The notes under the pieces were generated by a model. The model was not told the origin of the DNA. It saw only the letters and a list, made by a program, of their open reading frames with translations, and ran no database searches. Source: a virus. From it: a stretch of DNA of 30,261 nucleotides. Of this stretch, positions 1-30,261 are shown piece by piece (the stretch's first letter is position 1; the number at the start of each line of letters is the position of its first letter). The stretch lies in the IMG/VR virus record IMGVR_UViG_3300043425_000336, positions 1 to 30,261 of that record, one strand, 5' to 3'. A program made the position numbers and the translations under genes.

Positions 1-57
1 CATATCCCTAAAACGGCCATCCAAGCCCATCGGGCAATAATCATCATGCTTGCTCAT
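1..57 (-). CDS. Hypothetical protein, cut by window edge
   Basis: Nineteen codons from an ATG run off the left edge without a stop, so only the N-terminus (MSKHDDYCPMGLDGRFRDM) is visible. The start is supported by a GGGAG Shine-Dalgarno sequence just upstream and by an ATGA overlap with the stop codon of the preceding gene, the arrangement used throughout this operon. The visible part has one Cys after His-Asp-Asp and nothing I can assign to a family. Confidence 0.7.
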   Translation of the reverse strand, partial: MSKHDDYCPMGLDGRFRDM

Positions 58-230
58 TTTGTTTCTCCCTTGATAAGTTCAATTAGGTCGCTTAGGTCTG
101 CGATTGAATTGCCTGTTTCATCTAATACAGAACCGCTGTCATTAGTGCGTTCTTCTAGCAACTTGATAATGCGTTCATTTTCATAAGCCACCCCGGACCT
201 AAACCCTTTAGTATATTCAGTATCGCTCAT
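54..230 (-). CDS. Small hypothetical protein (58 aa)
   Basis: The 58-residue ORF begins MSDTEYTKGFRSGVAYENER and ends KGETK. It is probably mostly helical, with a central ERIIKLLEER segment, and is rich in Glu and Asp. The ATG follows AGAGGA, which lies inside the last codons of the helicase gene, and its stop overlaps the next start as ATGA, so it is probably translationally coupled to both neighbours. The KGFRSGVAYENERI opening resembles the short helical proteins common in actinophage early regions, but I cannot assign a function. Confidence 0.75.
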   Translation of the reverse strand: MSDTEYTKGFRSGVAYENERIIKLLEERTNDSGSVLDETGNSIADLSDLIELIKGETK

Positions 231-231
231 A

Positions 232-1602
232 CTATCCTCTCAAACTTGCGTTCATTGCCAACTGATCCTTTACCAATTTAGACAACTGACCTTCGTCATA
301 CGTTCCCTCAGCGATAATGTCAAACGACAAGACACTCCTCTTCTGACCCTGACGGTCAAGACGGCCAGCTGCCTGCTCATTCAACAAACGATTATCATCC
401 TTAGACAACCATATTACCGTAGAACAAACCTCCTGCAAACCATCAGTACCCTCACCAATTGCAGCAATCACAGCCACAATAGCCTGAGTTTTACCAGCAA
501 TAAAAGACTCCAAAGCCTCATCACGCTGATGTTGTGACGCACGACCAGACCACTCAAAAGAACTAATGCCAGCCTTCTCAAGCCTAGCCACAGTCACCTG
601 AGCAAACTTCTGAGAATGAGTCAAAATCAGCAACGGTTCACCATCAGGCAAATCGTCAATGATCTGGAACATCTCATCTAATTTGCTTGACTTACAATCA
701 TCAGCAAAAGAGACAGCCCCACTATCGTCGACAACAGGAACACCGAGAGTAATCTGTCTAAGTCTAATTCTAGCCGCAATAGGAACTTCTGCAACCATCG
801 GATTGCCTTCAAGCCAAACAACAAGGTCCTTCTCCATCTTCTTATAAATTCTACGTTGCTCCGCCGACAATTCAACGGTGCGTTCCTCTGTCTGCATCTT
901 AGGCAACTCAGAGTCCATCCCATTCTCGTGAAAAGAACAACACTTCTCACGTTTCAAGTGACGGATATAACAAGGCATACTGCCAACAATATCGCCCGGG
1001 TTTCGTTCACCCGACACAGTCTTACCAGCAAACGGGTCGAACTTAGTCGTACAATACTTGTCAACCCAAGCCCAGAAAGATCGACCAGCAACCTCTGGAT
1101 AAATCCAACGGATAACCGACCAGAACCCTTCAATCTTATTACCAGCAATTGTGCCTGACAAACCGAGACGACGCTCAGCCTTCAAACTTTGCAGCATAAT
1201 AGCGGTCTTGCTCTTGCGGTTAGACGCTCGATGTATCTCATCAAAGACAGCAAAGTCTGGTTTACAACCAGCCCAACTAAACTTGCGAAAGAACTCTGGG
1301 CTAATCAAATACCAGCCAGCAACACCGGCGTAAAGATCAGCGAAAGACTTCTTACCATCAACAGTACTGTTTACATAGCGGACACTAGCATTAGGTATCT
1401 GACGAACAATAGTCTTCTCCCAAGCCCTCTTATGCGTACCCTTCGGGGCAATCACAAGGTTCACCCCAGTACCAATACGCTTGCCAACTTCAATAGCAAT
1501 CAATGTCTTACCGCCACCCACCTGAGTAGCAACAACACCAGTGCCATTGTTAGCAACGATACGCTGGATGTCCCTCTCCTGATAAGCGTACGGCTTCAAC
1601 AT
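232..1602 (-). CDS. SNF2-like DEAD/DEAH-box helicase
   Basis: This is a superfamily 2 ATPase of the SNF2/DEXH type, probably acting on DNA during phage replication or recombination. Numbered from the chosen ATG (456 aa), the motifs are Walker A QVGGGKT at about 27-33, DEIH box at 121-124, motif III SGT at about 149-151, and motif VI AAGRLDRQGQ at about 411-420. The last is typical of SNF2-type helicases. Both RecA-like lobes are present and there are no extra domains, so it is a minimal phage version. A longer reading from a TTG at 1629 overlaps the upstream gene. I chose the ATG at 1602, which has a GGTAG 5 nt upstream. Its substrate specificity is not visible. Confidence 0.9.
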   Translation of the reverse strand: MLKPYAYQERDIQRIVANNGTGVVATQVGGGKTLIAIEVGKRIGTGVNLVIAPKGTHKRAWEKTIVRQIPNASVRYVNSTVDGKKSFADLYAGVAGWYLISPEFFRKFSWAGCKPDFAVFDEIHRASNRKSKTAIMLQSLKAERRLGLSGTIAGNKIEGFWSVIRWIYPEVAGRSFWAWVDKYCTTKFDPFAGKTVSGERNPGDIVGSMPCYIRHLKREKCCSFHENGMDSELPKMQTEERTVELSAEQRRIYKKMEKDLVVWLEGNPMVAEVPIAARIRLRQITLGVPVVDDSGAVSFADDCKSSKLDEMFQIIDDLPDGEPLLILTHSQKFAQVTVARLEKAGISSFEWSGRASQHQRDEALESFIAGKTQAIVAVIAAIGEGTDGLQEVCSTVIWLSKDDNRLLNEQAAGRLDRQGQKRSVLSFDIIAEGTYDEGQLSKLVKDQLAMNASLRG

Positions 1603-1607
1603 TGTAT

Positions 1608-1889
1608 CTACCAACCCAGATTCTCCCAATCTGCTTCAGGATAAAGTTCCTTCAGCGTCTCACGCAAATCTTCAAAGTCAATAAAGTATCGAGTCTTAGG
1701 CCCAAGCAAGCCACCATCAGCCCACACTTCAAAATCCGACCGGTCAACCAAGTGAACACCAACAGCAATATCGGTATCACCTGTTGCGTCAACAATCTGA
1801 GAACGGTGGTGGTCTGCTTCCTCCTGCAGTTCATCAATGTCATAAATGTCTTCATTGTTATCGTTGAAGGCATCTTCAAAGTAAGTCAT
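1608..1889 (-). CDS. Small acidic hypothetical protein (93 aa)
   Basis: This 93-residue protein is strongly acidic, especially in its first 25 residues (EDAFNDNNEDIYDIDELQEE). A WADGGLLGPKTRYFIDFEDL segment follows that looks like beta strands. The start is clear: ATG with AAGGAG 6 nt upstream, the AAGGAG being the last codons of the preceding gene. No family is recognised. The charge would suit a DNA-mimic or inhibitor role, but that is inference from composition only. Confidence 0.8.
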   Translation of the reverse strand: MTYFEDAFNDNNEDIYDIDELQEEADHHRSQIVDATGDTDIAVGVHLVDRSDFEVWADGGLLGPKTRYFIDFEDLRETLKELYPEADWENLGW

Positions 1890-2078
1890 TTACATCTCCT
1901 TGTATTCTAAATCTTCATAGCGATTGAACGCTTCGTGTCGTGTATATATATCGTCGTTTGGATAATCAAGTTTGGCTTCCGATGGCGGTGTCCAGTCTTT
2001 TGTCTGATACACCGCCACCAGCAGAGCAGCAATTGGAATACCAAATAACGTCAGTAAAAAACTGGCGATAAGGTCCAA
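1890..2078 (-). CDS. Small single-pass membrane protein (62 aa)
   Basis: The N-terminal 25 residues (MDLIASFLLTLFGIPIAALL) form one clear hydrophobic segment. A charged tail with WTPPSEAKLDYPNDD and a Tyr/Glu-rich end follows. I read it as a membrane-anchored protein with a cytoplasmic or external C-terminal tail. The start is TTG, since no internal Met exists before the last residue. It has GGGAGAG upstream and lies 2 nt after the previous stop. The function is unknown; a host-envelope or superinfection role is possible but not shown. Confidence 0.65.
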   Translation of the reverse strand: MDLIASFLLTLFGIPIAALLVAVYQTKDWTPPSEAKLDYPNDDIYTRHEAFNRYEDLEYKEM

Positions 2079-2080
2079 TG

Positions 2081-2569
2081 CTACTCTCCCGTAATCTGCC
2101 CAATAACTTCTTGAACAAGCCCATTACGATACGCTTGCGGGATAACAAATGCGTCGCCATCAACGAACGCAAGTTCCCCGTCAACAATCTTCACAACAGC
2201 ATAACCGGAAACAGAACCGGCCCCGACATCGTGAAGTGACAAGCCCCAGTTGCCATCACCGGTTGCGGTGAGGGAATACTTGGTACTTGTTTGTGCCACC
2301 TGAGGAATGCCCTCGTTGGCAGTGTTCAGGATTTCCTGAACGGTACGATAGTTGGTTGTGCCAATTGCTTTACCCAGTTGAGTTCTTGGCACACCAGCCT
2401 CGTCTGCTAGTCGCATAGCAACATCTCGTTCGATACGGTAAGAAGAAACACGTTCCTCTAACTCGTTCTTCAACTCGGCTTCGATCGTAGCCTTAGCAAT
2501 TGTGTATGACAAATGCTTCTCAGCCAAGGTGTCGAGTGTTGCTTTTGCGTGTGGTGAAAGTTTAGTCAT
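2081..2569 (-). CDS. Helix-turn-helix protein (162 aa)
   Basis: The N-terminal half is a long charged helical stretch (SYTIAKATIEAELKNELEER) followed by an HTH-like segment at about 50-82 (AMRLADEAGVPRTQLGKAIG and onwards) of the type that reads DNA. The C-terminal half is beta-rich (YSLTATGDGNWGLSLHDVG). It may be an accessory DNA-binding or regulatory protein of the early operon. The ATG at 2569 is preferred to an upstream TTG because it has GGATAG in front, overlapping the stop of the previous gene, as also seen at the gene ending at 54. It could instead be a helical structural protein. Confidence 0.75.
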   Translation of the reverse strand: MTKLSPHAKATLDTLAEKHLSYTIAKATIEAELKNELEERVSSYRIERDVAMRLADEAGVPRTQLGKAIGTTNYRTVQEILNTANEGIPQVAQTSTKYSLTATGDGNWGLSLHDVGAGSVSGYAVVKIVDGELAFVDGDAFVIPQAYRNGLVQEVIGQITGE

Positions 2570-2570
2570 A

Positions 2571-2846
2571 CTATCCGACCACAATCGTGTTTACTTTGAG
2601 GCTAGGAAATAGTGACTCGAATGCGTCAACATTATCCTCAGGCAAAGTCTGCTTGGTCTCAAAGTTGGCAATAGCAATCATTGCGTCTTCGTTCTCTGAT
2701 GACGGGTAAAGGCCCATACTTAGAACCTTCTTGTCAATACCGGCAAACAAAGCCTGCTCTGCGTCTGGGTTTTGCCCGGCAAAAGCACCGAGGGCATTAC
2801 CAATGTCTAGATAATTGCCTGTAATTTTCATTGAATATGTGTTCAT
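2571..2846 (-). CDS. Hypothetical protein (91 aa)
   Basis: First gene after a 62-bp gap, so probably the first gene of a transcription subunit. The ATG has AGGAG 6 nt upstream. The protein begins MNTYSMKITGNYLDIGNALG, looks like a small mixed alpha/beta fold and ends in a hydrophobic strand (LKVNTIVVG). I recognise no domain. The following gene overlaps its stop codon, so the two are likely co-translated. Confidence 0.75.
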   Translation of the reverse strand: MNTYSMKITGNYLDIGNALGAFAGQNPDAEQALFAGIDKKVLSMGLYPSSENEDAMIAIANFETKQTLPEDNVDAFESLFPSLKVNTIVVG

Positions 2847-2865
2847 TTGTTCTCCTAATTGTTAG

Positions 2866-2882
2866 TGGTACTTATTTGGTAC
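2866..2882. repeat. TGGTAC direct repeat, possible operator
   Basis: TGGTAC occurs twice, at 2866-2871 and 2877-2882, one helical turn (11 bp) apart. Both copies lie in the gap just upstream of the gene that starts at 2846 and downstream of a weak promoter-like sequence. Direct half-sites on one face of the helix suit a regulator site, but two hexamers alone are weak evidence. Confidence 0.3.
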
Positions 2883-2885
2883 AAT

Positions 2886-2914
2886 CCTATACCGTAGTGT
2901 TTTATTCCCTACAG
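2886..2914 (-). promoter_or_regulatory. Weak promoter-like sequence
   Basis: On the minus strand CTGTAG (2914-2909), a 17-bp spacer and TATAGG (2891-2886) resemble a housekeeping promoter with poor hexamers. It sits at the end of the 2909-3154 gene, in the only sizeable gap of this part of the operon, and points at the gene starting at 2846. Low confidence. Confidence 0.25.
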
Positions 2915-3154
2915 CCCGAGGAATCGCCTGATATTTACCTCCGGTTCTTGCTCAAATTCTCCTTGTAAATACTCGGTCAGTACTGTCCGCAGTAGTTTGA
3001 CATAAGCCATATCAACCTTGAAGTCAATGTACTCAGCGATAGCCTGCCACTCCTTCTCGTTTAGTTCCACCTCCTCCTCGCAAAAATGCGTGAGGTACTG
3101 CTCCATATTTTCTTTATCCCAAGTGTGGATAACTTGCCCTGTTTCAATAGCCAT
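2909..3154 (-). CDS. Hypothetical acidic helical protein (81 aa)
   Basis: Begins MAIETGQVIHTWDKENMEQY, contains an acidic stretch HFCEEEVELNEKEWQAIAEY, and ends with NIRRFLGL. It is probably all-helical. The ATG overlaps the upstream stop as TAATG and follows GAGGTGG, so translation is likely coupled. No domain recognised. Confidence 0.75.
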   Translation of the reverse strand: MAIETGQVIHTWDKENMEQYLTHFCEEEVELNEKEWQAIAEYIDFKVDMAYVKLLRTVLTEYLQGEFEQEPEVNIRRFLGL

Positions 3155-3495
3155 TAGGCCACCTCCAATTCGTATTCTGGTAATGAGTCAAGGTACTGCT
3201 TTAGCAGGCTTGGTGCGTCAATGGCTAACTCATCAAAGTTATACCACTCGTCAATGCCACCAACATAATCATCAATGCCATTGTCCTCAAGCCACCTGCC
3301 GTGACCAATAGCGTGTGTCACAACCTCTGCCTGCTCAACCGTCAGGTTGTCATCAAGGTAAAAGTCTAGTCGATCGAGCACCTTAGTGGTATCAACCGTA
3401 TAGTAGCCTTCATCAATGAACTGCCCAAAAGCAATCACCGAGAAACGGTAATCATCATTCACGTAAATGTTGAAAACATAATCTTTACTACTCAT
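3154..3495 (-). CDS. Hypothetical acidic protein (113 aa)
   Basis: Begins MSSKDYVFNIYVNDDYRFSV. It has a long acidic helical middle (VLDRLDFYLDDNLTVEQAEV) and a GRWLEDNGIDDYVGG segment. About a quarter of the residues are Asp or Glu. The ATG at 3495 has AGGAGG 9 nt upstream; an in-frame ATG at 3504 abuts the Shine-Dalgarno directly and is less likely. It overlaps the preceding gene by 8 nt. A DNA-mimic antirestriction role is conceivable from charge, but I see no ArdA or Ocr signature. Confidence 0.75.
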   Translation of the reverse strand: MSSKDYVFNIYVNDDYRFSVIAFGQFIDEGYYTVDTTKVLDRLDFYLDDNLTVEQAEVVTHAIGHGRWLEDNGIDDYVGGIDEWYNFDELAIDAPSLLKQYLDSLPEYELEVA

Positions 3496-3667
3496 CTGTA
3501 TCATCCTCCTCAGGAACAAAATCAAACACTTGCTTCAACAAACTAAGATGTAGCCTGCCTGCTTTACGGGCGTGAGCCCATTCACCACGGGTTGTCAAGT
3601 CAGACTCTAACAATTTGAGACCGGCCAACACCGAATGGATATCCGTATTCTTCATAGAAACATCCAT
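3488..3667 (-). CDS. Small hypothetical protein (59 aa)
   Basis: The ORF reads MDVSMKNTDIHSVLAGLKLL and ends VPEEDDTDE. It looks like two helices with a basic middle (RGEWAHARKAGRLH) and an acidic tail. The start has GAGGAG 6 nt upstream and overlaps the previous stop as TAATG. Its own stop overlaps the next start by 8 nt. No family recognised, but spacing and Shine-Dalgarno make it a convincing gene. Confidence 0.75.
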   Translation of the reverse strand: MDVSMKNTDIHSVLAGLKLLESDLTTRGEWAHARKAGRLHLSLLKQVFDFVPEEDDTDE

Positions 3668-3936
3668 TAGATTCTCCTCTCATCAGGCAACATCCAATAC
3701 CCAAACACATCAACCGCTTCATCATTAGGCGTACCAAAGTAGCGACCCTCCGGGGTGTGCTCCTCCATAACCCTAAACAGGTAATCAGCATAATCATCAA
3801 GCGTCTCAGCCGGATACGGCATACGATACTCGATACGGTTGCGTTTCAAATACCGCACAAAGTTCTTCACAAGCACCGGCTCTTCTAAAGAACCGACACT
3901 AGCGATAAGTTTGTAGCGTTCCCAATGTTGCTTCAT
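3667..3936 (-). CDS. Hypothetical protein (89 aa)
   Basis: Begins MKQHWERYKLIASVGSLEEP, has a basic segment FVRYLKRNRIEYRMPYPAE, and then an acidic C-terminal half ending YWMLPDERRI. The ATG at 3936 is preferred over one at 3954 because GAGGTG lies about 10 nt upstream, while the farther ATG has no Shine-Dalgarno and sits deep inside the preceding gene. Function unknown. Confidence 0.7.
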   Translation of the reverse strand: MKQHWERYKLIASVGSLEEPVLVKNFVRYLKRNRIEYRMPYPAETLDDYADYLFRVMEEHTPEGRYFGTPNDEAVDVFGYWMLPDERRI

Positions 3937-3940
3937 AGTC

Positions 3941-4171
3941 CTAACACCTCGCATTCATAAGGTGAACAAAGTTCCCATCACCATCACCAACAGCAACATT
4001 CTGCTCATCCTCCCAAAGGAAAGACCCTTCGACCTCGTAGCCCATACCGTCACGCAGTAAGTCCCACGCCTTCTCTTGGGCCTCCTCTACCGAATTAGCA
4101 ATAACAGTGACACGATACTGGCAACTGCCAGTCTGGTCAATTTGGTACACTTTCGGGTTATTCATACTCAT
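3941..4171 (-). CDS. Small alpha/beta protein, paralogue family member 1 (76 aa)
   Basis: Begins MSMNNPKVYQIDQ, followed by a beta strand QYRVTVIANSVEEAQEKAWD that leads into a helix. The pattern aromatic-x-Val, Ala, Ser or Asn, Glu-Glu-Ala recurs in the next three genes upstream, which suggests a small family made by tandem duplication. The ATG has GAGGAG 7 nt upstream and overlaps the previous gene by 14 nt. The C-terminal half has GDGDGN, a loop rich in Asp and Gly. Function unknown. Confidence 0.75.
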   Translation of the reverse strand: MSMNNPKVYQIDQTGSCQYRVTVIANSVEEAQEKAWDLLRDGMGYEVEGSFLWEDEQNVAVGDGDGNFVHLMNARC

Positions 4172-4349
4172 AACCAATCTCCTCAATTTGTCCTAAGTCG
4201 AAACTGTAGTCTCGCTCCACTTTATTATCTGCTAATTCGTCAAGGTTGTCAAGTATCTGCTCCAAGTGTGCGTCATTCAACGCACTAACCTCAAAGTAGC
4301 CCTTAGCGTACTCGGTGTATGCGACACGATACAACTTGTGCTTACTCAT
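4158..4349 (-). CDS. Small alpha/beta protein, paralogue family member 2 (63 aa)
   Basis: Reads MSKHKLYRVAYTEYAKGYFE then VSALNDAHLEQILDNL. It has the same strand-strand-helix layout as its neighbours, ending in an acidic SFDLGQIEEIGYEYE that matches FSYDDLEWSLREADDE of the next gene. Two adjacent ATGs exist (4352 and 4349). I chose 4349 because its spacing from AGAGG is better. It overlaps genes on both sides. Function unknown. Confidence 0.7.
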   Translation of the reverse strand: MSKHKLYRVAYTEYAKGYFEVSALNDAHLEQILDNLDELADNKVERDYSFDLGQIEEIGYEYE

Positions 4350-4515
4350 CATCTGCCTCTCTCAAAGACCACTCAAGGTCATCATAACTAAAGTTGCCAG
4401 TATCAACCTCACCCAATCGATCGAGTGCGTCATTGATAACCTGCTCCGCTTCCTCCTGATTAGCCACCCCAGTCACCTCGTACTGGAATGACATCACACC
4501 ATAAAAACTAGCCAT
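4342..4515 (-). CDS. Small alpha/beta protein, paralogue family member 3 (57 aa)
   Basis: Reads MASFYGVMSFQYEVTGVANQ then EEAEQVINDALDRLGEV and an acidic tail FSYDDLEWSLREADDE. The strand-helix pattern and the acidic tail match the neighbouring small genes. GGAGG lies 7 nt before the ATG, and the start overlaps the upstream stop as TAATG. Its end overlaps the next gene by 8 nt. No function can be given. Confidence 0.75.
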   Translation of the reverse strand: MASFYGVMSFQYEVTGVANQEEAEQVINDALDRLGEVDTGNFSYDDLEWSLREADDE

Positions 4516-4709
4516 TACTCTTCCTCCTCGGCAAACTTCTTGCCATCCAAATAAATAATCTCATCATCTTTCTCCCACCAATCCTCCGGTAGAGAGGTTT
4601 CACTCACAAGATGATTCTCGTGAATGACCTCCCACTTTTCCGTAGCCTGCTCAGGTGAGTCGGCTTCAATAGACCAGCGTTCGTAAACCTCAAGAACATA
4701 TCTAGGCAT
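4515..4709 (-). CDS. Small alpha/beta protein, paralogue family member 4 (64 aa)
   Basis: Reads MPRYVLEVYERWSIEADSPE then QATEKWEVIHENHL, with an acidic C-terminus ending FAEEEE. It again shows a paired strand (YVLEV, WSIEA), then Ser-Pro-Glu-Gln-Ala starting a helix, like members 1-3. The ATG follows AGAGGAG at 6 nt and overlaps the ssb stop as TAATG, so it is probably coupled to ssb. Function unknown. Confidence 0.75.
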   Translation of the reverse strand: MPRYVLEVYERWSIEADSPEQATEKWEVIHENHLVSETSLPEDWWEKDDEIIYLDGKKFAEEEE

Positions 4710-5167
4710 TAGTTGCTCCTCTGACCGCAACGACGGCAATTACAAGCGTGACCCGGTGCGGTAATCGGTTCAGGGTTCTGTTGTGCGTTCACCGCATCCT
4801 CCTGGACTAAAATCGTACGAGTGAACACGCTACAACCCCACGACAAATCGTGACCAATAGCGTCCGCTTCAATTTCGATCGAAGTACCAGCCCGTTCACC
4901 ATTGTCCCAGTCACGGATACGCAGGTTGCCGGACACAATAATACGGTCACCCTTGTTGACAGAACCAGCAGAGTTGATACCTAGCGAATGAAACGCAGTC
5001 ACCGTATACCAGTTAGTTTCCCCGTCAATCCAACGATTAGTTGCTGTGTCGAAGCGTCGTGTAGAACTGGCTAGGCGAAACGAAGTAATAGGCAACCCCT
5101 CAGCGGTGACCAAGTGGCGTGGTGTTGTGGCCACAAGGCCGGTGGTGCTAATTGTTTGAATACTCAT
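4709..5167 (-). CDS. ssb: Single-stranded DNA-binding protein
   Basis: An OB-fold SSB of 152 aa that would coat single-stranded DNA during phage replication. Family hallmarks are LVATTPRHLVTAEGLPITSF near the N-terminus, NWYTVTAF at about 52-59, and the strand KGDRIIVSGNLRIRDWDNGE at about 72-91. The tail is short and ends ACNCRRCGQRSN. The usual acidic tip (DDxPF-like) that recruits host partners is missing, and three Cys are present instead. The ATG at 5167 follows AAGGAG at 10 nt; a TTG at 5176 would sit on top of the Shine-Dalgarno. Confidence 0.88.
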   Translation of the reverse strand: MSIQTISTTGLVATTPRHLVTAEGLPITSFRLASSTRRFDTATNRWIDGETNWYTVTAFHSLGINSAGSVNKGDRIIVSGNLRIRDWDNGERAGTSIEIEADAIGHDLSWGCSVFTRTILVQEDAVNAQQNPEPITAPGHACNCRRCGQRSN

Positions 5168-5184
5168 ATATATCAATCTCCTTA

Positions 5185-5346
5185 TTATTTTACGAACTTA
5201 CTAAGTCCGATTCTTATTTCAACAGTTTTTAGTAAAAAGTACAAGTGAATAGTTAGTGTTCTTTTCGGCCCATACCATTCGGCAACTATCCCAAAAAACC
5301 TAGCAATAGTTGTCCTGCTGTTGCCGTGAAACACTTTGATACCCAT
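5185..5346 (-). CDS. Small basic protein (53 aa)
   Basis: Reads MGIKVFHGNSRTTIARFFGI and ends GLSKFVK. It is basic and partly hydrophobic, unlike its acidic neighbours. The ATG has a textbook AGGAG 7 nt upstream, and its double stop runs into the Shine-Dalgarno of ssb. The sequence resembles short beta-rich host-takeover proteins, but I recognise no family. Confidence 0.65.
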   Translation of the reverse strand: MGIKVFHGNSRTTIARFFGIVAEWYGPKRTLTIHLYFLLKTVEIRIGLSKFVK

Positions 5347-5365
5347 AACTAATCTCCTGCCTGCC

Positions 5366-5467
5366 TTAGTCGCCTAAGTCTCGAATATTATCTCCACCAC
5401 AACTCGGGCAGAAACTTACATCACTTGCGAACTCCATATGAAAACCGCAATCACTACATTGAACCAT
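5366..5467 (-). CDS. Zinc-ribbon microprotein (33 aa)
   Basis: A 33-residue protein with CSDC (4-7) and CPSC (20-23), the four-Cys pattern of a rubredoxin-like zinc ribbon: MVQCSDCGFHMEF, then a short loop, then FCPSCGGDNIRDLGD. GAGGAG lies 7 nt before the ATG, and the gene sits 2 nt after the previous stop. Such single-knuckle proteins may bind nucleic acid or a host polymerase subunit; that is inference. Confidence 0.75.
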   Translation of the reverse strand: MVQCSDCGFHMEFASDVSFCPSCGGDNIRDLGD

Positions 5468-5469
5468 AA

Positions 5470-5724
5470 TTACACTCCTCTGTCAAACGACACACCGTTC
5501 GTTGCGAAAATGTTATTTATGTGGCCGATACCCATTTGTAGAACATCCTCTAAACCGTCATAGATGTTGGCCTCACTATCAGACTCGAACCCTCGCAGGG
5601 CCTCCTCTGACGGGTCATTGCCAAAGTCATAAACAGGGTCACCGACCCAGTTGCCAATCGGCTCAATCTTGAACCGGCTATCGGCCGGGTTGAATGAGAC
5701 CGTGTACATAAATTGCTTGCTCAT
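5470..5724 (-). CDS. Hypothetical protein (84 aa)
   Basis: Begins MSKQFMYTVSFNPADSRFKI, has an acidic middle YDFGNDPSEEALRGFESDSE, and ends GHINNIFATNGVSFDRGV. It starts on an ATG with AAGGAG 8 nt upstream and overlaps the previous stop as TAATG. It looks like a small alpha/beta protein with no recognised domain. Confidence 0.75.
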   Translation of the reverse strand: MSKQFMYTVSFNPADSRFKIEPIGNWVGDPVYDFGNDPSEEALRGFESDSEANIYDGLEDVLQMGIGHINNIFATNGVSFDRGV

Positions 5725-5918
5725 TACTTGCTCTCCTTTGTGTTTAGATACGCCAGACCGGCAATTGCCAACATCAGAATAGAACCTGAATTGCCAACCC
5801 GACCGGCTAGGTCTAAGTCATATGAACCTGTTGAATAAAACAGGATGTTGCTTCTTACAAACTCAACGATACTAAAGAGCACCGCCAAAGTCAAGGCTAT
5901 TTTAGATATTCTTTTCAC
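5724..5918 (-). CDS. Small two-pass membrane protein (64 aa)
   Basis: Two hydrophobic segments are visible, IALTLAVLFSIVEFV near residues 7-21 and ILMLAIAGLAYL near residues 47-58, with a short charged loop between. The start is GTG with GAGGAG 5 nt upstream, inside the end of the preceding gene. It could be an envelope-acting protein such as a holin or superinfection protein, but no lysis genes are nearby and the class cannot be fixed. Confidence 0.7.
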   Translation of the reverse strand: MKRISKIALTLAVLFSIVEFVRSNILFYSTGSYDLDLAGRVGNSGSILMLAIAGLAYLNTKESK

Positions 5919-6150
5919 GCATCTCCTCTGTTGCGAATTTGATAATCATCTCAAGGTCTCGGGCCTGAGCGTAGGATAAGACGGATAGTTGTTCAGGGGT
6001 CAGGTAATAAAAGAACTCAGCATAGACTGATTCGCCCGTGGAGGCGGTATAGGCGGTCATATACTCCATTGCCCGTTTCTTAGTTGCGAAGGTCTCTACG
6101 GGCCTGTAGTCGTCGGCCTCGTACACTCCTACGCTTTTGATTCTAGACAT
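5902..6150 (-). CDS. Hypothetical helical protein (82 aa)
   Basis: Begins MSRIKSVGVYEADDYRPVET and continues FATKKRAMEYMTAYTASTGE, with a helical C-terminus YAQARDLEMIIKFATEEMRE. The ATG has AAGGAGG 6 nt upstream. It overlaps both neighbours (8 nt upstream, 17 nt downstream). No family recognised. Confidence 0.75.
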   Translation of the reverse strand: MSRIKSVGVYEADDYRPVETFATKKRAMEYMTAYTASTGESVYAEFFYYLTPEQLSVLSYAQARDLEMIIKFATEEMREKNI

Positions 6151-6496
6151 TGGTATCCTCCTTTGTGTTCAACATACAATCGATCGAAACATCCTTCTTG
6201 ACCTTCTGATTCACCTTGATAGTGAACTCGATAGCCAGAGATTGATTATTGGCGATAGTGGTCAGAATGTCAACCCAGCACTCCTCGTACGAGTTGCGTT
6301 CTGGGAATGGTTCAGCGGTATCGAACGAGTAAAAGGTGTAGGTCATTCGTTCAGCGTCGCCAACCCATTCGGTTGCCATACACAAATCGCCCACAACTTT
6401 AGAGCCAACACGAATCTCGTCATAGTTTGTATGACGGGTGATTGTGAATACTCCGGTTAGGTTTTTGCCTTCAACGGCCGGTGGTAATGTCTTCAT
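6143..6496 (-). CDS. Hypothetical beta-rich protein (117 aa)
   Basis: First gene after the 343-bp regulatory gap, so probably the head of the downstream operon. It begins MKTLPPAVEGKNLTGVFTIT and alternates short strands (VGDAERMTYTFYSFD, LAIEFTIKVNQKVKKDVSID). The ATG has AGGAG 4 nt upstream. I recognise no domain. Its position behind the repeat-bearing region makes it likely to be directly controlled by whatever binds there. Confidence 0.75.
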   Translation of the reverse strand: MKTLPPAVEGKNLTGVFTITRHTNYDEIRVGSKVVGDLCMATEWVGDAERMTYTFYSFDTAEPFPERNSYEECWVDILTTIANNQSLAIEFTIKVNQKVKKDVSIDCMLNTKEDTNV

Positions 6497-6519
6497 AAAT
6501 CTCCTAAATTGTCCAGTAT

Positions 6520-6573
6520 GAATATGTTATCGGGGTGATACATATTCGTATTGGTGTGTGAATATGTTATCGG
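6520..6573. repeat. 14-bp direct repeat GAATATGTTATCGG plus inverted copy
   Basis: GAATATGTTATCGG occurs exactly at 6520-6533 and 6560-6573, 40 bp apart. Between them ACATATTC (about 6540-6547) is the inverted form, so 6520-6547 is an inverted repeat with 8-bp arms. The 40-bp spacing is close to four helical turns, as expected for cooperative protein binding on one DNA face. Confidence 0.8.
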
Positions 6574-6682
6574 TTTTGTGTGACTATTCTGTTATGTACT
6601 ACATTATTACTCTGTAAAAATAGTGTTTTTTTTCTTGAAATAAATAATGTTTATGAATGTTGTGTTTTTAGTTTTGGGGTGA

Positions 6683-6734
6683 CCGACACGAATATGTTAC
6701 AAAAATAGGGGAAAATGAAACATATTCGTATCGG
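6683..6734. repeat. 16-bp inverted repeat with CGAATATGTT core
   Basis: CCGACACGAATATGTT (6683-6698) and its near-exact inverse AACATATTCGTATCGG (6719-6734) match at 15 of 16 positions around a 20-bp A-rich centre. The inner 10 bp match perfectly. A further AACATATTCG copy lies at about 6826-6835. This is the same element as the direct repeats at 6520 and 6560, so one protein probably binds all of them. Confidence 0.8.
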
Positions 6735-6757
6735 CCGGTGAGGTTTTACAACCTCTG

Positions 6758-6804
6758 TTATATGTATATATTATTTTATATAATAATATATATATAAATA
6801 TATA
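6758..6804. other. AT-only tract
   Basis: Forty-seven bases with only one G or C, mostly TATA alternations, lying between two CGAATATG copies. On the minus strand it contains TTGTAT followed by several TATAAT-like hexamers, so it may be a promoter. It would also melt easily, as an unwinding element does. The sequence alone does not decide between these. Confidence 0.5.
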
Positions 6805-6839
6805 CAAGTGTTAGTGGAGCAGTGAAACATATTCGATTG

Positions 6840-7946
6840 TTAGTCCCACATTCCGTACACGCCACCGTAAAACTTGTCGTTGGCAGACTGAGAATGAGCA
6901 CCACGAATCGCATAGGCAGACGCATAATCGTCCCACGCATAAGTGTTGCCATTGACATCTATGTAGCCCATATACATCAAATCCTCAACCGTACCGACAT
7001 AGTTGCCGTCAGCGTCAAAGTACTCGCCATAGTTGTTGACATCAAGACCGAACACCTCAGGAAACTCTGAGGATAGGTACTCGTCGCCGGCTAATTCCCA
7101 CGAACTAGGAATCTCGACATCACCGAAGGCAGACGCATAACGGACATACTGAGGAGTGACATTGCTAGGCTTACCAGCACCGATACCGTGACCGCCTGAG
7201 GTCATAGCACGATAGTTGCCATAGGCATACCACGCATTGTCTACGAACTTAGGGTCAGTCTCAGGCAGGTCCTCGAACCCGTCAAGACGACCGGCACGAA
7301 CAGTCAGCAACTTACGCTCCTGAACCTCGGTCATAAAGTCAGCCTTGACACCGGCCCGCTTGAGAGCAGACTTGAGGATAGACTCGGTTGACGCAAAGAC
7401 AAACGAGCCGTCCCGCAATTGTGCTATAAACAGCGGTGAGTGACTGATACGAGCAACCTTGAGAACACCTAGGTCATTCTCGTCAAGCCACGCAACAGCG
7501 GCATCACCGTCGAGCATAGAGAACTTGTCTGTATTTCGATCGAACTGCTGGAGAATGGCAGGAATAACCGAGGTGTCAACCTCAGGCAACTTACCGTCTA
7601 ACTCAGCACGAACTAGGTCGTGGTTGTAAATCACACCGTTGTGAACTAGAGAGATACTAGAGTCCGGCGACTGAACAGGGTGATTATTTGCCTGAACAGA
7701 TGTCTTGCCGTGAGTTGCGTAGCGTGTGTGTAAGATAACACTCTGAGCAGACTTAGGCATACCCTTGAGGTTCAACTTAGCACCGGCTACGGCATTCTTG
7801 TAGAACCCTGAGGCGTTGCGAGACTGATAGGCATAACCCGAGGCTTGATTGCCACGGATGTCCATCTCAGTAAGCAAAGCGTTGCTAAGTTTACGAGGGT
7901 TGACTTTGGATGTATTTGATAGAGAGAAACCACCGATTCCACACAT
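6840..7946 (-). CDS. Class II glutamine amidotransferase
   Basis: An N-terminal-nucleophile (Ntn) glutaminase domain that releases ammonia from glutamine. The chosen ATG makes Cys the second residue (MCGIGGF), which becomes the catalytic nucleophile after Met removal. Other family marks are RGNQASGYAY (31-40), HTRYATHG (73-80), NNHPV (87-91), VHNGVIYN (101-108) and EVDTSVI (122-128). No SIS or synthetase domain follows, so an acceptor enzyme must be separate. The C-terminal third is Tyr/Asp-rich with two DxxGN loops (YFDADGNYVG, YIDVNGNTYA). AGGTGG lies 5 nt upstream of the ATG, and a strong promoter precedes it. The amidoligase gene 1 kb away is a natural partner candidate. Confidence 0.88.
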   Translation of the reverse strand: MCGIGGFSLSNTSKVNPRKLSNALLTEMDIRGNQASGYAYQSRNASGFYKNAVAGAKLNLKGMPKSAQSVILHTRYATHGKTSVQANNHPVQSPDSSISLVHNGVIYNHDLVRAELDGKLPEVDTSVIPAILQQFDRNTDKFSMLDGDAAVAWLDENDLGVLKVARISHSPLFIAQLRDGSFVFASTESILKSALKRAGVKADFMTEVQERKLLTVRAGRLDGFEDLPETDPKFVDNAWYAYGNYRAMTSGGHGIGAGKPSNVTPQYVRYASAFGDVEIPSSWELAGDEYLSSEFPEVFGLDVNNYGEYFDADGNYVGTVEDLMYMGYIDVNGNTYAWDDYASAYAIRGAHSQSANDKFYGGVYGMWD

Positions 7947-7992
7947 AAATACCACCTGCTTTCTTGTTGTGTTGTGTTGCTATGTAATAAAA

Positions 7993-8021
7993 ATTGTATA
8001 GGGTTATGGACTGCTTGTCAA
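7993..8021 (-). promoter_or_regulatory. Strong housekeeping-type promoter
   Basis: On the minus strand a perfect TTGACA (8021-8016), a 17-bp spacer and TACAAT (7998-7993) match the sigma-70/sigma-A consensus closely. It lies about 45 bp upstream of the amidotransferase start. It is the best promoter in the window and probably drives early leftward transcription. Confidence 0.85.
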
Positions 8022-8027
8022 GTCCAT
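8006..8027. promoter_or_regulatory. Inverted repeat over the -35 box, likely operator
   Basis: ATGGACT (minus strand, 8027-8021) and AGTCCAT (8012-8006) form a perfect 7-bp inverted repeat around TGACAAGC, so the dyad overlaps the TTGACA of the promoter. A repressor bound here would block RNA polymerase. No repressor gene is identified in the window. Confidence 0.55.
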
Positions 8028-8034
8028 TCGTGAA

Positions 8035-8136
8035 TTAGTTTTCACAATCGTGCCCGAATGACCATTCGTTTAGGTCAGCGTCGTTCAAGAGGTCGAACTC
8101 TCGTTGACATTCGATACAGGTTTGGATAAATGACAT
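8035..8136 (-). CDS. Small Cys-containing protein (33 aa)
   Basis: Reads MSFIQTCIECQREFDLLNDA and ends SFGHDCEN. The CIEC knuckle and the terminal GHDC look like a minimal zinc-binding unit, a pattern I associate with small actinophage proteins (CxxC...W.fGHDC). An adjacent in-frame ATG at 8139 could be used instead. The Shine-Dalgarno is weak (GAG 8 nt upstream). A TTGACA-bearing promoter at 8230 points at it. It is probably the first gene of the leftward operon. Confidence 0.6.
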   Translation of the reverse strand: MSFIQTCIECQREFDLLNDADLNEWSFGHDCEN

Positions 8137-8202
8137 CATAATTGAATCTCGCTTTCGTGTTCTTGTGATTCTTTTTGGGTTTGTTTTGCCCTTGTTCATA
8201 AA

Positions 8203-8230
8203 GTATTACATCTCAATGTCATCTTGTCAA
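8203..8230 (-). promoter_or_regulatory. Second leftward promoter
   Basis: On the minus strand TTGACA (8230-8225), a 16-bp spacer and TAATAC (8208-8203). It shares the ten bases ACTTGACAAG with the promoter at 8021, which suggests common control. It would transcribe the 33-aa gene at 8136 and perhaps onward. Confidence 0.6.
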
Positions 8231-8251
8231 GTCTATTTGGGAAATTAGTCA

Positions 8252-8277
8252 TACAAAGTTTCGATCGTTTCTTTGTA
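8252..8277. promoter_or_regulatory. 26-bp dyad with central CGATCG
   Basis: TACAAAG (8252-8258) and CTTTGTA (8271-8277) are perfect inverse arms, and the palindrome CGATCG (8262-8267) sits exactly at their centre. Only the TTT spacers break the symmetry. It lies just upstream (relative to leftward transcription) of the second leftward promoter and near a rightward TACAAT (8285-8290). A dimeric regulator site between divergent units is likely. Confidence 0.6.
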
Positions 8278-8298
8278 GGTTTCATACAATATGCCCCG

Positions 8299-8407
8299 CA
8301 AAAATCTGCCCCGTTTTCTCATAGCACATATCTCAACAGAAAACAATCTCATTCGGGATAAGTTTGATAACATTTTGGTAACAAAAATCTGCCCCGAAAT
8401 CTGCCCC
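8299..8407. repeat. CAAAAATCTGCCCCG repeats
   Basis: CAAAAATCTGCCCCG occurs exactly at 8299-8313 and 8382-8396, and a shorter copy AAATCTGCCCC follows at 8397-8407. All three are in the same orientation. They are absent from coding sequence that I read and may be iterons or regulator sites at the left edge of the noncoding region. Confidence 0.7.
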
Positions 8408-8482
8408 CGTCCCAATCTCACGGCATTCTCAAAGGGTGCGACACGCCCGGGAAGGGGCGGGGCCCCCAGCAGTCTTTATACG

Positions 8483-8724
8483 AATGCCTTTTAGGGGGAC
8501 AAGCCCCCATAAAAGGGCATTGTAAAAGCCTGCGACAAAGCCACTCGCATCCGCTCGGACTTTGCTACGCACAGGCTTCGCCCGGCTGATTCATTCAGGC
8601 TTGCGCCCTGAACCTTTTAGGCTCCGGCAAAGCCGTCGCCGGGTGAAAGTCAAAATCAAAAGCGATAATGCGTGGCTAGTCGCCACGCTCATTCTTTGGC
8701 TGAAACTGGGGATAAATTCCCCAG
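8483..8724. ncRNA. Chain of stable hairpins, candidate structured RNA or origin
   Basis: Five structures follow each other almost without gaps. Hairpin 1 (8483-8521) pairs AATGCC, TTTTA and GGGGG with their inverses. Hairpin 2 (8526-8578) pairs AAGCCTG with CAGGCTT plus CAAAG with CTTTG. Element 3 (8577-8647) has a 10-bp outer stem (TTCGCCCGGC/GCCGGGTGAA, one G-U) enclosing TTCAGG/CCTGAA and GGCT/AGCC hairpins, a three-way junction. Hairpin 4 (8670-8688) is GCGTGGC/GCCACGC. Hairpin 5 (8706-8724) is CTGGGGA/TCCCCAG. Transcription is not demonstrated; a TACAAT at 8285 could drive it rightward. It could equally act as DNA. Confidence 0.4.
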
Positions 8725-8842
8725 CCCCCAAATCAGAGGCACAAAGCGAATTAGTTATCTAACCGTTATAAATCCAAAGACTCCGCTGATTAGGGAATCA
8801 GGGCCCCGATTTTTGCGACACGCCCGACAGCGTGGGTCAAAC

Positions 8843-8863
8843 TGTGGAAAACCCTGTGGATAG
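8843..8863. promoter_or_regulatory. Two DnaA-box-like sites
   Basis: TGTGGAAAA (8843-8851) and TGTGGATAG (8855-8863) each match the inverse DnaA box TGTGGATAA at 8 of 9 positions and lie 12 bp apart. Paired boxes next to repeats are common at bacterial and some phage or plasmid origins. They would imply use of host DnaA. Confidence 0.45.
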
Positions 8864-8885
8864 TTGTTCACCTATTGTTCACCTA
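8864..8885 (+). repeat. Perfect tandem repeat of TTGTTCACCTA
   Basis: TTGTTCACCTA is repeated head to tail at 8864-8874 and 8875-8885, directly after the DnaA-like boxes. The second copy runs into ACCTAAATAGGT, a small inverted repeat. The 11-bp period equals one helical turn, which suits tandem protein binding. Confidence 0.75.
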
Positions 8886-8918
8886 AATAGGTATTCGACA
8901 CGCCATTTTTTTAGTACG

Positions 8919-8935
8919 CTTGACCGTAGGTCAAG
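8919..8935. repeat. Hairpin CTTGACC-GTA-GGTCAAG
   Basis: Perfect 7-bp arms with a three-base GTA loop, about 35 bp upstream of the amidoligase start. Other hairpins with TAC or GTA loops occur at 10063 and 10106, so this looks like a shared small element rather than a chance palindrome. Confidence 0.6.
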
Positions 8936-8970
8936 CAACCGCAAGACCCCAAAAATAGGAGAAACAAAAA

Positions 8971-9822
8971 ATGGCACTTACAGCCGAAACCAAAATTTAC
9001 GAGTTCGCCCAGCAAATCGCCGAGCGTGAAACGAACAACCCACGCCCTTGTCGTAGATTCGGTGTCGAAATCGAAACGCCAGAAGCCGGCAGAATTTCTG
9101 CCAACGGATTCAGCAAAACCCACGACCCAAGCGTTAGTGACCCCGAGTGTGAGTGTGAGTGTGATGAGTGCTATCACTCCTGCGACTGTGGAAACTGCTC
9201 CATTACCAACGGCTACGAAGAAAACGACCATTGCGGAGAATGTACCGCCAACGAGTTAGCGCTTGACTATTCCAAAGGCAACAGGTCAGACGCTTACGGC
9301 GTAATCAAAGACACCTGCCAAGAATTGTTAGCAGTCGACAGCCAGCACCAAGACGAATACCGAGGACACCCATACGGAGGACACATTCACATTGAGGCGA
9401 GGGACTTGACTCCGCTCCAGTTGGCGTTGCTTATGAGATTCTACCGCCACGCCCAGCGACTATTTCCAACACACGAATTTTTCGGCAGAGAAACCAACGA
9501 CTACTGTTCGGACCTTTCAGACGATGAAATTGAGCAAACCGCAGGCGGTTGGCAAATCGACAGAATGGTTGCCGTAAACACGCAAAATGTTCTAAACTTT
9601 CGTGAGCGTTGCGAAAACTACCCCGACCGCTACAACAAAAACACCGAAGCAAAATCAACGGTCGAATTCCGCCAGTTCGCCAGCACAAATGACTACCGCC
9701 TAACGCTCGCCCGTGTTGCGTTCTGTGTTGCCCTAGTCGATTACACCGCCCAAGGGTTGCCACCGTATTGGCTACTACGAACCCAGTCGTGGCAAGACTT
9801 CGCTAAAGAGATAAGAATGTAG
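8971..9822 (+). CDS. Amidoligase-like protein (COOH-NH2 ligase family)
   Basis: Resembles the putative amidoligases with a glutamine-synthetase-like fold, which form amide bonds with ATP. Visible family motifs are FGVEIET (30-36), GGHIHIE (136-142) and TVEFRQF (230-236), in the expected order. Between the first two lies an unusual Cys-rich insert, with nine Cys between 60 and 91 (CECECDECYHSCDCGNC and HCGEC), probably zinc-binding. AGGAGA lies 8 nt before the ATG. The gene stands alone between two hairpin-rich noncoding stretches and has its own terminator, like a moron. The class II amidotransferase across the divergent region could feed it ammonia. Substrate unknown. Confidence 0.7.
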   Translation: MALTAETKIYEFAQQIAERETNNPRPCRRFGVEIETPEAGRISANGFSKTHDPSVSDPECECECDECYHSCDCGNCSITNGYEENDHCGECTANELALDYSKGNRSDAYGVIKDTCQELLAVDSQHQDEYRGHPYGGHIHIEARDLTPLQLALLMRFYRHAQRLFPTHEFFGRETNDYCSDLSDDEIEQTAGGWQIDRMVAVNTQNVLNFRERCENYPDRYNKNTEAKSTVEFRQFASTNDYRLTLARVAFCVALVDYTAQGLPPYWLLRTQSWQDFAKEIRM

Positions 9823-9833
9823 CCAGCCCCCAC

Positions 9834-9867
9834 AAAGTAGCCCCCGAGAAATCGGGGGTTTACTTTT
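9834..9867 (+). terminator. Rho-independent terminator after amidoligase
   Basis: CCCCCGA-GAAA-TCGGGGG is a perfect 7-bp GC-rich stem with a GAAA tetraloop, flanked by AAAGTA and TACTTT that extend the stem, and ends in TTTACTTTTG. It begins 12 nt after the stop codon, so it probably ends the amidoligase transcript. Confidence 0.85.
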
Positions 9868-10279
9868 GTTCCGCTTGGCTCGCCCGTTGCCTTTGCCCTT
9901 TGTCCAGGCTAAATCCAGATCTGCTGCCGACAAAACCGGTCGGCTGCAGGTCTTGATTTTGCTTCGCAACGCTTGGACAATGGCTCAAGCTTAGACTTCG
10001 CTACGCTCGCCCAAGCAATCGCCACCGGTCAAAGCAACGACACGCCGAGCCAGCGCCCGCCCAAATTCCTACGGAATTTCCCCGGGACCCCACCCAAAAA
10101 GCGGCACGGCTACGCCGTCGCCCGATAGTGTCCAGCAGGGTCAATGGTACTTTTAGAGCGACCCCAAAAGAAATCATTTTATTCCGAAAATCCTCTATAA
10201 GGTATGGCGCTCACCACCGCATCCACTTTTTCTAACTTTTGTAACTTTTTGGTCACTTTCATGTGATAGGCTTTTCCCC
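9868..10279. other. Noncoding hairpin-rich stretch
   Basis: About 410 bp without a convincing gene. It contains a long imperfect hairpin (9917-9953), a GCTTG/CAAGC pair near 9969-9990, the fourth CGACACGCC copy (10038-10046), AAATTCC-TAC-GGAATTT (10063-10079), and ACGGC-TAC-GCCGT (10106-10118). Near its end, TATAAG (10196-10201) and TTGTAA...TGTGAT (about 10240-10268) are possible promoter pieces for the rightward late genes. Its texture matches the stretch left of the amidoligase. Confidence 0.55.
9917..9953. repeat. 15-bp imperfect hairpin
   Basis: AGATCTGCTGCCGAC (9917-9931) pairs with GTCGGCTGCAGGTCT (9939-9953) with one mismatch and one G-U, around a 7-base loop. The bases after it (TGATTTTG) are only weakly T-rich, so a terminator is possible but not convincing. 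Confidence 0.6.
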
Positions 10280-10516
10280 ATGGAAGCAAAAATTCTAGTA
10301 AACGTGGACGGGTTCGGAACCTCCGTCATAAACCTCGACTTAGTGGACCCGGCTGCGCCTTATGACCACACCGAGGTCTGGTGTGCCAGATTCACAGAGG
10401 AAGCCCGGCCAGAGGAAGTCATCTCCGAAGTCTACTTTGAGATGACCGCATTCGAGTACGAACTCTGGGACTTGGTCAACGCAGCGTTGGAGGCATACCA
10501 TGCCGAAGTTGAGTGA
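10280..10516 (+). CDS. Hypothetical acidic protein (78 aa)
   Basis: First gene of the rightward block. It begins MEAKILVNVDGFGTSVINLD and ends VNAALEAYHAEVE. It is acidic, with a beta start and a helical end. There is no clear Shine-Dalgarno, the ATG following CTTTTCCCC. A TAGGCT (10268-10273) 6-7 nt upstream could place transcription start at the ATG, so it may be leaderless. Its end overlaps the next gene by 17 nt, and the Shine-Dalgarno of that gene lies within it. Confidence 0.65.
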   Translation: MEAKILVNVDGFGTSVINLDLVDPAAPYDHTEVWCARFTEEARPEEVISEVYFEMTAFEYELWDLVNAALEAYHAEVE

Positions 10517-10661
10517 CTTTAACACCGAAGGTTGGACCCAGGCTCAGAAGATGCTTCTAGTGATGAACCTGACAAAAAAATCTGGTGAATTGTTTCACCC
10601 ACGCAAGAGGACCCCGAAAAAAAATTTTGTGGGTTCTAAAAACTTTTTGGAGAATAAATGA
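10500..10661 (+). CDS. Small basic protein (53 aa)
   Basis: Reads MPKLSDFNTEGWTQAQKMLL and then a strongly basic tail with HPRKRTPKKN and ending FLENK. GGAGG lies 6 nt before the ATG. It overlaps the preceding gene and shares ATGA with the next, so it is almost certainly translated. The basic C-terminus suggests nucleic-acid contact. No family recognised. Confidence 0.7.
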   Translation: MPKLSDFNTEGWTQAQKMLLVMNLTKKSGELFHPRKRTPKKNFVGSKNFLENK

Positions 10662-10825
10662 GCCGTGGACTAACAGACCCGTTTGAGCCGGAAGAGGAAG
10701 GCCTGCCGGCTTCTAACGAGGACATCATGGGCGTTGTGCTTTCAATCTTCATGATGCTTGAGAACTTACACCAGCGCCTAGACGCTGCAGGCTTTCCGCT
10801 AGTGGAGGCACCAGATGAGCAGTAA
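10658..10825 (+). CDS. Small acidic hypothetical protein (55 aa)
   Basis: Reads MSRGLTDPFEPEEEGLPASN and continues EDIMGVVLSIFMMLENLHQR, a probable amphipathic helix, ending APDEQ. The ATG has GGAG 5 nt upstream and overlaps the previous stop as ATGA. It overlaps the next gene by 11 nt. Its place just before the terminase genes fits a packaging or head accessory role, but nothing proves it. Confidence 0.7.
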   Translation: MSRGLTDPFEPEEEGLPASNEDIMGVVLSIFMMLENLHQRLDAAGFPLVEAPDEQ

Positions 10826-11321
10826 AGAAGTTTCACTACTTGACGAGACGCTAATTAAACTTGCGGCTTCTGGCAAGTCAGGTGACGAGATGGAAGCCAT
10901 GACAGGTGTACCCGCACCTCAAGCAATCGCACACGTCAAAGGGCTGATGTCTAAGCGTGATGTTTGGACTGAGCATGAACGCCAACAGTTGCTACTGCAC
11001 GAATTGAACGAGTTGAAAGATTCGCTAACCCAGTCTGCGGTTGACTTTAAAGATTTAGACTCGGGTCGTCTGTTGTTGAAGACTCTGGAGTTGATTGGTA
11101 AGCGTTTGGATTCTCAGCAGGTTCGTTTGGATGAGGATGTGTTGCGGTTGTCTGAGTTTCAGCAGAGGGTTTTGTTTAGGGCTTTGGATGCTGCTTTGAA
11201 TTTTGCGAAGAAGGAGTTGGCGGAGAGGTATCCGCAGGTTTCGCTTGATGAACTTGATGCGATTGTGACTGAGGGTCTTGTATTGGCGAAGTACGAGTTG
11301 TTAGCGGATGGAGATAAGTAA
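10815..11321 (+). CDS. Putative terminase small subunit (168 aa)
   Basis: An N-terminal helix-turn-helix-like segment (LIKLAASGKSGDEMEAMTGV then PAPQAIAHVKGLMS) precedes a long coiled-coil-like helical body (RQQLLLHELNELKDSLTQSA) and a helical C-terminus. This layout and its place upstream of the large terminase fit a small terminase subunit, which recognises phage DNA and hands it to TerL. GGAGG lies 6 nt before the ATG. The family is very divergent, so another DNA-binding protein is possible. Confidence 0.55.
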   Translation: MSSKEVSLLDETLIKLAASGKSGDEMEAMTGVPAPQAIAHVKGLMSKRDVWTEHERQQLLLHELNELKDSLTQSAVDFKDLDSGRLLLKTLELIGKRLDSQQVRLDEDVLRLSEFQQRVLFRALDAALNFAKKELAERYPQVSLDELDAIVTEGLVLAKYELLADGDK

Positions 11322-11707
11322 TGGCACAGGTTAAGAGGAAGCCGGTTCCGGTTCCGACTAAGATTAAGGTTGGTGCTCAGGAGTGGACGGTAATTGAACG
11401 TGACCGGGCAGACGATGGCTATATTGCTGAGGACTCGTATGGTTACACGTTGCAGAAGACGAATGTCATTGTGTTAGACAAGCATTGTCCACCAAGTCGT
11501 AAACGCCAGACGTTGTTTCATGAGCTATTTCACGCTGTTAGGTTCTCTAATGGTTCTAGTGGTATCAAGCCGGACATGGAGCAGATTCTGCCTAATGAGG
11601 TTATTGCAACTTGGGAGCATTACTTTATTGCCATGTATGAGGATACTATGCTTTCGATTCTTCGGGAGAATCCGAAGGTGACGGAGTATTTGCTTTCTAA
11701 TGATTGA
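11321..11707 (+). CDS. HExxH zinc metallopeptidase-like protein
   Basis: A 128-aa protein with the zincin motif HELFHAV at 67-73, where the two His bind zinc and Glu is catalytic. A possible third ligand is a Glu further on, in PNEVIATWEHYF. Residues 16-52 are strand-rich, as in small phage zincins. It could be an IrrE/ImmA-like or WSS1/SprT-like enzyme; the substrate cannot be told. The ATG overlaps the previous stop as TAATG, with GGAG 7 nt upstream. Confidence 0.75.
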   Translation: MAQVKRKPVPVPTKIKVGAQEWTVIERDRADDGYIAEDSYGYTLQKTNVIVLDKHCPPSRKRQTLFHELFHAVRFSNGSSGIKPDMEQILPNEVIATWEHYFIAMYEDTMLSILRENPKVTEYLLSND

Positions 11708-11724
11708 TAATGTTATATGCGTGA

Positions 11725-11730
11725 TATACT
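11725..11730 (+). promoter_or_regulatory. Possible -10 box of the HNH gene
   Basis: TATACT lies 9 nt before the ATG of the HNH gene, with TTGATA 15 bp further upstream. There is no Shine-Dalgarno, so the transcript may start at or very near the start codon. The spacer is short for a standard promoter. Confidence 0.45.
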
Positions 11731-11739
11731 TAATCAATC

Positions 11740-12312
11740 ATGAAATATTGTTCAAAGTGCAACCTAACTCTATCTCTAGAGCAATTTGGTAAAGATAAAA
11801 CTCAGCAAGATGGACTTACCCGCAACTGTAAACTTTGTCGTAGGCAATATTCTAAACTTCATCACTCTGCAAATAGGGAAAAAGTAAATCAATCAAACAG
11901 GATTCGTTATCAACAAAACAAGCAGGCGTATTTAGAATCTAGTCGTAAATGGCAAAAAGAAAATGCAGATAAGGTAAAAGAAAAAACATATCGCTGGAGA
12001 TTAAAAAATCTAGATAGGTCAAGGGAAATATCTCGTCTTGGCTCCCATAGACGCAGGACTAGAATTGCTGGCGGTTTAGTGGAGAAATATTCAGAATTGC
12101 AAGTTCTTGAAAAATATGGCGCAAATTGCCATCTATGTAATTTGCCAATAGACCTATCTGCGCCTCGTAGGTCTGGTGAAGCGGGGTGGGAAATGAGTTT
12201 ACATATTGATCATTTCCTAGAAATTTCACTCGGTGGAAACGATACTATAGAGAACGTTAGACCCTCTCACGGTGTTTGTAATATTAGAAAGCGTAGGACT
12301 CTAAAATCATAG
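11740..12312 (+). CDS. HNH endonuclease with N-terminal zinc finger
   Basis: A 190-aa protein. The N-terminus has CSKC (4-7) and CKLC (30-33), a four-Cys finger. A long basic helical linker follows (about 35-125). The C-terminus is an HNH nuclease: CHLC, then LHIDHFLEISLGGNDTIENV with the catalytic His, then SHGVCNIRKRR. The gene is visibly AT-richer and Lys/Asn-codon-richer than its neighbours, has its own promoter-like box and no Shine-Dalgarno, and splits the packaging genes, all typical of a homing endonuclease that inserted recently. HNH enzymes next to terminases can also assist packaging. Confidence 0.88.
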   Translation: MKYCSKCNLTLSLEQFGKDKTQQDGLTRNCKLCRRQYSKLHHSANREKVNQSNRIRYQQNKQAYLESSRKWQKENADKVKEKTYRWRLKNLDRSREISRLGSHRRRTRIAGGLVEKYSELQVLEKYGANCHLCNLPIDLSAPRRSGEAGWEMSLHIDHFLEISLGGNDTIENVRPSHGVCNIRKRRTLKS

Positions 12313-12317
12313 ATAAC

Positions 12318-13817
12318 GTGATCGATGGCGTGATTGGCGATCTACGTCAGAGGAGCAAGAACAGCCTCTACCTAAACGACCCTGCTGCTTGGGCATCAGA
12401 CGTGCTAGGAAAGCACATGTGGTCTAAACAGGCCGAGATTGGCAAGAGCGTTGTAAACAACACCCACACGGCTGTTGTGTCTTGTAACGGTGCTGGTAAG
12501 TCTGCGGTTGCAGGCATTATGGGTGCGTGGTGGGTTGCTACCCGTGACCCGTACGAAGTTGCGTTGATTTGTTCTGCGCCGACCTATCCGCAGATTGCTC
12601 GTGTTCTTTTCCGAGAGTTGCAAGACAACCACAAGGCTGCGGCGATTCGTGGCTTCTCGCTTCCTGGTAAAATTAACCAGTCACAAGAGTGGAAACTTGA
12701 AGACAAAGACGGTACGCTGATTGGCTTTGGTCGTAGACCTGCTGACACAGATATCGTTTCTGCCTTTCAGGGTATTCACCGTCGTTTTGTGTTTGTGATT
12801 CTTGATGAGGCCGGTGGTATTCCAACCGACTTGTACACCGCTGCTGAAGCGGTTACAACATCTGCAGACTCAAGGGTGCTTGCAATTGGTAACCCTGACC
12901 GCCGTGCAACAGAGTTCCACAGAATCTTCCGTGAGGATGAGACTTGGAACAAGATTCACATTTCAGCATTTGATACACCTAACTTCACGGGTGAATGGGT
13001 GCCAGATGAGGTTAGTCCACTTCTGATTCAGCCATCTTGGGTTGAGCGTCAGAAAATTGCATGGGGTGAAGATTCAGCCCGTTACAAGTCCAAGGTTCTA
13101 GGGCAGTTCCCTGATGAAGACGATACTGCGTTCTTTTCGCAGGTCGCTCTGGATAAGGCTATGGATGTCGAGATTGTCGAAGATGAAGAAATCCCTGTTA
13201 TTATGGGTGTCGACCTCGCCCGCTTTGGTGAGGATGACTCGGTTATTTACACGAACCGTGGCGGAAGAGTTCGCAAGTACGCTTCATGGAGTAAGGCCTC
13301 GGCACTTGAGTCAGCGAACAGGGTTCATACGGCAGCTTTGGAGCTTGGATGTAAAGAGGTCCGTGTCGATGGTGCGGGCCTTGGTGGTCCGGTGGTGGAC
13401 CAACTTGCCGCTATGGGTGAGGGCATCTATACCGTTATCTCTATGCTCGGCTCCGCTGCTTCTCCTGACCGTACTCGCTGGTTTAATGCTCGTGCTTATA
13501 ACTTTGACAGTCTTCGTGAGCAAATGCTTGCAGGCCGGATTGATTTGGATCCGGATGACAGTACGCTCATTGATGAACTGATGATGTTGCGTTATAAGTT
13601 TTCAACAACTGGTTCTATTCAGATTGAGTCTAAAGATGACATGCGTGGGCGTGGAGTTAGCTCTCCGGACAACCTAGATGCTGCTGTTTACGCCTCAGTT
13701 GACCTATCTAAACTATTTGAAGGCCCTTATGCCGGTAAAAAGCCTGGCGATATTGTGACCTTTGACCCAAATAATTTCAATAGAGAGTTCGCTTTCTACG
13801 ATAATTGGATCTGGTAG
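12318..13817 (+). CDS. terL: Terminase large subunit
   Basis: ATP-driven DNA packaging motor and headful or cos nuclease (499 aa). The ATPase domain has Walker A SCNGAGKS (55-62) and Walker B VFVILDEAGG (158-167). The nuclease domain has an RNase H-like acidic set: IMGVDLARFGEDDS with Asp about 299, VDGAGLGGPV with Asp about 351, and SPDNLDAAVYA with Asp 451/454. The best start is GTG at 12318, 5 nt after the HNH stop. No Shine-Dalgarno is visible there, so it may be coupled to or disturbed by the HNH insertion. Confidence 0.95.
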   Translation: MIDGVIGDLRQRSKNSLYLNDPAAWASDVLGKHMWSKQAEIGKSVVNNTHTAVVSCNGAGKSAVAGIMGAWWVATRDPYEVALICSAPTYPQIARVLFRELQDNHKAAAIRGFSLPGKINQSQEWKLEDKDGTLIGFGRRPADTDIVSAFQGIHRRFVFVILDEAGGIPTDLYTAAEAVTTSADSRVLAIGNPDRRATEFHRIFREDETWNKIHISAFDTPNFTGEWVPDEVSPLLIQPSWVERQKIAWGEDSARYKSKVLGQFPDEDDTAFFSQVALDKAMDVEIVEDEEIPVIMGVDLARFGEDDSVIYTNRGGRVRKYASWSKASALESANRVHTAALELGCKEVRVDGAGLGGPVVDQLAAMGEGIYTVISMLGSAASPDRTRWFNARAYNFDSLREQMLAGRIDLDPDDSTLIDELMMLRYKFSTTGSIQIESKDDMRGRGVSSPDNLDAAVYASVDLSKLFEGPYAGKKPGDIVTFDPNNFNREFAFYDNWIW

Positions 13818-13825
13818 AATAGTTT
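13813..13825 (+). promoter_or_regulatory. GGTAGAATAG box upstream of portal gene
   Basis: GGTAGAATAG spans the end of the terminase gene, with TAGAAT at 13815-13820. It is the same box that sits directly before the leaderless fibre and connector genes, but here a 29-nt leader with AAGGA precedes the portal ATG. No -35 box is seen. Confidence 0.5.
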
Positions 13826-13849
13826 TAATCTACTTTTAAGGACTTTTTC

Positions 13850-15250
13850 ATGGCTTCTGACAATCTTTCTGAGGTTTTACAGGCACAAATTGCAGAGAAT
13901 GAACTGCTTCGTGAGTCTTATTCTTCTATGGCTCAGGCCGTTCTTGCCTTCGATGACAAGGGCTGGAATGGGATTAACAACACTACCAACGGCTTTGACC
14001 TTGTAGAACTGCAGGATGCGGCTGAACGTATCCGTGAAACTTCAGATGGTAACCCGCTTTTGAAGCGTGGTTCAGGCCTTCGCACCTCGTATATCTTTGG
14101 TCGTGGCGTTGCTTTCGGTGATTTGCCTCCTCGTGTACAGCGTTTCATTGATGAACCGCAGAACCAAGAAGTTCTGTTCTCGCCTGAGGCGCAGGTAATT
14201 AACGAGCGTAGCCACTTCACTGATGGCCAGTTCTTCATGCTTTTCAACATGACCACTAAGCTTTTCCAGCGTGTACCGTTCTCGCAGATTACTGCCGTTG
14301 TGACAGACCCTGACGATAACGAACGTATTCGCTACTTCCGTCGCACTTGGACTCGTCGTGAGCAGGAACTTACCGGCGGCAACACCAGAGAAACAGTTTT
14401 GAACGTTTGGTACCCGTCAGATATTTACGTTCCTGAGGGTCGCTTTGCAACCAGCATCAATGGCGACAAGGTTGACCAAAACTACCGTATGCTTGACTCT
14501 CGTGTCAACCGTCGTGCTGGCGTTATCTGGGGTATTCCAGATGCACTAGCAGCGATGCCTTGGGCACACGCATACAACGAGTTCCTGAAAGACGGAAGCC
14601 GTATGCTGAAGGCTTTGGCAATGTTCGCTTGGCAGTTTAAGAATAAGTCAAAGAATGGTGCAACAAACGCAGCCGCAGCAATTGCCACCCCATCAACCGC
14701 AGGTTCAATTGCTATTACTGGCGACATGGAAATGAATGCACTGCCTCGTGGTGGTTCGGGTGTTGACTTGGGCAATGGTCGTGCCTTGGCTTCCATGGTT
14801 GCTTCGGCTCTTGAGGTTTCGATTGTGGCTTTGCTTTCTGACCCAGGATCATCTGGCGCTTACGGTACTGCTCAGACCCTGGATGTTCCAACTGTCAAGG
14901 CAATGGAAGCACGCCAGCAGGTTTGGACTTTGTTCTACAAGCGTGTGCTTAACTTGCTTGGTGCCAAGGGCACAACAGTTGAATGGCCAAAGATTGAGAC
15001 CGAGGCTTCCCAGCGTGTGATGCAGTCACTTGCTTTGGCTTACGAGTCTCAAGCAATCTGGCAGGACGAGTTCCGTGACGCTGTGCTTGAAACTTTGGAT
15101 GTCAAGAAGATGCACTCAACTCCACCGACCGGCGAAGTTTCACCGGATGCCGGTTCAGCAATTCCGTCGCAAGGAAATTCTGGAGCAGTTGGTTCAATGC
15201 AGGACAACGCAAATGACTTGCGTGACAGTGACAACGCACCAACAGCGTAA
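13850..15250 (+). CDS. Portal protein
   Basis: A 466-aa protein directly after the large terminase, the usual place of the portal, which forms the dodecameric DNA gate at one capsid vertex. Consistent features are LQDAAERIRETSDGNPLLKR near the N-terminus, GLRTSYIFGRGVAFGDLPPR, a central strand-rich wing, and the long helical segment VPTVKAMEARQQVWTLFYKR. The C-terminal 40 residues are low-complexity (Ser, Gly, Asn, Asp). The ATG has AAGGA about 8 nt upstream. Assigned from position and general pattern. Confidence 0.8.
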   Translation: MASDNLSEVLQAQIAENELLRESYSSMAQAVLAFDDKGWNGINNTTNGFDLVELQDAAERIRETSDGNPLLKRGSGLRTSYIFGRGVAFGDLPPRVQRFIDEPQNQEVLFSPEAQVINERSHFTDGQFFMLFNMTTKLFQRVPFSQITAVVTDPDDNERIRYFRRTWTRREQELTGGNTRETVLNVWYPSDIYVPEGRFATSINGDKVDQNYRMLDSRVNRRAGVIWGIPDALAAMPWAHAYNEFLKDGSRMLKALAMFAWQFKNKSKNGATNAAAAIATPSTAGSIAITGDMEMNALPRGGSGVDLGNGRALASMVASALEVSIVALLSDPGSSGAYGTAQTLDVPTVKAMEARQQVWTLFYKRVLNLLGAKGTTVEWPKIETEASQRVMQSLALAYESQAIWQDEFRDAVLETLDVKKMHSTPPTGEVSPDAGSAIPSQGNSGAVGSMQDNANDLRDSDNAPTA

Positions 15251-15267
15251 AACATTCTTTGTAGGTA

Positions 15268-15276
15268 TGCTACAAT
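15268..15276 (+). promoter_or_regulatory. Extended -10 promoter TGCTACAAT
   Basis: TATGCTACAAT (TGC-TACAAT at 15268-15276) lies 32 nt upstream of the protease gene and 18 nt after the portal stop. The same TATGCTA...AAT form recurs at 17975. It has no good -35, as expected for an extended -10 promoter. Confidence 0.45.
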
Positions 15277-15308
15277 AATCACAAGACGATAACTTTCGGA
15301 GATTTTGT

Positions 15309-16301
15309 ATGACCGTTCAGCTAAACGAGAATTTAGCCCTCGCAGTTGCCCCATCACAGGGGAATAAGTGGCGTGTAAAGGTAATTGAAGCGGGCTGGGG
15401 TTCTTCTGGCTACTACGGTGCAGAGATGCTTGCTTCTTACGGGCCAACCGTTTTCAAAAAGGGAACTAAGGTTTTCATGAACCACCCTTCAATGAACGAA
15501 GCCCACGATCGTCCAGAACGTGACGTGCACCAGTTGGCTGGAAAGCTAACTAGCGATGCTGTCTTTTCAGAAAACGGCCTAGTTGCCGATATTGAATTTT
15601 ATTCCCACTACGCTCCGATTATTCGTGAGATGGCTGGGGATGTTGGTTTGTCAATCCACGCTCTTGGCGAAGCCAAGGTCGGAGAGGCAGAGGGCCGAGA
15701 AGGGCCAATCATCGAAGCGCTAGTGGAGGACCCACTAACCAGCGTCGATGTTGTCACTGTAGCCGGAGCGGGTGGCAAGTTCTTGTCACTACTTGAAAGC
15801 TACACCAGAAAAGAAGGCGTTTCAGAATTGACTGAATCACTTTCGGAAGGAAATGAAAGCATGATTACTAAGGAAGAGTTCGAGGCTGCTGTTGCGGACC
15901 TTAAGGCTACCTTTGTTGAAGCTATCAGCCCTCTGCGCGAATCGGTTTCGGTTCTTGTAGAGTCTGCAACTCCTGCTGAGCCTGAGGAAGGTGCCGAGGC
16001 TGACGCTGAGGTAACTGACGCAGTTGAGGCAGTAGACCCTGTAGACGTTGCTGTGAAGTTCAACGAATCAGGTCTACCAAAGCTTGCTATTGCACGTGTT
16101 GCAGAAGCACTTAAGGTTGAGACCAACACCAAGACTGTTGAGGAACTAATTGCGGATGAGAAGGCTTACCTTGCATCTGTTGTTACAGAGTCAGCAAAGC
16201 CTGTAGAGACCATGGACAACATTGGTTCGATTCAGGAATCAATCAAAACTACAAACGCCGATGCACTTGACGCTATTGTGTCTAGCATCTCAAAGAAGTA
16301 A
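15309..16301 (+). CDS. Prohead protease with scaffold domain
   Basis: A 330-aa fusion. The first 165 residues form a capsid maturation protease of the type common in actinophages: KVFMNHPSMNEAHDRPERDV with a candidate catalytic His, LAGKLTSDAVFSENGLVADI, then GDVGLSIHALGEAKVG with a candidate catalytic Ser. The remainder is helical, Ala/Glu-rich and low-complexity (TPAEPEEGAEADAEVTDAVE), as in scaffolds that are digested after assembly. The ATG has CGGAG upstream. A scaffold-only product from the internal ATG near 15861 (MITKEEFEAAVADL) is possible. Confidence 0.82.
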   Translation: MTVQLNENLALAVAPSQGNKWRVKVIEAGWGSSGYYGAEMLASYGPTVFKKGTKVFMNHPSMNEAHDRPERDVHQLAGKLTSDAVFSENGLVADIEFYSHYAPIIREMAGDVGLSIHALGEAKVGEAEGREGPIIEALVEDPLTSVDVVTVAGAGGKFLSLLESYTRKEGVSELTESLSEGNESMITKEEFEAAVADLKATFVEAISPLRESVSVLVESATPAEPEEGAEADAEVTDAVEAVDPVDVAVKFNESGLPKLAIARVAEALKVETNTKTVEELIADEKAYLASVVTESAKPVETMDNIGSIQESIKTTNADALDAIVSSISKK

Positions 16302-16310
16302 GGAAAGTAA

Positions 16311-16652
16311 ATGGCTCTCAACGAGATTTACAAAGATGCTAATGAGCTAGTCCTTCCTGTTGCAAGCACTGTTAAATCAGGCGACTTGGTTCAGGTTGGT
16401 GCACTTGTTGGCCTAGCACAGAAGGACGCATACGCTGGCGAGGACGGTAACTACTACACCACTCTAAAGTTCAACGGCGTTGTCAAGCTATCTACTCTAG
16501 TTGCAGTTACTGTTGGCGCAGCAGTGTACATGACTTCTGCTGGAGTTATCAACGTTACCGCTTCTGGTAACAAGTTCATCGGTCACGCAGTTACTGCAAA
16601 GTCAACTACAACCGCTGGCGACATCTACGTTCGTTTGACTCAGGCAGCGTAA
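16311..16652 (+). CDS. Capsid decoration protein (DUF2190-like)
   Basis: A 113-aa beta-rich protein lying between protease and major capsid genes. The pattern SGDLVQVGALVGLAQKDAYA ... VGAAVYMTSAGVINVTASGN ... FIGHAVTAKSTTTAGD matches the DUF2190 family of capsid decoration or head-fibre proteins, sometimes mislabelled RecA-like. Expected to sit on the outside of the capsid. AAGGAA lies upstream of the ATG. Confidence 0.82.
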   Translation: MALNEIYKDANELVLPVASTVKSGDLVQVGALVGLAQKDAYAGEDGNYYTTLKFNGVVKLSTLVAVTVGAAVYMTSAGVINVTASGNKFIGHAVTAKSTTTAGDIYVRLTQAA

Positions 16653-16663
16653 GGAAGAAAATA

Positions 16664-17767
16664 ATGACTGAAAAAATTACAGCTCGCCACATTGAGGCAG
16701 CAAAGGTTCTTGAGGGTGCCCTTCGTGGAGACCGTCAGGACAAGCTAAAGCTACAGGAAGGTATCTCTACTTCAGACCTACCTGTGCAGTTGGCTCCAAC
16801 CATTAACAAGATCCTTTTGGAGAACTACGCAGTTCAGCCAAAGGTTTGGGACCGTTTCTCAACCCGTCTAGTTATGGATGACTTCCGTCCACAGCAGTTC
16901 ATGAACCTTCGTTACGAAGACGATGGCAAGGACAACGCAGGCGACAAGTTCCGTGAAGGTTCACTTCCAACTGTTGGCGAGTACGACGAGTACCCAACTG
17001 CAGGTTGGTTCTCAGTAACTGAGAAGAGCCTGTCAGTTAAGAAGGCCGGTCAGCGTATCCGTTTCTCATGGGAAGCGATTATCAACGACGGAAACATCTC
17101 TCTACTAGAGCGTCTACCTATCGAACTTGCCCAAAAGGCTGCCGGTAAGGAAGATGAAGAAGTTACCAAGCAGCTAGTTGCTGCTGGTGGTCTAAACACC
17201 ACTAACTTCAACTCAGGTAACGGAAACCTACTTGCAGGTAACTTGGCACTGACTCTAGAGAACCTAGAGAAGGCTATCCAGTTCGCTAACGAGCAGTCAT
17301 ACAACGGTAACTTGATTACTCCTGTAACTCGTTTCGCTCTTGTTATCCCACGCTCACTAGAGCTACAGGCTAAGAAGATTCTTGCAACTCAGACCGTTGA
17401 GACTTCAACCACTGTTGGCGGCGTTGTCACTAAGACAATCACCGGTAACCCAATCGGTTCACAGATTGAAATCGTTGTAAACGACTGGATTACCAAGATC
17501 AACTCAGGCGCTGCTGCGTACTGGTTCTTGATTCCAGTTCCTGGACAGTCACTAAACCCATCAGTTGCGCTAGGCTTCCTACGTGGATACGAGACTCCAG
17601 AACTACGCATCAAGGCAAACGGCGGCACCTTCCTAGGTGGCGGCGATGTTCCTGCTCGTGATGGTTCGTTCGACAACGACGACTTCGAGATGCGTATTCG
17701 TCACATTGCTACTGGTGGCTTCTTGCTACCAACCGGTACCGTTGCTTCAACTGGTGCAGGCGCTTAA
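16664..17767 (+). CDS. Major capsid protein (HK97-like fold)
   Basis: A 367-aa protein following protease and decoration genes and closed by a strong terminator. The N-terminal helix (ITARHIEAAKVLEGALRGDR) leads to a segment MDDFRPQQFMNLRYEDDGKD resembling the E-loop region. The P-domain helix KAAGKEDEEVTKQLVAAGGL and a beta-rich A-domain (LITPVTRFALVIPRSLELQA; GSQIEIVVNDWIT) follow. RHIATGGFLLPTGTVAS closes the chain. AAGGAAG lies before the ATG. Position and pattern make it the major coat subunit. Confidence 0.88.
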   Translation: MTEKITARHIEAAKVLEGALRGDRQDKLKLQEGISTSDLPVQLAPTINKILLENYAVQPKVWDRFSTRLVMDDFRPQQFMNLRYEDDGKDNAGDKFREGSLPTVGEYDEYPTAGWFSVTEKSLSVKKAGQRIRFSWEAIINDGNISLLERLPIELAQKAAGKEDEEVTKQLVAAGGLNTTNFNSGNGNLLAGNLALTLENLEKAIQFANEQSYNGNLITPVTRFALVIPRSLELQAKKILATQTVETSTTVGGVVTKTITGNPIGSQIEIVVNDWITKINSGAAAYWFLIPVPGQSLNPSVALGFLRGYETPELRIKANGGTFLGGGDVPARDGSFDNDDFEMRIRHIATGGFLLPTGTVASTGAGA

Positions 17768-17781
17768 TAGCTCCACTCTCG

Positions 17782-17816
17782 AAAAGCCCTCGACCTTCGG
17801 GTCGGGGGTTTTTCTT
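17782..17816 (+). terminator. Rho-independent terminator after major capsid gene
   Basis: CCCTCGACC-TTCG-GGTCGGGGG is a 9-bp stem with one G-U and a stable UUCG loop, preceded by AAAAG and followed by TTTTTCTTT. It lies 15 nt after the capsid stop. Ending transcription here would give the head operon its own level. Confidence 0.9.
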
Positions 17817-17884
17817 TGTGCTATACTGGCCTTGAAAAGGGGCACAGATCTAGGTTGAAAGACCTATGCTATGCTAGTAACACC

Positions 17885-17932
17885 AACCGGAAGTTTGTCT
17901 GTGAAACACCAGAGGGGCTTCCGGTTTTCTCT
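17885..17932 (+). terminator. Terminator-like hairpin 2
   Basis: AACCGGAAG (17885-17893) and CTTCCGGTT (17918-17926) form a perfect 9-bp stem around 24 nt, followed by TTCTCTT. Starting from the TATGCT box at 17870, a transcript ending here would be about 45-50 nt, a possible small RNA. Confidence 0.6.
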
Positions 17933-17949
17933 TGTCAAGAAATTGACGA

Positions 17950-17968
17950 TGTCAGTATTTTACTGACA
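17950..17968. repeat. Perfect hairpin TGTCAGTA-TTT-TACTGACA
   Basis: Eight-bp perfect arms with a TTT centre, immediately upstream of the TGCTAAAAT box. Its position over the would-be -35 area suggests an operator dyad rather than a terminator. Confidence 0.6.
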
Positions 17969-18030
17969 AACCTATGCTAAAATAATTGTGTAAGGTTTCT
18001 CCTGCCTTACTGTGTTGTGTTCACATGAGC

Positions 18031-18065
18031 CACCCCCGTTGAGCTTCTTTTTTGCTCCGGGGGTG
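18031..18065 (+). terminator. GC-rich hairpin before the collagen-like gene
   Basis: CACCCCCG (18031-18038) and CGGGGGTG (18058-18065) pair perfectly. Inside them GAGC and GCTC pair around a T-rich loop. The downstream TGCTTGTTTA is only partly T-rich, so it may be a weak terminator or an attenuator. Confidence 0.55.
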
Positions 18066-18079
18066 TGCTTGTTTACTAG

Positions 18080-18093
18080 GGTATAATAATAGA
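18080..18093 (+). promoter_or_regulatory. Leaderless late promoter 1 (TATAAT, 6 nt to ATG)
   Basis: GGTATAATAATAGA ends directly at the ATG at 18094, with TATAAT at 18082-18087. Transcription would begin at or next to the start codon, and no Shine-Dalgarno is present. No -35 box is seen. Confidence 0.65.
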
Positions 18094-19395
18094 ATGATTA
18101 TCTTCCCAGACTCCAATTTACCTGCGCAATCGCAGGATTGGGGTGACAAGGTTGAGCTTGAAATTAAAAAGCTCGACAAGCGCAAAGCCGGTGGCGGCGG
18201 AGGCGGCGGAGATGGCGCAGCAGGACCTCAGGGACCAGCGGGTCCTCAGGGACCACAAGGAGAACCAGGAGCAGATGGTGCACAAGGACCACAAGGAGAA
18301 CAAGGTTTACAAGGCCCTCAGGGCGAGACTGGACCAGCTGGACCAACAGGTCCACAAGGAGATCAGGGTATTCAAGGGCCTGCTGGCCCTCAAGGTGAAG
18401 TCGGGCCTACGGGTCCTACAGGCCCGCAAGGTGACATGGGGCCTATGGGGCCTACAGGTCCAGAAGGACCAACTGGTCCTATGGGACCGCAGGGAATCCA
18501 AGGTCTTACAGGTGCTACCGGTCCGGCCGGTGCTGATGGTGCTGACGGCGCTACGGGTCCGCAAGGGCCTCAAGGTCCTATTGGGCCTACTGGAGCAACG
18601 GGTCCTGCTGGGCCTACTGGCCCTGCTGGACCTCAAGGATACAATGGTCTATCGGCCTATCAGGTTGCACAAATTGATGGTTTCACTGGAACAGAAGCGG
18701 AATGGCTAGATAGTCTTATTGGCCCTCAGGGGCCTGCTGGAGCGGATTCAACCGTTCCTGGACCTACTGGACCAACTGGCGCTACGGGCCCGGCAGGGCC
18801 AGGCGTAGCCGCTGGTGGAACCGCTGGGCAGATTCTCTCCAAGGTTGATGGGACAGATTACAACACAACTTGGATTGATAACTTTGCTCCAAACGTAGAA
18901 CTTTACGCAAAGAACCAAACAGCAACAACAATGCCAAAGGGTGCAGTTGTTTATATTGTCGGTGTTGACAATAGCGGCGACACACCACGCCTCGAACTTG
19001 CTAGCGCAACCACTGAGCCTACATCATCTAAGGTTATTGGTCGACTAAAGCAGGAACTTGTTTCTGGTGCTTTTGGCTGGGTAATTACCGAGGGTATGCT
19101 TGATGGGCTAAATACTAACGGTAGCACTTCTGGTCAGTCAATCTGGTTAGGCACAACTCCAGGTGAAGTTGTTTATGGCTTGCCACCAGCGAAACCAGCG
19201 CATTCGGTTTATCTTGGTCTTGTTGTGCGTACACAAACCAATAACGGCAAGGTGTATGTAAAAGTTCAAAATGGTTACGAGCTAAATGAACTTCATGATG
19301 TCAATGTAGCCTCAGCGGTTTCTGGCGACTTCTTAAAACTAAATGGTTCTGGCATTTGGGTTAACTCAAATGTTGTAGATGGCGGAACCCCTTAG
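18094..19395 (+). CDS. Collagen-like tail or head fibre protein
   Basis: A 433-aa fibre protein. Residues 1-32 ([20 protein letters not shown]) form a helical head, followed by a Gly run and then 48 uninterrupted Gly-X-Y triplets (about 41-184), able to form a triple helix. [20 protein letters not shown] is the usual break, and a second short collagen stretch follows. The C-terminal 170 residues form a beta-rich domain with [20 protein letters not shown] and [15 protein letters not shown], common in phage fibres, and end NVVDGGTP. The start is the leaderless ATG after TATAAT; an upstream reading from 18052 is not supported. Likely an adhesion fibre. Confidence 0.88.
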
Positions 19396-19399
19396 GTCT

Positions 19400-19412
19400 G
19401 GTAGAATAGAGT
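19400..19412 (+). promoter_or_regulatory. Leaderless late promoter 2 (TAGAAT, 8 nt to ATG)
   Basis: GGTAGAATAGAG, with TAGAAT at 19402-19407, sits 8 nt before the ATG of the next gene and just after the previous stop. No Shine-Dalgarno lies in between. It probably starts the first fibre cassette. Confidence 0.6.
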
Positions 19413-19415
19413 ATT

Positions 19416-19832
19416 ATGGCTAACGAACTCCCATCCAATATCAGTTACGGAACCGTAGTTGGTCGCTTTTTGCTAGCCTATGCGGATGGTCCAGATGTTG
19501 ACCCAAATCCAGATGGCGTAGCCTGCGGTGGCAGCATTGTCTTTGTGCCTTCAGTAGAGCGCCTACGCAATGCAACTGGACTTCCAGCCCCAGTCACTAT
19601 TCTTGTGCGACCAGTTGTTTGCCAGCTCGACTCAGAGGGCTACTTGCTTGGCTCTGACAACACTCGTGGCGTTCGCTTGCTCGCAACCGACGACACTGAT
19701 AACGTTCCAACCGGATGGACTTGGACCGCACAATACAGACTTACCGATACAGATGGCGCAACTCTTCAAAGCCTACCTAACCAGACTTTTAGTTTGTCCG
19801 GTAGTGCAACTCTGGACTTGACGACTCTTTAG
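19416..19832 (+). CDS. Minor tail or fibre protein, [10 protein letters not shown] domain (138 aa)
   Basis: Contains [20 protein letters not shown], then GGSIVFVPSVERL, and a beta-rich remainder ending SLSGSATLDLTTL. This domain is frequent in actinophage minor tail proteins. The whole protein is paralogous to the N-terminal 140 residues of the next gene, so one likely arose from the other. It lacks the collagen and binding modules of its paralogue and may be a structural partner or a truncated copy. Leaderless start. Confidence 0.8.
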   Translation: MANELPSNISYGTVVGRFLLAYADGPDVDPNPDGVACGGSIVFVPSVERLRNATGLPAPVTILVRPVVCQLDSEGYLLGSDNTRGVRLLATDDTDNVPTGWTWTAQYRLTDTDGATLQSLPNQTFSLSGSATLDLTTL

Positions 19833-19841
19833 GATTAATTA

Positions 19842-20831
19842 ATGGCACTTCCATCAAACGTAGGTTACGGCACAGTCATTGGCCGTTTCCTACTTGCGTA
19901 TGCCGATGGTACCGATGTTGACTCAGCCCCAGATGGCGTTCCTGCCAAGGGGTCAATATTTTTTAATCCTTCTCCAGTATTTCTGAAGGATGCAGGTGCC
20001 TCACCAGCACCAGTCACGATTGTGCCCTCTCGTGTTGAGGCAACTCTTGACGCAAATGGTTACTTGCTTGGCCCAGATGGAACTCAGGGTATTCGCCTTG
20101 TTGCCACAAACGATCCTGACCTAAATCCAGTTGACTGGACTTGGTCTGTAGATTTCTTTCTAACAGATGAGACTGGCTCTCCGATTTCGCTTGAGGGATT
20201 TAGCTTCTCTCTGCCCCAGGGCACAACCGTTGACCTTACCGCACTTTCTCCAGTCCCAGATGCTAATGGCACATTCTATCTAGTCGGCCCAAAAGGTGAC
20301 AAAGGTGATACCGGTGACACTGGCCCTCAAGGACCGCAAGGTATTCAGGGTATTCAGGGTATTCAGGGCGAGCAAGGCATTCAGGGCCCAATCGGTGAAA
20401 CCGGTGCTACTGGCCTTAACTGGCAGGGTGTGTGGTCAAACACAACTGACTATGTAAATGACGATGCAGTCTTTTACAACAACTCTTCATGGTTTGCTTC
20501 TGGCGACCCAACCGTTGGTGAAGTTCCAGAACTTGGCGCTGTTCACTGGATGCCACTTGCTTTGCAAGGTGCAACTGGTCCGACTGGAGCCACCGGTGCA
20601 ACTGGCGCAACTGGACCTAAGGGTGATACTGGAGATACCGGACCGCAGGGTCCTCAGGGTATTCAGGGTGAAACAGGTCCTCAGGGGCCTCAGGGTATAC
20701 AAGGTATTCAAGGTGAGCCAGGATCTCTTGAAAACTTAACAGCAGTTTCGCCAATCGTCTATAATAGTAGTACATCAACTTTGACTTTTGACCCAACAGC
20801 AATCACAGCGATTGACGGAGGAACACCCTAG
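19842..20831 (+). CDS. Modular tail fibre with collagen repeats and CBM-like insert
   Basis: A 329-aa protein in four parts: the [10 protein letters not shown] domain (1-140, paralogous to the gene before), a collagen stretch (about 149-191, [20 protein letters not shown]), a chitin/cellulose-binding-type module (about 193-236, [20 protein letters not shown] ... [12 protein letters not shown]), and a second collagen stretch (about 243-290), then a short tail ending IDGGTP. The carbohydrate-binding module suggests contact with host surface polysaccharide. AGGA lies 7 nt before the ATG. The ending GGTP matches that of the collagen-like gene at 18094. Confidence 0.85.
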
Positions 20832-21202
20832 TGCCAGCTCAAACAGTATTGAAATTCCGCAGAGGAACTGCAGCGCAGTGGACCTCTGCGAATCCTGTGC
20901 TTGCTGCTGGTGAGCCAGGTCTGGAAACAGATACAGGTAAAGTAAAATACGGTGACGGAACAACCGCTTGGAATCTGCTTGCTTACGCATCTGGCGGTGG
21001 CGGTGGTGGACTTACTGTTTCAGAAACTCCACCAGAAACACCTGAAGAAGGAGACATGTGGTTCTCCTCATCTGAGGGTAAGACTTATGTTTACTACGAT
21101 TCATTCTGGGTAGAAATGAGTCCAGCAGTTGCCGGTCCACAAGGTCCAGAAGGGCCATCTGGTCAGGCAAATTTCAGTTCATTTTTACTAATGGGTGCTT
21201 AG
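20831..21202 (+). CDS. Mtd-N-like fibre protein (123 aa)
   Basis: The first 50 residues (VLKFRRGTAAQWTSANPVLA ... GEPGLETDTGKVKYGDGTTA) match the N-terminal domain first seen in the Bordetella phage tropism determinant Mtd. A Gly linker leads to GDMWFSSSEGKTYVYYDSFW, a segment shared with the large fibre gene at 24691. It ends with a short collagen bit. The start is GTG with GGAGG 9 nt upstream, overlapping the previous stop. Probably an adaptor on a fibre or baseplate. No reverse transcriptase or template repeat is present. Confidence 0.8.
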   Translation: MPAQTVLKFRRGTAAQWTSANPVLAAGEPGLETDTGKVKYGDGTTAWNLLAYASGGGGGGLTVSETPPETPEEGDMWFSSSEGKTYVYYDSFWVEMSPAVAGPQGPEGPSGQANFSSFLLMGA

Positions 21203-21213
21203 GATAGGAAATC

Positions 21214-21546
21214 ATGGCAACAACTTATAAGATTATTGCTCAGTCAGCTCCGGCTGCTACAACTGAGACTGTCATCTACACCGTGCCGAATGCCACATCG
21301 ACAGTCATCTCTACACTCACCGTGTGCAATCAGGCTGCGACCCCAGCTACTTACCGTATTGCTATCCGCCCTGCTGCTGATTCAACTACTGCCGCAAAGC
21401 ACTGGATTGTTTACGGTGCAACTATTGATGGCTCTGACTCAACTATGTTGACAACAGGCACAACCCTTGCAGCAGGTGATAAAGTTATTGTGTACGCTTC
21501 CTCTGCAACTATGTCGTTCAACTTGTCAGGTATGGAGATTGCTTAA
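21214..21546 (+). CDS. Small beta-sandwich fibre protein, YTVP family, copy A (110 aa)
   Basis: Opens MATTYKIIAQSAPAATTETV then IYTVPNATSTVISTLTVCNQ and ends MSFNLSGMEIA. A second member with the same order (VLYTVPSATTAVVTSIVV ... INFHISGVEIV) lies at 26352. It is likely a trimeric or dimeric beta-sandwich accessory to the fibres. AGGA lies 4 nt before the ATG. Overlaps the next gene by TAATG. Confidence 0.78.
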   Translation: MATTYKIIAQSAPAATTETVIYTVPNATSTVISTLTVCNQAATPATYRIAIRPAADSTTAAKHWIVYGATIDGSDSTMLTTGTTLAAGDKVIVYASSATMSFNLSGMEIA

Positions 21547-22568
21547 TGGCTATTGTGAGTGCAAATGGCGCTGCTACTCCGCTATCGCCTAATTACATAA
21601 TTAATGGTGCCATGGATTTTAATCAGCGTGGTCTTACATCTACCGGAACAACTACTAATGGTTATACATTAGATAGATGGGCTTTTTGGGGGGTTAGTAC
21701 TACATGCTCAGCTCAAGCATTTGCCTCTGGAGAAGCACCGATTTCTAACTGGGAAAAGGGGACTTATATTAGGCTAGCGGTTGGAAGTATGTCTCTTGCA
21801 GATGACTACATACATCTTCAACAGCCTATTGAGGATGTTAGAACCCTATCCGGACAAACAGTTACATTAAGTTTTTATGCTAAAGCTGCAACAGGTACGC
21901 CAAAAATTGCAGTTGAGTTTGTTCAAAAATTTGGTACCAGTGGGTCGACTGAAGTGCAATCATATGCGCAGCAGGTTGTAATTGGCACATCTTGGGTGAG
22001 GTACACTGTGACTGCTAACCTACCGTCTATTGTTAGTAAAACAATTGGCACTGGAAGTATGTTAGTTGTAAATTTATGGCTATCTGCTGGCACAACTCAT
22101 AACACAAGAACCGGTTCGCTTGGTTTCCAGTCTAATACTTTTAACATCTGGGGCGTTCAATTAGAAGCCGGAAGCATTGCAACACCTTTCCGCCGTAATG
22201 CGAACTCGATTCAGGGTGAGCTTGCAGCGTGTCAGAGGTATTACTGGAGAAGCAATAATACGGGAACTGGTAATTACGCACCAGTTGGAACTGGAATTGG
22301 TAAGAGCTCGACTCAGTGTGAAATATACATACCATTTCCAACTCCAATGAGAGTAGTGCCAACTTCTATGGATTATAATCTTTTATCTTTGTGGGATGGG
22401 ACAACCCAGTCAACATTAAATACAATATCGTTACAGCCAAATAATACCTCTACAACGGCAACACTAATAAGTGCATCAAGCCAAAGCGGCCTCACTCAAT
22501 ATCGTCCATATCAGGTAATTGGAAATAATTCAACTAATGCTTATATCGGATTTAGTGCGGAGCTCTAA
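21546..22568 (+). CDS. Tail fibre with carbohydrate-binding-like domain, copy A (340 aa)
   Basis: The ordered marks are NYIINGAMDFNQRG (about 16-29), a jelly-roll-like region with LTLSFYAKA-type strands (VTLSFYAKAATGTPKIAVEF), WGVQLEAGSIATPFRR, and ELAACQRYYWRS. It ends GNNSTNAYIGFSAEL. This set is known from many phage receptor-binding and tail proteins. The gene at 24691 has the same blocks and almost the same last 15 residues. GGAGA lies 9 nt before the ATG. Confidence 0.85.
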   Translation: MAIVSANGAATPLSPNYIINGAMDFNQRGLTSTGTTTNGYTLDRWAFWGVSTTCSAQAFASGEAPISNWEKGTYIRLAVGSMSLADDYIHLQQPIEDVRTLSGQTVTLSFYAKAATGTPKIAVEFVQKFGTSGSTEVQSYAQQVVIGTSWVRYTVTANLPSIVSKTIGTGSMLVVNLWLSAGTTHNTRTGSLGFQSNTFNIWGVQLEAGSIATPFRRNANSIQGELAACQRYYWRSNNTGTGNYAPVGTGIGKSSTQCEIYIPFPTPMRVVPTSMDYNLLSLWDGTTQSTLNTISLQPNNTSTTATLISASSQSGLTQYRPYQVIGNNSTNAYIGFSAEL

Positions 22569-23389
22569 TGACTATTAACTCTCGCTCTGCTAAATTATCT
22601 TCGCCAAATGTCAAGGTGCAGGATGTACCTAATAAACCAACCATTGGCGCAGTTACCCAGGACCCAATACTAGATGCAGTAAATGTGTCATTCACGCCGG
22701 CCACTACGGGCGGTCGTGCTGCTATTTATCGTGCGGTTTCTAATCCAGGAAATATCGAGGCTATATCCTACGGCTCTTCGCCGGTGCAGGTGACTGGACT
22801 TACAGACGGCACTGCATACACCTTTACGGTTCGTGCAGAATCTGCTACTGGGGCAGCAACAGATTATACGTCTTCAAGCAGCTCTATTACCCCATCATTT
22901 GGTTCTTATGATTTAATTGCATCTAATATATTTACTGGAGCAACATCTTCAGTAACTTTTTCTAGCATCCCGCAGGACTATAAACACCTGCAGATTAGAG
23001 CAGTAATCAATCCATCTAGCGGCGGCTGGGGAATGGGTATTTACTTTAATGGGGTAACCGGAAACTATTCAATGCACAGGATGTCGGGAAATGGTGGTGG
23101 TGTTTATGCTGGTTACACTTCAAGCGCTACAAATATACAAACATTTGGGTTTCACAATGGTGGCCAAACAAACGTCTCAATGCCAATCATAATTGACATA
23201 CCAGAATACAGAAATACTACAAAAAATAAAACAATTAAAACTTTTACAGCCAGCGCTGCGGGCTCACCGGAAATTGTAATGGCTTCTGGCGCATGGTATT
23301 CAACGGCCGCTATTAACACTGTGAATATTGGTTTTGGTGGCAATGGTGCAGTTGGAACTCGCTTTTCATTATACGGAATTAAGGGATAA
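22568..23389 (+). CDS. FN3 plus SLYGI-domain fibre protein, A1 (273 aa)
   Basis: Residues about 20-110 form a fibronectin type III-like domain (DAVNVSFTPATTGGRAAIYR ... VTGLTDGTAYTFTVRAESAT). The rest is a beta-sandwich domain that starts VTFSSIPQDYKHLQIRAVIN and ends GTRFSLYGIKG. Five more proteins in the window share this last domain. FN3 domains are common on phage virion surfaces. The ATG has GGAG 5 nt upstream and overlaps the previous stop. Confidence 0.82.
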   Translation: MTINSRSAKLSSPNVKVQDVPNKPTIGAVTQDPILDAVNVSFTPATTGGRAAIYRAVSNPGNIEAISYGSSPVQVTGLTDGTAYTFTVRAESATGAATDYTSSSSSITPSFGSYDLIASNIFTGATSSVTFSSIPQDYKHLQIRAVINPSSGGWGMGIYFNGVTGNYSMHRMSGNGGGVYAGYTSSATNIQTFGFHNGGQTNVSMPIIIDIPEYRNTTKNKTIKTFTASAAGSPEIVMASGAWYSTAAINTVNIGFGGNGAVGTRFSLYGIKG

Positions 23390-23391
23390 TT

Positions 23392-23883
23392 ATGCCAACT
23401 TCAACGTATAAGCCAATTGCCAACCTAACTGTAACCAGTGCGGTAACCAGCGTAGCCTTTTCTGGAATAACCCAAGCGTACAGGGACATTGTTTGCATTA
23501 TATCCGTGAAGCAAACTACATCAGTATCTGGACTATCTCTAATTTTCAATTCAGATACTAGCTCAAATTACAACAGAATCACAATGCACACCAATGGCGC
23601 TGGTTCTTACGGAAGCTACAGCGGAACTCAGACCGCTTTAAATATAAACTACCACGGCGCTTTAACGGCATCGGGTAGCAATTGCATAGTTAATATAATG
23701 GACTACTCAGCAACAGACAAGCACAAGGGCGTGCTCTGCAGACTTAATGCGCCTGGCAACGAGGTTGTAGCACAGGGCTACAAATGGGGAAGCAACTCCG
23801 CAATAACATCAATTATCGTGGACTCTCAGGGTGCTCAGTTTGACCCGGGTTCTGTCATTTCTTTGTATGGGATAGTAGCATGA
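23392..23883 (+). CDS. SLYGI-domain fibre protein, A2 (163 aa)
   Basis: A single beta-sandwich domain: VTSVAFSGITQAYRDIVCII near the start, a variable middle with NYNRITMHTNGAGS, and SVISLYGIVA at the end. It is the second of three tandem relatives. AAGGGA lies 5 nt before the ATG, and its stop overlaps the next start (ATGA). Likely a virion surface subunit whose middle varies. Confidence 0.78.
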   Translation: MPTSTYKPIANLTVTSAVTSVAFSGITQAYRDIVCIISVKQTTSVSGLSLIFNSDTSSNYNRITMHTNGAGSYGSYSGTQTALNINYHGALTASGSNCIVNIMDYSATDKHKGVLCRLNAPGNEVVAQGYKWGSNSAITSIIVDSQGAQFDPGSVISLYGIVA

Positions 23884-24419
23884 GTATGAAACTTATTACA
23901 ACTTACACCGTTGGTGCCGGCGGGTCCTCATTTATTGGGCTAGACAATATCCCGCAAACCTATACAGATTTATTAATTGTTGCATCTACAAGAAATAGCC
24001 AATCATCTGGCGATTTTCAAACATACCTTACAATTAATGGTACTGGTGGCTCGGGCTCGACAATTACATCTAGGTATTTGAGAGTTAGAGATGTTGGCCT
24101 GGGTTCGTATACTGTTAATAATAACGCTGCTATTTTTGAGATGAATTATCAGAACAGTAGCTATACGGCTAATACGTTTTCAGCGCTTGAAATATACTTG
24201 CCTAACTATGCAAATAATCTTGTAAAAACATTTTCAGTTGACAGCGCATCTGAAAACAATTCATCATCTCACGACTTTAGAATTATTGCATCAAATCTAA
24301 CTTTGACTGCAGCAATTACATCTGTGCAAATAATCGCAGCAAATGGTTCACTTGTTGAGAATAGTTCCGTATCACTTTATGGCATCACCAAGGGCTCCGG
24401 TGGGGCTACGGTTTCTTAG
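23880..24419 (+). CDS. SLYGI-domain fibre protein, A3 (179 aa)
   Basis: Contains FIGLDNIPQTYTDLLIVAST and ends SSVSLYGITKGSGGATVS, the same frame of motifs as its two upstream neighbours, with Asn/Ser-rich loops between strands. It is closer in sequence to the member at 27796 (both have EMYIPNY/EIYLPNY and VDS(A/V)(S/N)ENNS) than to its immediate neighbours, which supports duplication of the whole cassette rather than simple tandem copying. Confidence 0.78.
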   Translation: MSMKLITTYTVGAGGSSFIGLDNIPQTYTDLLIVASTRNSQSSGDFQTYLTINGTGGSGSTITSRYLRVRDVGLGSYTVNNNAAIFEMNYQNSSYTANTFSALEIYLPNYANNLVKTFSVDSASENNSSSHDFRIIASNLTLTAAITSVQIIAANGSLVENSSVSLYGITKGSGGATVS

Positions 24420-24434
24420 AATAGGAAAACAAAA

Positions 24435-24671
24435 ATGACTGAAACATTAATTAAAGCAGTTTGGGATGGCGAAACAAACACCTGGTCCGAGGTTGAATTG
24501 ACAGCCGAAGAGATTGCTATTCGTGAAGAACTTATCGCATCTTCTGCAGCAGCTGAGGCTGAGCGCATTGCCGCAGAGGAAGCCCTAGCAACCCTAAAGG
24601 CATCAGCCCGTGCAAAACTAATTGCAGGTGAGCCGCTTACTGAAGAAGAAGCAGCAACCCTAGTCATCTAA
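24435..24671 (+). CDS. Small Ala/Glu-rich helical protein, copy A (78 aa)
   Basis: Begins MTETLIKAVWDGETNTWSEV, followed by a long Ala/Glu helix (EELIASSAAAEAERIAAEEA) and ELTAEE/LTEEEAA motifs. It resembles small fibre-assembly chaperone-like proteins that follow fibre genes. A relative ends the second cassette (28324). A TAGAATAG box (24417-24424) overlaps the previous stop, but the gene has AGGA too, so it need not be leaderless. Confidence 0.72.
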   Translation: MTETLIKAVWDGETNTWSEVELTAEEIAIREELIASSAAAEAERIAAEEALATLKASARAKLIAGEPLTEEEAATLVI

Positions 24672-24676
24672 GATAA

Positions 24677-24687
24677 GGTAGAATAGA
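24677..24687 (+). promoter_or_regulatory. Leaderless late promoter 3 (TAGAAT, 6 nt to ATG)
   Basis: GGTAGAATAGA with TAGAAT at 24679-24684, exactly 6 nt before the ATG at 24691. No Shine-Dalgarno and no -35 box. It begins the second fibre cassette. Confidence 0.65.
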
Positions 24688-24690
24688 AAC

Positions 24691-25989
24691 ATGGCTGCGA
24701 TTGACTTCCCAAACTCCCCAACCCTAAACCAAGAGTTTACGGCTAATGGCCGTACCTGGATCTGGAATGGGACTGTTTGGGCAAACAAGGTTTCTAATAC
24801 CAGCGTAAGTCGCTACAATGTTTCTGATACTGCTCCGACCTCACCGGCAAATGGTGACGTGTGGTTCAACTCTACCAACGCACGAACATATGTCTACTAT
24901 GACTCATTCTGGGTGGAATCAAATCCAGCCCTAGATGGTAAGTCTGGCGTAAATGCTGTGGCATCACCAATCACCAACTCTGGAACGCAGTCAGCAGCTG
25001 TGCTTGGACTTGACTATAATTCTTTGCAGTATGGGCAGAACGCTGTCATTAATGGCGGGTTTGATATTTGGCAGCGAGGTACCGCCATCACCCCACCAAC
25101 AGCACTTACTTATTTAGCAGATCGTTGGGCGACATGGCCCGGCGTAACTTCCTGGACCTTTAGCCGTATTTCATCAGGGCTAACTGGAATACCGTACGCA
25201 GCCAGGATACAAAGAAATGCTGGAACTACCGCACTCACTCCCTGGTCTTTTTCTACTTCGCTAGAAACCAACGACTCTATTCAGTTTGCCGGTAAAACAC
25301 TCACTATGTCTTTTTATCTTCGTGCGGGGGCAAACTACTCTTCAAGCGGAGGCAGCTTTACAGCAAAGTTAGGTTTTGGTACCGGAACTGACCAAAACCT
25401 TATGAACGGCTTTACTGGACAAACTGTAGCTGAGAGCACAGTCTCAGCTACAACCTCTTGGCAGAGATTTAGTTTCACTGGATTAATGCCTAGTAACGCA
25501 ACGCAAATTGGTGCATTTTTTACCTGGACCCCCACTGGGACCGCTGGCGCTAACGATTACATAGAAATCACTGGCATCCAACTTGAGGCTGGCTCCACAG
25601 CAACTCCCTTCAAGCGTGCTGCTGGAACTATCCAAGGCGAATTAGCTGCTTGTCAGCGGTATTATTATAGAGCCTTATCGGGTAACGCATACGGCCTGCT
25701 AGCAATTGGAAGCGCATCATCTACAACTACCGGCAGGGTTTACTGTACGTTCCCTGTGCAAATGCGAGCAATACCATCTTCCATAGACTATCCATCTCTA
25801 TCCCTAATAAGATATGCTGATGGTGCAAACGCTTCTGCGATTAGCACTATTGCCCTTGGCGATGGAACTTCATATAATATTGGAAGCGTTGACTTTACGG
25901 CACCCGGTGGAATGACATCTGGCAGGGTAACCTGGATACAGGGCAATAATAGCACTAGTTCATACCTCGGGTTTAATGCGGAGTTATAA
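24691..25989 (+). CDS. Large composite tail fibre, copy B (432 aa)
   Basis: Begins MAAIDFPNSPTLNQEFTANG RTWIWNG in effect, a short fibre-entry motif also found at 26159. Next comes GDVWFNSTNARTYVYYDSFW, shared with the gene at 20831. The rest matches the protein at 21546: AVINGGFDIWQRGTA, LTMSFYLRAGANYSSSGGSF, ITGIQLEAGSTATPFKRAAG, ELAACQRYYYRA, ending GNNSTSSYLGFNAEL. It is thus a fusion of modules that sit in separate genes in cassette A. Probable receptor-binding protein. Leaderless start after TAGAAT. Confidence 0.85.
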   Translation: MAAIDFPNSPTLNQEFTANGRTWIWNGTVWANKVSNTSVSRYNVSDTAPTSPANGDVWFNSTNARTYVYYDSFWVESNPALDGKSGVNAVASPITNSGTQSAAVLGLDYNSLQYGQNAVINGGFDIWQRGTAITPPTALTYLADRWATWPGVTSWTFSRISSGLTGIPYAARIQRNAGTTALTPWSFSTSLETNDSIQFAGKTLTMSFYLRAGANYSSSGGSFTAKLGFGTGTDQNLMNGFTGQTVAESTVSATTSWQRFSFTGLMPSNATQIGAFFTWTPTGTAGANDYIEITGIQLEAGSTATPFKRAAGTIQGELAACQRYYYRALSGNAYGLLAIGSASSTTTGRVYCTFPVQMRAIPSSIDYPSLSLIRYADGANASAISTIALGDGTSYNIGSVDFTAPGGMTSGRVTWIQGNNSTSSYLGFNAEL

Positions 25990-25991
25990 AA

Positions 25992-26144
25992 ATGAATTAC
26001 GAAGAAATCGAAGTTGAATCAATGGGTGGAACCCAGAAGCACATCATCATTGACCTAGGCAATGGTGCTTTCAAATCATTCCCAGCGGATGAATCAAACC
26101 CAGAATATGTTGCTTTCCTAGCCTCACTAGAATCAGCCGACTAA
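25992..26144 (+). CDS. Small acidic protein (50 aa)
   Basis: Reads MNYEEIEVESMGGTQKHIII then DLGNGAFKSFPADESNPEYV and ends FLASLESAD. GGAG lies 8 nt before the ATG, and the gene starts 2 nt after the previous stop. Such short acidic proteins after fibre genes can be assembly factors. No family recognised. Its stop is followed at once by the next promoter box. Confidence 0.7.
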   Translation: MNYEEIEVESMGGTQKHIIIDLGNGAFKSFPADESNPEYVAFLASLESAD

Positions 26145-26155
26145 GGTATAATAGA
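26145..26155 (+). promoter_or_regulatory. Leaderless late promoter 4 (TATAAT, 6 nt to ATG)
   Basis: GGTATAATAGA with TATAAT at 26147-26152, a perfect -10, 6 nt before the ATG at 26159. No Shine-Dalgarno, and no -35 box at the expected distance. Confidence 0.65.
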
Positions 26156-26158
26156 CTC

Positions 26159-26323
26159 ATGCCAATCAATTTCCCAGATAGCCCGACAGTAAACCAGGAG
26201 TTCACTGTAAATAATCGCACCTGGATTTGGGATGGTTACACTTGGACCTCTAAGGGTTCAACCCCTGCAGACCCGCAGAAGATTGAGGATAACCTCATCA
26301 AAGATGTAATGGACGCAGTTTAA
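26159..26323 (+). CDS. Small fibre-entry-motif protein (54 aa)
   Basis: Reads MPINFPDSPTVNQEFTVNNR then TWIWDGYTWTSKGSTPADPQ and ends VMDAV. The first 30 residues match the N-terminus of the large fibre at 24691 (FPNSPTLNQEFTANGRTWIW). Here the domain stands alone with a short helical tail, perhaps the remains of a longer fibre or a free adaptor. Leaderless start after TATAAT. The next gene starts 28 nt on. Confidence 0.75.
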   Translation: MPINFPDSPTVNQEFTVNNRTWIWDGYTWTSKGSTPADPQKIEDNLIKDVMDAV

Positions 26324-26351
26324 ACTTAATATTTGAAAGGTGTAGTAACTA

Positions 26352-26657
26352 ATGGCTACCGTATCAAAAACTCTTTTCCGTGGTGCAGCCACGACAACAA
26401 CTAGCACAGTTCTTTACACTGTGCCGTCTGCGACTACAGCAGTTGTGACTAGCATTGTTGTGACTAATACAGCAAACAGTACTGCTACATTTACGCTAGG
26501 ACTTGGCGGAGTAAACCTGGGGACACTAATTGCAGTTGCTGCAAATGATTCAACTGTTATCGACCTTAAGCAGGTTCTTACAGCAACTCAGACAATCACC
26601 GGCGGTGCCTCGGCAACTACAATCAACTTCCACATCAGTGGAGTGGAGATTGTCTAG
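26352..26657 (+). CDS. Small beta-sandwich fibre protein, YTVP family, copy B (101 aa)
   Basis: Opens MATVSKTLFRGAATTTTSTV then LYTVPSATTAVVTSIVVTNT and ends INFHISGVEIV. It is a relative of the gene at 21214 with the same start and end motifs but a different middle. AAAGG lies upstream of the ATG. Probably an accessory virion surface protein of cassette B. Confidence 0.78.
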   Translation: MATVSKTLFRGAATTTTSTVLYTVPSATTAVVTSIVVTNTANSTATFTLGLGGVNLGTLIAVAANDSTVIDLKQVLTATQTITGGASATTINFHISGVEIV

Positions 26658-26659
26658 CA

Positions 26660-27265
26660 ATGGGCGTATATAAACTTTCAGGAGCGGGTTCCTTAGCGAC
26701 TCCACGCATGGATTATAAGTCCATGAATGCTGGTAACCAGTATGGGGCAATGGTTCCAATTGCCACCGTAACTGTCACTGGACCGCAGGCCATTGCCTTT
26801 ACGAACATCCCGCAAACTTATCAGGATTTACTTATTGTAGTAAACACTGCTTTAGGTGGAACAGGGTCCGGGGCAACTTCTGGGTATCCATACTATTACA
26901 ATACTAGTCTCAATGGTGACGGAACAACATCAAATTATTCAACAACTTTTCTTTTAGGCAATGGTTCGACAGCGAGCTCGACTAGAGTGACTTCATCGTC
27001 TGGGGCAATAGTTGGAGGCTATATTGTTGGCTCCACAGATTCATCTATGCTTGGAATTATTTATCAACATATATTAAATTACACTAATACATCTGGATTT
27101 AAGACTGTTTTAGCGAGGTCCTCTGGTGACATGAATGGCGCTGGATTTACGTCTCTATCGACAATGCTTTGGAGAAACACCTCAGCGATAACTCAAATAA
27201 ACACCTCCCACGACTGGGTTCCGGGCTCAACTTTGACGCTGTATGGAATTAGGGGAATCGCATAA
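26660..27265 (+). CDS. SLYGI-domain fibre protein, B1 (201 aa)
   Basis: Starts with a separate 30-residue motif MGVYKLSGAGSLATPRMDYK, which I have seen in other phage surface proteins. The SLYGI-type domain follows: AIAFTNIPQTYQDLLIVVNT ... PGSTLTLYGIRGIA. GGAGA lies 10 nt before the ATG. It heads the second run of three related genes. Overlaps the next gene as TAATG. Confidence 0.78.
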   Translation: MGVYKLSGAGSLATPRMDYKSMNAGNQYGAMVPIATVTVTGPQAIAFTNIPQTYQDLLIVVNTALGGTGSGATSGYPYYYNTSLNGDGTTSNYSTTFLLGNGSTASSTRVTSSSGAIVGGYIVGSTDSSMLGIIYQHILNYTNTSGFKTVLARSSGDMNGAGFTSLSTMLWRNTSAITQINTSHDWVPGSTLTLYGIRGIA

Positions 27266-27795
27266 TGAGTATGATTTGGATTGGTGGGCAAACCGTGGGC
27301 TCTGGAAATGCTGCTGAATTAGAATTTACGAATATACCGCAAGAATATACTCATCTGCAACTTCGTATATTTGGCCGTGGAAATACCTCTTTTAGCGAAG
27401 GTCTTTCAACATACATGTTTATAAATAATGATGGCGGTAACAATTACTCTTGGCATCGTATGCGAGGTAATGGCTCTTCTGTATTTTCTGATGTGGGCAC
27501 ATCTGTTGGGGCTATTTCAATTCAGGCAACTGTCGGAGATACCGGTGTAAGCAATGTGTTTGGTGTTTCAATTATTGATATTTTAGACTATGCGAACACG
27601 TCTAAGAATAAAACAATAAGGGTTATCGGTGGAGTAGATAGAAATGGCTCTGGAAATGCTTGTTTAATCTCAGGGTCATGGAGGTCCACTGCTGCAGTGA
27701 ATCAACTTAGGGTAATAACCGATAGTAATACCTGGCTACAGGGAACCAGGATAGACCTTTATGGGATTACATCATCTCAAGTTACGGGGGCATAA
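27265..27795 (+). CDS. SLYGI-domain fibre protein, B2 (176 aa)
   Basis: One domain: AELEFTNIPQEYTHLQLRIF near the start, NYSWHRMRGNGSSVFSDVGT and IIDILDYANTSKNKTIRVIG in the middle, and GTRIDLYGITSS at the end. The middle matches member A1 at 22568 (NYSMHRMSGNGG, IIDIPEYRNTTKNKTIKT) better than its direct neighbours, again supporting cassette-level duplication. Confidence 0.78.
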   Translation: MSMIWIGGQTVGSGNAAELEFTNIPQEYTHLQLRIFGRGNTSFSEGLSTYMFINNDGGNNYSWHRMRGNGSSVFSDVGTSVGAISIQATVGDTGVSNVFGVSIIDILDYANTSKNKTIRVIGGVDRNGSGNACLISGSWRSTAAVNQLRVITDSNTWLQGTRIDLYGITSSQVTGA

Positions 27796-28320
27796 GTGAT
27801 AATTGCAATGCAGCCCATCTTTACGCAGACCGTCCCGACTGGTGGCTCAGGAGCTGTCGTTTTTAACAATATTCCGCAGAACTTTACAGATTTAAAAGTA
27901 GTTATTAGCGCAAGAGCAACTAGCACAACAAACTCAACGGGAACAAACTTTGTCGGATTTTATTTAAATAATACTACATACCCAGCAAATGTTACCCACA
28001 GGTCGTTATTCTCAAACGGTTCGTCTCCTTCTTCGATTAATAGCAGCTCCTATGGCGTTGCTGGTGTGATTAATGATACCAATCAGACTGCAAATACGTT
28101 TTCTAACAACGAGATGTACATCCCAAATTACACATCATCGAAATTTAAGCAGGTGCTTGTGGATAGCGTTAATGAAAACAACTCAACTGCAGTTGGGCTT
28201 AGGCTGGATTGTGTTCTTTATAGAGAATCAGCAGCTATAACTAGAATAGCATTTGACACTAGCGGTAGCGCATTTGCCGCTGGTTCAACTTTTACATTAT
28301 ATGGAATAACTAAGGGATAA
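27796..28320 (+). CDS. SLYGI-domain fibre protein, B3 (174 aa)
   Basis: Contains AVVFNNIPQNFTDLKVVISA, FSNNEMYIPNYTSSKFKQVL, VDSVNENNS and ends STFTLYGITKG. It matches A3 at 23880 block by block. I chose the GTG at 27796, with a GGGGG run 5 nt upstream. An ATG four codons later (27808) is the alternative. Confidence 0.77.
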   Translation: MIIAMQPIFTQTVPTGGSGAVVFNNIPQNFTDLKVVISARATSTTNSTGTNFVGFYLNNTTYPANVTHRSLFSNGSSPSSINSSSYGVAGVINDTNQTANTFSNNEMYIPNYTSSKFKQVLVDSVNENNSTAVGLRLDCVLYRESAAITRIAFDTSGSAFAAGSTFTLYGITKG

Positions 28321-28323
28321 ACA

Positions 28324-28551
28324 ATGAGTAAAATAATTGAAATTGACTGCTCTACTGGACAGTCAATTGAACGTGATATGACTGAAGCTGAACTTGCGGA
28401 AGCAGAAGAGAGAACAGCGGCAGCAGCTGCTCTTGAAGCCGAGCGCTTAGCAGCGGAAGAAGCCGCAGCGGCCAAGAGGGCTACTGTGCTTGCAGCAATC
28501 GCTGAGGCAACTGGCCTAACCGCTGAGGACATCTCAGAAGCCTTAGCATAA
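28324..28551 (+). CDS. Small Ala/Glu-rich helical protein, copy B (75 aa)
   Basis: Begins MSKIIEIDCSTGQSIERDMT, followed by a helix of Ala and Glu (ERTAAAAALEAERLAAEEAA) and AEATGLTAEDISEALA. It mirrors the gene at 24435 in length, composition and place at the end of a cassette. Possible fibre-assembly helper. AAGGG lies before the ATG. Confidence 0.72.
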   Translation: MSKIIEIDCSTGQSIERDMTEAELAEAEERTAAAAALEAERLAAEEAAAAKRATVLAAIAEATGLTAEDISEALA

Positions 28552-28554
28552 TAA

Positions 28555-28565
28555 GATAGAATAGA
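28555..28565 (+). promoter_or_regulatory. Leaderless late promoter 5 (TAGAAT, 6 nt to ATG)
   Basis: GATAGAATAGA with TAGAAT at 28557-28562, 6 nt before the ATG at 28569. No Shine-Dalgarno. It starts the head-tail connector operon. Confidence 0.62.
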
Positions 28566-28568
28566 GTC

Positions 28569-28973
28569 ATGGCACACATTCCAGATATCTACCCACCCGA
28601 CTACTCAAGCGTTATCGGGCAGATTCGCCTGCTTGTGCCGGACACTGAGCAGCTGACTCCAGCATCAGACCCATCCGGTACCGCAGAGTATCTTTTCGAC
28701 GACCACCAGATCCAGGCATTTGCTTCGCTTTACTCTAATAACGTAAAGCGAGCAGCGGCTCAGGCTAAGTTGGTCCTAGCCACTTCTGAGGCTTTAATTA
28801 ATAAGGTCATTAAGACTTATGATTTGAGTACCGATGGTGCAAAACTGGGTGCTGAACTTCGTGAGCAGGCTAAGTTCCTATTCGCTGAGGCAGATAAAGA
28901 CGACCAGTACGATGTATATGATTCATTCCAGGTCGTCGGTAATACCGAGGGCTGGGATAACTCATGGCTTTAA
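28569..28973 (+). CDS. Head-tail connector (gp6-like adaptor), 134 aa
   Basis: Opens MAHIPDIYPPDYSSVIGQIR LLVPDTEQ in effect, then FDDHQIQAFASLYSNNVKRA AAQAKLVLATSEALINKV. This helical pattern (short acidic N-terminus, LFDDxxIxxxL, Ala-rich helices) is typical of the adaptor ring that attaches below the portal. Followed by other connector-type genes. Leaderless start. Assigned from pattern and order. Confidence 0.75.
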   Translation: MAHIPDIYPPDYSSVIGQIRLLVPDTEQLTPASDPSGTAEYLFDDHQIQAFASLYSNNVKRAAAQAKLVLATSEALINKVIKTYDLSTDGAKLGAELREQAKFLFAEADKDDQYDVYDSFQVVGNTEGWDNSWL

Positions 28974-29401
28974 ACTCACGCTCCGGAATAGATTCTCGCT
29001 GGCTTTCGCACAATCTTAAGGTTGTGTCTAGTTTTAATTTTGCGAACATTGAAATCTTTGACTCCAATATTAGCGAAGGCACTTACAATGCCACAACTAA
29101 TACTTGGACTGGTTCTCGCACTGTTCTCTGGTCTGGCGAGGCTCGCATTCAGCCAACCACTAAGCCAACTAATCGCAATAATACTGCTAACCCAACCAGC
29201 ATTACTGAAGTTGAGGTTCACTTTAATTACGCCGGCGACCTAGATGTTCTACCAGGCCACCAGATCTTTGTGACCAGCTCACCGTACAACACGCCATTGA
29301 CCAACATGATTTTCACAGTTCGTAGCTCGCTAAACAGTTCTAACCCATGGAGCAGAACTCTTATTTGTGAAGTTGATGAGGAAGTTCGCCGTAGTGTCTA
29401 G
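28964..29401 (+). CDS. Putative head-tail stopper or minor structural protein (145 aa)
   Basis: Beta-rich, with TWTGSRTVLWSGEARIQPTT, EVEVHFNYAGDLDVLPGHQI and NMIFTVRSSLNSSNPWSRTL. The layout resembles actinophage proteins (DUF6093-like) found between the connector and tail-completion genes. GGGA lies 6 nt before the ATG, which overlaps the preceding gene by 10 nt. The role rests mainly on order. Confidence 0.65.
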   Translation: MALNSRSGIDSRWLSHNLKVVSSFNFANIEIFDSNISEGTYNATTNTWTGSRTVLWSGEARIQPTTKPTNRNNTANPTSITEVEVHFNYAGDLDVLPGHQIFVTSSPYNTPLTNMIFTVRSSLNSSNPWSRTLICEVDEEVRRSV

Positions 29402-30170
29402 CAAGATTTCCGCAAAGGCCAAGTGGAATGTTAACGAGGCCTCAATCAACCGTATCCTAGATAGGTACGTTGATAAGAATCTTCGCAACATTGAGCAGAT
29501 TGTTGACTGGTACGGCAGGACTGCTGCAGACTGGATTGAGCGCTTTGCAGTGCTCTCTGGAAGCCCTACCGGCACCAACTGGCACAGATACAAGAACGCA
29601 GAGCGTGGCAACCAGTACGGCGCTCGTGTGGACTCTGGGACCATGTCTAGAATGATTGGCTTCGATACTTTCCCAGTCAACTCAGACGGTATTGTTGGTG
29701 CAGAGTTTGGTCTGCTACTACCTGAGGCTGGTGGCGAGAAATACTTTATGGACCAGGAAACTGGTAACAACATCAAGAGCGGTAAGGGTATGAACTCTGC
29801 CGCTAGGGCACACAAGGCAATGAAGCCGCTATTCCGCAGAGAAATGCTTGCTAAAGGTTTCTTGCGTGGTGCCAGAGATGTCCGAGGAATGACTGTGCTT
29901 TCCTTAATGCGTGGTGCTGCTGGTAAAAAGGTTGACTTTGACACCGCTTGGCGTATGACAAGCCCTGACCTGTCAGATGCTCAGAAGGCCGCCCGTGAGA
30001 ACTACGCAGTCCGTGCTAACCGCAGGGCTTTGGCTCAGTTCCAGCGTCAGCAGAAACTAGACCTAAATAAACGAATTATTGACGCTTCACGCATCAGCAG
30101 CCAAGCAGGATTCACTGCTTACACTGCAAGCAAGACAAAGCCAGCGTCCCGAGATGAGGCAGGATTCTAA
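29394..30170 (+). CDS. HK97-gp10-like tail completion or minor structural protein (258 aa)
   Basis: The N-terminal part (NEASINRILDRYVDKNLRNI EQIVDWYGRTAADWI) is helical and leads to SGTMSRMIGFDTFPVNSDGI and VGAEFGLLLPEAGGEKYFMD, a pattern seen in gp10-like head-tail joining proteins. The C-terminal third is basic and helical. Starts at 29367 (GTG) and 29376 (ATG) are possible. I chose GTG at 29394, which has AGGAAG 9 nt upstream and overlaps the previous stop by 8 nt. Confidence 0.65.
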   Translation: MSSKISAKAKWNVNEASINRILDRYVDKNLRNIEQIVDWYGRTAADWIERFAVLSGSPTGTNWHRYKNAERGNQYGARVDSGTMSRMIGFDTFPVNSDGIVGAEFGLLLPEAGGEKYFMDQETGNNIKSGKGMNSAARAHKAMKPLFRREMLAKGFLRGARDVRGMTVLSLMRGAAGKKVDFDTAWRMTSPDLSDAQKAARENYAVRANRRALAQFQRQQKLDLNKRIIDASRISSQAGFTAYTASKTKPASRDEAGF

Positions 30171-30261
30171 TGGCACTAGCATTACTACCGGTTCAAGATC
30201 AAATTACAACCAAGCTAAAAGAACTAGCCCAGACCGTCTATGAGAACGGTGTTCCTGACGA
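30170..30261 (+). CDS. Putative tail terminator, cut by window edge
   Basis: Thirty codons (MALALLPVQDQITTKLKELA QTVYENGVPD) run off the right edge. The start overlaps the previous stop as TAATG and follows AGGATTCTA. A tail-terminator gene is expected at this point of the head-tail module. The visible part is a single helix and does not prove it. Confidence 0.55.
   Translation, partial: MALALLPVQDQITTKLKELAQTVYENGVPD

Follow-up and report, generated by a model that had tools for sequence, protein, structure and literature searches.

A conserved chain of hairpins in the divergent intergenic gap of a tailed phage, a candidate part of a replication origin

What is the role of a closely packed row of hairpins in the noncoding DNA between two divergent gene arms of a tailed phage? 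The DNA analysed here (the window) is an entire virus record of 30,261 bases without end repeats, probably a fragment of a phage genome; the best-matching isolated relatives, by terminase, infect Arthrobacter. An earlier note on this DNA had described the row and proposed that it might be a structured noncoding RNA, a single-strand origin or a site where protein assembles on folded DNA.

Gene setting and occurrence

The hairpins stand in a gap flanked by an amidotransferase gene and an amidoligase gene that are transcribed away from each other, with SSB and helicase genes on the left arm and terminase and capsid genes on the right arm.

6840-7955, minus strand: glutamine amidotransferase gene, left border of the divergent gap
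7956-8970, no strand: divergent intergenic gap, 1,015 bp, noncoding
8438-8706, no strand: core element, 6 differences in 269 nt from the closest relative, L066
8971-9822, plus strand: amidoligase gene, right border of the divergent gap

This divergent pair with a gap of 0.7-1.3 kb is common to about 33 distinct related contigs, and the hairpin element was found in only two further ones, IMGVR_UViG_3300047558_000165 (L066/L002/L004, record G008) and IMGVR_UViG_3300020044_004534 (L005, record G001), the latter a 36-kb contig in which this is the largest noncoding gap. A covariance model built from the three carriers was run on 62 sources and identified no further one; with the L005 GATase as query, a second search returned no new contig at high identity, and loop-motif pattern searches gave, besides the two carriers, only unrelated terminator-like or coding matches. 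GTDB genomes, searched with a gapped motif only, held no copy of the element. Coding sequence was rejected, as single-base deletions in L066 within the element exclude a conserved frame, and a mobile element was rejected because no further copy occurs in the window's own record or in phage and plasmid records; a search for tRNA and tmRNA found none.

A DNA packaging site (cos or pac) would suit noncoding DNA that carries CGACACGCC repeats and has the presumed small terminase gene about 2 kb away. However, the approximately 33 contigs cross the region unbroken, and the amidoligase and other genes stand between the chain and the terminase genes, making this a most improbable function.

Hairpins, folding strength and paired changes

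Eight local hairpins, numbered H1 to H7 with two at H3, are distributed along the gap as follows, with the forms seen in the other carriers.

H1, 8483-8521: outer stem AATGCC+TTTTA / TAAAA+GGCATT with bulges, inner stem GGGGG/CCCCC, loop ACAAG; in L005 the outer stem is ATAACCCC/GGGGTTAT and the loop is unchanged
H2 core, 8536-8564 (within 8526-8578): CAAAG/CTTTG, with a loop containing CACTCGCATCCGCTCG, invariant in all three carriers; L005 stem CGAAGG/CCTTCG
H3a, 8594-8612 (inside 8577-8647): TTCAGG/CCTGAA; L005 AAGGC/GCCTT
H3b, 8625-8635 (inside 8577-8647): CGGC-AAA-GCCG; L005 CACCGCC-CAA-GGCGGTG
H4, 8670-8688: GCGTGGC-TAGTC-GCCACGC; L005 GCATGGC-TTAGTC-GCCATGC, a compensated pair
H5, 8706-8724: CTGGGGA-TAAAT-TCCCCAG; L066 CTGGGAT-AAA-ATCCCAG; L005 CTGGGG-AGGA-CCCCAG
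H6, 8786-8801: CTGATT-AGGG-AATCAG; in the same place L066 has CGACATT-TAT-AATGTCG and L005 AACACTCCCC/GGGGAGTGTT with a long loop
H7, 8918-8936: GCTTGACC-GTA-GGTCAAGC, just 5' of the amidoligase ribosome-binding site; L066 GGCTTGCC-ATA-GGCAAGCC

All of the hairpins that the earlier note had placed at 8483-8521, 8526-8578, 8670-8688 and 8706-8724, as well as the two inside 8577-8647, are present in the sequence. The chain itself is real, but it goes past the end it had been given at 8724, with further hairpins at 8786-8801 and 8918-8936.

Folding strength was compared with that of shuffled sequence, the comparison on which the claim of unusual structure had been made to depend. Positions 8470-8730 fold far better than shuffled DNA: their energy is -105.7 kcal/mol, whereas 200 dinucleotide shuffles average -79.1 +/- 4.8 (z -5.6) and never reach the observed value; the opposite strand gives z -5.6, and DNA parameters give z -5.0. 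The 240-nt window at 8483 has the lowest z and the lowest energy among 131 windows scanned, in keeping with the statement that this DNA holds far more structure than the rest, which is nevertheless slightly overstated because the windows at 9843 (z -6.6) and 17763 (z -6.4) are also strongly structured. Counting perfect hairpins of at least 7 pairs with a loop of 3-16, the gap holds 3.9 per kb versus 0.6 per kb elsewhere in the window (about 7-fold), and the gap of G001 is about 5-fold denser than the remainder of that record. The 33 intergenics together are enriched in perfect hairpins, with 46 observed versus 15.2 +/- 3.9.

The second strongly structured stretch, 9823-10130 (z -6.9), lies on the far side of the amidoligase gene. 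It opens with a hairpin at 9841-9858 that resembles a bidirectional terminator and is retained in L005 (GACCCCCGAGCAATCGGGGGTTT), and a small gene with a TPPKKR motif may also be present in it. A sub-threshold Rfam match to Collinsella-1 RNA at 9841-10022 on the minus strand (15.1 bits, E 0.58, gathering 35) is probably due to chance. The third, 17763-18243 (z -6.4 and -4.1), adjoins the start of a gene with collagen-like repeats.

Sequence conservation sets the element apart from its surroundings. Between the window and L066, flanking noncoding DNA is about 45-90% identical, with stretches falling to 45-75%, and at fourfold sites the two genes next to the gap show 57 differences in 158 positions and 31 in 105 (64-70% identical). 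The L005 element is about 67% identical to that of the window, and the H1, H2 and H4 loops hardly vary. The consensus fold of the three carriers over 8470-8725 scores z -8.2 on the plus strand and -8.0 on the minus strand against column-shuffled alignments, and the window with L005 alone still gives z -6.3/-6.8; flanking blocks have a much weaker consensus fold. A hairpin-by-hairpin comparison found that H1, the H2 core, H3a, H3b, H4, H5, H6 and H7 all persist with paired changes. In stems registered by hand, 33 two-sided changes stand against 1 one-sided change and 179 of 182 cells are Watson-Crick, but because pairing guided the choice of these registers, the test on shuffled columns gives the cleaner evidence. 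Three homologues were present in the collections searched and two are nearly identical over the core, so that most of the covariation comes from a single comparison. The hairpin chain is a real structure, since two relatives keep the hairpins while the letters change in matched pairs.

The same comparison does not uphold the outer architecture. Stem bases changing without compensation had been named as the observation that would count against the structure, and most stems are compensated, whereas the outer stems 8577-8586/8638-8647 and 8526-8532/8572-8578 are not. The first of these, the outer stem of the proposed three-way junction (8577-8647), can form in the window; it overlaps the neighbouring outer stem at 8577-8578, the junction is not in the minimum-energy fold of the plus strand, and in L066 the loss of a G (deletion) and a G-to-C change disrupt the stem, which is absent in L005. 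The second is not conserved and is lost in L005. The outer stem of the junction is thus not supported, and because the outer architecture fails in the relatives, the element is a chain of local hairpins and not a junction fold.

The pattern of change bears on whether the palindromes have much function at all. They could have been perfected by template-switch mutation during replication, the paired changes then being mutational and not selected, and the perfect stems with nearly all changes two-sided are what template switching would give. However, the 269-nt element, loops and linkers included, is far more conserved than adjacent fourfold sites, and hairpin positions are maintained across three phages, which renders this origin of the stems very unlikely.

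The folded strand is not indicated by the structure. The minus strand folds more stably, but shuffles showed that base composition accounts for the difference, and a strand inference from energy and G-U content was rejected since composition explains both; an excess of unpaired A on the plus strand is within noise. Since the conserved stems consist almost wholly of Watson-Crick pairs, they are symmetric with respect to strand.

Promoters, repeats and DnaA-box-like sites

The gap carries the following further features.

8202-8230, minus strand: leftward sigma-70-like promoter, TTGACA-17-AATACT
8021-7993, minus strand: second leftward promoter, TTGACA-17-TACAAT
8843-8851 and 8855-8863, minus strand: near-consensus DnaA-box-like pair, TTTTCCACA and CTATCCACA
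8437-8449 and 8814-8826, plus strand: direct repeat TGCGACACGCCCG, with a weaker copy at 8894-8906

Both consensus promoters fire leftward, away from the hairpin chain. Between these tandem promoters is a 54-aa ORF with a CxxC motif (8035-8199, minus strand); L066 and L005 appear to retain the end of this ORF (HDCE).

The main rival to an origin is a structured RNA. It could be a noncoding RNA, or the amidoligase/late transcript that runs rightward could have a long structured leader; the hairpins would then bind protein or alter transcription elongation, for example by an antitermination-type mechanism. Taken together, these two versions are possible but somewhat unlikely. The element has several hairpins whose loops (ACAAG, CACTCGCATCCGCTCG, TAGTC) are conserved and whose stems covary, and in two phages it is almost the same, a pattern typical of structured RNA; the chain also runs on to the amidoligase ribosome-binding site. 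The known structured phage and bacterial noncoding RNAs in Rfam are likewise multi-hairpin folds with paired changes; they differ in that no family matches the chain in Rfam 15, at the gathering score or at a relaxed threshold. No consensus promoter able to transcribe the chain was found on either strand: the TACAAT at 8285, from which such an RNA had been suggested to start, is without a -35 partner, and the sole weak candidate, at 8934 on the minus strand, is not kept in L066. The strand preference vanishes once composition is allowed for, and G-U pairs are almost absent while changes are almost all two-sided, a count from the hand table that is biased by stem choice. Of the earlier proposal of a structured noncoding RNA, the paired changes fit, and promoter and Rfam evidence do not. 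If the element does act as RNA, it would be a new structured phage RNA without an Rfam family.

An improbable alternative is a transcription-control region separating the early arm on the left from the late arm on the right, with the hairpins acting as insulators, attenuators or operator-like inverted repeats. The chain does lie between divergent arms, in a gap that has leftward promoters at 8230 and 8021, and the gaps of relatives repeat TTTGGGAATTCGCG and CTCTCAGG, one directly adjoining a promoter -35. Most stems have no T-tract after them, however, with only 8670-8688 in the chain scoring terminator-like, and stem sequences vary between phages, unlike the sites of a duplex-binding protein.

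Repeats differ among the relatives. Neither the window nor L066 contains an iteron array, only three CGACACGCC copies being present. Arrays of 3-5 TTTGGGAATTCGCG-type repeats occur in the divergent gaps of L003, L006, L009, L014 and L016-L020 and also of L024, L025, L137 and L141, several of which carry CTCTCAGG/CCTGAGAG repeats as well; all these relatives are without the hairpin chain. The arrays are iteron-like or operator-like.

The DnaA-box-like pair has counterparts in some relatives. L066 has TTATCCACA (consensus) and CTATCCACA (near-consensus) at the same spacing as the window, and the diverged relatives L013 and L024 have two TTATCCACA-type boxes each. Such pairs occur in only 4 of 33 intergenics and not in the carrier L005, and across all intergenics together DnaA boxes are only slightly more numerous than expected by chance.

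A primase-helicase and the replication origin

Both other carriers, G001 and G008, are among the 10 of 13 related records that encode a conserved primase-helicase of 730-740 aa, in which an archaeo-eukaryotic primase domain is fused to DUF3987.

L188:1049-3265, minus strand: primase-helicase gene, with homologues including those in L192 and L193

The gene is absent from the window record and about 11 kb from the intergenic in G001; the window's own phage presumably has the same primase as the other two carriers. Ten related records gave no match to DnaB, DnaE/PolC or D5_N, and just one of 13 has PolA; the phages therefore probably rely on a host polymerase to replicate.

The N-terminal 300 residues of the primase from the L066 phage were modelled using ten homologues (mean pLDDT 81.5). 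Foldseek placed RepB' of plasmid RSF1010 as the best match of the model (3h20, E 6.7e-10; 3h25, 2.7e-7), and VIA-align gave S-2L PrimPol as best (6zp9, Z 17.4), with Z 15.6 over 171 residues for the RepB' catalytic domain (3h25_A) and Z 15.7 over 244 residues for 3h20, where an rmsd of 16.7 means that the placing of the two domains differs from RepB'. A sequence search against solved structures returned nothing meaningful, the match being one of predicted fold. The model suggests a RepB'-like catalytic fold, probably with a C-terminal helix bundle. The alignment of the primases contains an invariant RWH.YW, which is the His of motif II; in the RepB' family Gln replaces this His (PMC5862659), placing the phage primase in the archaeo-eukaryotic primase superfamily and not in the RepB' family proper. 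The modelled fold allows that the phage enzyme may work like a RepB' family member, though it is not one.

Two known systems offer parallels. On single-stranded DNA, RepB' recognises a short ssi hairpin and begins primer synthesis on its 3' side (PMC4434180). The RSF1010 oriV (ssiA/ssiB, RepB') resembles the phage locus in having hairpins in a noncoding control region and, by the fold model, in the N-terminus of the primase; it differs in having one ssi per strand, iterons, and helicase and primase as separate proteins, whereas the phages have at least seven hairpins, a fused primase-helicase with His in place of the motif II Gln, and no iteron array in the carriers. In plasmid pRN1 a stem-loop conserved in structure and not in sequence is needed for replication, and a similar stem-loop has been proposed for a tailed phage, Bordetella phage BIP-1 (PMC4234260). 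Here too the structure is noncoding, is kept though its sequence changes, and accompanies an archaeo-eukaryotic primase-helicase; however, in pRN1 the replication gene is directly followed by one large stem-loop of about 100 nt and the helicase belongs to SF3, whereas in the phages several small hairpins stand in a row, far away from the gene for the primase, and the helicase is of the DUF3987 type.

On these grounds the hairpin chain is tentatively read as a cis-acting part of a phage replication origin with single-strand-initiation-like hairpins, at a probability of roughly 0.4. This reading is favoured because of the hairpin-binding type of primase in both other carriers, the DnaA-box-like pair, the position of the chain and the strand-symmetric pairing. 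The gap would then be the origin, and the folded molecule recognised by the primase would be single-stranded DNA. The duplex would open beside the DnaA-box-like pair, by means of host DnaA or the phage primase-helicase, and the exposed single strands would fold into a row of short hairpins serving as single-strand-initiation-like sites. The archaeo-eukaryotic-type primase, fused to its DUF3987 helicase, would bind these hairpins and make the first primers, after which the host polymerase would take over.

The single-strand origin suggested by the earlier note thus gains several lines of support, but relatives with 65-80% identical primases are without the chain, and the intergenic of one of them, the 48.7-kb G002 (L187-L189), contains a single perfect hairpin, a density close to the average for its genome. 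A shared primase would need different sites in such relatives. The rarity of DnaA-box-like pairs among the intergenics and the distance of the primase gene from the chain also count against an origin. A broader proposal, in which the origin of this phage family combines at least seven ssi-like hairpins with the fused primase-DUF3987 protein, hairpin structure persists through the turnover of stem sequences and sister phages have iteron-like arrays instead, is rather doubtful.

In the literature found, replication start in tailed phages with archaeo-eukaryotic-type primases has been little mapped. If the origin reading is true, the hairpin chain is a concrete, testable origin candidate for such phages and brings a widespread group of uncultivated phages under the hairpin-priming logic of RSF1010 and pRN1.

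The cumulative GC skew of G002 is lowest at 32.1 kb, a point within about 2 kb of the gap, which speaks for an origin there, although the measure is confounded with gene direction. Its maximum is at 18.6 kb, the point where the arms converge.
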